From the NCBI GenBank assembly GCA_017935945.1, contig JAGBGN010000023.1:1-58930 (forward strand): DNA of 58,930 nt. The letters run 5' to 3'. Below, piece by piece: positions 1-58,930 of this stretch. Under the pieces are notes generated by a model. That model worked only from the letters and a program-made list of their open reading frames with translations. It was not told where the DNA came from and did not search any database. The position numbers were made by a program, and so were the translations under genes. Positions within the stretch are counted from its first letter, which is position 1. Each line of letters starts with the position of its first letter. The stretch comes from Candidatus Methanomethylophilaceae archaeon (GTDB lineage Archaea; Thermoplasmatota; Thermoplasmata; Methanomassiliicoccales; Methanomethylophilaceae).

Positions 1-129
1 GCATGCACCGCAGTCGATGCATTTTCCTGCGTCGATGACAGCGATGTCATCGCAGGTGATTGCACCCTCGGGGCAGACGTCAACACATGCTCCACATGCC
101 ACACACTCGGACTCTTTGACTGTAACCAT
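1..129 (-). CDS. 4Fe-4S ferredoxin, 3' end cut by window edge
   Basis: Only the first 43 codons are in the window. They start at an ATG and read MVTVKESECVACGACVDVCP, then ...GKCIDCGAC. The first CxxCxxCxxxCP motif is complete and the second begins at the edge, so this is a small two-cluster (2x[4Fe-4S]) bacterial-type ferredoxin. Such proteins are soluble electron carriers in methanogens and could serve Ech or the heterodisulfide reductase side. A TATA-like element lies about 35 bases upstream of the start. It may or may not be linked to the methyltransferase gene on the same strand 200 bases away. Confidence 0.9.
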   Translation of the reverse strand, partial: MVTVKESECVACGACVDVCPEGAITCDDIAVIDAGKCIDCGAC

Positions 130-159
130 TTAAATCACTGAGCCGAACCACAGAAATAC

Positions 160-171
160 AGTATATAAATC
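160..171 (-). promoter_or_regulatory. TATA box of the ferredoxin gene
   Basis: On the minus strand this reads ATTTATATAC, a good archaeal TATA element. It is about 35 bases before the ferredoxin ATG, which implies a leader of roughly 10 bases. Confidence 0.5.
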
Positions 172-288
172 TATTCAATTTTTGATAAGGATAGTCTAAA
201 TTCATCCAATTCCAGAGCTAACGGATGATAGTGGCCAGGACTATGGCGGATCCCGATCACGATAACGGTGGATTGTTGAGAAAAGTGA

Positions 289-302
289 CCCCCCGAAGGG
301 GG
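289..302 (-). terminator. Hairpin terminator after the CoM methyltransferase
   Basis: CCCCC-TTC-GGGGG inverted repeat 21 bases after the stop codon of the methyltransferase, followed on the minus strand by TCACTTTT. Confidence 0.6.
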
Positions 303-323
303 TAAGGGGTTTCATGACTGTGC

Positions 324-1361
324 TTATGCCAGGGACTTGATTGCGTTGACGAGAGCCTGCATGTTCTCGTCGGGGGTTGCAACTGCGATTCCACATCCGG
401 AGGAGATGACTCCGAATCCGGCTGCTGCGGAGCGCTTTGCACCCTCCTCAACCTCTGCGGGGGTTCCCTGGAAGAGGGGCCTCACAGATCCGACGTTACC
501 GACCATGACTGCCTTTCCGTTGTTGGCCTCGATTGCCTTCTCGGGAGCGACCTTCTCCTCGACGGAGAGACCGGTGACACCAGTGTCGCCCATGAATCCG
601 ATGATGGGGTAGGTGTCTCCGCAGATGTGGAGGACGGTGTACTTGTCCTTGCTGGGTGCAAGGGAGGTCTTGACGTACTTTCCGGATGCTCCCTCGAACA
701 TGTCGGGTGCGAGCATGTCGGTGGATGCGGAAGGCTCAGAACACTGGACGACATCTGCTCCAGCTGCGAGCAGGGCCTGGGTGTATGCGGCGACGATGGG
801 GTTGACTGCTGCGACCCACTTGTCGACCTCCTCGGGTGCCATCATCATTCCGAAAACCATGTTCTCGGTGTTGATGAGGTTTCCAGTGAGGGTGAAGGGT
901 CCGGTGTTTCCTGCGACGATTGCGAGGTTCTCTCCGTGGGTCTTTGCGAGGATCTCCATTGCCTTGATTGCCTCTGCGGGCCTTCCACCGGTGATGAACT
1001 CCTCAGGAGACATGAGCTCTGCGGGGTCTGCGTACTCGCCCATCATGGGGTCGAAGTGGTAGGGGTGGGTCTTGATCATAGGGGATGCATCCTTCTTGTC
1101 GACTGCGACGTTGCATCCGAGCCTCTCTGCCTCAGCGGTAAGGCAGAAGGGTGCCCTAGCACACTCGAATCCGAACATCTCTGCCTGAGCTGCTCCGAGT
1201 TTTGCCATGAGCTCTGCATCTTTGTGGGCCTCGGGCCATGCTGCTCCGACCTTCTCCATCTGTCCGAGGGTTGCGGACTGGGTGAAGATTGCGACAGGGG
1301 GCCTGTCGAGGGATTCCTTGTTCATTGCTGCAAGTACTCTGTCTCTGGGAGTCATTGTCAT
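324..1361 (-). CDS. Methylcobamide:coenzyme M methyltransferase (MtbA/MtaA family)
   Basis: A 345-residue uroporphyrinogen decarboxylase-fold protein that moves a methyl group from a corrinoid protein to coenzyme M in methylotrophic methanogenesis. The zinc and thiol-activating signature H-x-C...C is present as His245, Cys247 (LHICGDT) and Cys323 (SGCGIA). The N-terminus (TPRDRVLAAM...WPEAH) is typical of the MtaA/MtbA group and the length matches. MtbA (methylamine route) and MtaA (methanol route) are hard to separate by eye, so I give no symbol. The start is the ATG with an AAGGAG ribosome site 8 bases upstream; a second ATG follows two codons later. It has its own TATA box and a downstream hairpin, so it is probably monocistronic and well expressed. 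Confidence 0.93.
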   Translation of the reverse strand: MTMTPRDRVLAAMNKESLDRPPVAIFTQSATLGQMEKVGAAWPEAHKDAELMAKLGAAQAEMFGFECARAPFCLTAEAERLGCNVAVDKKDASPMIKTHPYHFDPMMGEYADPAELMSPEEFITGGRPAEAIKAMEILAKTHGENLAIVAGNTGPFTLTGNLINTENMVFGMMMAPEEVDKWVAAVNPIVAAYTQALLAAGADVVQCSEPSASTDMLAPDMFEGASGKYVKTSLAPSKDKYTVLHICGDTYPIIGFMGDTGVTGLSVEEKVAPEKAIEANNGKAVMVGNVGSVRPLFQGTPAEVEEGAKRSAAAGFGVISSGCGIAVATPDENMQALVNAIKSLA

Positions 1362-1393
1362 GATAATTTTCTCCTTGCCTGCGCAATGTTCTT

Positions 1394-1404
1394 CTTTTAT
1401 TTAA
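1394..1404 (-). promoter_or_regulatory. TATA box of the CoM methyltransferase gene
   Basis: Minus-strand sequence GGTTAAATAAAAG lies about 35-40 bases before the ATG, followed by a short leader holding AAGGAG. This is a strong TATA element for a major catabolic gene. The rest of the 1362-1585 interval shows no other convincing feature. Confidence 0.55.
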
Positions 1405-1585
1405 CCTTAGATGAACAGAAATGGTGGTTGCTTCATCCGTCTACAGAAACTGCCATCCCACCAATGTAATTAGACCAAAAACCAGCAATCTCCACGGTAC
1501 AGGACACTTGGCGATTACGATGATTCGATCGGGACCATTTACAAACGGGCCGATGGTATGATGTGTGGATGTTGGAAACCACCGT

Positions 1586-2308
1586 TCAGACACGTATGTC
1601 CTCCAGGTCACGCAAGGTGCCTAGATCCATTATCCCCATCTCTGTGACACCATACAGCCTGGCTGAAGCGTAATCGGATTGCTTGAGTGCCGGGGCCATG
1701 ACACAACTCTTGTCCAGGACCAGGTCGTTCCCTGACGAGAACGGACTGAACGGTGGCAGGACTATGACACCATCCCGTTCGGCATGGACGAAGCACTGTA
1801 TCTTCATCCCACCCCCCACCGATCCGGGGATCCTGACGGAGGGGTGCTCATGACCGATTATGACCGGTCTTACACCGGAATCCGAATGCCCGTGCTCCAA
1901 TCTGAAGCCCATGAGGTCTATGTAGTCCACCGCCAACAGCCCCAGGTCCGAAATGATGTTCTGCAGGTAGTTGTCGTGGTTCCCCTTGATAGCGACCACC
2001 TCTGTGGCTTCAGCCAACAGATTCATTATGGAACGGACCTCACGCTTCTCCTCGAAACCGGACCTGCGGAAATCATGCTTTATGTCACCCAACAGGACCA
2101 CGCGGGACGGCTCGTACCTGTATAGGATGTCGTTCAGGGAATCACGTATGGAATCCGTGTTGATGCGCGGGATGTACATGCCCTCCTGTTCCAGAGCGGA
2201 CTCGTATCCGAGGTGAAGGTCCCCCAGAACGACGGTAGGTCCCTCATCCATCACAAGGCACCTGTCGCTGGTTATGCGAATTCCCGGCAGGATGTCCTTG
2301 TACCTCAT
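1586..2308 (-). CDS. Calcineurin-like metallophosphoesterase (COG1407 type)
   Basis: A 240-residue metallophosphoesterase with all core metal-binding motifs: GDLHLG near residue 29, GDIKHD near 79, GNHDN near 111 and GHEHP near 148. The COG1407 group is described as ICC-like or DNA-repair-associated phosphoesterases; the substrate is unknown. I start it at MRYKDI because homology-like sequence begins there and a longer frame would run across the divergent neighbour. It diverges from an RNase H-fold exonuclease gene with about 80 bases between them, so the two may share a regulatory region. Confidence 0.8.
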   Translation of the reverse strand: MRYKDILPGIRITSDRCLVMDEGPTVVLGDLHLGYESALEQEGMYIPRINTDSIRDSLNDILYRYEPSRVVLLGDIKHDFRRSGFEEKREVRSIMNLLAEATEVVAIKGNHDNYLQNIISDLGLLAVDYIDLMGFRLEHGHSDSGVRPVIIGHEHPSVRIPGSVGGGMKIQCFVHAERDGVIVLPPFSPFSSGNDLVLDKSCVMAPALKQSDYASARLYGVTEMGIMDLGTLRDLEDIRV

Positions 2309-2387
2309 GATGGTCCTTAACATCAAGGATGTAATCAACCTAACGACCGAGATATTATCTGTCCGATGGGGGATACGGGTCGCATCC

Positions 2388-3149
2388 ATGATCCAACACA
2401 CATTCCAGATTATACCGTCCGTGGGTGCGAAGAAGGAAAGGACCCTCTGGGAGTCCGGCACCCTCTCATGGGACGATTTCCTGAAGTCCGACACCGTTCC
2501 CGGGATCAAACCCGCATTGAAGGAGAAGGGCGACTCGGTCCTGATGCAGGCGGCGGAGTTGTTGGATGATGGTGATTCCCGCTTGCTGGCGGACATGGTT
2601 CCGAAAGGGGAGCATTGGCGGATGTTCGACCGTTTCCGCGATGATGTTGCGTACATCGATATCGAGACCGATGGACTCAGCAGGGATTCCCTCGTCACCG
2701 TACTCACTGTGCACAGGCCTGGTAGGACGGTCACACTGACCCATGGACGTGACCTGGATGCTGGGAACCTGGCTGATGCACTCGATGGAGCCAAGATGTT
2801 CGTAAGCTACAACGGCAGCTGCTTCGACATACCGGTCCTCAAGAACAGTTTCCCGACTGTCGACCTGGATCTACCGCATTTCGACCTCAGGTTCGCATCC
2901 CGCAAGGTCGGATTCACGGGTGGACTGAAACCCCTCGAGATCGAGCTGGGGATATCCAGGGCGGATGAGATCGACGGGGTGGACGGAGCCATGGCCGTGA
3001 GGCTCTGGAAGATGTGGGAGAAGCATAACGACGATGATGCACTGGAGATACTCACCGAATACAACCGTGCTGATACGGTAAACCTCGAGAGGATCGCCGA
3101 CATCATCTACGGGAAGATGGTGAGGGAGCATGCCGGCTTCAACTGGTGA
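2388..3149 (+). CDS. RNase H-fold predicted 3'-5' exonuclease (YprB-like)
   Basis: A 253-residue protein with DEDD-type exonuclease motifs: YIDIETDGL near residue 87 (first acidic motif), SYNGSCFDIPVL near 140 and a C-terminal EYNRADTVNLERI (YxxxD-like motif). This fits the RNase_H_2/YprB family of predicted exonucleases acting on single-stranded nucleic acid. The start MIQHTFQ is chosen because codons upstream of it overlap the divergent phosphoesterase gene. The next gene, a RecJ/GAN-like protein, begins 10 bases after the stop, so the two are very likely co-transcribed. The exact substrate cannot be read from sequence. Confidence 0.75.
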   Translation: MIQHTFQIIPSVGAKKERTLWESGTLSWDDFLKSDTVPGIKPALKEKGDSVLMQAAELLDDGDSRLLADMVPKGEHWRMFDRFRDDVAYIDIETDGLSRDSLVTVLTVHRPGRTVTLTHGRDLDAGNLADALDGAKMFVSYNGSCFDIPVLKNSFPTVDLDLPHFDLRFASRKVGFTGGLKPLEIELGISRADEIDGVDGAMAVRLWKMWEKHNDDDALEILTEYNRADTVNLERIADIIYGKMVREHAGFNW

Positions 3150-3159
3150 TTTGAAACGT

Positions 3160-4542
3160 ATGAACAACGACCTGAACAAGGCCGCTGGCATACTGAGGCA
3201 GAGCTCGAATGTCCTCATCATCACCCACATCGATGCGGATGGCATCTCCGCGGGTGCGATTGCATACTCAACATCCCAAAGATTGGGCCTGGACGTCAGG
3301 ATTCAGTTCGAGAAGAAGATTACTGACGAGACAATAGACATGATAAACCGCTCCACAGAGGATGCGGTGTGGATCTGCGACCTTGGCAGTGGCTACCTGA
3401 GCAGCTTCACCAGGTCCAACATCATCGTCACGGACCACCATGTCCCGGATCCCAAATGGCGCAGGAAACAGACCATCCTGGATGATTTCGATGCTATCCA
3501 CAATCTTAACCCGCACGGATACGGGATGGATGGTTCCTTCGAGATGTGCGGTGCGGGGATGACCTACCTCCTTTCGAGGACGGTGGACCCATCCAACACC
3601 GATCTGGCATATCTGGCTATAATCGGTGCCGTCGGTGATTTCCAGGACTCCAACGAATCCCGCCTCGTCGGATTGAACCGCATGGTCCTGGAAGATGCGG
3701 TGAACAACGGGGATGTCGTCATCGAGGACGATCTCCGCCTGTTCGGAAGGGAGACCCGCCCCCTGGTACAGTTCCTCCAGTTCTCTACCGACACGCCGAT
3801 CCCCGGGATCACCGATGACAGTATCGGTTGCTCGAGATTCTTCGATGCCATGGGCATATCCCTCAAGGAGAAGGGCGAATGGAAGGTGTGGAACGATCTG
3901 GACCAACATGAAAAGGACAGGGTGATCGACAGGATACTGGATCTTCTGGACCCATCTGTACACGGGAGGATCTATGGCGAGATGTACACGTTCCCCAACA
4001 TGCCAAGGGGCAACGGGCTCAGGGATGCCAAGGAATATGCCACGGTCCTGAACTCCTGCGGAAGGTACGATGATGCGGAGACCGGTCTGAGGATCTGCAT
4101 GGGCGACCTGGACGCACTCAAGGTCGCCGAATCCAACCGTGCCGAGCATAGACGCCACATCTCATCTGCACTGAGCTACGTCAAAGAGAACCACCTTGTC
4201 AGGGAACGCAGGTTCATCCAGTACTTCGATGCTGGATCCGAGATCAGGGAAACGGTCGTGGGGATCGTTGCCGGAATGCTGCTGAACTCCTCGGAATGCA
4301 GGGCGAACCTTCCGATAATCGCATTTGTGGATGCTGAGGATGGGATCAAGGTATCTGCGAGAGCCAACCGCCATCTGGTGGACAACGGACTCAACCTGGC
4401 AGAGGTCATGAAGACAGCGGCGAGCATCGTCGGCGGGTTGGGCGGAGGGCACAGTGTAGCCGCCGGTGCCACGATACCTCCGGAATCCAAGGAGCAGTTC
4501 CTCGAAATAGTCGAGGACCTGGTGTCATCACAGGTCGTGTGA
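3160..4542 (+). CDS. DHH-family phosphoesterase, archaeal RecJ/GAN-like
   Basis: A 460-residue protein with the DHH domain motifs IITHIDADGISAGA near the N-terminus, WICDLGSG and TDHHVPD, and the DHHA1 motif GGLGGGHSVAAGA close to the C-terminus. This is the architecture of archaeal RecJ homologues, single-strand-specific exonucleases, some of which bind GINS (GAN) in the replisome. The start is the ATG 10 bases after the upstream exonuclease stop. An in-frame ATG-type codon 30 bases earlier would overlap that gene. The pairing with a second exonuclease suggests a DNA repair or replication module; which archaeal RecJ subtype it is remains open. Confidence 0.85.
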   Translation: MNNDLNKAAGILRQSSNVLIITHIDADGISAGAIAYSTSQRLGLDVRIQFEKKITDETIDMINRSTEDAVWICDLGSGYLSSFTRSNIIVTDHHVPDPKWRRKQTILDDFDAIHNLNPHGYGMDGSFEMCGAGMTYLLSRTVDPSNTDLAYLAIIGAVGDFQDSNESRLVGLNRMVLEDAVNNGDVVIEDDLRLFGRETRPLVQFLQFSTDTPIPGITDDSIGCSRFFDAMGISLKEKGEWKVWNDLDQHEKDRVIDRILDLLDPSVHGRIYGEMYTFPNMPRGNGLRDAKEYATVLNSCGRYDDAETGLRICMGDLDALKVAESNRAEHRRHISSALSYVKENHLVRERRFIQYFDAGSEIRETVVGIVAGMLLNSSECRANLPIIAFVDAEDGIKVSARANRHLVDNGLNLAEVMKTAASIVGGLGGGHSVAAGATIPPESKEQFLEIVEDLVSSQVV

Positions 4543-4605
4543 TGAATCATTTGTTTACACGGCCCAGTGATAACCGTACGAGTTTTTTGAAACTGTTTTG
4601 CATAA

Positions 4606-4616
4606 TTGATTAAATA
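4606..4616 (+). promoter_or_regulatory. TATA box of the ech operon
   Basis: TGATTAAATAG lies about 30 bases before the echA ATG, implying a very short or absent leader. Confidence 0.5.
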
Positions 4617-4643
4617 GTAGAGGTTACAGACAAACGTGGAACC

Positions 4644-6551
4644 ATGAAGGACATACTGTTCATGATGGTCTACCCCTTCGTCGCCGCATGTCTACTGCTC
4701 CTGGTGAGGAACGATCGTGCCAGATCGGCAATCACCACCGTATCGGCAGCGGTAATCATTGCGACCTCCGTCCTGGTGACCTACAACTATTTCGGTAAAC
4801 CTGAAGTGTTTACCCTGAATTATGAATTGATAGACCTGCTCATGTTCCTAGCAGAGGTGATTCTCGGAATAGTCATCATATTGCTGGGAGTGAAGCACAA
4901 AAAGTACTGGGCATCGGCACTAGGTATCGTTCAAGTCATCCTTTCCCTGTACTTCGAATTAACCTTGGCCCATGACACACACATCGAACATGCACTGTAC
5001 ATCGACGATTTATCAGTCATAATGGTGTTGATTATCGGAATCATAGGTTCCCTCATAACAGTATATGCTGTAGGGTACATGCGCGACTTCCAGAAACACC
5101 ATGCCGGAGAGAAGGACAGAAGACCGTGGTTCTTCTTCCTCATGTTCGTCTTCCTCAGTGCGATGTACGGAATCGTACTTTCCAACAGTTTGGTTTGGAT
5201 GTTGTTCTTCTGGGAGATCACAACATTGTGCTCATTTGCACTCATCGGATTCACCAAAACCGATGATGCGATCAACAACTCCTTCAGACAGCTTATCCTC
5301 AACCTCATAGGTGGAATTGCATTCGTCTCCGCCAACATAATCTTGGCACATGATTATGGAGTTCTCGAATTAGACAAACTCCTGTCCATGGATGTGGGAG
5401 CGCAGTACGTTCTCCTCGCCGTAGGACTCCTGTGTGTAGCTGGAATCGTCAAATCCGCACAGATGCCGTTCCACAGCTGGTTGCTCGGAGCTATGGTGGC
5501 CCCCACCCCGATATCTGCACTCCTGCACTCATCCACCATGGTGAAGGCAGGGGTCTTCATGGTGCTCAAACTGTCACCGCTGCTGTGTGGCAACATCATC
5601 GGATGGATGGTCATGGCCGTTGGTGCCGTGACATTCCTCATGGCATCCATGGCAGCCGTATCCCAGACGAATGCGAAGAGGGTCCTGGCATACTCCACTA
5701 TATCCAATCTGGGCCTAATCGTCACCTGTGCCGGTGTAGGGACCCCCGAAGCGGTCTGGGCGGGAATAATGCTCACAGTTTTCCATGCCATAACCAAATC
5801 CCTCATGTTCCTCTGCGTGGGAACCGTAGAACACCACATAGGCAGCAGAGACATCGAAGACATGGATGGACTCTTCACGAGGATGCCGAGGATTGCACTC
5901 ATGATGCTCATTGGCATCGCCGGAATGTTCCTGGCACCCCTTGGAATGCTCATTTCCAAATGGGCGGCTATAACATCATTCATCGACAGTGAATACCTCA
6001 TCGCCATCGTCTGCGTCGTATTCGGTAGTGCTGTTACCTCTTTCTACTGGACCAAATGGATGGGTAAACTGGTGGCGATAATATCGAACGGGGAGGGATG
6101 CGAGGACACTGTCCACAAACAGGAATGGTTCGTTCTCCGCACCCTTGTGGTGCTCACGGTACTCGTGTGCATGGCATTCCCCCTGCTTTCCGATGTCCTT
6201 GTCATCCCCTGGCTGGAGCACGCCTTCGGGCCGGTAGGAGACCTGTCTGTCACAACCCTGACAGATGAGAACAAACTGATACTCCTGATAATGCTGGTTG
6301 CTCTGTTCCTGGTGTTCATACCGTTCTTCGGGAAGAGCAAGCGCAGGGTCGTCTCCAACTACCTCGCAGGAGTGGGGGACGGGAACAGATCGTACACAGG
6401 ATCGATGGGAACAACCGTCGAGGTCAACCTGAGGAACTGGTACATGACATCATGGTTCGGGGAGGACCGTATTGGAAGGATTGGTTCCATCCTTGCATCG
6501 GTTACACTGATCGTCGTGATGGTCGGTGTTGCGGGAGGCGTGTTCCTATGA
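4644..6551 (+). CDS. echA: Ech hydrogenase subunit A (NuoL/Mrp-like)
   Basis: A 635-residue integral membrane protein with about 16 hydrophobic segments, related to NuoL and antiporter subunits. It carries the family's conserved stretches FFWEITTLCSFALIGF and KSAQMPFHSWLLGAMVAPTPISALLHSSTMVKAG, whose buried lysines and glutamates belong to the proton or sodium path. It is the ion-translocating subunit of the membrane complex that couples ferredoxin oxidation and H2 formation to an ion gradient. It is first in the operon, about 100 bases after the RecJ-like gene with a TATA box between them. Its stop overlaps the echB start (ATGA). The length matches EchA. Confidence 0.95.
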   Translation: MKDILFMMVYPFVAACLLLLVRNDRARSAITTVSAAVIIATSVLVTYNYFGKPEVFTLNYELIDLLMFLAEVILGIVIILLGVKHKKYWASALGIVQVILSLYFELTLAHDTHIEHALYIDDLSVIMVLIIGIIGSLITVYAVGYMRDFQKHHAGEKDRRPWFFFLMFVFLSAMYGIVLSNSLVWMLFFWEITTLCSFALIGFTKTDDAINNSFRQLILNLIGGIAFVSANIILAHDYGVLELDKLLSMDVGAQYVLLAVGLLCVAGIVKSAQMPFHSWLLGAMVAPTPISALLHSSTMVKAGVFMVLKLSPLLCGNIIGWMVMAVGAVTFLMASMAAVSQTNAKRVLAYSTISNLGLIVTCAGVGTPEAVWAGIMLTVFHAITKSLMFLCVGTVEHHIGSRDIEDMDGLFTRMPRIALMMLIGIAGMFLAPLGMLISKWAAITSFIDSEYLIAIVCVVFGSAVTSFYWTKWMGKLVAIISNGEGCEDTVHKQEWFVLRTLVVLTVLVCMAFPLLSDVLVIPWLEHAFGPVGDLSVTTLTDENKLILLIMLVALFLVFIPFFGKSKRRVVSNYLAGVGDGNRSYTGSMGTTVEVNLRNWYMTSWFGEDRIGRIGSILASVTLIVVMVGVAGGVFL

Positions 6552-7417
6552 ATGACATCGGATGGTTGATCCTTGCAATAGTGTATGCGATTATCGCACC
6601 GGTAGCAGGTTGCATACTCGCAGGCGTGGACAGGAAACTGTCTGCCAGGATGCAAAGGAGACAGGGGCCTCCGATCATGCAGCCCTACTACGATGTGAGG
6701 AAGTTCATGGAGAAGGAACAGATCACATCCAACTCGGTACAGGACTTCTATGTCGCATGCTACCTCCTATTCATAATAATAACCGGGGTGTTGTTCTTCG
6801 CAGGACAGGACTTCCTGTTGGTGATATTCACACTAACCCTCGGGGAAACATTCCTGGTGCTTGCAGCATATTCCTCCGGATCCCCGTTCTCCCAGATAGG
6901 TGCGCAGAGGGAACTCTACATGGCCATGGCCTTCGAACCCATATTCCTGTTCGTTGCCATATGCATGTACCTCGAGACAGGTTCGTTCTCCATATCCGAC
7001 ATGGTCGGTAGCGGTGAACTCCCATCCTTGATGATGATCGGAGTGTTCCTCGCATTCATCTATGGAATCACGATGAAACTGAGGAAATCCCCCTTCGACC
7101 TCAGCATGTCTCATCATGCACATCAGGACCTGGTCAGAGGGTTGACCACTGAATTCTCCGGAAAAACGCTGGCGATGATCGAGATCTCCCATTGGTACGA
7201 GAACATCATGCTACTCGGCATCATAGCCCTGTTCTTCGCAGATGGTACCATCACTGGATTCATCATAGGACTGATTGCTGCACTCGTCATATACTTCGTA
7301 GAAATCCTCATCGATAACGGATTCGCGAGGATGACCTGGCAGACCGCCTTGAAGAGTGGATGGTTGGTCGGACTCGTCCTGGGCCTGGGCAATGTGATCG
7401 CGTACATCCTATTGTGA
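6548..7417 (+). CDS. echB: Ech hydrogenase subunit B (NuoH-like)
   Basis: A 289-residue membrane protein homologous to NuoH. Recognisable elements are GVDRKLSARMQRRQGPPIMQPYYDV near residues 28-50, and an acidic loop with the AFEPIF and RKSPFD motifs that in this family sits next to the proximal cluster and links the hydrophilic arm to the proton path. The ATG overlaps the echA stop by four bases (ATGA), which indicates translational coupling. EchC follows after a 9-base gap. Confidence 0.95.
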   Translation: MNDIGWLILAIVYAIIAPVAGCILAGVDRKLSARMQRRQGPPIMQPYYDVRKFMEKEQITSNSVQDFYVACYLLFIIITGVLFFAGQDFLLVIFTLTLGETFLVLAAYSSGSPFSQIGAQRELYMAMAFEPIFLFVAICMYLETGSFSISDMVGSGELPSLMMIGVFLAFIYGITMKLRKSPFDLSMSHHAHQDLVRGLTTEFSGKTLAMIEISHWYENIMLLGIIALFFADGTITGFIIGLIAALVIYFVEILIDNGFARMTWQTALKSGWLVGLVLGLGNVIAYILL

Positions 7418-7426
7418 GGTAATCAG

Positions 7427-7864
7427 ATGTCATATTCTACAAAATCACCCTGGATCCTCCATTATGATGCTTCCAGTTGCAATGGATGCGACATCGAGGT
7501 CCTGGCCTGTCTCACACCCCTCTACGATTTGGAGAGGTTCGGCATCATCAACACAGGTGATCCGAAACAAGCAGACCTGCTTCTCATCACGGGGGCCGTC
7601 AACGACCAGAACAAAGGGGTCGTGAAACAACTTTACGAACAGATGCCGGAACCCAAGGTCGTGGTGGCCGTCGGAATCTGCGCATGTTCTGGAGGCGTTT
7701 TCAGAGAATGCTACAACATCCTCGGAGGGATTGACACCGTTATTCCCGTGGATGTCTATGTCCCAGGTTGTGCGGCAAGACCGGAGTCGATCATAGATGG
7801 TGTTGTGAAAGGATTGGAAGTCCTGGAAAACAAATTGAACAAAATGAGGGAGGGAACTTTGTGA
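7427..7864 (+). CDS. echC: Ech hydrogenase small subunit (NuoB-like)
   Basis: A 145-residue [NiFe] hydrogenase small subunit. The cysteines for one [4Fe-4S] cluster are visible as C18-x2-C21 (SSCNGCDIE), C85 (GICACSGG) and C115 (VPGCAARPE). As in other Ech small subunits it carries only the proximal cluster and no signal peptide, so it faces the cytoplasm. It passes electrons between EchF and the NiFe site in EchE. The echD start (GTG) overlaps its stop codon. Confidence 0.95.
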   Translation: MSYSTKSPWILHYDASSCNGCDIEVLACLTPLYDLERFGIINTGDPKQADLLLITGAVNDQNKGVVKQLYEQMPEPKVVVAVGICACSGGVFRECYNILGGIDTVIPVDVYVPGCAARPESIIDGVVKGLEVLENKLNKMREGTL

Positions 7865-8217
7865 CCCAGAAGTACTTGAAACTCGATGCCTCAGACGTAC
7901 TGGGGACAGCCGAGAAACTCCATGAAGAGGGATACCGCATGGTGCAGATATGCGGTGTGACGAAGAATGGGTACAGCGAACTGCTGTATAGTTTCGACAA
8001 GGACCACGACCTTGTCAACTACAAGGTGGATGTCCCGTTCGGCACTTCCGTGATGAGCATAACCCCTGTGTACTGGGCTGCGTTCGTCTATGAGAACGAG
8101 ATCCATGACCTCTTCGGAATCGACTTCATGGACAGCAAACTGGATTACAAGGGCAACTTCTTCAGAATGTCGGCAGTGACGCCATGGAAAGGCAAGGATC
8201 ACGAGGAGGGGGCCTGA
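7861..8217 (+). CDS. echD: Ech hydrogenase subunit D (NuoC-like)
   Basis: A 118-residue protein of the NuoC/EchD family, with the conserved ...YWAAFVYENEIHDLFGIDF segment near the C-terminal half. I start it at GTG 7861, overlapping the echC stop as GTGA, because the protein then begins MTQKYLKLDAS at family length and upstream codons lie within echC. It is a peripheral subunit of the hydrophilic arm. The echE ATG overlaps its stop by one base. Confidence 0.93.
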   Translation: MTQKYLKLDASDVLGTAEKLHEEGYRMVQICGVTKNGYSELLYSFDKDHDLVNYKVDVPFGTSVMSITPVYWAAFVYENEIHDLFGIDFMDSKLDYKGNFFRMSAVTPWKGKDHEEGA

Positions 8218-9296
8218 TGGGAAAGAGAACCATCGTACCGTTCGGCCCACAGCATCCTGCCCTGCCCGAACCCATCCATCTGGACCTCGAACTAGAGGAT
8301 GAGAAGGTCATCAGGGCCATCCCATCCATAGGATATGTCCACAGAGGATTGGAGAAACTGGTCGAAAAACGTGATTACGAACAGATGACGTACGTCATGG
8401 AAAGGGTGTGTGGCATCTGTAGTTTTGGACACAGCTACGGCTATACGAGTGCTGTGGAGGGGCTCATGGGTGTGGACGTTCCGGAACGCGCGAATTACCT
8501 CAGGATCATGTTCCATGAACTGTCCAGAGTCCACAGCCACCTGCTATGGCTCGGACTCCTGGCAGATGGTCTCGGGTTCGATTCACTGTTCATGCACTGC
8601 TGGAGGATCCGTGAAAAAGTCCTCGACGTCTTCGAAGCAATCACCGGTGCCAGGGTCATAATGTCATTCTGTAAGGTGGGAGGGGTCCGCAAGGATGTCT
8701 CCCCAGATATGCTGAGAATGGTCCGCAATGTATGTGACGATGTAGAAGAGGAGGTTCGGAAAACAAGTGGTGTGTTCATGAAGGACTCATCCATAAGGAA
8801 CAGACTTTGCGGAACCGGGATTCTAACCAGGGAAGATGTGCTTGACCTGAATGCCGTAGGTCCCGTCGCACGTGGATCCGGTGTCGAGAATGATGCGCGC
8901 ACAGCGGAACCGATGTACAGAAACCTCGGATTCGAAGCTGTACTGCGTGACGAAGGCGATTGCTGGGCCAGATGCATCGTGAGAGTGGATGAGATATTCC
9001 AGTCCCTGGACCTCATCAGGACCGCCATAGACACCATCCCGTCTGGAGAGTTCTGTGCGGTCGTGAAGGGACCCGTTCCCGAAGGGGACTACACATTCAG
9101 AGTGGAGCAACCCCGCGGAGAAGGGTTCTATTACGTCCAAGGAAATGGCACCAAAAACCTGAGCAGGGCCAGGGTGAGGACTCCCACGAACATAAACATC
9201 CCTGCAATGGTCAAGGCACTCCAAGGATGCGACCTACAGGATGTTTCGATGCTGGTCATCACAATAGACCCCTGCATCAGTTGCACTGAGAGGTGA
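8217..9296 (+). CDS. echE: Ech hydrogenase large catalytic subunit (NuoD-like)
   Basis: A 359-residue [NiFe] catalytic subunit. The four nickel ligands are present as C65-x2-C68 (ERVCGICSFGH) and C353-x2-C356 (DPCISCTER), the latter three residues before the end. There is therefore almost no C-terminal extension to cleave, as is typical of Ech. It catalyses reversible H2 formation with electrons from reduced ferredoxin. The ATG overlaps the echD stop, and echF follows after 4 bases. Confidence 0.96.
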   Translation: MGKRTIVPFGPQHPALPEPIHLDLELEDEKVIRAIPSIGYVHRGLEKLVEKRDYEQMTYVMERVCGICSFGHSYGYTSAVEGLMGVDVPERANYLRIMFHELSRVHSHLLWLGLLADGLGFDSLFMHCWRIREKVLDVFEAITGARVIMSFCKVGGVRKDVSPDMLRMVRNVCDDVEEEVRKTSGVFMKDSSIRNRLCGTGILTREDVLDLNAVGPVARGSGVENDARTAEPMYRNLGFEAVLRDEGDCWARCIVRVDEIFQSLDLIRTAIDTIPSGEFCAVVKGPVPEGDYTFRVEQPRGEGFYYVQGNGTKNLSRARVRTPTNINIPAMVKALQGCDLQDVSMLVITIDPCISCTER

Positions 9297-9300
9297 CACC

Positions 9301-9678
9301 GTGGCGATACTTAGTTTCGGTAGGACCCTCGTATCCAATCTGTTCAAGAAACCTGTCACTGAAGGATATCCCTTCGAACCCCGCGAATACACACCACGGA
9401 CCCGCGGACACGTCGTTTTCGATGGGGACAATTGCATACTGTGCAACATCTGTGGCAGGAAATGCCCCAGTAATGCGATAAGGATCGACAAAACAGAACG
9501 TATGTTCATCATCGAAAGGATGAGGTGTGTCCAATGTTCCGCATGCGTGGATTCATGTCCCAAGGGATGTCTCTCACTTGATGGACACTACATCGCACCC
9601 AGCATCCAGAAGGTGACGGATGCGTATGATGTTCCTGTGAAGGAAAAACCAAGAACCTCAGAACAAACATCTGAATGA
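9301..9678 (+). CDS. echF: Ech hydrogenase subunit F, 2x[4Fe-4S] (NuoI-like)
   Basis: A 125-residue polyferredoxin-type subunit with two complete cluster motifs: CILCNICGRKCP near residue 45 and CVQCSACVDSCP near 76. It is the electron entry point from soluble ferredoxin. The start is GTG (GTGGCGATACTTAG), four bases after the echE stop. The C-terminal 25 residues are charged and probably flexible. It is the last gene of the operon, with a strong hairpin immediately downstream. Confidence 0.95.
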   Translation: MAILSFGRTLVSNLFKKPVTEGYPFEPREYTPRTRGHVVFDGDNCILCNICGRKCPSNAIRIDKTERMFIIERMRCVQCSACVDSCPKGCLSLDGHYIAPSIQKVTDAYDVPVKEKPRTSEQTSE

Positions 9679-9684
9679 TCATAT

Positions 9685-9708
9685 GGGGTGATGGGGAACC
9701 ATCACCCC
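9685..9708 (+). terminator. Terminator of the ech operon
   Basis: A perfect 10-bp stem, GGGGTGATGG-GGAA-CCATCACCCC, starts 7 bases after the echF stop. It is followed by CAACCTTTTG. Confidence 0.7.
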
Positions 9709-9804
9709 CAACCTTTTGCATTGTACGGTCACGACAGACCCGAACATACAGTCCGGAAGCATCCCTCACCTCCAGATAAATACCATGCATCCCATCTGCA
9801 GATC

Positions 9805-10188
9805 ATGGATTCCAACATGGTAGTCTATGAATCGACAGCATCCCGCTCAAAGAATCCGGCCGATACGACCCGCTTCGACCACAGCCTGTCCCTCCTGGAG
9901 AATGTAGGAATCGTTGTGGAACGCATCATGTGTTCGGATCCTTCGGACCTGCCGGCAGACGGGGAAGCTCACGACATCGTTGCAGAGAACGGCATGGAGG
10001 TACTGCCCGTGATGACGTATCAGGGAGCAGTGGTGACGACCGCATCATACCCCACAGATCAGGACCTCGCGGATTTCCTGGATGTCCCCGATGGCGTGTT
10101 GAGTGTCGACAGGGTTAAGGGCCCTGCCATGAACAACGACATAATGCCCGCATGCAACTGCGGACAGAAAGATTCTTGTCCCAAGTGA
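9805..10188 (+). CDS. ArsD-like thioredoxin-fold protein without the N-terminal cysteines
   Basis: A 127-residue protein that follows the ArsD pattern: a short first strand (VVYES), then ...LLENVGIVVERIMCSDPSDL, VAENGMEVLPVMTYQGAVVTTASYPTDQDLADFL. In ArsD this is the thioredoxin-like fold that hands arsenite to the ArsA ATPase using an N-terminal Cys-Cys...Cys site. Here that loop is STASRSKNP with no cysteine. Instead there is a C-terminal cysteine cluster, ACNCGQKDSC. It may bind a different metal or have lost metal binding. No ArsR or ArsB is adjacent, though a Get3/ArsA-like ATPase lies elsewhere in the window. The start could also be the ATG 12 bases further in. Confidence 0.6.
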   Translation: MDSNMVVYESTASRSKNPADTTRFDHSLSLLENVGIVVERIMCSDPSDLPADGEAHDIVAENGMEVLPVMTYQGAVVTTASYPTDQDLADFLDVPDGVLSVDRVKGPAMNNDIMPACNCGQKDSCPK

Positions 10189-10226
10189 AAACAGCCGGCT
10201 ACAACCGGAAAATACATGAAAAAGAT

Positions 10227-10245
10227 GGGAGGGGGATCCCCTCCC
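10227..10245. terminator. Bidirectional terminator between the ArsD-like gene and argF
   Basis: GGGAGGGG...CCCCTCCC inverted repeat between convergent genes. It is followed by GGTTTT on the plus strand and by a TTTTTC-like stretch on the minus strand. Confidence 0.6.
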
Positions 10246-10255
10246 GGTTTTCCAT

Positions 10256-11176
10256 TCAATCCTTCATCAGGGTGTAAAGGACTGCCTTCTGTGCGTGGAG
10301 CCTGTTCTCAGCCTGGTCGAAAACGACACTGTGGGGGCCCTCGATGGCCTCGGGGGTTATCTCCTGACCCCTATGTGCGGGGAGGCAGTGCATGATGATG
10401 CAATCGGGCTTCGCGATGGACAGGAGCTCATCGTTGATCTGGTATGCCTGGAACATGGCGATGGCCTCTGCTTCGGGGGTGGAATCTCCCATGGAGATCC
10501 AGGTATCGGTGTAGAGGACGTCCGCATCCTTGCATGCCTCGAGGGGCTCGTGGGACGCGATGATCTTGGATCCGTTCTCCTCTGCGATCTTTGTGGCATT
10601 CCACATGATCTCAGCGTTGGGCATCCTGACGGCGGGACAGCATGCGACCATGTCGATTCCCATAATCGCACATGCGTACAGGAGCGAGTTGCAGACGTTG
10701 TTTCCGTCTCCGAGGTAGACGAGTTTCTTACCGCGGAATCCTCCGAGCTTCTCCTTTATGGTGACCATGTCGGCGAGTGCCTGGCAGGGGTGCTCCAGGT
10801 TGTCCAGACCGCTGATGACAGGGCAGGTCGCATAATCTCCGAACTTGTCCATCATCTTGTAGTCGAACGCCCTGTACATTATCCCATGGACGAAGCGGCT
10901 CATGACACGTGCGGTGTCCTCCACGGTCTCGCTGTGGACACCCATCTGCATCTTGGACTCATCGATGTAGAGCGCGTGACCTCCGAGCTCGGTGATCGCG
11001 ACATCGAACGATATCCTGGTCCTTGTGCTGGGCTTCTCGAAAATCATGGCCAATGTCTTTCCCTTGAGGGGATCGCCATGATTTCCACGCTCTGCCTTCA
11101 ATTTGATGGCCAGATCTACCATGTCTGCCCATTTGTCCTTCATATCCACTACGGAAATCAGGTTTCTCTTTGCCAT
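10256..11176 (-). CDS. argF: Ornithine carbamoyltransferase
   Basis: A 306-residue enzyme that makes citrulline from ornithine and carbamoyl phosphate in arginine synthesis. The carbamoyl phosphate signature FEKPSTRTRISF lies near residue 50, the HPCQALADM loop near 129, and the ornithine-side HCLPAHRG near 270, which distinguishes it from aspartate carbamoyltransferase. Length is normal and the start is ATG (MAKRNLISV). It is flanked by a bidirectional terminator downstream. The 104-base gap upstream to the MATE gene may hold its promoter. Confidence 0.96.
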   Translation of the reverse strand: MAKRNLISVVDMKDKWADMVDLAIKLKAERGNHGDPLKGKTLAMIFEKPSTRTRISFDVAITELGGHALYIDESKMQMGVHSETVEDTARVMSRFVHGIMYRAFDYKMMDKFGDYATCPVISGLDNLEHPCQALADMVTIKEKLGGFRGKKLVYLGDGNNVCNSLLYACAIMGIDMVACCPAVRMPNAEIMWNATKIAEENGSKIIASHEPLEACKDADVLYTDTWISMGDSTPEAEAIAMFQAYQINDELLSIAKPDCIIMHCLPAHRGQEITPEAIEGPHSVVFDQAENRLHAQKAVLYTLMKD

Positions 11177-11280
11177 GGTTCGAATAAAAACAGGCTCTTA
11201 GATAACGGTATTGTTTGGAAATGGACAGAACCATGGTTCTTTGTCCGTTTACGTACCTTTTGGCCATGCCTACACAAAGG

Positions 11281-12555
11281 TCATGTTTGATTGACGGGAC
11301 GGGACATGCGCTTCCAATCGGCCACCTGTCTGCGGTAGAGCACCAGACCCAACAACCCTGCGGCGGTCTCGGCCACGGGGAATGCGATCCACACATAATC
11401 GAGCCCTATGAGTGACAGGCCCCAGAATACCGGGATCATCACGAATATCTGCCTCGTCAGCGACAACAGGACACTCGGAAGAGGCGAGCCCAATGCCTGG
11501 AACACCACCGGGAACATCAGCGATAGGGCAGCTGAGAAGAAACTGGCACCTATCCACCTGAATGCGACAATGCCTATGTCGATGACCTCGGGACTGTCGG
11601 AGAACAGCCCGATCACCTGTACAGGGATCACCTCAAAGCAGAACACCCCGACGGCCATGAACGATATGGAGATTATCAGGGAATCACGTACGATCTCCCT
11701 GCAGCGGTCGTACGACCTGCGTGCGTAGTTGTAGCTGAGTATCGGCACGATGCATGTCTGCAACGCCATGAGCGGTATGAAGAAGAACATCTGCAACTTG
11801 TAGTAGAGTCCGAGGACCGTGACGGCTTCATCACAGAATCCGGCCAGTATGGCGTTGAGTATGATGATGTACACTGTGTACAGGGACTGCATCACCATGG
11901 CGGGATATCCGAGCTGGTACACCTGGCGGATGTGCGGTGATGAAGTGGGTAGACGGGGGATGCGACGTAAACCGCGGACCCCCACTATCGCTGCGGCACA
12001 GAACTGCCCGATCACCGTCGCATATGCCGCCCCTGCGACACCCATCTCGGGAATCGGCCCCATACCGAATATCATTATCGGATCCAAGATGACGTTCACC
12101 ACCGCACCGACCAATTGTGCGTACATCGGCAACCTCATGTTGCCCTCGGCCTGATGGATCTTCGTCCACATGCTCTCCAGGAACAACCCGAGACTGCCTG
12201 CGGTGACTATTGTGCCGTAGGTCACCGCGTATTCCACGGCCATGGGCCTGTTGGCACCGGTCATCACATAAGGTTCCATGAGGGGGACAAACAGGATCGT
12301 CAGGACGACCCATGTGACTACGGCCAGGACCGTACCGAGTCCCGCGACATCCTGCGCATCCTGGAACCTTCCCTTGGCGGTGAGACGGGCCATGTACGTG
12401 TTCACGCCGATTCCGGTACCCACGGCCATAGCGATGAGGACCAACTGTATCGGGAATATCACGGACAGGGCTGTCAGACCATCTCCAGAGTACTGGCCCA
12501 CGAAAGCACTGTCGACCACGTTGTACAATGCCTGGATCAACTGGGCGAGCATCAC
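11281..12555 (-). CDS. MATE-family multidrug/Na+ antiporter, start codon uncertain
   Basis: A MATE exporter with about 12 hydrophobic segments in two related halves. The first conserved segment reads MLAQLIQALYNVVDSAFVGQYSGDGL. The first canonical start in frame is GTG at 12555, but that would cut off the usual N-terminus. The frame continues upstream with family-like sequence (NDNSYFGTDSIWSILRKVAPP) to a TGA at 12640-12642, with no ATG, GTG or TTG on the way. The true start may be a non-canonical codon at 12621 (ATC) or 12630 (ACG), the latter with GAGG seven bases upstream. A start-codon mutation or a sequence error is the alternative. The substrate is unknown; these pumps use Na+ or H+ gradients. 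Confidence 0.85.
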   Translation of the reverse strand: MMLAQLIQALYNVVDSAFVGQYSGDGLTALSVIFPIQLVLIAMAVGTGIGVNTYMARLTAKGRFQDAQDVAGLGTVLAVVTWVVLTILFVPLMEPYVMTGANRPMAVEYAVTYGTIVTAGSLGLFLESMWTKIHQAEGNMRLPMYAQLVGAVVNVILDPIMIFGMGPIPEMGVAGAAYATVIGQFCAAAIVGVRGLRRIPRLPTSSPHIRQVYQLGYPAMVMQSLYTVYIIILNAILAGFCDEAVTVLGLYYKLQMFFFIPLMALQTCIVPILSYNYARRSYDRCREIVRDSLIISISFMAVGVFCFEVIPVQVIGLFSDSPEVIDIGIVAFRWIGASFFSAALSLMFPVVFQALGSPLPSVLLSLTRQIFVMIPVFWGLSLIGLDYVWIAFPVAETAAGLLGLVLYRRQVADWKRMSRPVNQT

Positions 12556-12663
12556 CGGCGGAGCGACCTTCCGGAGTATGCTCCAGATGCTATCCGTCCC
12601 GAAATAACTGTTATCGTTGATGTTCGCCGTGGAACCGCCTCAAAGCAGTGTATCTTGGGGCAC

Positions 12664-12675
12664 TATATACATTAT
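12664..12675 (-). promoter_or_regulatory. TATA box of the MATE gene
   Basis: Minus strand ATAATGTATATAG lies 35-45 bases before the candidate non-canonical starts at 12621-12630. This supports translation beginning upstream of 12555. Confidence 0.4.
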
Positions 12676-12745
12676 ATGGACCGAATTGTGTCCCAACCCT
12701 ACGCAAGATTTATCTAAGGGAACGAGATAGGCGGATTCACATCAT

Positions 12746-12820
12746 GGCCGGGATAGGGTAGCTTGGTTATCCTAGGGGACTGTGGATCCCTTGACTCGGG
12801 TTCAAATCTCGGTCCCGGCC
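12746..12820 (+). tRNA. tRNA-His (GTG)
   Basis: The cloverleaf fits well. The acceptor is GCCGGGA/TCCCGGC with an encoded G(-1) opposite C73, the tRNA-His hallmark. The anticodon stem is GGGGA/TCCCT with loop CTGTGGA, giving anticodon GTG, and the T-arm is TCGGG-TTCAAAT-CTCGG. CCA is not encoded. A CTTTTT stretch follows, and a TATA-like GATTTATCT lies about 40 bases upstream. The rtcB start is 43 bases downstream. Confidence 0.92.
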
Positions 12821-12862
12821 CCTTTTTATTCACATTACATCTCAATCCTCGGAGGCGACGCT

Positions 12863-14314
12863 ATGGTCTGGGAAGGAAAACTCAACAAGATCGATGACAA
12901 CAGATGGGAGATACCCATGGACGATTCACTGGGGATGAGGACCAATGCGGTCATCTACGCCAACGAGGACATGATCTCCCAGATCCGTTCGGACAACGCA
13001 CCCCAACAGGCTGCCAACGTCGCATGTCTCCCTGGAATAGTCGGGAGCTCGATGGCGATGCCTGACATACACTGGGGATACGGTTTCCCGATCGGCGGTG
13101 TCGCAGCGGTCGATGGGGATTCTGGATCGATATCCCCGGGAGGTATTGGTTTCGACATCAACTGCGGTGTTAGGCTCATCAAGACCGACCTCACACTCGA
13201 GGACCTGGGTGGCAACAAGGATGCCCTGGTCGATGAACTGTACAAGAACGTCCCCTCCGGACTTGGTTCCAAGGGATTGACGAAAGTGGGGTACAAGGAA
13301 CTGGACGACATCCTGACCTATGGATCCGAATGGGCCGTCGAGAATGGATACGGATGGGAACGCGACCTGGAGGTCACCGAGGAGGGTGGTCACATGGAGG
13401 ATGCGGACATCTCCGTCGTCAGTGACAAGGCCAGGAAACGCGGACTTCCGCAACTGGGTTCCCTGGGTTCCGGTAACCACTTCCTCGAGCTCGACCTGGT
13501 CGAGAACGTCTTCGATGAGGATACTGCCAAGGTCTTCGGTCTGAAAGAGGGCACCATCACAGTCACCGTCCACTGCGGTTCCAGGGGATGCGGCCACCAG
13601 ATAGCGACCGACTACCTCCAGGAGATGGAGCGCTATGTGAAGAAGAACTCCGTCGCACTCCCTGACAGACAACTCGCCTGCGCGCCTTTGGACTCCAAAC
13701 TGGGCGACGATTACTACAGGGCCATGTGCTGTGGTGCGAACTACGCATGGGCCAACAGGCAGATGATCACCCATTGGGTCAGGGAATCCTTCGAGAACAT
13801 CCTGGGCGATTCCGCCGAAGCCATGGGAATGGATGTCGTGTACGATGTGGCGCATAACATCGCGAAGAAGGAGAGGCATGACATCGACCGCCACCACGAG
13901 GATGTGTTGGTCCACAGGAAGGGGGCCACGCGTGCATTCGCTCCCGGAAGGAGTGAGATTACCCAGCGCTACAGGGATGTCGGTCAACCCGTCATCATCC
14001 CCGGCGACATGAGCGTCGGAACCTACGTCCTGGCAGGCAGGAAGGGTTCGATGGAACAGACATTCGGTTCATCCTGCCACGGTGCAGGTAGGAAGATGTC
14101 GAGGAAAGCCGCCATCGACACACTCACGGTGGATGGCGTCATGAAGGAGATGGCCGACAGGGACATCTATCTCAGGAACGGTTCCGCAGAAGGTGTGCTC
14201 GAAGAGGCCCCTGATGCGTACAAGGACGTCGATGAGGTCATAAAGGTCGTATGCGACGCGGGACTGACCGCCAAGGTCGCGAAACTGACACCCATCGGTG
14301 TCATAAAGGGATGA
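12863..14314 (+). CDS. rtcB: tRNA-splicing RNA ligase RtcB
   Basis: A 483-residue RNA ligase that joins a 2',3'-cyclic phosphate to a 5'-OH, sealing tRNA exons after intron removal in archaea. The metal and guanylylation motifs are present: GFDINCGVRL near 100, GSGNHFLEL near 200, VTVHCGSRGCGHQ near 235, YDVAHNIAKKE near 330 and SSCHGAGRKMSR near 405, the last holding the histidine that takes GMP. The start is the ATG preceded by GGAGGCGA; upstream codons run into tRNA-His. It sits directly after tRNA-His, and two other tRNAs in the window carry introns that would need this ligase. Confidence 0.96.
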   Translation: MVWEGKLNKIDDNRWEIPMDDSLGMRTNAVIYANEDMISQIRSDNAPQQAANVACLPGIVGSSMAMPDIHWGYGFPIGGVAAVDGDSGSISPGGIGFDINCGVRLIKTDLTLEDLGGNKDALVDELYKNVPSGLGSKGLTKVGYKELDDILTYGSEWAVENGYGWERDLEVTEEGGHMEDADISVVSDKARKRGLPQLGSLGSGNHFLELDLVENVFDEDTAKVFGLKEGTITVTVHCGSRGCGHQIATDYLQEMERYVKKNSVALPDRQLACAPLDSKLGDDYYRAMCCGANYAWANRQMITHWVRESFENILGDSAEAMGMDVVYDVAHNIAKKERHDIDRHHEDVLVHRKGATRAFAPGRSEITQRYRDVGQPVIIPGDMSVGTYVLAGRKGSMEQTFGSSCHGAGRKMSRKAAIDTLTVDGVMKEMADRDIYLRNGSAEGVLEEAPDAYKDVDEVIKVVCDAGLTAKVAKLTPIGVIKG

Positions 14315-15625
14315 TCAGAGCCCGAGGACCTTCCTCGTGGCTCTGGCCACCTTCTCCCTCATATCATCCGAGGACGCGACGACCAGACTCCACCCGTGGG
14401 TGTCGCGTGACTGCAGAGAACGTGCCAATGGCGAGAAACGGGTTATAGGACGCACCCTGCCCTCGTCATCGGCGATCGCCACATCGGTCTTGCCGATCTT
14501 GATCCTGGATTGCAGACTCGACTTCGGGGCGACGACGACACAGATGTCGAACGGATCCACCCCCAGAACATCAGCGATCTCGGATTCCAGACGTTCCTGA
14601 CCTCCCTTGCCCGAGAACAACATCACCCTGTCGAGGATCTCCTGAGTGGCATCACCGTTGTAGATCGCGAACGCTTTCTTGTCTATGTCCCTGTTCATTA
14701 TACGGCGGATGGCCATGGAGGACTTGCCACCGGATGCCCTCAGGTTGGAGACCAGGTCTGCATCCGACCACAGGTAGATCTCGGACAGGTCGCCATCGTA
14801 TTCGCATACGGCCTTCTCCAGCATCCTCTCGGCGATCTTCACGGTCTCATGGAAATACACGGACGTGTACATCAGCGCGCGCGATACCATCAGCCCCTCG
14901 GCGGCAACCATGCCACCGCGACGTATGACAATCCTGTCGTTCTGGAGCCTCATCGTGTTGATCAGCCTCTCGCAGTCTATGGACCCGTGCACTATACCCG
15001 TATAGTATGCATCCCTCATCAGATAGTCCATCTGATCCGCATCGACCGGGCCGTGTATGATCTGATGGGCATAATCGTGCGATGGGAAATGTCCGTTGCT
15101 ACCCATGAACGTGTCAAGGGGGCCTGTGTTCGTCACCGGATACTCTATCAGATCGCAGACCTCTTCCGAGGATATCCCGAAACGGGACATGATCTCGGAC
15201 ATCGGCTCAGAGTCACCGAACATGTCCGAATCACAGGAACGATGGTTCGGTATCCTGCCGTTGATGAGTGCACGGGCCAGTTCCATGTGGTCCAATCCCG
15301 TCGCACGTTCCATCACAGCCTCCAATGCATGGGAGAATGGTGGATGGCACACATCATGGAGAAGTCCAGCCATACGAACGGTTGCGGAATCGTCACGGTC
15401 GAGACCGATGACGTCCGCCATACGACCAGCAAGGTGGTACGTCCCGAGACAGTGTTCGAAACGTGTGTGGTTTGCACCAGGGAACACCAGATTGCTCAGG
15501 CCCAACTGACGTACTGACCTGAGCCTCTGCATCTCGTGCCTGTCCATGACCGACAGGTACGGCCCATCCAGGGATATGCTCCCGTGGATCGGGTCCTGCA
15601 CCACCTTGACCCTGTCCATCCTCAT
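14315..15625 (-). CDS. HD-domain phosphohydrolase (COG1078, dNTPase-like)
   Basis: A 436-residue protein of the SAMHD1/dGTPase-like HD group. It shows the full HD metal set: NHTRFEHCLGTYHLA near 55 (H), LLHDVCHPPFSHALE near 95 (HD...H) and a later SHDYAHQIIHGPVDADQMDYLMRDA near 185 (D). Relatives hydrolyse dNTPs or other nucleotides; the substrate here is not known. It is convergent with rtcB, the two stop codons abutting. Its ATG overlaps the stop of the upstream PUA-protein gene (ATGA), so they are translationally coupled. A start two codons later (MDRVKV) is equally possible. Confidence 0.88.
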   Translation of the reverse strand: MRMDRVKVVQDPIHGSISLDGPYLSVMDRHEMQRLRSVRQLGLSNLVFPGANHTRFEHCLGTYHLAGRMADVIGLDRDDSATVRMAGLLHDVCHPPFSHALEAVMERATGLDHMELARALINGRIPNHRSCDSDMFGDSEPMSEIMSRFGISSEEVCDLIEYPVTNTGPLDTFMGSNGHFPSHDYAHQIIHGPVDADQMDYLMRDAYYTGIVHGSIDCERLINTMRLQNDRIVIRRGGMVAAEGLMVSRALMYTSVYFHETVKIAERMLEKAVCEYDGDLSEIYLWSDADLVSNLRASGGKSSMAIRRIMNRDIDKKAFAIYNGDATQEILDRVMLFSGKGGQERLESEIADVLGVDPFDICVVVAPKSSLQSRIKIGKTDVAIADDEGRVRPITRFSPLARSLQSRDTHGWSLVVASSDDMREKVARATRKVLGL

Positions 15626-16113
15626 TCACCGGACTTCCAGAGCTTGTCACCCACATAGTGTATGGTCTTGATCGCCTTACCGCCGTTCTTCAACTTGAGC
15701 TCCTCTCCGGAACGCAGTGCAACACCGATGGCGAGCGGCACACCGTTCTTGATGTCCCTGATCCAAACGAGGTCCCCTTCCTGGATACCCTCGTCTGCAT
15801 CGGTGATACCGGGGCCCATGACATCTGCCCCGTTGGTGACGAATGGAACCGCACCCATGTCGACGGTGACGGCCCTTGCAGAGGGTCTGTACTTGAGGAT
15901 ACCCCTGACGGTCAGGAACGGCTTCCCATCGACGACCAGACCGAGGATGTCGGAACCGACGAAGACGACATTGAAATCCGAGCTCTCCGCCATGTCGACG
16001 GGGTCGTCCTCGGAGAACACTGGTACACCGAGGATCTGCTCGAGCTCCTGGGACATCGCCTTGATTTCCTTGGATCTCATCCTCTTCCTCTTGCGAATCA
16101 TTATGTCTGCCAT
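15622..16113 (-). CDS. PUA-domain RNA-binding protein (MCT-1/DUF1947-like)
   Basis: A 163-residue archaeal protein with a basic N-terminal pre-PUA region (IRKRKRMRSKEIKAM) and a C-terminal PUA domain (about 80-155: ...VTNGADVMGPGITDADEGIQEGDLVWIRD). Eukaryotic relatives (MCTS1, eIF2D) bind the small ribosomal subunit and tRNA; a similar translation role is plausible for the archaeal form. Its stop overlaps the start of the HD-hydrolase gene. Confidence 0.85.
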   Translation of the reverse strand: MADIMIRKRKRMRSKEIKAMSQELEQILGVPVFSEDDPVDMAESSDFNVVFVGSDILGLVVDGKPFLTVRGILKYRPSARAVTVDMGAVPFVTNGADVMGPGITDADEGIQEGDLVWIRDIKNGVPLAIGVALRSGEELKLKNGGKAIKTIHYVGDKLWKSGE

Positions 16114-16188
16114 ATGATGGGGCTATGCATAGGATGGTTATGGTTCTTGCCCCGAAAAGGAATCGCGGGTGTACCCCACCCGCAGGGA

Positions 16189-17022
16189 TCAACTGTTGTC
16201 TATCAGACGCTGGTTGATGGCGGATGCCTCCTCGCTTGGAAGGAGCATCGTGGTGACCTCCATGAAGGGATGCTTGGCACCCTCGATGATGGTCACATCG
16301 TCCAGACTTCTGAGGCCCCAACGCTCTGCGGTCTTCTCGAGTCCGAACTTGACATCGTAATCGTTGGGAACCAGGACTATGGCATTGAAGTTCTTCATAC
16401 CCATCTTCTTCGCGGCCATGACACGGTGGTGTCCGTCGACGACTATGAATCCGTTGCGTCTCTCCACCACGATCAGAGGTTCGTTGAGACCCCTCTTGAT
16501 CTCGTACTGGCGTCCGATGAGCTCGTCCATGTAGACCTCCTTCTGGGTAGGGATCACACGGTCGAGGGATATCTCCTTGTTGACCACCTTCATGCGGATG
16601 CCGTTCTGCTGTTCGAGGAAGTTCTTGACCGACATGACCTTTCCGGGACGCGACTTCTCGATCTGGGACCTGACTATGTCGATGTTCGAGATTATGCCCA
16701 CGATCTTCTTGTCCTCGTCCACGACCGGCAGATTCCTGAGACCGTATCTGAACAGTATGCGAGTGGCATCGTCTATGGACATGGATGGGATCGCGCATAT
16801 GGTACCCCTCCTCATGACCGTGCGTATCTTCGCATCCGGCTTATCGATGTAACGCAGAAGCTCTTTGGCCGTGACGAATCCCAATAGGTATCCGTTCTCC
16901 ACGATGGGGAACCCGTGGAAACTGGAGTTTATGATCTGCTGTCTAACTTCCTCTACGGTCATGTTGGGTCCGACGGTATGGACCTTACGGACCATGTAGT
17001 CTCCCACGGTGGCTTCTGGCAT
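16189..17022 (-). CDS. CBS-pair plus ParB/Srx-like protein (SerK-related)
   Basis: A 277-residue protein with two CBS domains in the N-terminal half (MVRKVHTVGPNM...; VMRRGTICAIPSMSIDDA..., with GLRNLPVVDEDKKIVGIISNID). They are followed by a ParB/sulfiredoxin-type domain whose core is VVERRNGFIVVDGHHRVMAAKKMG. The closest characterised fold relative I know is the archaeal free-serine kinase SerK, which shares the VDGHHR-type motif. The CBS pair would allow adenine-nucleotide control. I start at MPEATVGD; upstream codons read through the divergent promoter region. The kinase activity is an inference. Confidence 0.75.
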   Translation of the reverse strand: MPEATVGDYMVRKVHTVGPNMTVEEVRQQIINSSFHGFPIVENGYLLGFVTAKELLRYIDKPDAKIRTVMRRGTICAIPSMSIDDATRILFRYGLRNLPVVDEDKKIVGIISNIDIVRSQIEKSRPGKVMSVKNFLEQQNGIRMKVVNKEISLDRVIPTQKEVYMDELIGRQYEIKRGLNEPLIVVERRNGFIVVDGHHRVMAAKKMGMKNFNAIVLVPNDYDVKFGLEKTAERWGLRSLDDVTIIEGAKHPFMEVTTMLLPSEEASAINQRLIDNS

Positions 17023-17173
17023 ACACACCCTATCGACTGCGTCGATAATAGTGTTTGTGGGTGATGCGGCGTTGGATTGTCGATGGACGTGTCTACACAC
17101 CCCTAAACAACCGTACCTCCCTGTGTAATCCTTATAAAAAAGACTGGCAATCGGGTGTCCAGAGGTATTCAGA

Positions 17174-18004
17174 ATGTCAAAACCCATGTTCACAGAGGAA
17201 TCCATCCAGGAGGAGACGAAACTCCAGGACACACTCAAGAATATCAAGCACGTCATCATCGTCATGAGTGGTAAAGGCGGTGTCGGAAAGAGCACAGTCT
17301 CTTCCAACCTCGCCATGGCACTCTCAATGAAAGGATTCCAGACAGGAATCATGGATATCGACATCACCGGCCCCAACATCCCCAAGATGTTCGGTGTCGA
17401 AGATCAGGGACTCACCGTGAACGACCAGAGGCAGCTCGTCCCCGTGACGGTTCCCCCATCACTCAAACTGATGTCAATGGCATTCCTCCTTCCCGACAAG
17501 GATTCACCCGTCATGTGGCGCGGACCTGTCAAAATGGGTGCCATCAAGCAGTTCATAGAGGATGTCAATTGGGGAGAACTCGACTACCTGGTCATCGACA
17601 TGCCCCCGGGAACCGGAGATGAGGCGCTCTCCATCGTACAGCTCATCCCCAAGGCCGATGGAATGGTCATCGTGACCACGCCCCAGGACGTCGCCCTGCT
17701 CGACAGTAGGAAATCCCTCGTGTTCGCTGCGGAGACGCACATCCCCATCATCGGAATCGTCGAGAACATGAGTGGATTCGTCTGTCCCCACTGCGGAGAG
17801 GTCACTGACATCTTCAAATCCGGCGGAGGAGAAGCCACAGCCAAGGACATGAATGTCCAGTTCCTCGGACGCGTCCCCATCGAGCCCGGAATCGTGGACT
17901 GTGGTGACAACGGAGTGCCTGTCGTTCTCAAGAACCCCGATTCCGCCTCTGCAAAGGCATTCGAGGACATAATCGACAGGATCATCAAGACGGTCGATAA
18001 CTGA
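17174..18004 (+). CDS. apbC: Mrp/NBP35-type Fe-S cluster carrier ATPase
   Basis: A 276-residue P-loop ATPase with deviant Walker A MSGKGGVGKST near 31, switch motif DIDITGPNIPKMFG near 61, LVIDMPPGTGDEAL near 143, and the cluster-binding CPHCGE near 202. This is the ApbC/Nbp35 family, which carries [4Fe-4S] clusters to target proteins in the cytoplasm. The archaeal form lacks the N-terminal DUF59 domain, as here. The downstream NifX-like gene begins on its stop codon, so the two are coupled; both fit Fe-S or metal-cluster assembly. Confidence 0.94.
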   Translation: MSKPMFTEESIQEETKLQDTLKNIKHVIIVMSGKGGVGKSTVSSNLAMALSMKGFQTGIMDIDITGPNIPKMFGVEDQGLTVNDQRQLVPVTVPPSLKLMSMAFLLPDKDSPVMWRGPVKMGAIKQFIEDVNWGELDYLVIDMPPGTGDEALSIVQLIPKADGMVIVTTPQDVALLDSRKSLVFAAETHIPIIGIVENMSGFVCPHCGEVTDIFKSGGGEATAKDMNVQFLGRVPIEPGIVDCGDNGVPVVLKNPDSASAKAFEDIIDRIIKTVDN

Positions 18005-18357
18005 TGCGGATAATAGCCGTCTCCGATGGGGAGTCCCTGGACTCCTACGTGTCCGATGATTTCGGGCACGCACCGTATTTCCTCCTAGTCGATTCCGATA
18101 CACTCGACTACGATGTCATAGTGAATGAGTTCATGGACTCGTTGGAAGGTGCAGGGATCGCGGTGGCCAAGGCCATCGTCTCACTGGGGATGGTGGATGC
18201 TGTGATAACAGGCGGCATAGGTCCACATGGCATCAAGATCCTGCAGGATGCCGGGATCTACATCTCGGCAGATGAGGATGGCACTGTTGAACAGTGCATC
18301 AAGGATTTCATGAGAAGGTGGGAACACCGCATGAAATTCGAAAAGGGAACCGAATGA
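18004..18357 (+). CDS. NifX/NifB-type dinitrogenase cofactor-binding domain protein
   Basis: A 117-residue single-domain member of the NifX/NifB-C family (DUF/Nitro_FeMo-Co). It shows the typical layout: AVSDGESLDSYVSDDFGHAPYFLLVD at the start and AGIAVAKAIVSLGMVDAVITGGIGPHGIKIL in the middle. Family members bind Fe-S-type cofactors or clusters. No nitrogenase genes are present here, and such stand-alone proteins in methanogens commonly accompany Mrp ATPases. The ATG overlaps the apbC stop. A clear hairpin follows. Confidence 0.85.
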   Translation: MRIIAVSDGESLDSYVSDDFGHAPYFLLVDSDTLDYDVIVNEFMDSLEGAGIAVAKAIVSLGMVDAVITGGIGPHGIKILQDAGIYISADEDGTVEQCIKDFMRRWEHRMKFEKGTE

Positions 18358-18362
18358 ATTTC

Positions 18363-18380
18363 GAGGGCCTTCCGGCCCTC
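18363..18380. terminator. Bidirectional terminator between the NifX-like gene and queE
   Basis: GAGGGCC-TTCC-GGCCCTC hairpin between convergent genes, followed on the plus strand by CCTTCCATTTTCC. Confidence 0.65.
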
Positions 18381-18395
18381 CCTTCCATTTTCCTC

Positions 18396-19022
18396 TCAGA
18401 CCGACCTACGGTCTCCCCATATTATCTTGTGGAGCTGGGGAAGGACCCTGGCATCAAGTCCACTTTCCAAAACGCGGCCCACCAACCACTCCAGATGAAC
18501 CGTTCCACCGACTGGACCGAATATCAGGTTGGCCTTCACAGGATTGTCCTGCAACAACCTGACAGCGAAATCAAAATCGGCATCGTCCGCGACAATGAAC
18601 TTCAGCTGATCCTTTTCAGACAGACATCCAAGGTTTTCCAGAAGCATCCTGTCGGTCATACCGGACGAGGGGCATTTGATGTCCATGCTTATCAGCATGG
18701 ATGGATCCAAGGGAACCTCGGAAAGGTCCACGGAACCATTCGTCTCCAACACGACATGCTTCCCGTTGGATATCAACGTCCTGAGGAGGTCCGGCATCTC
18801 CGGCTGGAGCATCGGCTCCCCACCGGTGACACACACGTGCTTGGTCTCACCGACCTCGGCAAGGATCTCATCGACCGACATGTCGACACCCCCCTCCATG
18901 GAGTAACGTGTATCGCACCAGGAACAGGATAGGTTGCAACCGACCGTCCTCACGAACACAGTGGGCATACCCATCATCAGTCCTTCGCCCTGGATGGACC
19001 TGAAACACTCGCAAATCCTCAT
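18396..19022 (-). CDS. queE: 7-carboxy-7-deazaguanine synthase (radical SAM)
   Basis: A 208-residue radical SAM enzyme of the preQ0 pathway. The N-terminal CFRSIQGEG is the QueE signature, the cluster motif is CNLSCSWCDT (C-x3-C-x2-C near 29-36), and VCVTGGEPMLQ near 84 is the SAM-binding GGE motif. It converts carboxytetrahydropterin to carboxydeazaguanine. It is third in the queD-queC-queE operon, starting 4 bases after the queC stop. In archaea preQ0 feeds archaeosine at tRNA position 15. Confidence 0.94.
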   Translation of the reverse strand: MRICECFRSIQGEGLMMGMPTVFVRTVGCNLSCSWCDTRYSMEGGVDMSVDEILAEVGETKHVCVTGGEPMLQPEMPDLLRTLISNGKHVVLETNGSVDLSEVPLDPSMLISMDIKCPSSGMTDRMLLENLGCLSEKDQLKFIVADDADFDFAVRLLQDNPVKANLIFGPVGGTVHLEWLVGRVLESGLDARVLPQLHKIIWGDRRSV

Positions 19023-19026
19023 GCGA

Positions 19027-19695
19027 TCACTCGTACCCGATCTCGTCCCTGTATCCCGCTTCCTCGAAACCCTTGAGTCTGAGTCTGCAGGAATCACAAT
19101 GACCGCAGGCGAGGTCCCCGCCGTTGTAGCAGGACCAGGTCAGATGCAGTGGTGCATCCAGCTCCTTCCCTTTCCTAACTATGTCGGCCTTGGACATATC
19201 CAATATGGGGGTCATGATCCTTATCGGCCTACCCTCCACACCTGCCTGGGTGCCCTTGTTGATCATTTCCTGGAATGCCTCGAAGAATTCGGGACGGCAA
19301 TCCGGATATCCGGAGTAATCCACCACATTGGCCCCTATGTAGATACGGTCCGCATCTACTGACTCGCAGAGACCTGCCGCTATGCTCATGAAGATTATGT
19401 TCCTGGCTGGAACGTATGTGATCGGGATCTGCTGGTCCAACTCACCTTCGCGGTCCATGGGCACATCCAGTTCCTCACGTGTCAGAGCTGAACGGAATGA
19501 AGACAGGTTCAGGTCTATGACAACGTGGTCGACACCGTAGTGCTTGCATACATCCTCTGCGGATCTGAGCTCCCTGGTGTGCCTCTGACCGTATCTGAAA
19601 CTGATGGCGGTGACCTCGCAACCGTCCGCCAATGCCATGGCGAGGGTCGTGGTGGAATCCAGCCCCCCGGACAGGAGTACGACCGCCTTCGTCAT
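19027..19695 (-). CDS. queC: 7-cyano-7-deazaguanine (preQ0) synthase
   Basis: A 222-residue PP-loop ATPase. The ATP motif LLSGGLDSTTTLA is at residues 6-18, and the zinc-binding C-terminal cysteines are present (CYNGG...CGHCDSCRLR). It converts carboxydeazaguanine to preQ0 with ATP and ammonia. I start at the ATG (MTKAVVLLSGG) that overlaps the queD stop, not at an in-frame codon 21 bases upstream within queD. Confidence 0.95.
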   Translation of the reverse strand: MTKAVVLLSGGLDSTTTLAMALADGCEVTAISFRYGQRHTRELRSAEDVCKHYGVDHVVIDLNLSSFRSALTREELDVPMDREGELDQQIPITYVPARNIIFMSIAAGLCESVDADRIYIGANVVDYSGYPDCRPEFFEAFQEMINKGTQAGVEGRPIRIMTPILDMSKADIVRKGKELDAPLHLTWSCYNGGDLACGHCDSCRLRLKGFEEAGYRDEIGYE

Positions 19696-20168
19696 CAGAG
19701 CACCTCTGTGTACCATGCCGTCTGTCCACGCTCCTCATCGAGTCCTATGGAGACGGACCTCACATTCGCGGGGAACTCCACCTCATCTACCATACGGAGG
19801 GTCATCATCCTGGACATCTCCTCGGCAGTGGTCGTGGGTATGTCCAGAAGTGTCACATCCTCCTCCGGAAAAACGTACCTCTTGCCGCAGGACATCACCT
19901 CGACGGAACCTTCCTCGACGGTCACCTTCACGGTATCGGATTTACTGGGCAGAAGGGTCTTGTGATCCATCTCATCGATCATCTCCCTGAGCTTCTTCTT
20001 CAGGACGACGAAATCCATGATCATCCCCTCCTCGCCGATGTCCCCCTCCAGACGGAGGCGGACGATATAGGAGTGTCCGTGCAGTCTGGCACACTTCTCG
20101 TGTCTGGGTATGAAGTGGCATGCAGAGAACCTTATTCCAGAGTAGCTACCATCAATCTCTAAGAACAT
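19695..20168 (-). CDS. queD: 6-carboxytetrahydropterin synthase-like (PTPS family)
   Basis: A 157-residue protein of the 6-pyruvoyl-tetrahydropterin synthase family. Zinc ligands and the catalytic cysteine are visible in the first 40 residues (FSACHFIPRHEKCARLHGHSYIV); the catalytic His/Asp side is around DHKTLL near 93. Its place at the head of the queC-queE run supports the QueD role in preQ0 synthesis over a biopterin role. It starts 4 bases after the mtxX/mmp4 stop, so that gene appears to be in the same transcript. Confidence 0.9.
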   Translation of the reverse strand: MFLEIDGSYSGIRFSACHFIPRHEKCARLHGHSYIVRLRLEGDIGEEGMIMDFVVLKKKLREMIDEMDHKTLLPSKSDTVKVTVEEGSVEVMSCGKRYVFPEEDVTLLDIPTTTAEEMSRMMTLRMVDEVEFPANVRSVSIGLDEERGQTAWYTEVL

Positions 20169-20172
20169 ATCA

Positions 20173-20913
20173 TCACTCCGTTAACATCATAGCCAGGGCT
20201 ATGGAGTCCCTGTAATCTGTTTTGGCACGGGACGTGTCCACGAATACCTTGTCCATGTTCACGACCGGAGCGCCCAGGGCCTCGGCACCTCCGACGAAGT
20301 GCAGGGTCCTGAACATCACATTGCCGGTGATTCCGTCCGTAGCTATTAAGATGTCCGCATTACGGACGGCATCCTCGACCCGGATCTGACTGTGGTAGGC
20401 ATCGTATCCACGTGACTTTAGCTCATCGACGATGTCCATCGCACTCTCTATCGATGAATCCACCCTCTTGCACCTACCAACATCCTCGCATCTGCCACCG
20501 GACATTATCGCAATCTTCTCCCCCATACCGACCCTACGTGCCAGAACGGCAGATTTGACTGCCAGGTTTATCCTCTGTTCATTGGACCAGCCCTCATCGA
20601 TTCCCACGGGAGCCAGGATGAACATCCTCCCGCCGATGGGTTCCATGAAGGCCACGCGCTCGAGTTCCGACAGTCCCACCTTTTCCTTGAGGATCGGAAG
20701 CAGATGGGATGAGGACATATCCCCACGGATAGCCGCCTCCACGTTTCCGGAAACGAGATCATCCGTCAGCTCATACGGATCGTCGTAGATCACGACATTG
20801 TGACTTCCCATGGATTGGACACTCCTCTCCACATTACCGACATCTGTGCCACGTCCGATAGCGACACGCACATCGGGCAATTTCCTGGAAAGAAGTTCCT
20901 TTGAGCTGAACAT
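20173..20913 (-). CDS. mtxX: Methanogenesis marker protein 4 (MtxX-type)
   Basis: A 246-residue protein resembling methanogenesis marker 4/MtxX, a phosphotransacetylase-fold family found in methanogens and of unknown exact role. Typical stretches are AIGRGTD near the start, AAIRGDMSSSHLLP near 60, GEKIAIMSGGRCEDVGR near 130 and ADILIATDGITGNVMFRTLHFVGG near 185. It lies 4 bases before queD, within what looks like one transcript with the preQ0 genes. That is an unexpected place for a methanogenesis marker. Confidence 0.8.
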   Translation of the reverse strand: MFSSKELLSRKLPDVRVAIGRGTDVGNVERSVQSMGSHNVVIYDDPYELTDDLVSGNVEAAIRGDMSSSHLLPILKEKVGLSELERVAFMEPIGGRMFILAPVGIDEGWSNEQRINLAVKSAVLARRVGMGEKIAIMSGGRCEDVGRCKRVDSSIESAMDIVDELKSRGYDAYHSQIRVEDAVRNADILIATDGITGNVMFRTLHFVGGAEALGAPVVNMDKVFVDTSRAKTDYRDSIALAMMLTE

Positions 20914-20952
20914 GACCTCGCGATACCCTGGGATTATATGGCTCTTACGGGG

Positions 20953-21930
20953 TCAACGAATCTGATCGAAAATGTAATCATCCCAGGCACGGAGATCCAA
21001 TGCGATCTCCACTTCGGGGACTGTCAGCATGGGGCGATCGTATCTGGCCGAATCATCCATTGCTATACGGGGGCAGGCAGTGTTCACGTATGCATCGACG
21101 CGGTACGCCATGAGGGACATGGGCGTCACCTCCTCGAGGACCGCCTTGTATGCCTTCTTCCCATTTTCCCTGAGGATCCTCACCATGCGGTCAGCCTCGT
21201 CGTTGCGGTTCTGACCGACCTTGCTGCATACGATGACCAGGAAGCTCTCTGCATCCCTTGCACGCTGGATGGCCGCGAAGCGCCTGCGAAGTATGCGGTC
21301 ACGAGTCTCCGACAGATCCCTGACCTCTCCGGTGACAGGATTGAGCACCAGCATCCTCTTGGACACTCCGAAGGATGCTGCCAATGGGTGGAAATCCCCT
21401 TCCCCCAGGAAAAGGAAACCATCCACCTCGTTCATGACGGATTCAGCTGCACTGCAGTTGCATCCCAACACCTGGCCGGGGTGAGCGATACGCCTGTCCC
21501 CGACTCCGACAACCACACGGTTACCTGTGGATTCCAGACCTTCTTTGGCCTGGGGCATCAGTGAGAGATACTGAACCGTGGCCAACAATCCGATTGTCCC
21601 GGACAACCCCAATGAAGCCCAGTCGAACCCATCCAATGTCACATCTGAACGGGATTCGATGTACAGGACGTTTGGATCATCACCCAGTGACGGTATCGGA
21701 GAATGGCCGAAATGCACCAAGGCGTCAGCGATTCCTCTATAGTCGAACAAGTCACAGGCACCATAACACGGGTACCCGATGATTAAAACATCCACTCCTG
21801 TCTTTTCAGACAGGTAATCAGAAACTTCCGTTGCACGGATCTTCAACCCTTCGGGCAATTGGAGTGCGACGGAGGTGTACCCTCCGTCGCTAATCCACGC
21901 AACGATGCGATCCAGTTCGAAATCGAACAT
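20953..21930 (-). CDS. dph2: Diphthamide synthase Dph2 (radical 3-amino-3-carboxypropyl transferase)
   Basis: A 325-residue archaeal Dph2, which starts diphthamide formation on elongation factor 2 using S-adenosylmethionine and a non-classical [4Fe-4S] cluster. The three cluster cysteines, one per domain, are in CYGACDLFD near 59, LGCNCSAAE near 163 and VNTACPRIAMDD near 287. Length fits the archaeal homodimeric form. Its start abuts the rpl10e stop with no gap, so it is probably co-transcribed with that ribosomal gene. Confidence 0.93.
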   Translation of the reverse strand: MFDFELDRIVAWISDGGYTSVALQLPEGLKIRATEVSDYLSEKTGVDVLIIGYPCYGACDLFDYRGIADALVHFGHSPIPSLGDDPNVLYIESRSDVTLDGFDWASLGLSGTIGLLATVQYLSLMPQAKEGLESTGNRVVVGVGDRRIAHPGQVLGCNCSAAESVMNEVDGFLFLGEGDFHPLAASFGVSKRMLVLNPVTGEVRDLSETRDRILRRRFAAIQRARDAESFLVIVCSKVGQNRNDEADRMVRILRENGKKAYKAVLEEVTPMSLMAYRVDAYVNTACPRIAMDDSARYDRPMLTVPEVEIALDLRAWDDYIFDQIR

Positions 21931-22449
21931 TTACTGGATCAGTTCCTGTCCCTTCTCTACCTCGATGTAGCAGGGGGACGGGAATTTCATGGAGGCTCTC
22001 CAGAGAGCATCCTTTGCGAAGTTTGCCTTCTCGACGGGGACGTGGACTGTCAGGATGGCCTGGTTGCGCTCGAGCCTTGCTGCAGTTCCGACGTTCTTTC
22101 CGAATCCCTGGCGCATTCCACTGGAAACACGGTCTGCTCCTGCTCCAGTTGCAAGCTTGTTCTCCCTGAGGACAACGTGGGGGAATGCCCTGACGGTCAT
22201 GTGGTAGTTTGCAGATCCGACGTTACCGTTGAGGACCTTGTTTGCTGCGATACGTCCAGCCTCGATGGAGGTGTGCCTGATCTGGACGCGGTTCTTGACC
22301 CTGAGGGTCATGGTGACGGGGAACTCCTGTTTGGTGTTTCCCATCTCGAACTGGCTAACTCTGCTTGCAGGAACTCCACCCATGTATTCACGGCGGGTGT
22401 ATGCCTGACCTTTAATCTCTCTGTACATCGATGCGGGCTTTCTTACCAT
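21931..22449 (-). CDS. rpl10e: Large-subunit ribosomal protein L10e (uL16)
   Basis: A 172-residue L10e/uL16 family protein (MVRKPASMYREIKGQAYTRREYMGG at the start; ...RAFPHVVLRENKLATGAGADRVSSGMRQGFGK in the centre). It sits near the tRNA sites of the large subunit. I start at MVRKPA; a longer frame would add 23 unrelated residues reading through the promoter. A minus-strand GGTGGTG ribosome site lies 5 bases upstream, with a TATA box about 45-50 bases upstream. Confidence 0.97.
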   Translation of the reverse strand: MVRKPASMYREIKGQAYTRREYMGGVPASRVSQFEMGNTKQEFPVTMTLRVKNRVQIRHTSIEAGRIAANKVLNGNVGSANYHMTVRAFPHVVLRENKLATGAGADRVSSGMRQGFGKNVGTAARLERNQAILTVHVPVEKANFAKDALWRASMKFPSPCYIEVEKGQELIQ

Positions 22450-22493
22450 TTGCACCACCAATTTTTGAATGTGATGAGGGCAGACAATCCGAG

Positions 22494-22503
22494 TTTGTAT
22501 ATA
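22494..22503 (-). promoter_or_regulatory. TATA box of rpl10e
   Basis: The minus strand reads TATATACAAA, about 50 bases from the ATG. The remaining sequence between rpl10e and the plus-strand gene at 22710 shows no convincing gene. The short frames there are weak and overlap this promoter. Confidence 0.5.
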
Positions 22504-22709
22504 AGGACTCCTACCCATCTACTAATGGTGCCCATCAACAACGCCCATATAAGCATTTCGATAGGTGTCGTCCCTTTGGGAATCATCCTGATGAAATACA
22601 GAGAACTGCGATTCCATCGGGTGTTTCCGTCGCACACCCGACCTTTTCAGAAGACCCCGTGAATCCATCGACCAAAAAGACGTAATAACCTACGACGATA
22701 CAGAACGTG

Positions 22710-23711
22710 ATGCACTCATTCGGTTTCAAGGTAATCCCCGCGGATGGAGATGATTCGGGCGTGCCGGTCGCCGTAGCGGGCCAAAGCATGGTGGACATTC
22801 AGAAGTTACTGACAGACATAGGTTGCTACTCCGTTTCAAGGGAGCTCCGCCTACAGGGAAATGTACCACCTCAGTTGAAATCGAAATTCGACCTGAAGAT
22901 CGGAGGTTCATCGGGATCCGGGATAGGGTCGAACCCCAGTGAGGGAAACAAGGACATCATGGATGATGCTCTGAATAATCTGTGCGAAATGCTTGATTTC
23001 CTCGGAAAAGGCCTCGTCGGCACATGGTTGCAGGACAACTTCCCCGAGAAAGCCTGCAGACTCGCCATAACACGCACCGTCCTCGAACTTGCCGATCACC
23101 TCGAAGGGTACATCCTGATGTACGGACCCCATGATGACATGAGGTCGTTCAAAGGTGTGAACCGCGACAAACTCCATGAATCCCTGATGAAGGATTCCCA
23201 GGATCAGGAGGGGATTGCATTGGGAATCATTTACCAGGATCCGGCGAAGAAGAACCGTTGGAGGCTCTCCAACGGGTCATTCGATGTCCCCATCAAGTTC
23301 GGTTCCAACATCATGCCTTCGGACATCCCCTCCTTCGCCTCCGCCGGACCGATTATCGTCACCGGAGAGGTATGCAGGAACGAGGGAGAGGTCCTCGAGA
23401 TCACGGATGTGAACGGTTGTTATTCTTTCCCAGAGGTCAAGTTCCACCGCATGATGGATTCTGACCATGACCTCGTCCTCCTCAACCCGGTCGTGGCGGT
23501 GCCCACGTACAACCCCCAGAAGAAGGCATGGAACCTCGACTGCGAAATCCTGGGGATCTCCGTATCCAAACCATCATGGGATGAGTGTGCGGTCGCATTC
23601 CATGAGTACTTCATGTTCCTGTGGGACACATACTCCGACCCGGAACAGGAACTGGATGGGGAGGAGAAGGAAATACGCGATTACCTACTGTCGCTCATAC
23701 CGGCATTCTGA
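22710..23711 (+). CDS. Protein of unknown function, 333 residues
   Basis: I do not recognise this protein. It is soluble, with no signal peptide or membrane segment. An N-terminal part (about 1-60) ends in a glycine/serine-rich linker (GGSSGSGIGS). A helical middle part follows (DDALNNLCEMLDFLGKGLVG...CRLAITRTVLELADHLEGYI), then a C-terminal half that looks beta-rich with aromatic residues. Codon use matches its neighbours, so it looks like a normal resident gene. The ATG is preceded by an in-frame GTG. It lies just upstream of the RNase P subunit gene with a TATA-like TTATTATATAG between, so co-transcription is uncertain. Confidence 0.8.
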   Translation: MHSFGFKVIPADGDDSGVPVAVAGQSMVDIQKLLTDIGCYSVSRELRLQGNVPPQLKSKFDLKIGGSSGSGIGSNPSEGNKDIMDDALNNLCEMLDFLGKGLVGTWLQDNFPEKACRLAITRTVLELADHLEGYILMYGPHDDMRSFKGVNRDKLHESLMKDSQDQEGIALGIIYQDPAKKNRWRLSNGSFDVPIKFGSNIMPSDIPSFASAGPIIVTGEVCRNEGEVLEITDVNGCYSFPEVKFHRMMDSDHDLVLLNPVVAVPTYNPQKKAWNLDCEILGISVSKPSWDECAVAFHEYFMFLWDTYSDPEQELDGEEKEIRDYLLSLIPAF

Positions 23712-23787
23712 AACGGTACCGCCACACCGCCATACCATGTTCCCAACCTTATTATATAGGGGGAACTCTGGGAGCCACTGAAAAGAC

Positions 23788-24108
23788 ATGGCGAAGAGAC
23801 GCATCTCCCAGAAGACCATCTCCGAGATCGGCATCACCCGCATCAACCGCCTGCTGGATCTTTCAGTGGAAGCGGTCCGTCAGGGAAGGAACGATCGTGC
23901 CCGCAGATACGTCGGACTGGCCAGACGCATTGGTATGAAGACTCGTACCACCATGCCTAAAGACCGCAAATACTGCAAGGAATGCTTTCTCCCGATGGTT
24001 CCCGGAGTCAACTGCACCGTCAGATTGACCGGACACAGGGTCAGCATGAAATGCACGGAATGCGGAGCGGTGGGAAGAACACCGTACCTAAAGGAGCAGA
24101 GAACATGA
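23788..24108 (+). CDS. rnp4: RNase P protein component 4 (Rpp21/Rpr2)
   Basis: A 106-residue archaeal Rpp21 homologue. It has an N-terminal helical region (RISQKTISEIGITRINRLLDL), the ARRYVGLARRIGMKTRTTMPK segment, and a zinc ribbon with C-x2-C (YCKECF) and a second C-x2-C (MKCTECGA). With Rpp29 it binds the specificity side of RNase P RNA in tRNA 5' maturation. The start of the next gene overlaps its stop (ATGA). A TATATAG element lies about 35 bases upstream. Confidence 0.92.
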   Translation: MAKRRISQKTISEIGITRINRLLDLSVEAVRQGRNDRARRYVGLARRIGMKTRTTMPKDRKYCKECFLPMVPGVNCTVRLTGHRVSMKCTECGAVGRTPYLKEQRT

Positions 24109-24398
24109 CTGAGAAAGACGCTAGAAAGGAACTGATGAGGAGAGCCAACGAGCTCAACATCACAGTCCACGTAGGCAAGGATGGCTTGGACCAGGGTCTG
24201 TTCGATGAGATCAACAACCAGCTCAAGAAGAACCGCCTGATCAAGATCAAGGTACTCTCCAACTCGGAAGATGGTGCAAAAGGCACTGCCGAGGCCATAG
24301 AGGAGGCCACAGGTGCGGTTGCCGTAGATGTCCGCGGCGGCGTCATCGTCCTGACAGACAAAAGGACCTGGACATCACTCTCCCAGAAGAAATTTTGA
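24105..24398 (+). CDS. YhbY/CRM-domain RNA-binding protein
   Basis: A 97-residue single CRM (CRS1-YhbY) domain. It includes the VHVGKDGLDQGLFDEINNQLKKNRLIKIKV core, in which GKDG replaces the usual GxxG loop, and a VRGGVIVLTDK final strand. Bacterial YhbY binds pre-50S ribosomes. The position directly after Rpp21 with a 4-base overlap suggests RNA processing or ribosome assembly. The serS ATG follows after 11 bases. Confidence 0.88.
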   Translation: MTEKDARKELMRRANELNITVHVGKDGLDQGLFDEINNQLKKNRLIKIKVLSNSEDGAKGTAEAIEEATGAVAVDVRGGVIVLTDKRTWTSLSQKKF

Positions 24399-24409
24399 GG
24401 GTATCGCAG

Positions 24410-25681
24410 ATGCTCGATGTAAACATCATAAGAAACAACCCTGACATGATCAGGGAAATGCTTAGAAACAGGAACAAGGACGAAACGATCCTGGACACAT
24501 TCCTCGAGGCAGATTCCGAATGGAGGTCCCTCACCGATGAGAACAACCGTCTCAGGAAGGTAAGGAACGAGGTCTCCCTCCAGATCTCCAAGATGCCCAA
24601 GGGCGAAGAGAAGGATGCCAAGATCGCAGAGATGCGTGAGGTTTCCGAGAAGGTCAAAGCCAACGACGAGAGGATGAACGAACTCGAGAACATCAGGCAG
24701 GACTGTGTCCTCAACATCCCCAACATCCCCCACTCATCCGTACCGATCGGAAAGGACGAGAACGACAACGTCGTCGTCTACGAGAAGGGAGAGAAGAGGA
24801 CTTTCGACTTCAAACCCAAGGAGCACTGGGAAATCGCAGAGGAACTGGACATCATCGATTTCGAGAGGGGAACCAAAGTCGCCGGAAGCGGATTCTACTG
24901 CCTCAAGGGCGACGGAGCCAGACTCGAACGTGCACTCATCAACTACTTCCTCGACATGCACCAGGACCAGGGTTACACAGAGGTGTTCCCCCCGGTCGTC
25001 GTCAACAAGAACGCCGTCATCGGTACCGGACAGTACCCCAACCTCAAGGATGACATGTACTACCTCGAGAGGGACGACATGTTCCTCAACCCCACCGCAG
25101 AGGTCCCCATCACGAACCTCCTGCAGGATGAGATCCTCGAAAGGGAGCAGCTCCCCATATACTACACCGCATACCTCCCCTCGTTCAGGCGCGAGGTCGG
25201 TAAACATGCGGACACCAGGGGAATCATCAGGGTACATGAGTTCAACAAAGTCGAAATGGTCAACTTCGTCCACCCCGACGACTCCTACAACAGGCTCGAG
25301 GAACTGAGGCAGAACGCCGAGGACCTCATCATCGGTCTCGGACTACCCTACAGAGTACTCCTCCTCTGCACAGGAGATATGAGCTTCTCATGCTCCAAGT
25401 GCTATGATCTGGAACTCTACGTACCTGGAAAGGATTCATGGTTGGAGGCCTCATCGGTGTCCAACTTCACCGATTTCCAGGCCAGAAGGGCCAAGATAAA
25501 GTTCAGGCCCGAGCCGCACCTCAAGAGTGAGTTCGTCCACACACTGAACGGTTCCGGACTCGCACTGCCCAGGACCATGGTTGCCATCCTCGAGAACTAC
25601 CAGAACAAGGATGGAACCGTCACCGTGCCCGAGGTGCTCAGACCCTACATGAGGGGACAGGAGATCATTGGAAGGCGTTAA
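24410..25681 (+). CDS. serS: Seryl-tRNA synthetase (canonical type)
   Basis: A 423-residue class II synthetase. A long N-terminal coiled-coil arm (about 25-100, rich in Glu, Lys and Arg) binds the tRNA-Ser long variable arm. The catalytic motifs are TAEVPITNL (serine binding), SFRREVGKHADTRGIIRVHEFNKVE (motif 2) and GSGLALPRTMVAILENYQ (motif 3). This is the common bacterial/eukaryal-like SerRS, not the rare methanogen-type enzyme. The start is ATG 24410; an in-frame TTG lies 15 bases upstream and overlaps the previous stop region. Confidence 0.97.
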   Translation: MLDVNIIRNNPDMIREMLRNRNKDETILDTFLEADSEWRSLTDENNRLRKVRNEVSLQISKMPKGEEKDAKIAEMREVSEKVKANDERMNELENIRQDCVLNIPNIPHSSVPIGKDENDNVVVYEKGEKRTFDFKPKEHWEIAEELDIIDFERGTKVAGSGFYCLKGDGARLERALINYFLDMHQDQGYTEVFPPVVVNKNAVIGTGQYPNLKDDMYYLERDDMFLNPTAEVPITNLLQDEILEREQLPIYYTAYLPSFRREVGKHADTRGIIRVHEFNKVEMVNFVHPDDSYNRLEELRQNAEDLIIGLGLPYRVLLLCTGDMSFSCSKCYDLELYVPGKDSWLEASSVSNFTDFQARRAKIKFRPEPHLKSEFVHTLNGSGLALPRTMVAILENYQNKDGTVTVPEVLRPYMRGQEIIGRR

Positions 25682-26823
25682 AGACGCATCCTCTCCAAAC
25701 CCTCTATCAAACCCTTTGCCCCAATCCCCTTTCCTTTTACCATGAGTTTGGAACGTATATCGGCGGCACCATCCTCCAATGTCCTCGAGGATATGCCGTA
25801 GCACCCGGAGATGTATGCCTCCATGTATGCTGCCAGGAGATCGCATGCCTTGAGGTCCGACCCCGACCTTGTACCATATTGCGGATGAACCACATCTGTG
25901 AACGGATCGAACACCATGAAGCGGAACTCATCGTGCCACTCAGGCAACAACATGGGCATTATGGTGGATTCAACCATATCGTGCTCATATTCCTCGAGCA
26001 ACTCTGCCAAACCGTCAACATTGACCTTGATGGGCGTGATCACATCCTTGGTGAGGACCTCTGGAAGATCGTGAAAGAGACCTGTGTAGTAATCGTTGTA
26101 CACCTGATTGTCGTCGGCACCCGTGTCCAGATCGTGCAGATACATGGTGTTGGACACCATGAGGGAATGACCAAGGACGGTGGTGCGCGGGATGCGCGGA
26201 GTCCTCGCCCAACGCTGCTGGAACCTGAGCTGTCCGATGATATCGATGAAATCGAATGCATTGGAGGTCTTGCCCATGATCTCGCGTACACCCCTGAGGT
26301 CCACGTGCTGGTAGATCTGCTCATCTATCTCCCTGCGGGTATCGTCTATGCCGTAGATCGAACGGTTGGAATCGTAGATCAGATTGAACTCCCAGCGGGT
26401 AGCCAGATAATGTGCCGCACGAATCACGGCATCCTCGCGGGAATCCTTGTTGGATTCCAGATAGGTGATGAGACGATCCCTGAAACCTGGATCGCATGAG
26501 GGAACCATACTGTCGAACTGGGATATCACGAAGGAATTGACCTGCTCCCTCTTCTCGGACACCATCCTGTAGTACACCTGCGGCTTGAGGTCCGTGAGTA
26601 CGGAACGCTGTATGAACGAGAACATCGTATTCTCGATCAAACGTCTCCAATCGATCCCGTTGCCTTCGGATTCCTCGTATTTGGCCAACATCCATGCGAT
26701 GGCTGCCTTGTGTGCCTGTTTGTCCAATTCCGTCAACTCGACGGGACACAGATGGTCGTTCCACCTGTGCATATTGGAGGAATCGAAGAACATGTACAGT
26801 ATCTCGGAATTCAGAGCGGGCAT
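25678..26823 (-). CDS. HD-domain protein (COG1896/YfbR-like)
   Basis: A 381-residue protein. The HD fold spans roughly residues 200-340: VLGHSLMVSNTM (first His), YYTGLFHDLPEVLTKDV (HD) and a later KACDLLAAYMEA (Asp), which is the metal set of the HD/YfbR 5'-nucleotidase group. The N-terminal 190 residues are helical, charged and not recognised. The start is taken at ATG 26823. A GTG two codons earlier overlaps the upstream stop as GTGA and is equally possible. It is convergent with serS, overlapping its stop by 4 bases. The substrate is unknown. Confidence 0.8.
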   Translation of the reverse strand: MPALNSEILYMFFDSSNMHRWNDHLCPVELTELDKQAHKAAIAWMLAKYEESEGNGIDWRRLIENTMFSFIQRSVLTDLKPQVYYRMVSEKREQVNSFVISQFDSMVPSCDPGFRDRLITYLESNKDSREDAVIRAAHYLATRWEFNLIYDSNRSIYGIDDTRREIDEQIYQHVDLRGVREIMGKTSNAFDFIDIIGQLRFQQRWARTPRIPRTTVLGHSLMVSNTMYLHDLDTGADDNQVYNDYYTGLFHDLPEVLTKDVITPIKVNVDGLAELLEEYEHDMVESTIMPMLLPEWHDEFRFMVFDPFTDVVHPQYGTRSGSDLKACDLLAAYMEAYISGCYGISSRTLEDGAADIRSKLMVKGKGIGAKGLIEGLERMRL

Positions 26824-26825
26824 GT

Positions 26826-27089
26826 TCACGACCTCTTCGAACCACCCTTAGGAGAATCCCCATCGACATCCTGGATCTGGGACTCGTATGTCTCGCATAC
26901 GACCTTGTTCTCCAGGGATATGGAGATGTATGTCACTACGATGATTGCCAGACCCACTGCAAACGGTACGTAATACACGGAACTGGCCTGTATAACATAC
27001 AGGATGAATGAAACGAGAATCGCTACGACCCCCAACGCAAGGAACAGGGGCGAACGCGCGTACAGAACACTGGGTAACCGCAACTCCAT
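26826..27089 (-). CDS. Small two-helix membrane protein of unknown function
   Basis: An 87-residue protein with two strong hydrophobic segments (about 14-33 FLALGVVAILVSFILYVIQA and 38-58 YYVPFAVGLAIIVVTYISISL) and a polar, charged C-terminal tail. Its stop overlaps the start of the downstream HD-protein gene, so they are coupled and may work together at the membrane. No family is recognised. Confidence 0.65.
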   Translation of the reverse strand: MELRLPSVLYARSPLFLALGVVAILVSFILYVIQASSVYYVPFAVGLAIIVVTYISISLENKVVCETYESQIQDVDGDSPKGGSKRS

Positions 27090-27138
27090 CAGCAGAGGCT
27101 AAGGCCTCCATGTTTAACTATACTGCGGTTGTGGTAAC

Positions 27139-27156
27139 CCCGCCCCGAAGGGCGGG
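27139..27156 (-). terminator. Hairpin after lysS
   Basis: CCCGCCC-TTCG-GGGCGGG, 8 bases after the lysS stop on the minus strand; a UUCG-capped, very stable stem. Confidence 0.6.
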
Positions 27157-27163
27157 TCAGGCC

Positions 27164-28708
27164 TCACTGGGAGGCCTGGATGAATCTGTTTATCACGAAC
27201 TTCTTGTCCATGGATGCCAGGAATGATCCGATCCTGGGTCCTGCGGTCTTACCGATCAGGATCTTGTACAGGGCCTTGTAAGCTCCCTTGGAACCTATGG
27301 GAGACTCCTTGGCGATCTCCGATATGATGGTGTTGATGGTCTCGGCATCCCAGGGGCAATCGTTCATGCGTGTGACCAGAGCCTGGAAGAAGACCTTCTC
27401 GTTCATGGTGAGCTCCACATCCGCCGGGATCGACTGCTGGATGGAGAACTTGACCTGATCAGGGGCGAAACCGTTGAGCCAGTATCTGACACAGGAGACC
27501 CTGCGCTTGAGCCTGTCGATATCCTCGCTGGACGCTTCGGACATGTCCTCCGTCCTTGAGAGGATGTCCATGACACCATCGAAATCCGACGCCATCTGGA
27601 CGACGTTGACGAGGTGCCTGTAGGGGACCTGCAGGGGGAGTTTCGAGGGTACATGGTTGTGCTGTGCGATCTCGTAAGCACGTACGGAGTTCTCCTCGGA
27701 ATCCGTCCACTCGCCACCGAAGAACAGCCTCTCCATCCTGTCGTACTCGTCCGCCATGTCGAGCGTACCCATGCCGGAGTCGTAGTCGATGGCCCTGGAG
27801 GGGTTGACACGGAGGAACAGGTAGTTGAGGACCTCTGGAGGGGTCATGTTGATCGCATCGAGACCCGTGACGGAGCAACCGAGGGACTTGTGCATCTGTC
27901 CGACACCCTTCAGCTGGACGAACTCGTAGGGGATGGGATGAGGTGCCTTGCCGCCGTATATCTCGGAGACGAGCCTCTTACCGGAATCGTATGATCCACC
28001 GGCAGCCGCATGGTCCTTTCCGAAAGGTTCTGCGGATGTTCCAAAGATCATCCACTTGGCAGGCCACTCGAGCCTCCATGTGAGCTTACCGTCGCCCTTC
28101 CTGATGTCCGCCTTGCCGTGGTGACCGCAGTTACAATCGTACTCCACGAACGGGAACTCGTAGGTGTCGAAGATGGGTTTAGTGAAACGTCCGCATTTCT
28201 CACACACGGGGTTGTAGGGTGCGTAGTCGTCCTTGGCCTCCTTGCCGGTGACCTCGTGGAGAATCTGGATGATCTGGTCCCTCTTCTTGAATGTCTTATC
28301 GATGCACTCGGCGAATTTGCCCTCCTCGTAGAGTTCGTGGGTCCATATGATCTCACATTTGACTCCGAGGGAGTCCACTGCGTCCAGGAAGGGTTGCACG
28401 AAGTGGTGTGCGTAGTTCCTGTGCTTTCCACAGGGACAGGGGATCCTGGAGATGGGCATTCCGACATATTCCTCGAATTTCTCGGGAAGGAAATCATACC
28501 TTTTCCTAAGGGGATCGAACGAATCGATCAGATAGATCAGCCTTACCTCTTTTCCGAGTCCCTCTACGGCGCTGCGTACGGACTCTCCAGTGATGGCTTC
28601 CCTGAGACTACCTACATGGATGATTCCTGTGGGGCTGATACCGGTGGCGATCAGGGGATGATCGCAGGTGTCGGCCACTTCCTTCGCGACTACGTCTGCC
28701 CAGTGCAT
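27164..28708 (-). CDS. lysS: Class I lysyl-tRNA synthetase
   Basis: A 514-residue class I LysRS, the form found in many archaea. It has the HIGH-like motif TGIIHVGSLRE near 28, zinc-type cysteine pairs (CPCGKH; CEKCGR; CNCGHHGKAD) and a late MHKSLGCSV segment standing for KMSKS. The C-terminal helical anticodon-binding part is complete. A class I enzyme is common in methanogens that also encode pyrrolysine. The start is ATG at 28708. No partner genes are coupled to it. Confidence 0.96.
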   Translation of the reverse strand: MHWADVVAKEVADTCDHPLIATGISPTGIIHVGSLREAITGESVRSAVEGLGKEVRLIYLIDSFDPLRKRYDFLPEKFEEYVGMPISRIPCPCGKHRNYAHHFVQPFLDAVDSLGVKCEIIWTHELYEEGKFAECIDKTFKKRDQIIQILHEVTGKEAKDDYAPYNPVCEKCGRFTKPIFDTYEFPFVEYDCNCGHHGKADIRKGDGKLTWRLEWPAKWMIFGTSAEPFGKDHAAAGGSYDSGKRLVSEIYGGKAPHPIPYEFVQLKGVGQMHKSLGCSVTGLDAINMTPPEVLNYLFLRVNPSRAIDYDSGMGTLDMADEYDRMERLFFGGEWTDSEENSVRAYEIAQHNHVPSKLPLQVPYRHLVNVVQMASDFDGVMDILSRTEDMSEASSEDIDRLKRRVSCVRYWLNGFAPDQVKFSIQQSIPADVELTMNEKVFFQALVTRMNDCPWDAETINTIISEIAKESPIGSKGAYKALYKILIGKTAGPRIGSFLASMDKKFVINRFIQASQ

Positions 28709-28764
28709 TTCAATCGGGCTTCGTATCTGCGTAATATAAATAGGTCTTTCGGTGAAGTTGGTTG

Positions 28765-30117
28765 TCAGACACCCGACAGAGCCCTGAACTCCTCCTTGAA
28801 CTCGTCCGCACGCCTACGTGCAACCGAAGGGTCACGGGATTCCGAGTAAATCCTGAACTTGGGTTCCGTACCCGAGGGCCTGAGGAGGACCCACCCATCA
28901 TCATAATCGAATCTCAGACCGTCCATGCGGTTCGCATCCTCACCCTTGTGCAGTTCCGCGATATGGTCCACCATGGTCCCGAGCACACTCGGATCGCATT
29001 CTATGGCATCCTTGACCGTATGGTAGACGGGCAGGGAATCCAACTGCGAATCCAGATCCCCATCGCGTATGATGGATTCCAGCATCCTGGCCGCACCCAT
29101 GGCCCCGTCCCTGCAGAACTGATGGTCGGCGAATATCAGACCACCGTTCTCCTCGCCACCGAATATCCCTCCGTCCTCGATCATCCTGCGGGCTACGACC
29201 GGTGAACCGACGGCGGTCAGTTCTACATCGCCTCCGACTGAAGAAACGACATCCCCGACCAATGACGATGTCGCTACAGTGGTCACGACCTCGCCCGAAC
29301 CTCCGTTGGACATGACCATCCTGCGAGCCAGCAATGCCAGGCTCTTGTCCCCTGCAACATATCTACCTGACCCAGTTATGAAAACCACGCGGTCGGCATC
29401 ACCGTCATGGGCGATACCCAGGTCCGCATCGAACTCCACGACCATCCTCTTGAGGTCGGACAGGTTCTCCTCGGTCGGTTCGCTGTAATGTCCCGGGAAC
29501 ATCCCGTCCGGATTCGCATTCAGGGTGATGGTCCTGACCCCCAGTCTCCTGAGAAGCTGGGGAGTCGTGTTGACGGAAGCGCCGTTGGCACAATCCAGAC
29601 AGACGGTCAGACCTGCGGAGCGTATGGCCTCCACATCGACTTTGGAGATGACGGCATCTATGTAGTCCTCGCCTGCACCTGTGACCGATCTGACAGAACC
29701 GACATGGTCCCAGGTCGTACATGCAAGGTCGCAGTCGTATGCATCCTCTATCGCAGATTCCTCCTCATGGGAACATTCCGTACCATCCGATGAGATGCAC
29801 TTTATCCCGTTGAACTCCGGAGGGTTGTGGGACGCGGTGATCATGACACCTGCTGTGACCTCGGGATGGGTACGCACGTAATACTGCAAGGCGGGAGTGG
29901 GCACCATGCCCAGGTCGAGGACGTCGACACCCATGGACATCAGGCCCGCCGACACGGCACTGCGAACCATGTCTGAAGAAAGACGTGTATCCTTCGCTAT
30001 CGCAACGGGTCCAGGACCCATGACCTTGGCTATGGCCTTACCCACTCTGAGGGCAAGCTCGCAGTCCAGGTAGTCGTTGGCCACACCGCGTATACCGTTG
30101 GTACCGAACATCTTCAT
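28765..30117 (-). CDS. glmM: Phosphoglucosamine/phosphomannomutase
   Basis: A 450-residue alpha-D-phosphohexomutase. The phosphoserine loop is ITASHNPPEFNG near 93, the metal loop AHDGDADRVVF near 235, the sugar loop GGEENGG near 315 and the phosphate-binding loop RPSGTEPKFRIY near 415. The N-terminus MFGTNGIRGVAN is typical of archaeal GlmM/ManB enzymes. It lies 30 bases after a tandem pair of sugar-phosphate isomerase genes, which fits hexose-phosphate interconversion for sugar nucleotides or glycans. Mannose versus glucosamine preference cannot be read by eye. Confidence 0.92.
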   Translation of the reverse strand: MKMFGTNGIRGVANDYLDCELALRVGKAIAKVMGPGPVAIAKDTRLSSDMVRSAVSAGLMSMGVDVLDLGMVPTPALQYYVRTHPEVTAGVMITASHNPPEFNGIKCISSDGTECSHEEESAIEDAYDCDLACTTWDHVGSVRSVTGAGEDYIDAVISKVDVEAIRSAGLTVCLDCANGASVNTTPQLLRRLGVRTITLNANPDGMFPGHYSEPTEENLSDLKRMVVEFDADLGIAHDGDADRVVFITGSGRYVAGDKSLALLARRMVMSNGGSGEVVTTVATSSLVGDVVSSVGGDVELTAVGSPVVARRMIEDGGIFGGEENGGLIFADHQFCRDGAMGAARMLESIIRDGDLDSQLDSLPVYHTVKDAIECDPSVLGTMVDHIAELHKGEDANRMDGLRFDYDDGWVLLRPSGTEPKFRIYSESRDPSVARRRADEFKEEFRALSGV

Positions 30118-30146
30118 TGTGATCGGATGCCGGAACGCATTCTTCC

Positions 30147-31142
30147 TTAATAATCGACAGGACGGTCGGAAAGCCTTTCCTTCATCAACATGACTGGTTT
30201 GACCTCGGCCGCGTCAACACCCCTCATGTCGGCCATTGTGACCGAGATGTAGTCACCCAGCATTATCGCACGGAACATGGCCTCCATCCTGCTGGATCCA
30301 CCGACGTCGATGACGGTGAAATCACGGCCGGACCCCTCCAGGACGGACATGGCTTCCCTCACGGAATCGCAGAACAGTCCCTCCCCCACAAGGAATGTCA
30401 GAGCGAACACGTCGTTTTCGGATTTGGACCAGGACCTCAGACCTGAATACTTCATTCCCGGGAGGTTATCGCAGAACGCCACGTACTTGGAGTTCTCGTT
30501 GAACTGCGTCTTCCAACGGAGGACGACAGAACGTATGCTGTTATCCGCACATATGACTGGGACATGGCACATGTAACGCGATGCCAAATCGCGGACAGGG
30601 GATCCACCCGACTCCAGGAGGTCGCGGTACTCCCTGAGCGAGGGGAGCATGGAACGTATCTCATCCGATACGCTGGGACATCCTGAGGATTCCATCACCG
30701 ACAACGTGTATCCGATCATGTACCCGATCGAGTGCCTCGGATGGAGACCCTTGGGCAACACGATGATCTGGTTGCCATCAGCCGATGCCAGACGCTCGAG
30801 AATCCCCCCGGACGTTATCACGACGATCCTGCAACCACGGCCCTTAGCCTCGTTGTACATCTCGATGGTCTCTGCGGTATTACCCGAGTAACTGGACACT
30901 ATGGCGAGTGTCCTATCGCCCACCCATATGGGGAGGCCTGGACTCTTTATCACGGACACGGGGACCTTGGAGCAATCCATGCAACAATCAAGGACGACAT
31001 CCGCGGTTATGGCGGAACCGCCCATACCGCACAATATGATGTTCTTGCAATCGGACCTTATGTTGGGATCGTATCCGAGTGTACGACCCAGATCGTCCAC
31101 GAAGTTGTGGAGCTGCTCGGCGGTGCTGATGGAATCCGGCAT
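30147..31142 (-). CDS. Bifunctional phosphoglucose/phosphomannose isomerase-like SIS protein, copy 1
   Basis: A 331-residue SIS-fold protein of the archaeal PGI/PMI family. It keeps the glycine-rich LCGMGGSAITADVV near 41, the phosphate loop SSYSGNTAETIE near 88, the RWKTQFNENSK block near 216 with its catalytic-type glutamate, and the C-terminal GDYISVTMADMRGVDAAEV region. The following block, usually PE-x-x-HNE-x-x-GW with a catalytic histidine, is PGMKYSGLRSW here, so the His and Glu are gone. The ATG overlaps the stop of copy 2 (TGATG), so the two are made together. The missing histidine may be supplied by copy 2. Confidence 0.85.
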   Translation of the reverse strand: MPDSISTAEQLHNFVDDLGRTLGYDPNIRSDCKNIILCGMGGSAITADVVLDCCMDCSKVPVSVIKSPGLPIWVGDRTLAIVSSYSGNTAETIEMYNEAKGRGCRIVVITSGGILERLASADGNQIIVLPKGLHPRHSIGYMIGYTLSVMESSGCPSVSDEIRSMLPSLREYRDLLESGGSPVRDLASRYMCHVPVICADNSIRSVVLRWKTQFNENSKYVAFCDNLPGMKYSGLRSWSKSENDVFALTFLVGEGLFCDSVREAMSVLEGSGRDFTVIDVGGSSRMEAMFRAIMLGDYISVTMADMRGVDAAEVKPVMLMKERLSDRPVDY

Positions 31143-32131
31143 CAAACCCACCTCCCTCTGGAACCGACAGCCACATCCGCCAGGATCATGCCGCGGAGGT
31201 TCTTGTACAACGGATCGGCCTTCTCACCGAGATCGATGTACATGACCGGGCGACCCTCGTTCTCCAGGATGTCGACCATGGACCCCACGATGAAATCGAG
31301 CAGCCCCGATGTCGTGGGCCCGTTGAGGACGATGATCCTCAGCTCAGGGGCATGAAGGTTAGGATCGAACCATCCCACCAGTTCGTTATGGTCGAACTCT
31401 GGAAGCTCCCCATGGAATGCCACCACCCCCCTGGAATCCAGATTGACCTTCCATCTGAGACATGCGGCCCTTACATCAGAGGTACCGTAAACAGCGGGCA
31501 TGGACCCCTCCAGATGAGCCCTTATGTCGGATACCACCTGGGATCCGGATATGGATTCCTCGAAACGTTCCAACTCATCCAACAATCCGTGGAGACGGTC
31601 CGATGCGTCGGAGAAACCTGCGGACTGCACGATGTTGCAGAGAATCGGAATCTCACAGTATGTTGCTTCCTCTGGATCCATCCCAGAAGGCAGCATGAAC
31701 ACGTCGCAACAGCAACCTTCGCAGAACCTCGCGAGGGATTCGTCCGATGTTATGCAGAACAACCTGCATCCGCGGGAGGACATCTCATCGATTATGGTCC
31801 TGACCTCCGTCTCCTCGCCGGTATAGGATACGATGATGACCACAGTACCCTCACCTACCCAACCTGGAACACGTGAATCGCTGTAGACCGGTATGGGGAC
31901 GCTCGAATGGTGGTCCGCATGACAGGATACCAGTTCCGCGGAAACACACGACTGGCCGAAAGCGAACATGCAGGCACTATCGGAACCAGGAACGGATCCG
32001 ACTTCCAAATCCAAATACCTGCGGATATGATGCGTGACATGGCTGCATGGACCCTTCGTGCCACGCGATACATCATCCAAACCATCCATATTCATCCCAT
32101 CCGAATGCGTACCGATTTCGAACACATTCAC
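31142..32131 (-). CDS. Divergent PGI/PMI-like SIS protein, copy 2
   Basis: A 329-residue paralogue of the downstream isomerase gene, much altered. The glycine-rich loop is AFGQSCVSAELV in place of GMGGSA, and the phosphate loop is VSYTGEETEV. The NEN block is replaced by RWKVNLDSRG, so the catalytic-type glutamate is lost. The next block, LPEFDHNELVGW, is fully conserved with its histidine. The C-terminus stops early (GSRGRWV) before the usual GD-x-x-S...RGVDP segment. It cannot be a normal stand-alone isomerase. Pattern and coupling to copy 1 suggest a partner subunit or a regulatory pseudoenzyme. Confidence 0.75.
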   Translation of the reverse strand: MNVFEIGTHSDGMNMDGLDDVSRGTKGPCSHVTHHIRRYLDLEVGSVPGSDSACMFAFGQSCVSAELVSCHADHHSSVPIPVYSDSRVPGWVGEGTVVIIVSYTGEETEVRTIIDEMSSRGCRLFCITSDESLARFCEGCCCDVFMLPSGMDPEEATYCEIPILCNIVQSAGFSDASDRLHGLLDELERFEESISGSQVVSDIRAHLEGSMPAVYGTSDVRAACLRWKVNLDSRGVVAFHGELPEFDHNELVGWFDPNLHAPELRIIVLNGPTTSGLLDFIVGSMVDILENEGRPVMYIDLGEKADPLYKNLRGMILADVAVGSRGRWV

Positions 32132-32229
32132 ACTCTCTAATGGATGCTGGTATTATACCCTTATCCCATCAGATTCGTTCCCGCTGTATCCAGACATACG
32201 TTTGTAGAATCCATTCCCTTGGAAGCTAT

Positions 32230-32239
32230 GTTTTTATAT
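32230..32239 (+). promoter_or_regulatory. TATA box of secG
   Basis: GTTTTTATATTA lies about 25-30 bases before the secG ATG, so the transcript is nearly leaderless. Confidence 0.5.
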
Positions 32240-32260
32240 TAATCATGGATTCGACCCAGT

Positions 32261-32425
32261 ATGGCAAAGAAGAACGACAGTGGTTTTCAGTCCTCTGCAG
32301 GCCTTATGAGGTATTTCGACACTGAGAATGAGAAAGGTCTCAGGATCAGCCCCAGGGCAGTTGTGGGACTCGCCATCGGACTCGTGGTCGTCGTACTCCT
32401 GCTGAACACCCTAGTACCTCTCTGA
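32261..32425 (+). CDS. secG: Preprotein translocase Sec61-beta/SecG subunit
   Basis: A 54-residue protein. A polar N-terminal half contains the family's GLMRYFDTENEKGLRISPRAV block, followed by one transmembrane helix (VVGLAIGLVVVVLLLNTLVPL) at the C-terminus. This is the archaeal Sec61-beta, the small subunit of the SecYE-beta channel, and the length is typical (50-60 residues). The gene stands alone on the plus strand with its own TATA box. Confidence 0.92.
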   Translation: MAKKNDSGFQSSAGLMRYFDTENEKGLRISPRAVVGLAIGLVVVVLLLNTLVPL

Positions 32426-32554
32426 GGCCCATCAGGCGTTTCAGTGAATCACCTTTTAGCTTGGGCTATATCAAGCAGAATGATTCGACCCGACAGCATT
32501 GACTTCGGGAATTGAAAATAATAAAAGAAAAGGGGCAGTGCCCCGTTTGTTTGA

Positions 32555-33850
32555 TCAGATACGGTCCTCTGCAAGGATCGTATACTCTTCCGGATACTTC
32601 TTCCTGAACATCTTGGTCAGTATCGGAGGTGCTATTATGGTCGTTGCAACAGACATCAGCACGACGACTGCATACAGCTCCTGGGACATCGCACCTGAAG
32701 CGAGACCTATGGAAGCTATGATGATTCCCACCTCACCCCTAGGCATCATACCGACTCCGACGATGTTGAAAGCAGAGTGGTTGTCCATACTCTTGTCCGC
32801 GATCCTGGTTCCGATTCCACAACCCACGTACTTGGTCAGAAGTGCGAGGACGATGACCACGACGGACAGGATGATCACGGATGTATCCGTGAGTGTGGAT
32901 ATGTCGACCTGCAGACCGACATTGAGGAAGAAGAAGGAGATCAGGAACGATGTTATGGATTCGACCTTGTGCTCCAACTCCCACTCCCATGCATAGTCTG
33001 CGAAGAGCATACCTGCGAGGAATGCTCCGATGATTGCTGCGAGACCGATGAATTCCGCAAACGCTGCCATGAACAGACAGACGATCAATGCGAGAGCCAA
33101 TTTGTTGGCAGATGCAGGTACCTTTCCTGCTTCGATCGCCTTCCTACGCCTGTTATCGAAGTAATCATAGATCCTGGGTACGACGAACTTGCATGCCAGG
33201 ATGATCACAACCACGAAGAGGACAGCCTGTATCGATATGGAAAGAATATTTCCGATCGAGAACCCGGATTCGGACATTCCCTTGACCACAGCCAGAACGA
33301 TCATACCGAGAACATCGTCGATGACTGCGGCACCGATGATGATACGAGCCTCACGGGAATCCATGAGCTTCATGTCCTTGATTATACGTGCTGTGATACC
33401 TACAGAGGTTGCCACCATCGCTGCTGCCATGAACAGGGCGTGATTCATGTTGCCATCCACAGCCAAGATGAGTGCCAATCCCGCGATGAACGGAAGCACG
33501 ACTCCCATAACTGCGGCCAACAAGGCGGCTTTTCCGGATCCGAGGAGGTCCTTGACCTTGGTCTCGAGACCTACAGAGAATAGCAGGAAGATCACACCCA
33601 GTTCAGCCAACGCATACACGATCGTGTAGATCTCGCTACCCATGTCCCCCTCTACACCAGGTACGGGCATCTCCAGGCCCAGCGTCTCCATCAGGGACCA
33701 ATCCCCGATGGCGAGGTTAGCGATGAGAATTCCAATCAGTATCTCCCCGATCAATCCGGGAAGACCGAATTTGCTCACTATCGCTGAACCTACGCGAGCT
33801 AGTGCGAAAAGTACTGCCATTGCGAACAGTAGATTCAACAGTAATTCCAT
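32555..33850 (-). CDS. Na+/H+ or K+/H+ antiporter (CPA2, KefB/NapA-like)
   Basis: A 431-residue integral membrane protein with about 13 hydrophobic segments. Family features are GLPGLIGEILIGILIA near 29-44, the FSVGLETKVKDLL segment near 96, and GAAVIDDVLGMIVLAV near 172, whose paired aspartates (DD) form the ion site of electrogenic antiporters. No C-terminal RCK/TrkA-N domain follows, so it resembles NapA-type rather than Kef systems. TATA-like AT-rich sequence (33868-33888) lies just upstream on the minus strand. Confidence 0.9.
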   Translation of the reverse strand: MELLLNLLFAMAVLFALARVGSAIVSKFGLPGLIGEILIGILIANLAIGDWSLMETLGLEMPVPGVEGDMGSEIYTIVYALAELGVIFLLFSVGLETKVKDLLGSGKAALLAAVMGVVLPFIAGLALILAVDGNMNHALFMAAAMVATSVGITARIIKDMKLMDSREARIIIGAAVIDDVLGMIVLAVVKGMSESGFSIGNILSISIQAVLFVVVIILACKFVVPRIYDYFDNRRRKAIEAGKVPASANKLALALIVCLFMAAFAEFIGLAAIIGAFLAGMLFADYAWEWELEHKVESITSFLISFFFLNVGLQVDISTLTDTSVIILSVVVIVLALLTKYVGCGIGTRIADKSMDNHSAFNIVGVGMMPRGEVGIIIASIGLASGAMSQELYAVVVLMSVATTIIAPPILTKMFRKKYPEEYTILAEDRI

Positions 33851-33867
33851 AGTGTACGGATTCCTGA

Positions 33868-33890
33868 TGACTATATAATATTATTATAGA
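33868..33890 (-). promoter_or_regulatory. TATA region of the antiporter gene
   Basis: The AT-only minus-strand run CTATAATAATATTATATAG ends about 18-25 bases before the antiporter ATG. Confidence 0.45.
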
Positions 33891-33949
33891 GAAAAACGCA
33901 GTGGATGGGGAAAAGGTTTGGTACCCTGCCAGAGGGTGTTGCATCTCCT

Positions 33950-36016
33950 TCAGAAAATGAAACAGACCGAATCATCGGCACCTGTTCCGTTTCCGAAGGA
34001 GAATGTGACGACCGGGGCGGGTGCTACGTGCTCGGCATCTGCTTCAGCAGGTGCGGACAGCATGACCGGTGCGGAAACCGGGAGTGAAAGCATGACCGGT
34101 GCGGAAGGAAGTGCGGGCACAACCTCTGGCACGGACATGCACACGGATTCTGCGGAAGCCTGTTGGACAGACTCCTCTGCGATCATCATCTCGTAGCATA
34201 TGCGCTCCATGTCATCTTCAGGTAAGGAATCGTACTCGAACCTGAACACGGATGAGTCCTCATCCACATCAAGCTCGGGAACCGTTAACCTCATGAGGTC
34301 CCCTACCTCGTCGGTGATCTCCACCGCTGGCTCTGACCCGGACACGGCATCCGGGGTGACAGTCTCCCCGACTGTCAACTCAAAAGGGTTGCGGAGCCCC
34401 TCGTCGGACTCTTTCTCCTCTGTGTTGTTGACGGTCTGAAGAACCCCGTTCTTGAAACGGAAGCTCTTGGGACGGCGGACGGTCGGCTCTATGATCTCGA
34501 CATCATCCAAACCTGTCATCTTGGTGGTGGGCAGCTTTACAGAATCCTTCTGGATTGTGCCTGAAGCGGATGTCTCCGCCATTTCGGATCCTGCGATCTT
34601 CGCAATGCCGACTGATCCTACATCTGAGGAGGGTGCGTCTCCCTCCAGCATCAGTCCCTCTAAAGCCGAGGGTAGGGTAGCAGCTGCAACGACGGGTTCA
34701 TCCATCTTTGCGCTCTCCTCGACGGGCTCCACGGTTTCAATCGATTCCTCCTCGAATGCACCCACACACTCCTCAGCAGGAGCTGTGGATGCCTCGATGA
34801 AGGATGTGACGCTTGATGTCTCGGGCACCACTGCGATCTCATCGACAGGTGCCTCTTCCGGAGCTTCCACGAAGCCGAAGCTCTGGACCTTTGGCTGGGC
34901 TTCCACGACGGAGGTGGATCCCTGTTCGCTCTTGTACTCCTCCATCGCAGCCTCGATCTCATCCTTATGCTGGGAAAGGATCTCCTCAGCCTCGTTGTCC
35001 ACATCCATCACGAGCTCGTACTCGTAGTCGGTATCGGCTTCCTCATTTTCAGACCCTGCTGCGGATACGGGCTCGGATTCGATTCCGGTGATTCCTTCGA
35101 CCATCATGGTGGATTCTTCCACTGTGAAGGAGGCCTCGTCCACGAAAGCGGAATGCGGTACATCCTCAGGCGTATGCCATATCTCCGTCTCATCGACAGA
35201 TGGCTCATTGGACATGACCGGCTCAGTCGCGATTCCATCGACATCGTGCTGGAATACATCTACAGACTCGACCACGGGGACAATATCCGGCTCGTCATCG
35301 ATCTGTATCGGTTCGGAACCTGATGCATCGAAGGGCTCAATCATGTCGTCGAGGGCTTCCTCAACCACCTGACTGACCTCGTTCTGGGGAATCTCATCCG
35401 CCATGAACTCGTTGGAGGATGCCTCATCATCGATGAACTCGACGCCTCCGACATGGTTCACCACTTCGACATGCTTCATTCTGTTGAAATCCACAGTCGG
35501 TGTCGGACGGACAGTACCATCCACGACCTCTCCGATGGTCACCTGTATGTTGACACCATCGGATGTTCCGGTTTCGACGTTCTTGAAAAGTGTTTTGGTT
35601 ACATCGCTTGCTTCCTGAACTGCACCTACATCCACACCTACGGATGATTGCGGTGTTGAGACATTGGAACCAACGAATTCCCCACGGCTACCGTTGACGA
35701 CGAACAGAGTTCCATCATCGAACAATGCACTATCGGGGGTTTTTGATATGAAAATCTCGGACGTGTCGTCTATGTTGTATTTCTCATACCCATTCTTGTC
35801 CAGTTCACAGACTCCGGGCGTATAGACCGACAATCCTTTGCGATTGTTGAACATGTTCTGCAGGGAATTGCCTACATTCTTGGTCATACCGGTGAAGTGG
35901 CCCAATCCCTTCTTCAGAGCGTCCGCCGCACCAGCACCATTGAAACTGATGCCCTTGCGGCCGATTAGGCTCTTTGCAGAGCCACCGCTATTGCTATTGC
36001 GTGAGCTATCACTCAT
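33950..36016 (-). CDS. Large acidic, probably disordered protein of unknown function
   Basis: A 688-residue protein I do not recognise. The first 60 residues are basic and glycine/serine-rich (SGGSAKSLIGRKG..., then ADALKKGLGHFTGMTKNVGNSL). Residues about 65-130 look folded (YTPGVCELDKNGYEKYNIDD...). Most of the rest is rich in Glu, Asp, Ser, Val and Pro with few aromatics, as in disordered proteins. A short ordered patch (VRRPKSFRFKNGVLQTV) lies near residue 505. The end carries SAPVMLS-type repeats encoded by an exact 18-bp direct repeat. No signal peptide or membrane helix is seen. The start MSDSSRNS is chosen because a longer frame would run through the TATA box (CTTTATAAAC near 36052). 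Confidence 0.75.
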   Translation of the reverse strand: MSDSSRNSNSGGSAKSLIGRKGISFNGAGAADALKKGLGHFTGMTKNVGNSLQNMFNNRKGLSVYTPGVCELDKNGYEKYNIDDTSEIFISKTPDSALFDDGTLFVVNGSRGEFVGSNVSTPQSSVGVDVGAVQEASDVTKTLFKNVETGTSDGVNIQVTIGEVVDGTVRPTPTVDFNRMKHVEVVNHVGGVEFIDDEASSNEFMADEIPQNEVSQVVEEALDDMIEPFDASGSEPIQIDDEPDIVPVVESVDVFQHDVDGIATEPVMSNEPSVDETEIWHTPEDVPHSAFVDEASFTVEESTMMVEGITGIESEPVSAAGSENEEADTDYEYELVMDVDNEAEEILSQHKDEIEAAMEEYKSEQGSTSVVEAQPKVQSFGFVEAPEEAPVDEIAVVPETSSVTSFIEASTAPAEECVGAFEEESIETVEPVEESAKMDEPVVAAATLPSALEGLMLEGDAPSSDVGSVGIAKIAGSEMAETSASGTIQKDSVKLPTTKMTGLDDVEIIEPTVRRPKSFRFKNGVLQTVNNTEEKESDEGLRNPFELTVGETVTPDAVSGSEPAVEITDEVGDLMRLTVPELDVDEDSSVFRFEYDSLPEDDMERICYEMMIAEESVQQASAESVCMSVPEVVPALPSAPVMLSLPVSAPVMLSAPAEADAEHVAPAPVVTFSFGNGTGADDSVCFIF
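34059..34106. repeat. Two exact 18-bp direct repeats in the acidic-protein gene
   Basis: AGCATGACCGGTGCGGAA occurs at 34059-34076 and again at 34089-34106, a 30-base period encoding a 10-residue repeat (SAPVMLSLPV / SAPVMLSAPA). Confidence 0.8.
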
Positions 36017-36092
36017 GCTATCCCATCCACGACTAGGTAGGATTTCATGGTTTATAAAGATATGATAAGTGTCCAAAAACGTCCATTTTCAC

Positions 36093-36476
36093 TTAACTTC
36101 TAACGAATTTTACGTAGTCTGCTTTCCCCTCGGCCTGTATGTCCTTCAGCATGCTGGATAGCGTTGAGGATTCGCAGGAGATGACCATGACCTCGAGACA
36201 CTTGTGGTCACGCAGGTGTGAATGTAATTGTGTCTTGATGTTCGCCTCGTATTTGGCCTGTATGAGCATCATCCAAGGATCTGCATGATTCCCCCTGACG
36301 ATGACGAGAACGCCTTCAACGGATCCGTCCAGAGATTCTATCTCGCGTATATCGGCCAATGCAGCGTTTATCGCCGTACGTACCGCCTCCGACCTTCCAC
36401 TGAGACCGTAGGTGTTTTGAATCTTCTCAAGGGCCTCCAAATTATCATCGTTCAATGATATACTAACAATTCCCAT
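36093..36476 (-). CDS. NikR-like ribbon-helix-helix metal regulator
   Basis: A 127-residue protein with an N-terminal ribbon-helix-helix DNA-binding domain (VSISLNDDNLEALEKIQNTYGLSGRSEAVRTAINAAL). It is followed by an ACT-like NikR C-terminal domain (VEGVLVIVRG...LHSHLRDHKCLEVMVISC). Three of the four NikR metal ligands keep exact spacing: His85, His87 and Cys93. The fourth (His76 in E. coli numbering) is not present. It diverges from a ZIP transporter gene with 90 bases between, so it probably controls that transporter and itself. The metal may be nickel or another ion. Confidence 0.85.
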   Translation of the reverse strand: MGIVSISLNDDNLEALEKIQNTYGLSGRSEAVRTAINAALADIREIESLDGSVEGVLVIVRGNHADPWMMLIQAKYEANIKTQLHSHLRDHKCLEVMVISCESSTLSSMLKDIQAEGKADYVKFVRS

Positions 36477-36503
36477 CTCATCACCTTAATAACATCATGT
36501 GAT

Positions 36504-36515
36504 ATTGTTGACAAT
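36504..36515. promoter_or_regulatory. Candidate operator between the NikR-like and ZIP genes
   Basis: ATTGT-TG-ACAAT inverted repeat in the AT-rich divergent intergenic region, 28 bases upstream of the regulator start. A short palindrome here fits autoregulation by the ribbon-helix-helix protein, but the arms are only 5 bp. Confidence 0.35.
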
Positions 36516-36566
36516 TATTAATAAGCATACCTTAACATTTTAATAATAATTTGACGAAGACGTCAT

Positions 36567-37349
36567 ATGGACTCGATAGTGACCTTCATCGCGTACTCGG
36601 TTGTACTGCTCCTCGTCTCCATGGTCGGTGCAGCCGTACCTCGCGTGAGAAAACTGAAAGACAGTCAGGCACATCTTCTGGTCGCACTCAGTTCGGGAAT
36701 ATTCATCGGACTCCTGTTCCTACTCCTGCTGCCCGAAGCACTGCACGAGATAGAACACAGTGGACACGACATGCACACCGCGATGTACTGTCTGTTGGGA
36801 GGATTCGTCTTGATCATGTTGATCGAGGTCATAATCAAGCGTCTGTCACCCACGGACTGCCACTGCCACAGTTGCAATGATGCGCACAGCCACAAGATCA
36901 CGACATTTTCATCGTTCATCGGACTGTCCGTCCATGCTGCCTGTGATGGTATGGCGTTGGCCGCAACATTCCTCGCAGGGGCAGAGATCGGTCTTGTCGC
37001 AACCGTGGGAATGTGTATCCACAAGTTCGTAGTGCTGTTCTCGCTATCATCGACAATGTTACTAACGGATTACTGCAACAAGCACTCCATGATGTACCTG
37101 GGATTGTTTTCCCTGATAACCCCAATATCGGGCCTGATTTTCTTCCTGTTGTTCAATGGAATAGACATACACGGAATGACTGGATTGCCCCTCATGTTCG
37201 CAGCGGGTACTTTCATGTACGTCGCACTGTGCGACCTCCTGCCTGAAGCATTCCATAGGGAAAAACAAAACCACAAGTCATTCGCACTCATCGTGTTGGG
37301 AATCCTGCTCATGCTCGTGATCTCAATCCTCTTCCCACACACCCACTGA
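36567..37349 (+). CDS. ZIP-family metal transporter
   Basis: A 260-residue membrane protein with eight hydrophobic segments and a histidine/cysteine-rich loop between TM3 and TM4 (DCHCHSCNDAHSHK near 96). The ZIP signature helix IV is FIGLSVHAACDGMALAA near 118, and helix V has IHKFVVLFSLS in place of the common HKxPE. ZIP proteins take up Zn2+, Fe2+, Mn2+, Ni2+ or similar ions. Divergence from a NikR-like gene points to regulated uptake of a transition metal. It starts at ATG (MDSIVTF). Confidence 0.87.
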   Translation: MDSIVTFIAYSVVLLLVSMVGAAVPRVRKLKDSQAHLLVALSSGIFIGLLFLLLLPEALHEIEHSGHDMHTAMYCLLGGFVLIMLIEVIIKRLSPTDCHCHSCNDAHSHKITTFSSFIGLSVHAACDGMALAATFLAGAEIGLVATVGMCIHKFVVLFSLSSTMLLTDYCNKHSMMYLGLFSLITPISGLIFFLLFNGIDIHGMTGLPLMFAAGTFMYVALCDLLPEAFHREKQNHKSFALIVLGILLMLVISILFPHTH

Positions 37350-37437
37350 TGATTTGGTCGGCCCGTCACATACGGGTCGACCACAAAATCACGATATTTT
37401 TCGGTTCATTTATGTACAACATGCCCATGAACGATTC

Positions 37438-38352
37438 ATGGAAGATGTATGGGTATGGGCAATATTCGGAGCCATTGTCATCATCCTACTGGCGTTAGAC
37501 CTGTTTGTATTCAACCGTGGCAATGAAGCCATCAGTACCAAGAAAGCCCTCAAAGAGACGGCCTTGTGGATTACTGTAGCATTGCTATTCGGGGCATTCA
37601 TGTTCATCCAGTACGGAACTGAGACAGGAATTGAATATCTGACCGCTTATGCTGTCGAGAAGGCGATGAGCATGGACAACCTCTTCGTGTTCATCATGAT
37701 CTTCGCCATGTTCTCGATACCTGACAACCTGCAACACAAAGCATTGTTCTATGGTATCGTCGGAGCAGTGGTGTTCCGTGCAATATTCATATTCGCAGGA
37801 GTGGAACTGCTTGAAAGATTCCACTTTATCATGTACATATTCGGAATCGCATTGGTTTATGCGGCCCTCAAGACCATGTTCAAGAAGGAAGAGGTGGAGG
37901 AGCGTAACCGCGTAGCGGAGTTCATGTGCAAGCACTTCAAGGTATCCCCGCACCATGATGGCGACAAGCTGTTCACAGTGGTCGATGGAATCAAGATGAT
38001 GACCCCCTTGATGATGTGCATCATCGTGGTTGAGCTCACAGACATAATCTTCGCTCTGGATTCGATCCCAGCCGTCCTGGCGATTTCAACCGACACCCTC
38101 GTCGTCTACACATCCAACATATTCGCGATCCTGGGACTCAGGTCATTGTACTTCGCAATCAGGGGTGGACTCGCTTCACTCAGATACCTCAAGTACGGAT
38201 TGGGAATCATCCTGATGTTCGTCGCTGTGAAGCTTCTGATATCGGGATTCTATCACATCCCAGTGCTCCTGTCATTGCTTGTGATTCTCGGAACACTCGC
38301 TGTGACGGTCATGGCATCCCTTGCCGCAAACAAAAGATCCCCTGCGGTTTGA
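37438..38352 (+). CDS. TerC-family membrane protein
   Basis: A 304-residue TerC/Alx-type membrane protein with about eight helices. The family's acidic intramembrane motifs are clear: LALDLFVFNRG near 20, KAMSMDNLFVFIMIF near 73 and VELTDIIFALDSIPAV near 200. TerC relatives are linked to manganese efflux and tellurite resistance. Nearby ATGs (37412, 37421, 37427) are in other frames, so the start MEDVWVW at 37438 is secure. It lies between a ZIP importer and a CsoR repressor, which fits metal homeostasis. Confidence 0.88.
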   Translation: MEDVWVWAIFGAIVIILLALDLFVFNRGNEAISTKKALKETALWITVALLFGAFMFIQYGTETGIEYLTAYAVEKAMSMDNLFVFIMIFAMFSIPDNLQHKALFYGIVGAVVFRAIFIFAGVELLERFHFIMYIFGIALVYAALKTMFKKEEVEERNRVAEFMCKHFKVSPHHDGDKLFTVVDGIKMMTPLMMCIIVVELTDIIFALDSIPAVLAISTDTLVVYTSNIFAILGLRSLYFAIRGGLASLRYLKYGLGIILMFVAVKLLISGFYHIPVLLSLLVILGTLAVTVMASLAANKRSPAV

Positions 38353-38361
38353 ACAGGTGAC

Positions 38362-38391
38362 CTGTCTGTGGGGGCCACCCCCTGCAGACAG
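38362..38391. terminator. GC-rich inverted repeat: TerC terminator or CsoR operator
   Basis: CTGTCTG...CAGACAG arms enclose TGGGGG-CCA-CCCCC. It sits 9 bases after the TerC stop and about 25 bases before the TATA-like AATTTTATC of the csoR-like gene. There is no T-run. G/C-tract palindromes of this kind are used by CsoR repressors, so an operator role is possible. Confidence 0.45.
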
Positions 38392-38447
38392 ACCACCAAC
38401 GTTTCGACAAAGACCAATTTTATCTAGGCTGTCATCGATGTGGTTCC

Positions 38448-38720
38448 ATGAAACAATGCATGGACTCTGAAAATCTCCACAGGCGTCTGAAGAAGATCTC
38501 CGGGCAGATTGCGGCAATAGACCGCATGGTGGATGAGGATGTGCCGTGCGAAGACATAATTGTGCAGATAAATGCTGCCAAAAGTGCCCTCCATAAAGTG
38601 GGGCAGATTGTCATGGAAGGACACATCCAGCACTGCGTCAGAGATGGAATAGAACATGGTGATCCAGACAAGACCATCGCCGAGTTCACCAAGGTCATTG
38701 AACAATTCTCCAAAATCTGA
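38448..38720 (+). CDS. CsoR/RcnR-family metal-sensing repressor
   Basis: A 90-residue all-helical repressor. The copper-type fingerprint Cys34, His59, Cys63 (VPCEDI ... EGHIQHC) matches the C-H-C set of CsoR and differs from the HCHH of RcnR. The N-terminal LHRRLKKISGQIAAIDRMVD is the family's DNA-contacting helix. The obvious partner, a copper exporter or chaperone, is not adjacent. Neighbours are a TerC protein and an acetate-type transporter. A start four codons later (MDSENL) is possible. Confidence 0.9.
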   Translation: MKQCMDSENLHRRLKKISGQIAAIDRMVDEDVPCEDIIVQINAAKSALHKVGQIVMEGHIQHCVRDGIEHGDPDKTIAEFTKVIEQFSKI

Positions 38721-38732
38721 ATGGCTATTGAA

Positions 38733-38763
38733 TGTCGACTATCGACGTTTGTCGTATTCGACA
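38733..38763. promoter_or_regulatory. Two tandem palindromic operator candidates upstream of the SatP-type gene
   Basis: GTCGA-CTA-TCGAC (38734-38746) and TGTCG-TATT-CGACA (38750-38763) stand side by side, centres about 16-17 bases apart. They are enclosed in a larger AATGTCGA...TCGACATT inverted repeat. They lie just upstream of a TATA box (ATTATATATT, 38774-38783). The layout fits a repressor or activator site. Confidence 0.6.
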
Positions 38764-38773
38764 TTTAATCACC

Positions 38774-38783
38774 ATTATATATT
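38774..38783 (+). promoter_or_regulatory. TATA box of the SatP-type gene
   Basis: ATTATATATT, 20-29 bases before the ATG at 38803; the transcript would be nearly leaderless. Confidence 0.55.
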
Positions 38784-38802
38784 GACCCTCTGATTCAAGG
38801 GC

Positions 38803-39363
38803 ATGACCGACAGCGAATCAATGCCGGCCAAAACCGCCAACCCAGCACCTCTGGGTCTACTCGGTTTCGGAATGACCACCATCCTGCTATCCCTCCACAA
38901 TGCCGGGATCACAGAGCTGGATGATGTCACCCTGGCCATGGGGGTATTTTGTGGAGGACTGGCACAGCTCCTCGCAGGTATCATGGAGTATAGGAATGGA
39001 AACACGTTCGGAACCGTCGCATTCACGATGTATGGAATGTTCTGGCTCGCATTCGTGGCAATTAAACTCGATGTCTTCGGAATGGGTCACAACCTGACCA
39101 ACATGGGATCGTTCTGTCTCATCTGGGGCCTCATGACGCTCGTATTGTTCATCGGTACGTTGAAAGGACGCGTCACGCTCCGCATCGTGTTCGCCACCCT
39201 AACCATAACATTCTTGCTCCTCTCCATAGCGGATTTCATGGGCAATGGAACAATAACGAACATCGCAGGATTCGTAGGAATCCTCTGTGGAGCCGCTGCA
39301 TTCTACACGGCATCCGCCGAAATCCTCTTAGAACAGCACGGACGCGAAATTCTTCCGTTCTGA
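38803..39363 (+). CDS. satP: GPR1/FUN34/YaaH (SatP) family acetate/succinate transporter
   Basis: A 186-residue protein with six membrane helices and the family signature NPAPLGLLGFGMTT near residue 13. Bacterial SatP and archaeal AceP-type members move acetate, succinate or related small solutes. In a methyl-reducing methanogen, acetate would serve as a carbon source. Two palindromes directly upstream suggest tight regulation. A GC hairpin follows the stop. Confidence 0.87.
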   Translation: MTDSESMPAKTANPAPLGLLGFGMTTILLSLHNAGITELDDVTLAMGVFCGGLAQLLAGIMEYRNGNTFGTVAFTMYGMFWLAFVAIKLDVFGMGHNLTNMGSFCLIWGLMTLVLFIGTLKGRVTLRIVFATLTITFLLLSIADFMGNGTITNIAGFVGILCGAAAFYTASAEILLEQHGREILPF

Positions 39364-39372
39364 ATCGGGCAA

Positions 39373-39387
39373 GGGGCCTCAAGCCCC
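39373..39387 (+). terminator. Hairpin after the SatP-type gene
   Basis: GGGGC-CTCAA-GCCCC, 9 bases after the stop; no strong T-run follows. Confidence 0.4.
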
Positions 39388-39561
39388 AACCTCCCACAAC
39401 AACGCACACACCATTTGTATACGGCGTTTCAAGGACCTCCCATACGTCGCCTCGTCGGTTCACGATTAATTGGACAGAACCACCAGCAAAAGCTACACAG
39501 AGATTCACAAACGCAACAGTTTTCGAATCGTAAAGCCACGATCAAAATGAAGAAAGAATAG

Positions 39562-39634
39562 TGCTCCCGTCGGGATTTGAACCCGAGTCGAAGCCTCGAG
39601 AGGGCTTCATGATTGGCCGCTACACTACAGGAGC
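39562..39634 (-). tRNA. tRNA-Glu (CTC), copy 1
   Basis: 73 nt. Acceptor GCTCCTG/CGGGAGC with A73. Anticodon stem AAGCC/GGCTT with loop CTCTCGA, giving anticodon CTC. T-arm with GTTCAAAT. CCA is not encoded. It is identical to the copy at 41035-41107. A TATA-like AATAATAAATATGC lies about 25 bases upstream on the minus strand. Confidence 0.93.
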
Positions 39635-39763
39635 AACAAGCCACTGGATACTAATTGCATATTTATTATTTACTGTCGTTCCGAACCCAAACCACATCAT
39701 CTCATGGTACCCCATGATATGACGGACAGAGGCCATAGGTGTTGAGTTCCTTGCACTTGACGC

Positions 39764-40564
39764 TCAACAGTCTAGATCCTGAACGCCCCCTATTGCCATC
39801 TGACCATAGATCACCTTCCGGGCCCTGTTCGAACGTCTGTCATGTGTGAGGTACGATGGATTGGACGACCATGGATCGTCGGACCCTTTCACCTCCAAAG
39901 GTTTGGCACCCAGTGACTCCTCCATCAAATTGGATGCGTCCGCACGCAATGGCGTGTACACCGACATTATCCCCGCCCTGGATTGGTCCGCACATATCAT
40001 GACAGCAAGATCCCTCGGAATAGGGTCAATCGAGATTGCGATACTGGCCTCCGACCCCTCTTTGCCGAAGAGAGATGGATCGACCATGATGTGTATGTAG
40101 AACTTCCCCTCTTCGAACAAGGTATCGTCGCGGGAACTTGCCATCCTCCAGCTACCTCCACCCAAATCCACCGCCAGATTCAATGTGTCAGAATCGTCAC
40201 CCTGATGGAACCCCACGGTAGCATCCATCCTCCTCTGGATGGTTTCCTCGTCCTCGCCATCCGGATCCATGATGGTACCGAACAGACACATGGGCCCGGG
40301 AACCACCGCACCTCTGGATGCCCGGTAGTTGGATGCATCCACAGACAGCACAGAGAACGAGTAGCTGTACTCCACGAGATCTTTCCCTTCGAGTGCCTCT
40401 GACATGAGACCATGGGCATCCTCCTGGCGAGATGTATACACGCTCATAGACCCTGTCAGTTTTGTACTGCTGCATATCCGCAACGCAACCTCGCGGGGAA
40501 CGGCGTCTATGGTCACCACGGTAGTACCGACCCTCTGTCCACGCATGTCGATGGGCTGATACAC
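39764..40564 (-). CDS. Tandem-repeat protein of unknown function, apparently 5'-broken
   Basis: 266 residues from a GTG, or 260 from the ATG at 40546. It contains two copies of a roughly 130-residue unit. IDAVPREVALRICSSTK...MSVYTSRQEDAHGLMSEALEGKDL matches IDPIPRDLAVMICADQS...MSVYTPLRADASNLMEESLGAKPL. A third landmark, LGGG...F-x-I, precedes the second unit. The same landmark (SLGGGRYE...GDTDNIVPGSF) is found in frame upstream of the apparent start, separated by a TGA at about 40569-40571, so the coding frame once reached further. I read this as a decaying or recently broken gene, possibly once joined to the small membrane-anchor frame upstream. No family is recognised. Confidence 0.55.
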   Translation of the reverse strand: MYQPIDMRGQRVGTTVVTIDAVPREVALRICSSTKLTGSMSVYTSRQEDAHGLMSEALEGKDLVEYSYSFSVLSVDASNYRASRGAVVPGPMCLFGTIMDPDGEDEETIQRRMDATVGFHQGDDSDTLNLAVDLGGGSWRMASSRDDTLFEEGKFYIHIMVDPSLFGKEGSEASIAISIDPIPRDLAVMICADQSRAGIMSVYTPLRADASNLMEESLGAKPLEVKGSDDPWSSNPSYLTHDRRSNRARKVIYGQMAIGGVQDLDC

Positions 40565-40645
40565 GATTCAGAAAGATCCCGGTACGATGTTGTCCGTATC
40601 ACCGATCTCCAATGGAATAGTTTCATATCTCCCGCCCCCGAGGGA
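40565..40645 (-). pseudogene. Residual coding sequence of the tandem-repeat protein beyond a TGA
   Basis: In the frame of the downstream repeat protein, the minus strand encodes LARSLGGGRYETIPLEIG then DTDNIVPGSF, then TGA, then IVYQPIDMRGQ. The LGGG...GxF-x-I pattern matches the inter-repeat segment of the protein itself (LGGGSWRM...EEGKFYIH). No start codon with a ribosome site is evident upstream in this frame. Confidence 0.45.
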
Positions 40646-40650
40646 CCTAG

Positions 40651-40830
40651 CTAGACCAGATCGGAACCTTCCATGTGGCCCCCTGCAACATCGTCCATGA
40701 TCCCTGCTTTGAAACCTCCGGACACGGGCTTCATCGGTTTCACCACATGCTTACGGCAGTAGTAAGTGACGATCACCATCACGATGATCAGGATGGTACA
40801 TATCACGAATCTCAAGATCGGGGAATCCAT
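40651..40830 (-). CDS. Small single-helix membrane protein
   Basis: 59 residues: one N-terminal transmembrane helix (ILRFVICTILIIVMVIVTYYC), a basic flank (RKHVVKPMKP), then a polar tail. The start is the ATG preceded by GGGTGAT; a longer frame lacks a ribosome site. It ends at TAG and is followed closely by the broken repeat-protein frame. It may be the former N-terminal anchor of that protein or a separate small protein. Confidence 0.45.
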   Translation of the reverse strand: MDSPILRFVICTILIIVMVIVTYYCRKHVVKPMKPVSGGFKAGIMDDVAGGHMEGSDLV

Positions 40831-41034
40831 TCTATCACCCTTGTCGCCGACCGGAGATATCCATAGTCGAACCGTACGGGATACGGCCCGTGATAACTGA
40901 CTCGAGACCATACCGGTACGAATTGTTCAGACAGAAATCCGCGTGCGTCTATATATCGTGGACGACGGAGTTGAGGATACAACCACAAAACAATCGATGG
41001 ATGATGAACCACAAGGATGTGTAGAGAAGAATAG

Positions 41035-41107
41035 TGCTCCCGTCGGGATTTGAACCCGAGTCGAAGCCTCGAGAGGGCTTCATGATTGGCCGCTACACTA
41101 CAGGAGC
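41035..41107 (-). tRNA. tRNA-Glu (CTC), copy 2
   Basis: 73 nt, identical in sequence to the copy at 39562-39634, with a separate TATA-like TTTTTTATACAA about 25-30 bases upstream on the minus strand. Beyond the shared GAATAGTG just past the 3' end, the flanks differ. Confidence 0.93.
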
Positions 41108-41220
41108 AACAAACCTCATGATACAACAATTGTATAAAAAACTTACTGCCATCCGAGTGCATCGATGGAGTCGGATGGGCCCATGAGAACATTCATGGAC
41201 CCAATCCAACGAATAATCGA

Positions 41221-42006
41221 TTAGAAATCGTTGGGACGGATCGGTGGAAGCCTCTTGTGCTCCATCGATTCCACCTGCCGACGGATCTCCGCGATCTTCT
41301 CCTTGGGCAGGTTGGTGTCGTTGGCGATCTGGACATCAGAACGGTCCTGCTCCATATCGAATAATATTCCATCCAGGTCGTTGTACGTGATGCCCATATC
41401 GGATTCATCGGTCTGTCCCTCCCACAATCCGGCGGATGGGGGCTTGACTATGATCTCCTCGGGAATGCCGATGATGCGTGCGATCTGTCTGACTTCCGTC
41501 TTGTACATGTTGGCAAGAGGGGTCACATCACATGCACCGTCTCCGAACTTGGTGAAGTAACCCATCATTATCTCGCTCTGATTGGAGGTTCCCATGACAA
41601 GGTAGTTGCGCTTCTTTGCCAGATTGTACAGGACAATCATCCTGCACCTTGCGGAAATGTTCCCCCTCTCAAGAGGCGTCTCCTTGCCTGTCAGAAGAAC
41701 AGCGGCCAGTGCATCAACTGCAGGCTGTATGTCCACAACCTTGTACTCGGTACCCCAGGCCTTGCACAGATCCTTCGTGGTCTTGTAATCCTCGGCAGGG
41801 GTGACCCTTGACGGCATGAAAACATTGAGGACCCTTTCAGGACCTAGTGCATCCACGCACAACTTCGTGACCACGGCAGAATCGATTCCGCCACTGATAC
41901 CTATCACCACCCCGTCACTTCCGATTCCATCGACGGTGGTCTTGATGAAATCGATGAGGGAACCGACGTCCTCCTCGGTGATATTGGGAATCTTGACTCC
42001 AGTCAT
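41221..42006 (-). CDS. nadE: NH3-dependent NAD+ synthetase
   Basis: A 261-residue NadE of the short, ammonia-using type. It has the PP-loop VVIGISGGIDSAVVTKL near 38, MGTSNQSEIMMGYFTKFGDGACDVTPLANMYKTEVR near 145-180, and KPPSAGLWEGQTDESDMG near 195. It amidates nicotinic acid adenine dinucleotide. There is no N-terminal glutaminase domain. A nitrilase-fold amidase gene diverges from it 72 bases away, which may be relevant to nitrogen supply. The start is MTGVKIPN; codons upstream overlap the divergent gene. Confidence 0.95.
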   Translation of the reverse strand: MTGVKIPNITEEDVGSLIDFIKTTVDGIGSDGVVIGISGGIDSAVVTKLCVDALGPERVLNVFMPSRVTPAEDYKTTKDLCKAWGTEYKVVDIQPAVDALAAVLLTGKETPLERGNISARCRMIVLYNLAKKRNYLVMGTSNQSEIMMGYFTKFGDGACDVTPLANMYKTEVRQIARIIGIPEEIIVKPPSAGLWEGQTDESDMGITYNDLDGILFDMEQDRSDVQIANDTNLPKEKIAEIRRQVESMEHKRLPPIRPNDF

Positions 42007-42078
42007 CACGGCATAATCGTCTGGAATGGTAATAAGGTTTGGTAATCTGGATAAACCTCCAACCGTTACCTGTGCACT

Positions 42079-42855
42079 ATGAAGATGACCATCGGACTGT
42101 GCCAGATTGAGGCTGCCATCGGGGATGTGGAACGGAACATGGATCGTACGATCGAATGCCTTGATTCGTACGATGCGGACGTGTACGTGTTCCCAGAACT
42201 GTTCCTCACCGGATATGGGGCGGACTACAGTCAACTAAAGGAGAAGGTTGAGTCGTCCAGCAGGGTTTTGTCCGATACCTGCAGAGACAGGGATTGTGCA
42301 ATCGTCATGGGAGCACCCAGATATCAGGAGGGGCTAGTCTACAACAGCATCCTGTTCTATTCACCGGATGGAGATGCATACTATGACAAGATCCATCTGG
42401 CACGCTTCGGGATCTACTCGGAACATATGTTCGAAGCAGGGAATAGACCATGTATCGCCCATCACCACGGCATCGGCATTGGCTTCTGCATATGCTACGA
42501 CATATTCTTCCCAGAAACCCTCCACGCCGCATCCGTGAACGGTGCATCCCTGAATGTATGTCTGGCAGCGTCCGCCGAACAATCCAAACCCTTCCTGGAC
42601 ACGGTCCTCCCGACCAGAGCCCTCGAGAATGTCAGCTACATGGCTTATGTGAACAACATAGGCATCGTGAACGGTCTGAGGATGCACGGCTGTTCCCGTG
42701 GATTGGATCCATTCGGAAGGACCCTGGTTGACTGCCATACGGACAAATGCGTCATGACATTCACTGTGGACACAGAGGACCTGGCAGAGAAACGTATGGT
42801 CCGCAGACATCTCGAGGATTTCAGAGCCGACATCAAGTGGTATGGGGAGGAATGA
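42079..42855 (+). CDS. Carbon-nitrogen hydrolase (nitrilase superfamily)
   Basis: A 258-residue amidase with the complete catalytic triad: Glu in FPELFLTGYG near 40, Lys in YYDKIHLARFG near 104 and Cys in GFCICYDIFFPE near 138. Many relatives hydrolyse omega-amides or carbamoyl compounds. In glutamine-dependent NAD synthetases the glutaminase domain has this same fold. The divergent nadE gene lacks that domain, so this could be a detached glutaminase partner, but a general omega-amidase is just as likely. It ends just before tRNA-Ser. Confidence 0.87.
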   Translation: MKMTIGLCQIEAAIGDVERNMDRTIECLDSYDADVYVFPELFLTGYGADYSQLKEKVESSSRVLSDTCRDRDCAIVMGAPRYQEGLVYNSILFYSPDGDAYYDKIHLARFGIYSEHMFEAGNRPCIAHHHGIGIGFCICYDIFFPETLHAASVNGASLNVCLAASAEQSKPFLDTVLPTRALENVSYMAYVNNIGIVNGLRMHGCSRGLDPFGRTLVDCHTDKCVMTFTVDTEDLAEKRMVRRHLEDFRADIKWYGEE

Positions 42856-42894
42856 AAAATTATTAATACAAAAACCATCTCTCCCGGTTGTAAA

Positions 42895-42981
42895 GCCGAG
42901 ATGGCCCAGCCCGGTAAGGCGCGAGCCTGGAAAGCTCGTGGGAACTTTCCCTCGGGAGTTCAAATCTCCCTCTCGGCGCCA
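42895..42981 (+). tRNA. tRNA-Ser (GGA)
   Basis: A type II tRNA with long variable arm (TGGGAACTTTCCC). Acceptor GCCGAGA/TCTCGGC. Anticodon stem CGAGC/GCTCG with loop CTGGAAA, giving anticodon GGA. T-arm with GTTCAAAT. Discriminator G, with CCA encoded at 42979-42981. TATTAATA lies about 30 bases upstream. Confidence 0.93.
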
Positions 42982-43075
42982 TTCTTCTCTATCAACTACA
43001 TCTGAAGGTGTGTTGTTCGTCCTTTTCATCTCGTTTCACCTATACGCGCGCACATATGTATTAAAATAATAGCCG

Positions 43076-43597
43076 ATGGTTAACGTGGACATTGGTGCGC
43101 AGATGTTAGTGAACGCTGAACTATTTGTCAAGGACCTGCCCGGTCAACTGGTAGGCTCCCTGGAACCTATATCCTTGGTAGATGGAAACATCATGGGGGT
43201 CGTCCACAACCGTGAACGCATCGTCAACCACAGGATCTGTCTCAACGTCACATTCGAAGTGGAATGCCGTGAGAAGCTCGACAAACTCCAGAGTATCTGG
43301 AAATCGAAAGACGTCATAATCTCCAAGATGGATTCCGTGTACAGGACATTCACCATGGAATACCTCCTCATCGGCAAGATCGATGGACCGTATATCGAGA
43401 ACCTAATCGAGAGGGCATCCAAACAGATGACCCTGGATGCCATCGACGTGAGGTACTCATCCGGCTCTGCAATATCCGACAAACGCACGGGAATGATCTC
43501 CGTGAAGACACTGAGCGAGGAGGACATGGATAAATTCGATTCGTTCCTCAGTTCTGAATGCAAGAAGTCAGGCATCACCTATGTGAGGGGGATCTGA
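43076..43597 (+). CDS. ACT-domain amino-acid-binding regulatory protein
   Basis: A 173-residue protein whose first 85 residues form an ACT-like domain (MLVNAELFVKDLPGQLVGSLEPIS). The rest is a second alpha/beta domain ending IKTLSEEDMDKFDSFL-like. In methanogens such proteins often precede homoserine dehydrogenase and probably sense threonine or a related amino acid. It ends one base before hom and is the first gene of the hom-cimA operon. A start nine codons later (MLVNAEL) is also possible. Confidence 0.78.
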   Translation: MVNVDIGAQMLVNAELFVKDLPGQLVGSLEPISLVDGNIMGVVHNRERIVNHRICLNVTFEVECREKLDKLQSIWKSKDVIISKMDSVYRTFTMEYLLIGKIDGPYIENLIERASKQMTLDAIDVRYSSGSAISDKRTGMISVKTLSEEDMDKFDSFLSSECKKSGITYVRGI

Positions 43598-43598
43598 A

Positions 43599-44597
43599 AT
43601 GAGGATATTCATCTGTGGTTTCGGAACCGTCGGCCAGGGATTTGCCGAAGTCGTTGCGGACAAGACATCGTATTTCAAGAAGAGGTATGGTCGCGATGCG
43701 ATAATCGTCGGCGCGATGGATTCCAAATCGTATGTGGTCGATCAGAACGGATTGGATCCCATCGGATTGGTCGCCACGAAGAAGGACAGCAAACGTGTGG
43801 GGGCAAACACCTACACGGATTCCACCGCAGTCCTGGACATGGTAGACTACGACATACTGGTGGAGGTCAGTCCGACCGATGTGAACACCGGAGGCGTGGG
43901 TCTCATCAACATAAAGCATGCACTTTCGAAGGGCAAGGACGTGATCACGGTCAACAAGGGCCCCCTCGCACTGAAATTCAGGGAACTTATGGATCTGGCC
44001 AAAACCAATGGATGCCTCCTCCGTTTCGAAGGTTCCGTAGGGGGTGCGATGCCCATAATCAACCTCTGCACAGAAAGTCTGGCAGGCGGGGAGATCAAAT
44101 CCGTACGCGGAATCCTGAATGGTACATGCAACTTCATCCTGAGCAAGATGGACAACGGTCAGCCGTTCGAACAGGCATTGAAGGAAGCCCAGCAGATGGG
44201 TTATGCCGAGACAGACCCCACCAATGACATCGAAGGCTATGATACCGCCTGCAAGGTGGTCATCCTGGCCAATTCCGTGTTCGGAAGGGATGTGTCCTTC
44301 AAGGATGTGGACATCACAGGAATCACATCGATCACGGAGGATGCCATCTCCATGGCCGCATCACGCAACATGGTCATAAGGCTCATCGGAGAAGTGTCTG
44401 CAACCAAACTGGAAGTGAGCCCCAGGCTCGTCCCCAAGGGACACCCCCTCGGAATATCCGGTACCCTCAACACAGCGCAGATTCTCAGCGATATCGCTGG
44501 TCCGATCACAGTCTCCGGACGTGGTGCAGGTCGTCTCGAGACCGCATCTGCTATACTCAGCGACCTGATCGCAGTCATGGACAAGAGGTTGCTCTGA
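43599..44597 (+). CDS. hom: Homoserine dehydrogenase
   Basis: A 332-residue NAD(P)-dependent homoserine dehydrogenase. Rossmann motif FICGFGTVGQGFAEV at residues 3-17. The catalytic region VRGILNGTCNFILSKM lies near 168 and GYAETDPTNDIEGYDTACKVVILAN near 205, where the conserved Asp, Glu and Lys sit. There is no C-terminal ACT domain; the preceding ACT protein may take its place. It gives homoserine for threonine, and via citramalate the pathway reaches isoleucine. Confidence 0.95.
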   Translation: MRIFICGFGTVGQGFAEVVADKTSYFKKRYGRDAIIVGAMDSKSYVVDQNGLDPIGLVATKKDSKRVGANTYTDSTAVLDMVDYDILVEVSPTDVNTGGVGLINIKHALSKGKDVITVNKGPLALKFRELMDLAKTNGCLLRFEGSVGGAMPIINLCTESLAGGEIKSVRGILNGTCNFILSKMDNGQPFEQALKEAQQMGYAETDPTNDIEGYDTACKVVILANSVFGRDVSFKDVDITGITSITEDAISMAASRNMVIRLIGEVSATKLEVSPRLVPKGHPLGISGTLNTAQILSDIAGPITVSGRGAGRLETASAILSDLIAVMDKRLL

Positions 44598-44598
44598 G

Positions 44599-46161
44599 AT
44601 GAGCGTGAAGATCTTCGATACCACATTGCGTGATGGGTCGCAGACCCTCGGTATCACGTTCTCCTGCGAGGACAAACTGGACATCCTGAAGAAACTGGAT
44701 GAATTCGGAGTCGATTTCGTCGAGGGAGGTTGGCCTGGATCGAACCCTCGTGATGATGAGTTCTTCAGGAAAGCATCCGAATTGAATCTGAAACACTGCG
44801 AACTGGTGGCATTCGGAAGCACCAGGAGATTCGGTACCAGTGCATCCGAGGACCAGGGCATGAAACTGCTTGCGGATTGTCCGGTTGAATGGTGCTGCAT
44901 ATTCGGCAAATCCTGGGATTTCCAGGTGACCACCGCACTCGGCATAGAATTGGAACAGAACCTCGAAATGATATCGGACAGTGTAAAGTTCCTCAGGGAA
45001 TCGGGGAAGAAGGTCATGTTCGATGCGGAGCACTTCTTCGATGGTTACAAATCCAACCCGGAATACGCCATCAGGGTGTTGGAAACCGCACACGCCAGTG
45101 GTGCAGAATGGTTGGTGCTCTGCGATACCAATGGTGGATCCCTGCCATCGGAGGTGTCCGAGATCGTGGAACAGGTGCTCATGACATTGGATGCCCCGTT
45201 GGGCATACATTGCCACAACGATTCCGACCTCGCAACCGCCTGCTCGATCGCTGCAGTGGATTCGGGTTGCACCATGGTACAGGGCACGATAAACGGACTC
45301 GGAGAGAGATGCGGTAATGCGAACCTATGCAGTATAATCCCCAACCTTGTGTTCAAATCTGGGTACGAGCTCGACAACATAAGGATGGGGGACCTGACCT
45401 CACTCTCCAAATACGTTGGTGAGATCGCCAACATGACCTTGCCGGACAGTATGCCCTATGTGGGAGAGAGGGCGTTCGCCCATAAGGCCGGCATACACGT
45501 TTCTGCACTCGTCAAGGACACCCGCACATACGAGCATATCGACCCATCGATGGTCGGCAACAGCCGCAAACTCCTCGTATCGGACATGTCCGGAAAATCC
45601 AACATAAGCGAGAAACTCAACGAACTCGGTCTGGAGGTGTCCGATGACAGCAGGGATATCGCCAACAAGATCAAGGAGATGGAGAGCATGGGTTACCAGT
45701 TCGAAGGTGCCGATGCAAGCTTCGAATTGCTCGTCAAGAGACTGAGGAATGACATAGAACCGATGTTCAATGTCTCCGGATTCACCGTGTACACGGACGA
45801 CCGTGGAGGACAGATGATGGACTCCGAGGCGAGCGTGAAGGTGTATGACATGGAAGGCAACATGGAGCACACCGCTGCAGATGGTAATGGGCCGGTCAAT
45901 GCTCTGGACAATGCCTTGAGGAAGGCACTGATGAAGTTCTTCCCCGTATTGAAAGACATAAGGCTCACGGATTACAAGGTACGTGTACTGGATGAGAAAT
46001 CCGCGACCGCCGCCTGTGTAAGGGTTCTCATCAGATCCACAGACGGCAACGATAGCTGGACCACCGTAGGTGTGTCCGACAATGTAATTAGAGCGAGTTT
46101 GGTCGCTCTCGTAGATTCGATTGAATATGCACTCATAAAACATTCAGAGGTAAGACCATGA
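44599..46161 (+). CDS. cimA: (R)-citramalate synthase
   Basis: A 520-residue member of the isopropylmalate/citramalate synthase family. The catalytic TIM barrel starts FDTTLRDGSQTLGITFS, with EGGWPGSNPRDDEFF near 40, and the HxH metal site is GIHCHNDSDLATA near 207. A C-terminal LeuA-dimer-type regulatory domain follows from about 400. The VEGGWPGSNPRD form is characteristic of citramalate synthases, which condense pyruvate and acetyl-CoA for isoleucine. It begins one base after the hom stop and overlaps the next ACT gene (ATGA). Confidence 0.92.
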   Translation: MSVKIFDTTLRDGSQTLGITFSCEDKLDILKKLDEFGVDFVEGGWPGSNPRDDEFFRKASELNLKHCELVAFGSTRRFGTSASEDQGMKLLADCPVEWCCIFGKSWDFQVTTALGIELEQNLEMISDSVKFLRESGKKVMFDAEHFFDGYKSNPEYAIRVLETAHASGAEWLVLCDTNGGSLPSEVSEIVEQVLMTLDAPLGIHCHNDSDLATACSIAAVDSGCTMVQGTINGLGERCGNANLCSIIPNLVFKSGYELDNIRMGDLTSLSKYVGEIANMTLPDSMPYVGERAFAHKAGIHVSALVKDTRTYEHIDPSMVGNSRKLLVSDMSGKSNISEKLNELGLEVSDDSRDIANKIKEMESMGYQFEGADASFELLVKRLRNDIEPMFNVSGFTVYTDDRGGQMMDSEASVKVYDMEGNMEHTAADGNGPVNALDNALRKALMKFFPVLKDIRLTDYKVRVLDEKSATAACVRVLIRSTDGNDSWTTVGVSDNVIRASLVALVDSIEYALIKHSEVRP

Positions 46162-46430
46162 AGAGAATAATCATCACGCTCGTAGGAAAGGACCATGTGG
46201 GCATCATCGGCCCCGTCTGCAACTTCTTCGCAGACAACAACATCAACATCCTCGATATCAAACAGACCACTGTCCAGGAGTACATCAACATGATGATGAT
46301 TGTCGACATAGAGAAGTACGACAAGGATTTCGATACCCTGGTTTCCGATCTGGACAAGACCGGCGAGAAGGTATCATGCATCATCAAAGCCCAGCATGAA
46401 GAGATATTCGAGATGATGCACCGTATCTGA
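46158..46430 (+). CDS. ACT-domain protein (UPF0237/GcvR-like)
   Basis: A 90-residue single ACT domain (IIITLVGKDHVGIIGPVCNFFADNNINILDI), the small partner that typically accompanies UPF0210 proteins. The ligand is not known; GcvR relatives sense glycine. Its start overlaps the cimA stop, and the UPF0210 gene begins 18 bases later. Confidence 0.9.
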   Translation: MKRIIITLVGKDHVGIIGPVCNFFADNNINILDIKQTTVQEYINMMMIVDIEKYDKDFDTLVSDLDKTGEKVSCIIKAQHEEIFEMMHRI

Positions 46431-46448
46431 GGTGGTTTCTTGGTAGAG

Positions 46449-47804
46449 ATGAAAGAAGTGTTCGAGACCAACGACATGGTCTCACACGAGAACCTTGATG
46501 TAAGGACCATCACGATGGGTATCAGTCTCCTCGACTGCATAGATTCGGACCTGGATACGCTGTGCAAGAACATATACGACAAGATCACAGCATCCGCCAG
46601 GGACCTCGTCAGAGTCGGCGATGACATAGGATTGGAATTCGGCGTCCCTGTCATAAACAAGAGGATATCCGTCACACCCATCGCATTGGTGGGTGGATCC
46701 GCTTGCAAATCACCTGAGGACTTCGTCAAAGTCGCTGAGACACTGGACTCCGCCGCAAAGGAGGTGGGCGTCAACTTCATCGGAGGATATTCCGCACTCG
46801 TCCAGAAGGGTATGACCCCGGCTGACAGGAACCTCATCCTCTCTGTGCCCGAAGCACTGAAGAGGACCGAACGTGTCTGTTCCTCCATAAGCCTCGGATC
46901 CACCAAGACAGGCATCAACATGGATGCCGTCAGGCTCATGGGAGACATCATCCTGGAATCAGCAGAACTCACCAAGGAGGATGATTCCCTCGGTTGTGCC
47001 AAACTCGTCGTGTTCTGCAACCCTCCGGACGATAACCCGTTCATGGCCGGAGCCTTCCACGGAGTTACTGAATCGGACCGTATCATCAACGTCGGTGTTA
47101 GCGGACCTGGCGTCGTCAAGAACGTCCTCTCCAAGGTCCGTGGAGAGAACTTCGAAGTCCTATGCGAGACCATCAAGAAGACCGCATTCAAGGTCACCAG
47201 GGTCGGACAGCTCTTCGCCAAGGAGGCTTCCAGAAGACTCGATGTGCCCTTCGGCATCGTTGACCTCTCCCTTGCCCCCACCCCTGCAGTGGGAGACAGT
47301 ATAGCAGACATCATACACGAGATGGGAATGGAGTACGCAGGAGCCCCTGGAACCACAGCCGCGCTTGCAATCCTCAACGACCAGGTAAAGAAGGGAGGAG
47401 TCATGGCATCATCCTATGTCGGTGGACTCAGTGGAGCATTCATCCCTGTAACCGAAGACAAATCAATGGCATATGCGGCTGAGATCGGTGCACTTACCCT
47501 CGAGAAACTGGAAGCGATGACATGCGTGTGCTCTGTCGGTCTCGACATGATTGCGATACCTGGAGATACCCCTGCAACCACCATCGCCGGCATAATCGCT
47601 GACGAGATGGCCATCGGCATGATCAATCAGAAGACCACAGCCGTGAGGATCATCCCTGTCATCGGAAAAGGCGTTGGGGATGTCGCGGAATTCGGAGGAC
47701 TTCTGGGTGAAGCCAAGATCATGCCTGTGAACAAATTCGGTTGTGCCGACTTTGTGAACAGGGGCGGAAGGATTCCCGCACCCATCCACAGTTTCAAAAA
47801 CTAA
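46449..47804 (+). CDS. UPF0210 (DUF711/PFL-like) protein
   Basis: A 451-residue UPF0210 protein with a fold related to glycyl-radical enzymes but of unknown activity. Conserved pieces are [14 protein letters not shown] near the start, [12 protein letters not shown] near 115, [18 protein letters not shown] near 195 and [17 protein letters not shown] near 275. I choose ATG 46449, ten bases after GAGGTGG; a TTG three codons upstream is also in frame. It is always found with a UPF0237 ACT protein, as here. It closes the operon, with a strong terminator after it. Confidence 0.92.
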
Positions 47805-47808
47805 ACAA

Positions 47809-47836
47809 GTGGGCATGCGCCCACATTTCCTTTTGT
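47809..47836 (+). terminator. Terminator of the hom-cimA-UPF0210 operon
   Basis: GTGGGC-ATGC-GCCCAC stem at 47809-47824, followed by ATTTCCTTTTGTTTTG; starts 4 bases after the stop. Confidence 0.75.
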
Positions 47837-47959
47837 TTTGACGTTTTCCCACTAGGACCGTGAATCGATTCACAACGGCCCGAACCACACATAATTCGGA
47901 CATCATAAACCCAATCAAAGGGGCGACAGTAAATTTGAAAACATAAAATCCAAAAAAAG

Positions 47960-47990
47960 AGAAAAAGGATTATCGGCACCCGAGGGTGCC
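47960..47990 (-). terminator. Terminator after tRNA-Trp
   Basis: On the minus strand, GGCACC-CTCG-GGTGCC is followed by T-rich ATAATCCTTTTTCTC, 25 bases beyond the tRNA-Trp 3' end. Confidence 0.65.
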
Positions 47991-48015
47991 AGAGAATCAG
48001 TAAAGAAACGCAAGG

Positions 48016-48189
48016 TGGGGGCAGAGGGATTTGAACCCCCGTCAGCGGGTTTCCACTACGGGAGGAGCTACCTCCCGCGGAATCAATGAGTCATCGCTCC
48101 AGTTAGTCATCAACTACTGTCAGCAAACCCATTTACAATCACGCTCAATAACTGGAGCCCGCCAGTCTGCCAGGTTAGCCTATACCCCC
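48016..48189 (-). tRNA. tRNA-Trp (CCA) with a 101-nt intron
   Basis: The exons are 48152-48189 and 48016-48050. Acceptor GGGGGTA/TGCCCCC with A73. Anticodon stem GCGGG/CCCGC. Loop CTCCAG then, after the intron, A, giving anticodon CCA. T-arm GGGGG-TTCAAAT-CCCTC region is good. The intron (48051-48151) interrupts after position 37, the standard archaeal site, and would be cut by the splicing endonuclease and sealed by RtcB. It contains box C/D-like motifs. No TATA box lies directly upstream; the gene probably shares a transcript with rpl41e. Confidence 0.92.
48051..48151 (-). ncRNA. tRNA-Trp intron with box C/D guide features
   Basis: On the minus strand the intron holds GTGATTG (C-like), an antisense stretch ATGGGTTTG, CTGA (D'), CAGTAG, TTGATGA (C'), a second antisense stretch CTAACTGGAGCG, and ATGA (D-like). 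By the fifth-nucleotide-upstream-of-D rule, the first guide points at C39 and the second at C34 of the same pre-tRNA. Haloarchaeal and other archaeal tRNA-Trp introns are known to guide 2'-O-methylation at positions 34 and 39, which supports the reading. Confidence 0.7.
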
Positions 48190-48211
48190 TGGAGTGTGAT
48201 AGCAGGTGCGA

Positions 48212-48319
48212 TCACTTCTTGCGCATCTTTGCTGCTCTCTTTCTTCTTCTCATTTTCTTCTTGCGCCATTTCCAACGCTGGTTACCGCGTTTCTTCCAGG
48301 CGCGTGAGCCTCTCTTCAT
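48212..48319 (-). CDS. rpl41e: Large-subunit ribosomal protein L41e
   Basis: A 35-residue, extremely basic peptide (MKRGSRAWKKRGNQRWKWRK, then KKMRRRKRAAKMRKK). Length and Arg/Lys/Trp pattern match L41e, the smallest ribosomal protein, which bridges the subunits. The ATG follows AAGGAAGG by about 6 bases. It lies between tRNA-Arg and tRNA-Trp, all on the minus strand, and is so short that it is easily missed. Confidence 0.85.
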   Translation of the reverse strand: MKRGSRAWKKRGNQRWKWRKKKMRRRKRAAKMRKK

Positions 48320-48343
48320 GTTGTTTCCTTCCTTGGAATGCGT

Positions 48344-48359
48344 CATCACGTACGTGATG
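48344..48359. promoter_or_regulatory. 16-bp perfect palindrome between tRNA-Arg and rpl41e
   Basis: CATCACGTACGTGATG reads the same on both strands. It sits 10 bases past the tRNA-Arg 3' end and about 25 bases before the rpl41e ATG. It could be a processing hairpin in a joint transcript or a DNA-binding site. Confidence 0.5.
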
Positions 48360-48368
48360 CTTCCTTGG

Positions 48369-48443
48369 CGGGCCCGTCGGGATTCGAACCCGAGGCGTCT
48401 GGCTTAGAAGGCCAGCGCTATATCCTGGCTAAGCCACGAGCCC
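48369..48443 (-). tRNA. tRNA-Arg (TCT)
   Basis: Acceptor GGGCTCG/CGGGCCC, discriminator G. Anticodon stem CTGGC/GCCAG with loop CTTCTAA, giving anticodon TCT. T-arm with GTTCGAAT. CCA is not encoded. TATA-like CTTTATATCA lies about 30-38 bases upstream on the minus strand. Confidence 0.93.
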
Positions 48444-48538
48444 ACTCTTAGCCCCTCCATCTTCTTCTATGATATAAAGTTTCCTGGGATTACAGATGTA
48501 AGCCCAGGAAACATTTCGGGCAAAATGCCGTTTTATGT

Positions 48539-49150
48539 TCACAGATTATCGATTGAAGACTCGATTGCAGACGTATCGATGTAGTCCATGATCGAACCAT
48601 AGCCCATGAACATGAAGATCGCTTCAACGATACACACCAGACCGAGGAGTCCCAGCATCGGCCAGCAGTTGAACAGCTTTCCGAACAACATGACGATTGC
48701 TTCGGCGAAATTGGCGATCATGTACACCATGGAACCGATTATGAATGCCACGACGATCCTGGGCCAACCCTCTGACAAGGGTGTCAGATCGATACTATCG
48801 AACAACATGGCCCCATTCAAATCGCCCATGGCCAGATAGATTATGACCATGACGAACAACGACATGATTGCTGCGACGTGTACATCACGGAAAGGACGTA
48901 TGATCAAAGTGAATGCCGCTATGGAGACTATCACTGATGTCACCAACTCCCACTGTCCATAGAACACGACAGCCTCTGAAGCCATGATGACACCGAAAAT
49001 CAATCCAAGAAGGACCAGGAACTTGTATTTCAAAGACTCCTTTCCCTTGAGATACATTATTACGATCAACAGTGCGAGAATACCGCCGATCATGAGTATC
49101 GTCTCGGGAACATTGCTGTTGAACCAAGACTCTATAGTTTCGGTACCCAT
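48539..49150 (-). CDS. Multi-pass membrane protein of unknown function
   Basis: A 203-residue protein with six to seven hydrophobic segments (for example TILMIGGILALLIVIMYL near 16, VTSVIVSIAAFTLIIRP near 72 and VVAFIIGSMVYMIANFAEAIVMLF near 130). It has short polar loops and an acidic C-terminus (MDYIDTSAIESSIDNL). No family is recognised. I start at MGTETIES. An upstream extension would read through a terminator-like hairpin. It lies alone between tRNA-Arg and the PNPOx-like gene. Confidence 0.75.
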   Translation of the reverse strand: MGTETIESWFNSNVPETILMIGGILALLIVIMYLKGKESLKYKFLVLLGLIFGVIMASEAVVFYGQWELVTSVIVSIAAFTLIIRPFRDVHVAAIMSLFVMVIIYLAMGDLNGAMLFDSIDLTPLSEGWPRIVVAFIIGSMVYMIANFAEAIVMLFGKLFNCWPMLGLLGLVCIVEAIFMFMGYGSIMDYIDTSAIESSIDNL

Positions 49151-49178
49151 GAGTGGAGATTGATTATAAAGTATAAAA

Positions 49179-49192
49179 CCCCCGCTAGGGGG
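49179..49192 (-). terminator. Hairpin after the PNPOx-like gene
   Basis: On the minus strand CCCCC-TAGC-GGGGG is followed by TTTTATAC; begins 16 bases after the stop. Confidence 0.6.
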
Positions 49193-49208
49193 CTGTTTTT
49201 GATTGGGT

Positions 49209-49607
49209 TTATGCGATCTTGCTTCCGGCGTTGGGAGTGGCACCCTCGTCGTAAACCTCTGCGACATCGAATGCCCAGATGGCTCCGGCCCTGAGGTTGA
49301 TCTTGGCGAGGTTCTCGTTCATCTGATCGAGCATGGGTCCCTCTGCGATGCGGACGGGGTTGGCGAGAACGATCTCGTAGGACTCCATTCCTGCAGAGAT
49401 GAGGATTGCAGCCTTGGGGTTGGCACTGAGGTTGGCTGAAGCCCTCTTCATGAGGACTTCTCCGACTACGACCTTGTCAGCAGCAGGAGCGACGATGCTT
49501 CCGCAGACGATTGCGTGAGGCTGTCCATCAGCCGAAGCGGTCACGAGTGTCTTGGTAGTGCCCTGGCCACCCAGGAGCTCCATTACATTTGCAGGTATAT
49601 TTGCCAT
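49209..49607 (-). CDS. Pyridoxamine 5'-phosphate oxidase-like flavin-binding protein
   Basis: A 132-residue small split-barrel protein of the PNPOx-like family (TKTLVTASADGQPHAIVCGSI...VVVGEVLMKRASANLSANPKAAILIS). Such proteins bind FMN or F420 as small dimers; the substrate cannot be told from sequence. The C-terminus is short and tail-like. It is divergent from the COG2865-like regulator, with palindromes in the shared 145-base intergenic region. Confidence 0.82.
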   Translation of the reverse strand: MANIPANVMELLGGQGTTKTLVTASADGQPHAIVCGSIVAPAADKVVVGEVLMKRASANLSANPKAAILISAGMESYEIVLANPVRIAEGPMLDQMNENLAKINLRAGAIWAFDVAEVYDEGATPNAGSKIA

Positions 49608-49696
49608 ATTTTCACCTGAACACGAATATCCAAGAACATATTTAGCGGGTTTGTATCATCAATGTAACTGAATACTCATGTTCTCCAGTGGAAGCT

Positions 49697-49735
49697 CTAA
49701 GATTCTTAGAATCGAGTTAAATGTTCATATTTAAC
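49697..49735. promoter_or_regulatory. Two palindromes upstream of the COG2865-like gene
   Basis: CTAAGA-T-TCTTAG (49697-49709) and GTTAAAT-GTTCAT-ATTTAAC (49716-49735) lie 18-56 bases before the ATG, the second overlapping the likely TATA element (TTAAAT). They are candidate binding sites, possibly for the encoded regulator. Confidence 0.55.
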
Positions 49736-49752
49736 TAATAACTACTAAGACC

Positions 49753-50670
49753 ATGGACCAACGTTTCGAGAGAGAAACATCGTCTGTACAGGAATTGTCA
49801 TTCGACCAACTGAAGATGTTCCTCGAGGGGACTGCTTTGAAGTACAATACTCTAGCATCGTCTTTACAAGATGATGATGGACTCTACAACAACCTAGCCC
49901 TCCTGCTATCTGATCAATGCCCCTGGCAATTCGTCCTTGTTTCCAAACACTATGGGACTCTCAGAATCACCCAAGGTTCGATTCTTGTACAGATGATGGA
50001 CATCTTGGAAACGATAAACAGCGTGAATCCCTTACGGATCATTCCTGGAACCGTAGGCCCCATCAGGAAATTTCCCAGACCTGCCATACGTGAATCGATT
50101 TTGAATGCCATGATACATTGCGACTATTCCCAGATGCTGCCTATCGTCATAGAATACGATGATGAGATATTCAGTATCGTATCCCCCGGAGGATCATGGT
50201 TATCGGATAGATGGGTCTGTAACGGCATGGAGGCCCGCAATGAGGATCTGGCCACCATACTGCTGGAACTCGATCTGATCAAACTGAAGGGTCGCGGCAT
50301 GTTTCACATAAAGGACGTGTACCATCGTTCGGGAATGGTTGCAGCATTCACGGACAACGGTAGCCATTTCACAGTCAACCTTCCTTCGATGACCCATCCA
50401 GCTCGAAACAAGGACGAACGCAGAAGGCGTCTCAAATCCATCTTGGAGAACAAGAGACGTATCGATGTCAGGACCGCATCGAGACTCTTGCAGTCCTCTC
50501 CCTATGCCTCAGGAGAAGCACTGGAGGGGCTTGTGGATGAGGGATTCGCATTCTCAATGCTACGCGGTGGGAACAGGATGTACTACCTCTGCGATACAGG
50601 GGACAAACACTTCCCAATCGGTCTCAACGACATAAAGAAACAGGATACTGAAACCAGCAGTGGTGGATGA
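49753..50670 (+). CDS. COG2865-like predicted transcriptional regulator lacking the AlbA_2 domain
   Basis: A 305-residue protein. The middle part (residues about 105-200) carries the PRPAIRESILNAMIHCDYS...IFSIVSPGGSW signature of the HATPase_c_4 domain in COG2865 regulators. The segment DDGLYNNLALLLSDQCPW near 40 is the stretch that normally follows the N-terminal AlbA_2 domain. The AlbA_2 domain itself is missing, so translation begins where that domain would have ended. The C-terminal 90 residues look like a winged helix (RRLKSILENKRRIDVRTASRLLQSS...). It probably binds DNA and controls its own divergent region. Confidence 0.75.
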   Translation: MDQRFERETSSVQELSFDQLKMFLEGTALKYNTLASSLQDDDGLYNNLALLLSDQCPWQFVLVSKHYGTLRITQGSILVQMMDILETINSVNPLRIIPGTVGPIRKFPRPAIRESILNAMIHCDYSQMLPIVIEYDDEIFSIVSPGGSWLSDRWVCNGMEARNEDLATILLELDLIKLKGRGMFHIKDVYHRSGMVAAFTDNGSHFTVNLPSMTHPARNKDERRRRLKSILENKRRIDVRTASRLLQSSPYASGEALEGLVDEGFAFSMLRGGNRMYYLCDTGDKHFPIGLNDIKKQDTETSSGG

Positions 50671-50716
50671 GATGACGAACCACTGGAAAGAACTCAGTAA
50701 ATGATAGAACGAAGAA

Positions 50717-50792
50717 TGGTGGACAGGGCGAGATTCGAACTCGCGGCCTCTACCATGCCAAGGTAACGATCTTCCAACTGATCTACCTGCCC
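50717..50792 (-). tRNA. tRNA-Ala (GGC)
   Basis: Acceptor GGGCAGG/CCTGTCC includes the G3:U70 pair that marks alanine tRNAs. Anticodon loop TTGGCAT between TTACC and GGTAG gives anticodon GGC. T-arm with GTTCGAAT. A73 is followed by an encoded CCA (50717-50719). Minus-strand TATA-like TTTATATACGATG lies about 25 bases upstream. Confidence 0.92.
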
Positions 50793-50917
50793 AACAAACC
50801 AGAAGAACTCTTCATCGTATATAAACTTTTTTAATTGTATAATCCTCAGGATTCCGCGGATGGGAACGGAGGCAGAAACATGAGGGAACTGGTGGATGAC
50901 CAATACGGTGTGTGACG

Positions 50918-50943
50918 CCGGTCGGCCCTTCTGGGTCGACCGG
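50918..50943 (-). terminator. Strong hairpin after purF
   Basis: An 11-bp stem (CCGGTCGACCC / GGGCCGACCGG on the minus strand, one G-U pair) with a 4-base loop, 30 bases past the purF stop. Confidence 0.55.
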
Positions 50944-50972
50944 TGATGAAAATAAGGGGATTGATGTTTGAA

Positions 50973-52382
50973 TCACTCGAAATGAGTGTTCAGTGTGGAT
51001 TGGAACCTGTGTACCTCGCCGGGGATGTGCGTGGGATACTTGTTGTTGACACAAGCCAGGCACAGGTCATTCTCCTTGAATCCCAGAGCCTCGATGAGTC
51101 CGGGTAGACTGATGTATCCGAGACTGTCTGCACCGATGATCTCACGGATTCCCTCCACATCGTAGTGGTTGGCAATGAACTCGTCCCTACCTTTCATATC
51201 GACACCGTAGTAGCAGGGTGCTATCACGGGAGGACATCCGATACGGACGTGGACCTCTTTGGCACCCGCCTCACGGAGCATGGACACCAGGATCTTCAAG
51301 GTGGTTCCCCTGACAATACTGTCGTCGACAATCATGATACGCTTGCCGTTGACCGTGCTCTTGATGGGAATCATCTTCATGGAGACGGCGAACTCCCTCT
51401 GGTGCTGCTCGGGAAGGATGAATGTCCTTCCGGCAAAACGATTCTTCATGAAACCTTCTTCATAAGGTATGCCTGCTGCGCACGCATATCCGATCGCGTG
51501 TGCACGACCGGAATCGGGAATGGGCATGACGAGGTCGACATCGGCGGGACACTCGCGTGCCAGGATCTCACCGATCTTCCTACGTACATCGTAGACCTCC
51601 CTACCATCGATGACGGAATCGGGTCTGGCGAAGTACACCCACTCAAACATACAGAACGCCTTCGGATGATCACCGGTTGCGGGATATGATTTGTAACCAT
51701 CCTGGGTGATCTCGCAGATCTCGCCGGGCTCGATGTCCTTGATGAACTCGCCCCTGAGTGCATCTATGGCAGAGCTCTCGGATACAACGATATATCCGTC
51801 ATCGAGCTTACCCATGCAGAGGGGACTGAATCCGTACGGATCCCTGACACAGAACATCCTGCCGTTGACCATTATGGTCAATGCATAGGCACCATCCAGT
51901 TCATTCATAACGCCACGGATGGCCTTTATGATGTCATCACTCTGCTTCATGTACCTTCCAAGAAGCTTTATGATGAGCTCAGCATCAGAGGATGTGGTGA
52001 ACGCGGAACCCTCCGCCATGCACTTCTTCCTGAGCTCGGAGCTGTTGGTCAACTCACCATTGTGTGCGAGAGCGACATCGCCGATGTTGGTCGCAACAGT
52101 AAACGGCTGAGCATACTCAATGCCTTTAGAACTGGAGGTAGAATACCTCACATGTGCGATTCCGACCTTCCCCTGGAGTGCTTTCACATCATCCCGAGGA
52201 AGGGCGAAATCTACGAGACCGTTCCCTTTGAGGGTATTGATTGAACCCTCGTTAAAAACGGAGATTCCAGCACTTTCCTGTCCACGGTGCTGGATGATCA
52301 TGAGGGCCGTGTACAAAGCCGATGCGACATCGTTGTTTGCACAGATCCCGACTACGCCACAACTATGTTCCGGCCCGCTCAT
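50973..52382 (-). CDS. purF: Amidophosphoribosyltransferase
   Basis: A 469-residue first enzyme of purine synthesis. A short propeptide precedes the catalytic cysteine (SGPEHS-CGVVG). The Ntn glutaminase domain shows HRGQESAGIS near 40 and AHNGELTNSSELR near 105. The PRPP loop is IMIVDDSIVRGTT near 350. Cysteines fitting the B. subtilis-type [4Fe-4S] cluster are present (FCMFEWVYFARPDS; LCLACVNNKYP). The start is MSGPEHS; codons upstream lie in rpl37e. It is probably in one transcript with lsm and rpl37e. Confidence 0.96.
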   Translation of the reverse strand: MSGPEHSCGVVGICANNDVASALYTALMIIQHRGQESAGISVFNEGSINTLKGNGLVDFALPRDDVKALQGKVGIAHVRYSTSSSKGIEYAQPFTVATNIGDVALAHNGELTNSSELRKKCMAEGSAFTTSSDAELIIKLLGRYMKQSDDIIKAIRGVMNELDGAYALTIMVNGRMFCVRDPYGFSPLCMGKLDDGYIVVSESSAIDALRGEFIKDIEPGEICEITQDGYKSYPATGDHPKAFCMFEWVYFARPDSVIDGREVYDVRRKIGEILARECPADVDLVMPIPDSGRAHAIGYACAAGIPYEEGFMKNRFAGRTFILPEQHQREFAVSMKMIPIKSTVNGKRIMIVDDSIVRGTTLKILVSMLREAGAKEVHVRIGCPPVIAPCYYGVDMKGRDEFIANHYDVEGIREIIGADSLGYISLPGLIEALGFKENDLCLACVNNKYPTHIPGEVHRFQSTLNTHFE

Positions 52383-52392
52383 GAGAATCGCC

Positions 52393-52563
52393 TTACTCAC
52401 GAAGCTTAGCCCAAGTGTAAGACCTGAGTTTTGCGGTCTTTCCGTATCCGCAAGAAGCACAGGCACCCTTCCTTACATGGTAAGAGCGCTTTCCGCACCT
52501 GCGGCAGGGGATGTGTGTCTTGTATTTGTTGTGTCTTCCTTGAGCTGCTGTTCCTGCTCCCAT
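52393..52563 (-). CDS. rpl37e: Large-subunit ribosomal protein L37e
   Basis: A 56-residue zinc-ribbon ribosomal protein ([20 protein letters not shown], then [21 protein letters not shown]) with two CxxC pairs. It is paired with lsm, the usual archaeal arrangement; the lsm stop is 13 bases upstream. It ends about 10 bases before the purF start. Confidence 0.95.
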
Positions 52564-52576
52564 GATCAATCTCTCC

Positions 52577-52813
52577 TTATGGTGAAATGTATATTACATT
52601 GTCCCCGCGGACAATGGCCAGGTTATGACGCCTTACGAACTGTCCTTCGAGATACTCCTCAGCGTTCCTGAGAACCACATTCATATGTGGATCGTATCCG
52701 TCCAGGACTCCACGGTACTCACGCCTGCCCTTGAGCTCGACGATGACGTTCTTGTTCACCGCCTGACTGAGTACGTTCAAAGGTTTCATCATAGATGGCA
52801 CCTTGAAGTCCAT
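52577..52813 (-). CDS. Sm-like RNA-binding protein (Lsm)
   Basis: A 78-residue archaeal Sm protein. Sm1 motif: [34 protein letters not shown]. Sm2: [15 protein letters not shown]. It forms heptameric rings that bind U-rich RNA. It is followed by rpl37e, the classic archaeal lsm-rpl37e pair. The start is ATG 52813; an internal MMKPLNV start is also possible. Confidence 0.94.
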
Positions 52814-52848
52814 ACGGGATACAGTATTTGAAGATATCGCATCCCCGA

Positions 52849-53991
52849 TTACACGAATGCGCCTATCGCCGGTGCATCCAGACGATCCATGTCATAGAAG
52901 ATTATGGCCTCCCTCATGGCGTCCTCACCGCACCCGATTCCCATGAAATGATCCAGCATGGACATCCTCCACAGCAGGTCCATGACCGTGACAGCGAGAC
53001 ACCCGTAGTACGCGTTCGCCATGTCATCCTCGTATCCGTTCTGGTCCATCAGTGCGAAGACACTACCCATAAAGCTGTCCCTGCCGTTCAGGATCTGAAC
53101 GTAATCGGCCAGGACACGCACGGCCCCCTGGTCCGGAACCCTCAGACGGATATCGGTGGCATCTGCGAACGCCTTGTGGTGAAGCTCACCATCATCATCC
53201 ATGACCATCCACTCGATCTTTCCATCCACCGCCATGAACATATTCCAGTTCCACTCGGGATCACAGTACACGGGAACACTGAGTGGATCATCCGATGACA
53301 TGGAATCCATGGCGAGATCGCGTCCAGCTTCCTCCAGAGACTCCATGTCGACACGGGTCTCAGGTTGCAGGGTCGAAAGATTCATGACAGGTTCGATAGC
53401 CGACATGTCCATTATGCGACTGAGGTATGCCAGATCTGTGAACATGGATATGTTCTCGGACACATTCATGCGTAGCATGGAGGGGTCCGACATCACCCCT
53501 GCCTCACGACAGTTGGCGAAGAACTGCTTGTAGACGTCCTTGGCCTCGACCAATGCGGCGGATATGCGACGGTCCGCATCGTCCACCAACACCTTTGATT
53601 CGAGGAGGGCGTCTTTTCCCGTACCCATCCAAGCTCCCCTGCATGAGAGGTTCAGCTCGACCTTCACCTTGTCACTGACGTAGAGGTGATAGGGGTACTG
53701 CTTGCAGTACGCTGTCCTGTGATCGTAGATCTTGCAACGACGGTTCTCAAGGAACACGCATGAACCGCGGCCTTTCTTGAGCGCCAGTGCGAAGTATGGC
53801 ACAGGTCCGGGGATCTTCACCATCGATTCGGGATGGTTCTCCCTGAAGAACGCACGCTCTTCCGGCAGGACCTCCGGCTGACACAGGCAGCACATCCCGC
53901 ATTCAGGTGGACAATCGACCAACTTTCCCGTAACCTCTGAATAATCAACCTCGTAATCAACCACAGATATCCGCCCCGATGCTTTCTCCAC
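52849..53991 (-). CDS. YkgJ-type CxxCxxCC zinc/Fe-S cluster protein
   Basis: A 380-residue protein. Its first 120 residues match the YkgJ family: CPPECGMCCLCQPEV near 27-41, then GSCVFLENRRCKIYDHRTAYCKQYP near 75-100 and NLSCRGAW near 113. These are cysteine sets thought to bind zinc or an Fe-S cluster. The remaining 260 residues are not recognised. The first in-frame start is GTG 53991, overlapping pyrC by 35 bases. A second GTG at 53964 gives only an 8-base overlap and is the more likely start. Its role is unknown. Confidence 0.78.
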   Translation of the reverse strand: MEKASGRISVVDYEVDYSEVTGKLVDCPPECGMCCLCQPEVLPEERAFFRENHPESMVKIPGPVPYFALALKKGRGSCVFLENRRCKIYDHRTAYCKQYPYHLYVSDKVKVELNLSCRGAWMGTGKDALLESKVLVDDADRRISAALVEAKDVYKQFFANCREAGVMSDPSMLRMNVSENISMFTDLAYLSRIMDMSAIEPVMNLSTLQPETRVDMESLEEAGRDLAMDSMSSDDPLSVPVYCDPEWNWNMFMAVDGKIEWMVMDDDGELHHKAFADATDIRLRVPDQGAVRVLADYVQILNGRDSFMGSVFALMDQNGYEDDMANAYYGCLAVTVMDLLWRMSMLDHFMGIGCGEDAMREAIIFYDMDRLDAPAIGAFV

Positions 53992-55222
53992 AGAACTCTC
54001 CGTCTTCCACCTGTACCTCCCCCCTCAATATTACGGTATCGGGATACACCGCGGACATACCACCGTAGGGGCTGTGTCCACAACGGCTGTGCAAAGACCT
54101 TACATCCACATTACGGGACTTGCGGAGATCGAATATCGTGAAATCGGCATCGAAACCGGGCTTTATCGCACCCTTCCTCATACCGAAACAACTGCCTGGG
54201 GATTCTGCGGCCATGCCGACCAACGTGCTCATGGGGAGGAGTCCGTCACGGACCATCCCCATCATTATGGGAACCGTCGTCTCGACACCCGGCATTCCTC
54301 CGGGCGCTGCATCGAAATCCTGCATCTTTTCCTCCAGGGTGTGCGGTGCATGATCCGTACCGACCATGGTGATGTCCCCCTTCAGGAAACGTGACATCAG
54401 ACCTTCACGATCGGCCTTGTTCCTGATCGGAGGGTTAACCTTGTAGAACGCATCGGTGTTCCTGTCGACATCGAACAGCATGTGATGTAGTGTCACTTCG
54501 GTGGTGAATCCGAATCCACGGGCCAGATCCAACCCCTTGGTGGTGGTGACATGGCATACGTTTATCCTTGAACCTGGGAAATTGGTTCCTAGACGACTGA
54601 TGGCGTTCCATTCAGCCTCTGCGGGACGGTTCCTGAGATGGTCACGGGTACAATGCTCTTCAGCATGACCCATCATCGAATCATCCTCCGCGTGTACACT
54701 CATGCGCTTGCCCGTGGCAAGGACGTCGCGTACTGCGGGGATGAGTTCACTGTCGTCGTTCAACAGGATGTTTCCAGTGGTCGAACCCATGAACAACTTG
54801 AACCCGGGGACCATGGGGGCCAACATCCCCGCGTTTATCCCGGGCGTGACTGCAACAAACAGGCCGTAATCGACATAGGAACGTCCGCGTATCGATGATT
54901 TCTTGTCCATGAGTGTACGATGGTCCGATACGGGGGGTTTCGTGTTGGGCATATCCAGAACGCATGTGACCCCTGCGTTTATGGCAGACATGGATCCGGA
55001 TTGGAAATCCTCCTTCTGAGTCATGCCTGGATCCCTGAAATGCACATGGGGATCGATGAATCCCGGAAGCAGGACATCGCTCGTCCCGAGCTCCACCCTC
55101 TCATCACCACCACGGACCATCTTACCCACGGCGACGATCCTGCCGTCGTTGATTCCGACTTCGGTATAGGTCAACTCACCGTTGACCAAAGCCCTCCCAC
55201 AGATCACCTTCTCTATTTCCAA
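53957..55222 (-). CDS. pyrC: Dihydroorotase
   Basis: A 421-residue amidohydrolase of pyrimidine synthesis. Zinc ligands are in FIDPHVHFRDPG (His59, His61). The carboxylated lysine is in PGFKLFMGSTTG near 145, with later histidines in MSVHAEDD near 175 and NVCHVTTTKG near 215, and the catalytic Asp in GTDHAPHTLEEK near 295. This is the longer class I type. It follows AMMECR1 closely (4 bases) and overlaps the YkgJ-type gene, suggesting one long minus-strand operon from arsA/get3 to here. Confidence 0.95.
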   Translation of the reverse strand: MEIEKVICGRALVNGELTYTEVGINDGRIVAVGKMVRGGDERVELGTSDVLLPGFIDPHVHFRDPGMTQKEDFQSGSMSAINAGVTCVLDMPNTKPPVSDHRTLMDKKSSIRGRSYVDYGLFVAVTPGINAGMLAPMVPGFKLFMGSTTGNILLNDDSELIPAVRDVLATGKRMSVHAEDDSMMGHAEEHCTRDHLRNRPAEAEWNAISRLGTNFPGSRINVCHVTTTKGLDLARGFGFTTEVTLHHMLFDVDRNTDAFYKVNPPIRNKADREGLMSRFLKGDITMVGTDHAPHTLEEKMQDFDAAPGGMPGVETTVPIMMGMVRDGLLPMSTLVGMAAESPGSCFGMRKGAIKPGFDADFTIFDLRKSRNVDVRSLHSRCGHSPYGGMSAVYPDTVILRGEVQVEDGEFCGESIGADICG

Positions 55223-55226
55223 GAGA

Positions 55227-55784
55227 TCACCTCACGAACGGATGCACGATTCGTTCCGAGTAGATAGTACCTTGGAACGAGTACAGCCTGGAATCGTCCC
55301 AGGACCAGGCATTGGATGGCAACCCGGTTTTCATGGAGAGTCCCTCCAGATACTCCTTCAGATCCCATCCCTGCTCCAAGGGGACCTGAGGTAGCAGAAG
55401 GCCACGGTAACCCCTCCAATCGAGGATAAGTCCATCACGGCCGAGGATGACCTGGTCGGGCGTCGTTTCCATTGGGACGGTGAGTACTGTCACATCTATG
55501 GTGATGGATTGCAACTCATCGACAGAAAGATCGGGGAAACGCGGGTCATGACAAGCCGAGCGCGCGGCCCCACAGAGGGCATCCCCCAGGGGCATGACCG
55601 GATACGGATATCCGATACATCCCCTCAGGGTCCTGCCTGGTAGTTTGTTCAGTGTGACGAACACACCGCGATGATCCATCATGGATTGGTGACGATCGGG
55701 CTCTGGTTCGGAACAACCGGAGACCTCGTCGACAACAGTCCAACGGGCCAGGTCCAATATGGATCTGCCCAGATCGGTGTTCAT
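55227..55784 (-). CDS. AMMECR1-domain protein
   Basis: A 185-residue single-domain AMMECR1 family protein with the invariant LRGCIGYP near 54 and DPRFPDLSVDEL near 82. The family is widespread in archaea and eukaryotes. Its biochemistry is not settled, and it often sits beside MEMO1 or radical SAM genes, which are absent here. Its start overlaps the stop of the helical-protein gene upstream (ATGA). Confidence 0.9.
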   Translation of the reverse strand: MNTDLGRSILDLARWTVVDEVSGCSEPEPDRHQSMMDHRGVFVTLNKLPGRTLRGCIGYPYPVMPLGDALCGAARSACHDPRFPDLSVDELQSITIDVTVLTVPMETTPDQVILGRDGLILDWRGYRGLLLPQVPLEQGWDLKEYLEGLSMKTGLPSNAWSWDDSRLYSFQGTIYSERIVHPFVR

Positions 55785-56263
55785 TCGGTCTTGGAGATGT
55801 CTGTGATGACTATCTCCTTGGGTTCGGATGCCTCGGGCTGTGGATCGACATTTATATCCACCTTACGGGCCTTGGCCCTCCTGGCTGCGCATTCATCGTT
55901 GTTCTTGCATGCGCTCTGTTTCCAGTTCTGCTCCATTCCGGAAGCTGCGTCCTTCATGAAATCGGGCATGGGTGCCTTCTGCATCATCTCGGACAGACCC
56001 ATCATGAACTCCATCCCCATCGTCATGAAATGCTTCTGGACCTGGGGATCGGTGAACATGTTGTAAGTGGTGGATACGAACTCCTCCGTTTTGGCCCTGG
56101 CTGAATCCATGGTCTCCTTGGCGGTATCTGCAACCTCGTGGGTTATTGTCCTACCCGTCTGAAGGGCAGATGCGGCTGCCTCTCTCTGCAGATTCATCAT
56201 CTGCTCGATCAGACTCCTGTTCTGCTTTACAGAATGCTGGAATTCCTCTTCGTTGTATGCCAT
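55781..56263 (-). CDS. Helical phasin-like protein of unknown function
   Basis: A 160-residue, almost wholly helical protein. An N-terminal coiled-coil-prone part (EEFQHSVKQNRSLIEQMMNLQREAAASALQ) is followed by TITHEVADTAKETMDSARAKTEEFV, which recalls phasins, and then a methionine-rich helix (MTMGMEFMMGLSEMMQKAPM near 80-100). A basic CAARRAKARK stretch and an acidic tail follow. The Met-rich helix is hydrophobic but not a clear membrane span. The gene starts just after the Get3/ArsA-like ATPase stop, which suggests a joint role. Confidence 0.7.
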   Translation of the reverse strand: MAYNEEEFQHSVKQNRSLIEQMMNLQREAAASALQTGRTITHEVADTAKETMDSARAKTEEFVSTTYNMFTDPQVQKHFMTMGMEFMMGLSEMMQKAPMPDFMKDAASGMEQNWKQSACKNNDECAARRAKARKVDINVDPQPEASEPKEIVITDISKTE

Positions 56264-56265
56264 GT

Positions 56266-57438
56266 TCACTCCCTCTTGAATTTAACTATCAACTTGCTGT
56301 CCTTGAAATCTGCACCGATGATGTCCGCACCTATCAATGAATCGGGCAACTGTATGTTGCACTTCTGGCTACCGACATGTATCATCAGTGTGTTTGAATT
56401 TATACGGAACAGTTCGACTGCTCCACCGTCGACGAAGGGCATCTTCAGGTTGAGGTAATCGATACCACCCTCCGTGACGAATGACATCGGACTGCTGGAT
56501 GCATAGAGCATCGTCGGATCCTGGTCCCCATATATCGCATCCGCCATAGCAACGAGTTTGTCATGACCCCTGAGTTCGGTACTCATCATACCGCACATCT
56601 TGATCTCCATCGGATCGAACGAATTGTGGATCATCTCCATGTAACCTTCCTGTTCCTTCAACTTCTCGGTGAAGAAATGCGATTCCCCTGCAGATTCCGG
56701 AATCACGCGGTTCACGACGAGCATATCCACATTCTTGTTGTAAAGGGACAGGTATGTGTATGCACGCATGGTCTCCTTGATCACCATGCGCTCAGGGTTG
56801 AGGACGAGCCTCACGGTGGTCTTCTTCGGGTCCTCCAGGATCTCTTTGACCTGCTCCATGTTGCGTTTGATCTCGTTTATGGATTCGAGGACCTCGTTGG
56901 ACGGCAGGGGCATATCCATAAGCTTACCGACCGTTGCGCGTGCCAGGTTCATTATGCGCTTCAAGGTGTTGAAACCCTTCTCCAGATACCAGTTGGTGAT
57001 ATCCGGGAAACTCATGAGCCTCAATGTCTCGCCTGTGGGGGCGGTATCCATGACGATGACATCGTACCGATCGTCCTTGTTGAACTGGTTGACGTAGAAC
57101 AAGGCGGCGATCATCTCCATTCCCGGAAGGATCGCCATTTCCTCTGCAGATATCTCGCCCATACCCTGAGAGAGCATGAACGCAGAGATGTAGTCCTGGA
57201 TCTCAGACCAGCGGAATTTCATCTCATGGATGATATCCACCTCGAGAACATCCAGATTCTCCTTCACATTGGTGACCGTAGTGGGGAGCTCCATGTCCAG
57301 GGAATCTCCCAGAGAATGTGCCGAATCTGTGCTCATCAGCAGGGTGCGGTATCCCAGTTCAGATAATTTGTACGCAGTAGCCGCAGATGTGGATGTCTTC
57401 CCGACACCACCCTTGCCTGTGTAGATGATGAGCCTCAT
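56266..57438 (-). CDS. Get3/ArsA-family ATPase
   Basis: A 390-residue single-unit ATPase of the ArsA/TRC40/Get3 family. Walker A IYTGKGGVGKTSTSAA at residues 4-19, switch I STDSAHSLGDSL near 41, switch II VIVMDTAPTGETLRLMSFP near 136. It lacks the three arsenite-binding cysteines of bacterial ArsA and the CxxC of eukaryal Get3. The C-terminal part ends with a beta-rich HSP20-like segment (MPFVDGGAVELFRINSNTLMIHVG...). Archaeal Get3 proteins can hold tail-anchored membrane proteins. The start is MRLIIYTGKGG; upstream codons are non-coding in character. Confidence 0.9.
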   Translation of the reverse strand: MRLIIYTGKGGVGKTSTSAATAYKLSELGYRTLLMSTDSAHSLGDSLDMELPTTVTNVKENLDVLEVDIIHEMKFRWSEIQDYISAFMLSQGMGEISAEEMAILPGMEMIAALFYVNQFNKDDRYDVIVMDTAPTGETLRLMSFPDITNWYLEKGFNTLKRIMNLARATVGKLMDMPLPSNEVLESINEIKRNMEQVKEILEDPKKTTVRLVLNPERMVIKETMRAYTYLSLYNKNVDMLVVNRVIPESAGESHFFTEKLKEQEGYMEMIHNSFDPMEIKMCGMMSTELRGHDKLVAMADAIYGDQDPTMLYASSSPMSFVTEGGIDYLNLKMPFVDGGAVELFRINSNTLMIHVGSQKCNIQLPDSLIGADIIGADFKDSKLIVKFKRE

Positions 57439-57601
57439 AACGCTTGACAAGGCTTGAGTGGTATTTAACCTAAGATGAAAATGGTTCCAACTTTGCGTAT
57501 GGTGATTCCACAGCATCTAGTCGATATGAGGGATGTCTGGATGGCAATGATGCCATTACGAAGGCCAGAAACGAATATGGATGAAAACGAGAAAATAGAT
57601 A

Positions 57602-57710
57602 TGGTGCCGGGAATGGGGTTCGAACCCATGACCTTCGGATTTCCCTGGAAGAGGTCTATATGACCAGAACCCTATGAGTCCGACGCTCCACCAGGCTGAG
57701 CCACCCCGGC
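57602..57710 (-). tRNA. tRNA-Met (CAT) with a 32-nt intron
   Basis: The exons are 57673-57710 and 57605-57640, with encoded CCA at 57602-57604. Acceptor GCCGGGG/TCCCGGC, A73. Anticodon stem TCGGA/TCCGA, loop CTCATA then A after the intron, giving anticodon CAT. The intron (57641-57672) follows position 37 and folds as a CTGGTC...GACC/CCAG hairpin with bulges, as needed by the splicing endonuclease. The body resembles elongator Met; a tRNA-Ile with modified C34 is the alternative. Confidence 0.88.
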
Positions 57711-57829
57711 CTTAAGTGGTGGATTAACTCATAGTTTAAATTGATTTCTATTCACCTGATGCTATTAACACCTTCGTGTGAAGGATTTCCACGAGACTTC
57801 AACATAAAAACAAGGTAAAACTGGAAAAC

Positions 57830-57850
57830 CACCAGGGCGATGCCCTGGTG
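57830..57850 (-). terminator. Terminator of rps3ae
   Basis: A perfect 9-bp stem, CACCAGGGC-ATC-GCCCTGGTG, followed on the minus strand by GTTTTCCAGTTTTACC; 34 bases after the stop. Confidence 0.7.
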
Positions 57851-57883
57851 AAATGGTTTAATCCGACGATGTCGGATTCAGAA

Positions 57884-58612
57884 TCACTCGGTAGGCTCCT
57901 CTGCGGGTGCCTCTTCCTCTGCAACAGGCTCCTCGGCAACGGGCTCCTCTGCGGGTGCCTCTTCCTCTGCCTCGACCTCTGCTGCGGGGATGATGGACTC
58001 GGGCTCGCCCTCACCGGATGCGAGAACCTCGGACTTGCGGATCTCGATTCTCTTGATGGGGATGACGACGCGGCATGCCCTTGCGAGGTCCTTTGCGAGG
58101 TCTCCAGAGACGATGTCCTTGACGATCTCGGAGAGGGTCTTCTCCTGTCCGATTGCTACAAGGGTCTCTGCGATGATCCTCCTCATTCCATCCTCCTGGG
58201 AGGACTGGATACGCCTCTCGGCGATAGACATGGTCTTGATCCTGTAGGTGAATCCATCCTTGGTGACGACATCGACGACGTGGTCGGTCTTTGTCTTTCT
58301 CCTGCGGGTGAGCCTCCTGACGTAATCGCTGGTCAGGTCGTGACCGATGAAAGAGGTCTTTGCATCGTATCCGTCAACGGATGTGACCTTGAACTTGAGC
58401 TTGATGTGCATCTTGGAGAAGTCTCCGGTGAGGTCCTGGACGGTAACCTCTGCGGTACGGCCGAGAACGTACTCGGGGTCTGCGGAGGGAGTCTCTCCGA
58501 TCTCTGCCTCGTTGAACATACGGGGTGCGTGGACCTTGTACCACTCTTTTGCCTTCCACTTGTCCTTGACCTTACGGCCTGCTGATGCCTTGTTTCTCTT
58601 TGCGGGTGCCAT
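57884..58612 (-). CDS. rps3ae: Small-subunit ribosomal protein S3ae (eS1) with acidic repeat tail
   Basis: A 242-residue S3ae/eS1 protein. The conserved part spans residues 1-205 (KVKDKWKAKEWYKVHAPRMFNEAEIGETPS near 15-45; GHDLTSDYVRRLTRRRKTK near 90). The last 35 residues are an alanine/glutamate/proline tail with repeats of AEEEAPAEEPVAEEP, which is not part of the ribosomal core. TATA-like TTTTAATATG lies about 40-48 bases upstream, and a strong terminator follows. Confidence 0.95.
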   Translation of the reverse strand: MAPAKRNKASAGRKVKDKWKAKEWYKVHAPRMFNEAEIGETPSADPEYVLGRTAEVTVQDLTGDFSKMHIKLKFKVTSVDGYDAKTSFIGHDLTSDYVRRLTRRRKTKTDHVVDVVTKDGFTYRIKTMSIAERRIQSSQEDGMRRIIAETLVAIGQEKTLSEIVKDIVSGDLAKDLARACRVVIPIKRIEIRKSEVLASGEGEPESIIPAAEVEAEEEAPAEEPVAEEPVAEEEAPAEEPTE

Positions 58613-58733
58613 ATCTGCAACTCCTTTACTGAATCTTGTGATTTGATTTTCATATTAAAAGGTTCGTAGATGCGAATTTTTATTAACGGTGTGAAAAAAT
58701 AGCATAGCCAGACAGTTTTGAATTATCACAATG

Positions 58734-58749
58734 AGGATAATTTTATCCT
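58734..58749. promoter_or_regulatory. 16-bp perfect palindrome, operator candidate
   Basis: AGGATAA-TT-TTATCCT in an AT-rich region between rps3ae and the window end, 18-20 bases upstream of a TATA element (CATATATTTA at 58766-58775). Confidence 0.45.
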
Positions 58750-58798
58750 TAAAAAATTGATACCGCATATATTTAATGAATACTATAATTTTCTTAAA

Positions 58799-58891
58799 AT
58801 GAAATGCGCCGCGGAAACGACCGGGACACAGGTCATCGACGATGGAAACAATGGAGATAAAATGAGGTTGGAGGGGTTTCCCCCTCCGTGA
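58799..58891 (+). other. Possible small transcription unit (30-codon frame or small RNA)
   Basis: A GC-rich island (58801-58860) sits in otherwise AT-rich sequence. A TATA element about 28 bases upstream of the ATG would give a leaderless transcript. A 30-codon frame (MKCAAETTGTQVIDDGNNGD, then KMRLEGFPPP) ends at a TGA just after the GGAGGGG-TTTC-CCCTCC hairpin (58870-58887). It could encode a small protein or a small RNA; neither is proven, and the hairpin might belong to a minus-strand gene that ends at 58901. Confidence 0.3.
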
Positions 58892-58900
58892 TTTTCAGGT

Positions 58901-58930
58901 TTAGAGGGTCACAGGGGTGATGTGGACGGA
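58901..58930 (-). CDS. Possible C-terminal end of a minus-strand gene (partial)
   Basis: The minus strand reads SVHITPVTL then TAA, followed 13 bases later by the hairpin at 58870-58887, as expected for a gene end. Only nine codons are visible, so the product is unknown and the call is weak. Confidence 0.3.
   Translation of the reverse strand, partial: SVHITPVTL

Follow-up and report, generated by a model that had tools for sequence, protein, structure and literature searches.

Two adjacent paralogs of the PGI/PMI family are encoded in the window (the whole 58,930-nucleotide stretch of DNA that was analyzed, from a Candidatus Methanomethylophilaceae archaeon), and their sequences indicate that they very probably form an obligate heteromer in which they share one composite active site, derived from a homodimeric, bifunctional phosphoglucose/phosphomannose isomerase (PGI/PMI). 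Copy 1, an A-type paralog, is the proposed carrier of the catalytic half-site, and copy 2, a B-type paralog, is the proposed His-donating subunit. The single-chain set of Glu, His, Lys, Arg and glycine loop is complete in neither copy (residue state GGS, R, E, Y and K in copy 1; His only in copy 2), but the full catalytic residue set is present when both chains are taken together. Neither subunit should function without its partner.

Gene organization

The locus consists of the following features:

31142..32131, minus strand: copy 2, B-type PGI/PMI paralog
31140..31157, minus strand: translationally coupled junction, GGAGG then TGATG, where the stop of copy 2 overlaps the start of copy 1
30147..31142, minus strand: copy 1, A-type PGI/PMI paralog, with its ATG at 31142
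28765..30117, minus strand: glmM-like phosphosugar mutase, 29 bp downstream of copy 1

Both open reading frames, which the initial annotation had described as overlapping at a TGATG junction, are indeed intact on the minus strand and share a single base, the A of TGATG; GGAGG stands a few bases 5' of the junction. The motif readings given there for both copies likewise match the sequences. The start of copy 2 is ambiguous between GTG at 32131 and an ATG approximately 12-14 codons in, and stays uncertain because residues 1-14 are predicted to be disordered. The two genes overlap or abut in most tandem pairs of the genus, and glmM adjoins the pair in most genomes of the genus, in either orientation. 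Copy 1 and copy 2 of the window are mutually out of frame; there is one in-frame pair (L019). Copy 2 of genome G072 (L005, 506-1591) extends some 33 codons into copy 1 until it meets a stop, unlike that of its close relative G073, and this read-through is probably an assembly indel.

Family membership and predicted fold

Profile searches match both copy 1 (bact-PGI_C, E = 4e-25; SIS, 4e-6) and copy 2 (bact-PGI_C, 4e-12; SIS, 1e-4). PF10432 is over its cut-off in both copies, and SIS is over the Pfam cut-off in copy 1 and slightly below it in copy 2 (22.4 of 25 bits). Unlike known bifunctional PGI/PMI enzymes, both copies score under the curated NCBIfam cut-off for that family (TIGR02128, 213.9 bits), copy 1 at 195.2 bits and copy 2 at 64.8 bits. 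A two-SIS fold is predicted confidently in monomer models of both (pLDDT 86 and 90, pTM 0.87 and 0.89), and by structure comparison the predicted monomers resemble 1tzb and GlmS/GFAT, with 1tzb (P. aerophilum PGI/PMI) as the nearest solved structure to copy 1. The His block lies in a loop modeled with low confidence in the monomers (pLDDT about 60), which is what a segment packing against a partner would show.

Complementary conservation of the catalytic blocks

The catalytic blocks of copy 1 (minus strand) are:

31014..31022: GGS glycine loop, residues 41-43, invariant
30876..30893: SYSGNT phosphate loop, residues 84-89, the best conserved block
30735..30737: Arg136, equivalent to P. aerophilum Arg135, invariant
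30495..30497: catalytic base Glu216 of NEN, invariant
30429..30464: decayed His block LPGMKYSGLRSW, conservation rank 269 of 320
30447-30449: Tyr232 at the His position, which is V/S/D/C/I/A/E/Y in relatives
30180..30182: C-terminal catalytic Lys321, invariant, in a segment missing from copy 2

The corresponding blocks of copy 2 (minus strand) are:

31946..31963: degenerate glycine loop AFGQSC, conservation rank 191 of 322, GGS not conserved
31433..31456: degenerate NEN block RWKVNLDS, residues 226-233, without Glu
31370..31405: LPEFDHNELVGW block, residues 243-254, the most conserved stretch of copy 2
31388-31390: codon of catalytic His248, invariant in 23 sequences

Copy 1 has the motifs GMGGSA, SYSGNT, PR and KTQFNENSK and the C-terminal Lys, with LPGMKYSGLRSW at the His block. 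GGS, SYSGNT, the Arg, the NEN Glu and the C-terminal Lys are kept by copy 1 in 23/23 pair-bearing genomes of the genus, and the residues invariant in the 23 copy-1 sequences include GGS, YSGNT, Arg136, Glu216, Asn217, Lys219 and Lys321. The His is gone from copy 1 in 22 of the 23, and a search of the 23 copy-1 sequences found no HNE or HNQ motif anywhere in them; the exception is G064, a close relative of the window's genome, which retains the His in an HCG rather than an HNE context.

Copy 2 keeps LPEFDHNELVGW, all its other motifs are degenerate, and the protein ends before the Lys segment. Only 11 residues of copy 2 are invariant, five of them in the His block (Pro244, Phe246, His248, Asn249 and Trp254), and its glycine loop, Arg block and NEN block are conserved at background level only. 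The initial annotation had listed the NEN glutamate, the glycine loop and the C-terminal end as lost from copy 2; the last two losses stand, the C-terminal Lys and the GGS loop being the invariant ones, but loss of the Glu is not universal, as it is absent in 18/23 genomes and still present in 5/23. With 23 sequences of each copy compared, the His block holds rank 2 among 318 conservation windows in copy 2, whereas the former His block of copy 1 ranks 269 of 320; the complementary conservation of the two copies is therefore not due to chance.

The ratio dN/dS is about 0.14-0.37 for copy 1 in close pairs (leaving out G072/G073, where the frame includes upstream read-through) and about 0.2-0.47 for copy 2, so both copies are under purifying selection and copy 2 is a maintained gene. 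Its greater divergence relative to copy 1 and the absence of most motifs might suggest the decaying pseudogene of a tandem duplication, but this is extremely improbable: the reading frame is intact in 23 genomes, with a coupled junction and an invariant His block, most close pairs give a dN/dS of about 0.2 to 0.3, and copy 2 is an old B paralog, no recent duplicate (see below). The pseudogene reading was rejected on the conservation data and dN/dS. It is also very unlikely that a complex forms in which the conserved block of copy 2 serves folding or the subunit interface only, and not chemistry. Its position in a low-confidence loop is what an interface loop would show, but the block is not conserved in copy 1, which would share that interface, and invariance in copy 2 extends beyond hydrophobic residues to the His and Asn.

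Distribution and co-occurrence

The source genome (G000) belongs to the Methanomethylophilaceae, a family of methane-producing gut archaea, with named relatives that include UBA71 and several gut MAGs; most of the genomes compared are MAGs, and counts come from related genomes. The tandem pair is found in 23/31 genomes of the genus (UBA71-like), two of which (G061 and G066) have an additional intact copy as well. Two others (G056 and G069) have a single intact copy only, from another lineage, PGI/PMI genes are absent from 5/31, and in G078 copy 2 is cut at a contig end. With G078 cut in this way, none of the 31 genomes has one half without the other. No match to PF00342 or PF06560 was found in any of the 31, and G000 itself yielded no further known PGI and no type I PMI. 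The five genomes without PGI/PMI, PF00342 and PF06560 (G060, G068, G071, G076 and G079), two of them >90% complete, have no known PGI, so PGI activity may be dispensable. This possible dispensability, the His kept by copy 1 of G064 and the Glu kept by 5/23 copy-2 sequences weigh against the heteromer reading.

His-less A genes occur in 27 genomes, and the B copy is without Lys in 27/27; the initial annotation had asked whether the paired losses hold across related genomes and invariably go together, and they do in the genomes read. The pairs in G009, G021, G035, G044 and G097 are unlinked. No His-less A was found in the 4 genomes where B keeps its Lys, nor in the 13 without a detected B (Fisher test of His loss versus Lys loss, p = 4e-5, with kinship of the genomes ignored). 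Sequence comparison finds complementary catalytic residues on obligately co-occurring paralogs.

These data bear on another reading, which we judge improbable, that copy 1 is active as a His-less homodimer, with ring opening uncatalyzed or performed by another residue, and that copy 2, a pseudoenzyme bound to copy 1, acts as its regulator or as a sugar-phosphate sensor. Copy 1 does keep all residues for the isomerization step proper, and dead paralogs that activate a partner are known, e.g., in trypanosome deoxyhypusine synthase (PMC3663545). However, little of copy 2 is conserved beyond the catalytic His block, and the phosphate loop that a sensor would need is gone; copy 1 has no consistent substitute for the His (V, S, D, C, I, A, E or Y); and a His-less copy 1 without copy 2, which the initial annotation had named as evidence against a composite site, was found in 0/27 genomes. 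The composite-site reading is preferred because what copy 2 conserves is precisely the catalytic His block.

Phylogeny and order of losses

Copy 2 clusters with the B copies of seven other genera in the main tree of 165 rows (SH-aLRT 98) and in a second, mixture-model tree of 46 rows (bootstrap/SH-aLRT 99/97), and copy 1 falls within the A copies. The trees indicate that both copies stem from an old A/B duplication within the family. Outside the family, the signature is complete in 20/20 outgroup copies, and, across 400 genomes searched in the class, nearly always one PGI/PMI copy per genome was found.

A copies retain Arg (79/79), Glu (79/79) and, where the C-terminal end is present, Lys (77/77), with His in 52/79 and six changes of it on the 165-row tree; the reconstructed independent losses of His in A number at least five (five or six). 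B copies retain His (54/54), with Lys in 4/54, Glu in 36/55 and Arg in 33/55, and R, E and K have been lost repeatedly among them on the same tree. The loss in B appears to precede the loss of His in A, since most genomes of g8, g9 and g14 pair a Lys-less B with a His-intact A. In genus g12 (L051 of G094, L065 of G089) there is a third A copy, divergent but intact-looking, and the other A copies of g12 still have the His, in a decaying context (HGDFEGM, HMGVDGM) that may represent the beginning of His-block loss. One PGI/PMI gene of the family (L045, 1293-2312, in G014) has a TAG codon in frame that is probably translated as pyrrolysine; the PGI/PMI gene AR505_0560 of ISO4-H5 has an amber codon (PMC5011839).

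Proposed mechanism of the split active site

The catalytic His of P. aerophilum PGI/PMI and of rabbit PGI reportedly acts in trans, and a search of open literature found no paper that identifies His219 of P. aerophilum as a residue acting in trans. GFAT-1 was found to be homologous to PGI/PMI by family profile and by fold, and the active site of the human enzyme comprises Lys558, Glu561 and Lys676 of one monomer and His577* of the other (PMC7000685). The spacing from Glu to His is 16 residues in both GFAT-1 and the PGI/PMI family, including that from Glu216 of copy 1 to position 232. Alignment of PGI/PMI with GlmS by hhalign is significant, but the Glu/His block is unregistered in the global alignment, so the equivalence of the GFAT-1 His rests on the equal spacing and the published structure.

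In the ancestral homodimer, each site would have combined the Glu, Lys, Arg and phosphate loop of one subunit with the ring-opening His of the other. In the pair, the whole cis half would come from copy 1 and the trans His from copy 2, so that a heterodimer would contain two sites, one composite and working, the other dead. GFAT-1 geometry predicts the observed partition, in which His alone comes from one subunit, and from this partition, together with the sequences, their conservation, co-occurrence and phylogeny, we infer a physical complex, its activity and substrate, and a heterodimeric stoichiometry with one composite site; the PGI/PMI substrate is assumed from family membership. It is homology to GFAT-1 that suggests that the two halves meet in one interface site, and the composite site first proposed in the initial annotation gains support from the fit of the residue partition to the trans-His geometry (PMC7000685).

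The split would have proceeded stepwise after the old A/B duplication, with B losing first its Lys and later its Glu, Arg and glycine loop. Loss of Lys in B would kill the only site served by the His of A, and this His would then be free to drift. The dead B site would explain both the order and the direction of the losses.

Loss of GlmS and a possible aminating role

Full-length GlmS is encoded in 9/102 genomes of the family and 0/31 of the genus, and in 8/8 sampled genomes that belong to other families of the order. The glmM gene has been kept beside the PGI/PMI pair despite the loss of GlmS. Because GlmS is lost in most of the family and glmM is adjacent, it is conceivable, though unlikely, that the heteromer is no longer only a PGI/PMI and converts fructose-6-phosphate and ammonia to glucosamine-6-phosphate, which would supply the neighboring glmM product. 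If so, complementary decay would have produced a composite SIS enzyme with a new role.

Comparison with known systems

Bifunctional PGI/PMI enzymes (TIGR02128; P. aerophilum 1tzb) belong to the same family, with SIS and bact-PGI_C domains, but the known members are single-gene homodimers with the full signature in each subunit, whereas here the signature is split over two genes. The isomerase domain of GlmS/GFAT has a homologous two-SIS fold, a Glu/His/Lys triad with equal Glu-to-His spacing, and a trans His (PMC7000685), but differs in being a single-gene homodimer fused to a glutaminase domain. The closest functional parallel of the proposed heteromer is the galactose-6-phosphate isomerase LacAB of the RpiB/LacAB superfamily, in which two paralogous subunits form one interface active site and the homodimeric relative RpiB has two (PMC3755991); LacAB is of an unrelated fold family and acts on another substrate. 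A second parallel is the trypanosomatid deoxyhypusine synthase DHSc/DHSp, an impaired enzyme and a dead paralog that are fully active only together, which differs in being another enzyme, a heterotetramer, and described as allosteric activation (PMC3663545). No report of a split PGI/PMI was found in a search of mostly open-access literature.

We know of no previous obligate heteromer with a divided catalytic site in the PGI/PMI family, and the split pair would be, to our knowledge, the first such enzyme. Motif-based annotation would label both genes inactive. Living relatives preserve the steps of its proposed origin, from a single intact gene in the outgroup through two intact genes, an intact A accompanied by a Lys-less B, and loss of His from A, to coupled tandem genes in which B is no more than a His donor. 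With loss of His in A recurrent and seen only where B is without Lys, this series provides a direct test of a ratchet from homodimer to obligate heterodimer.
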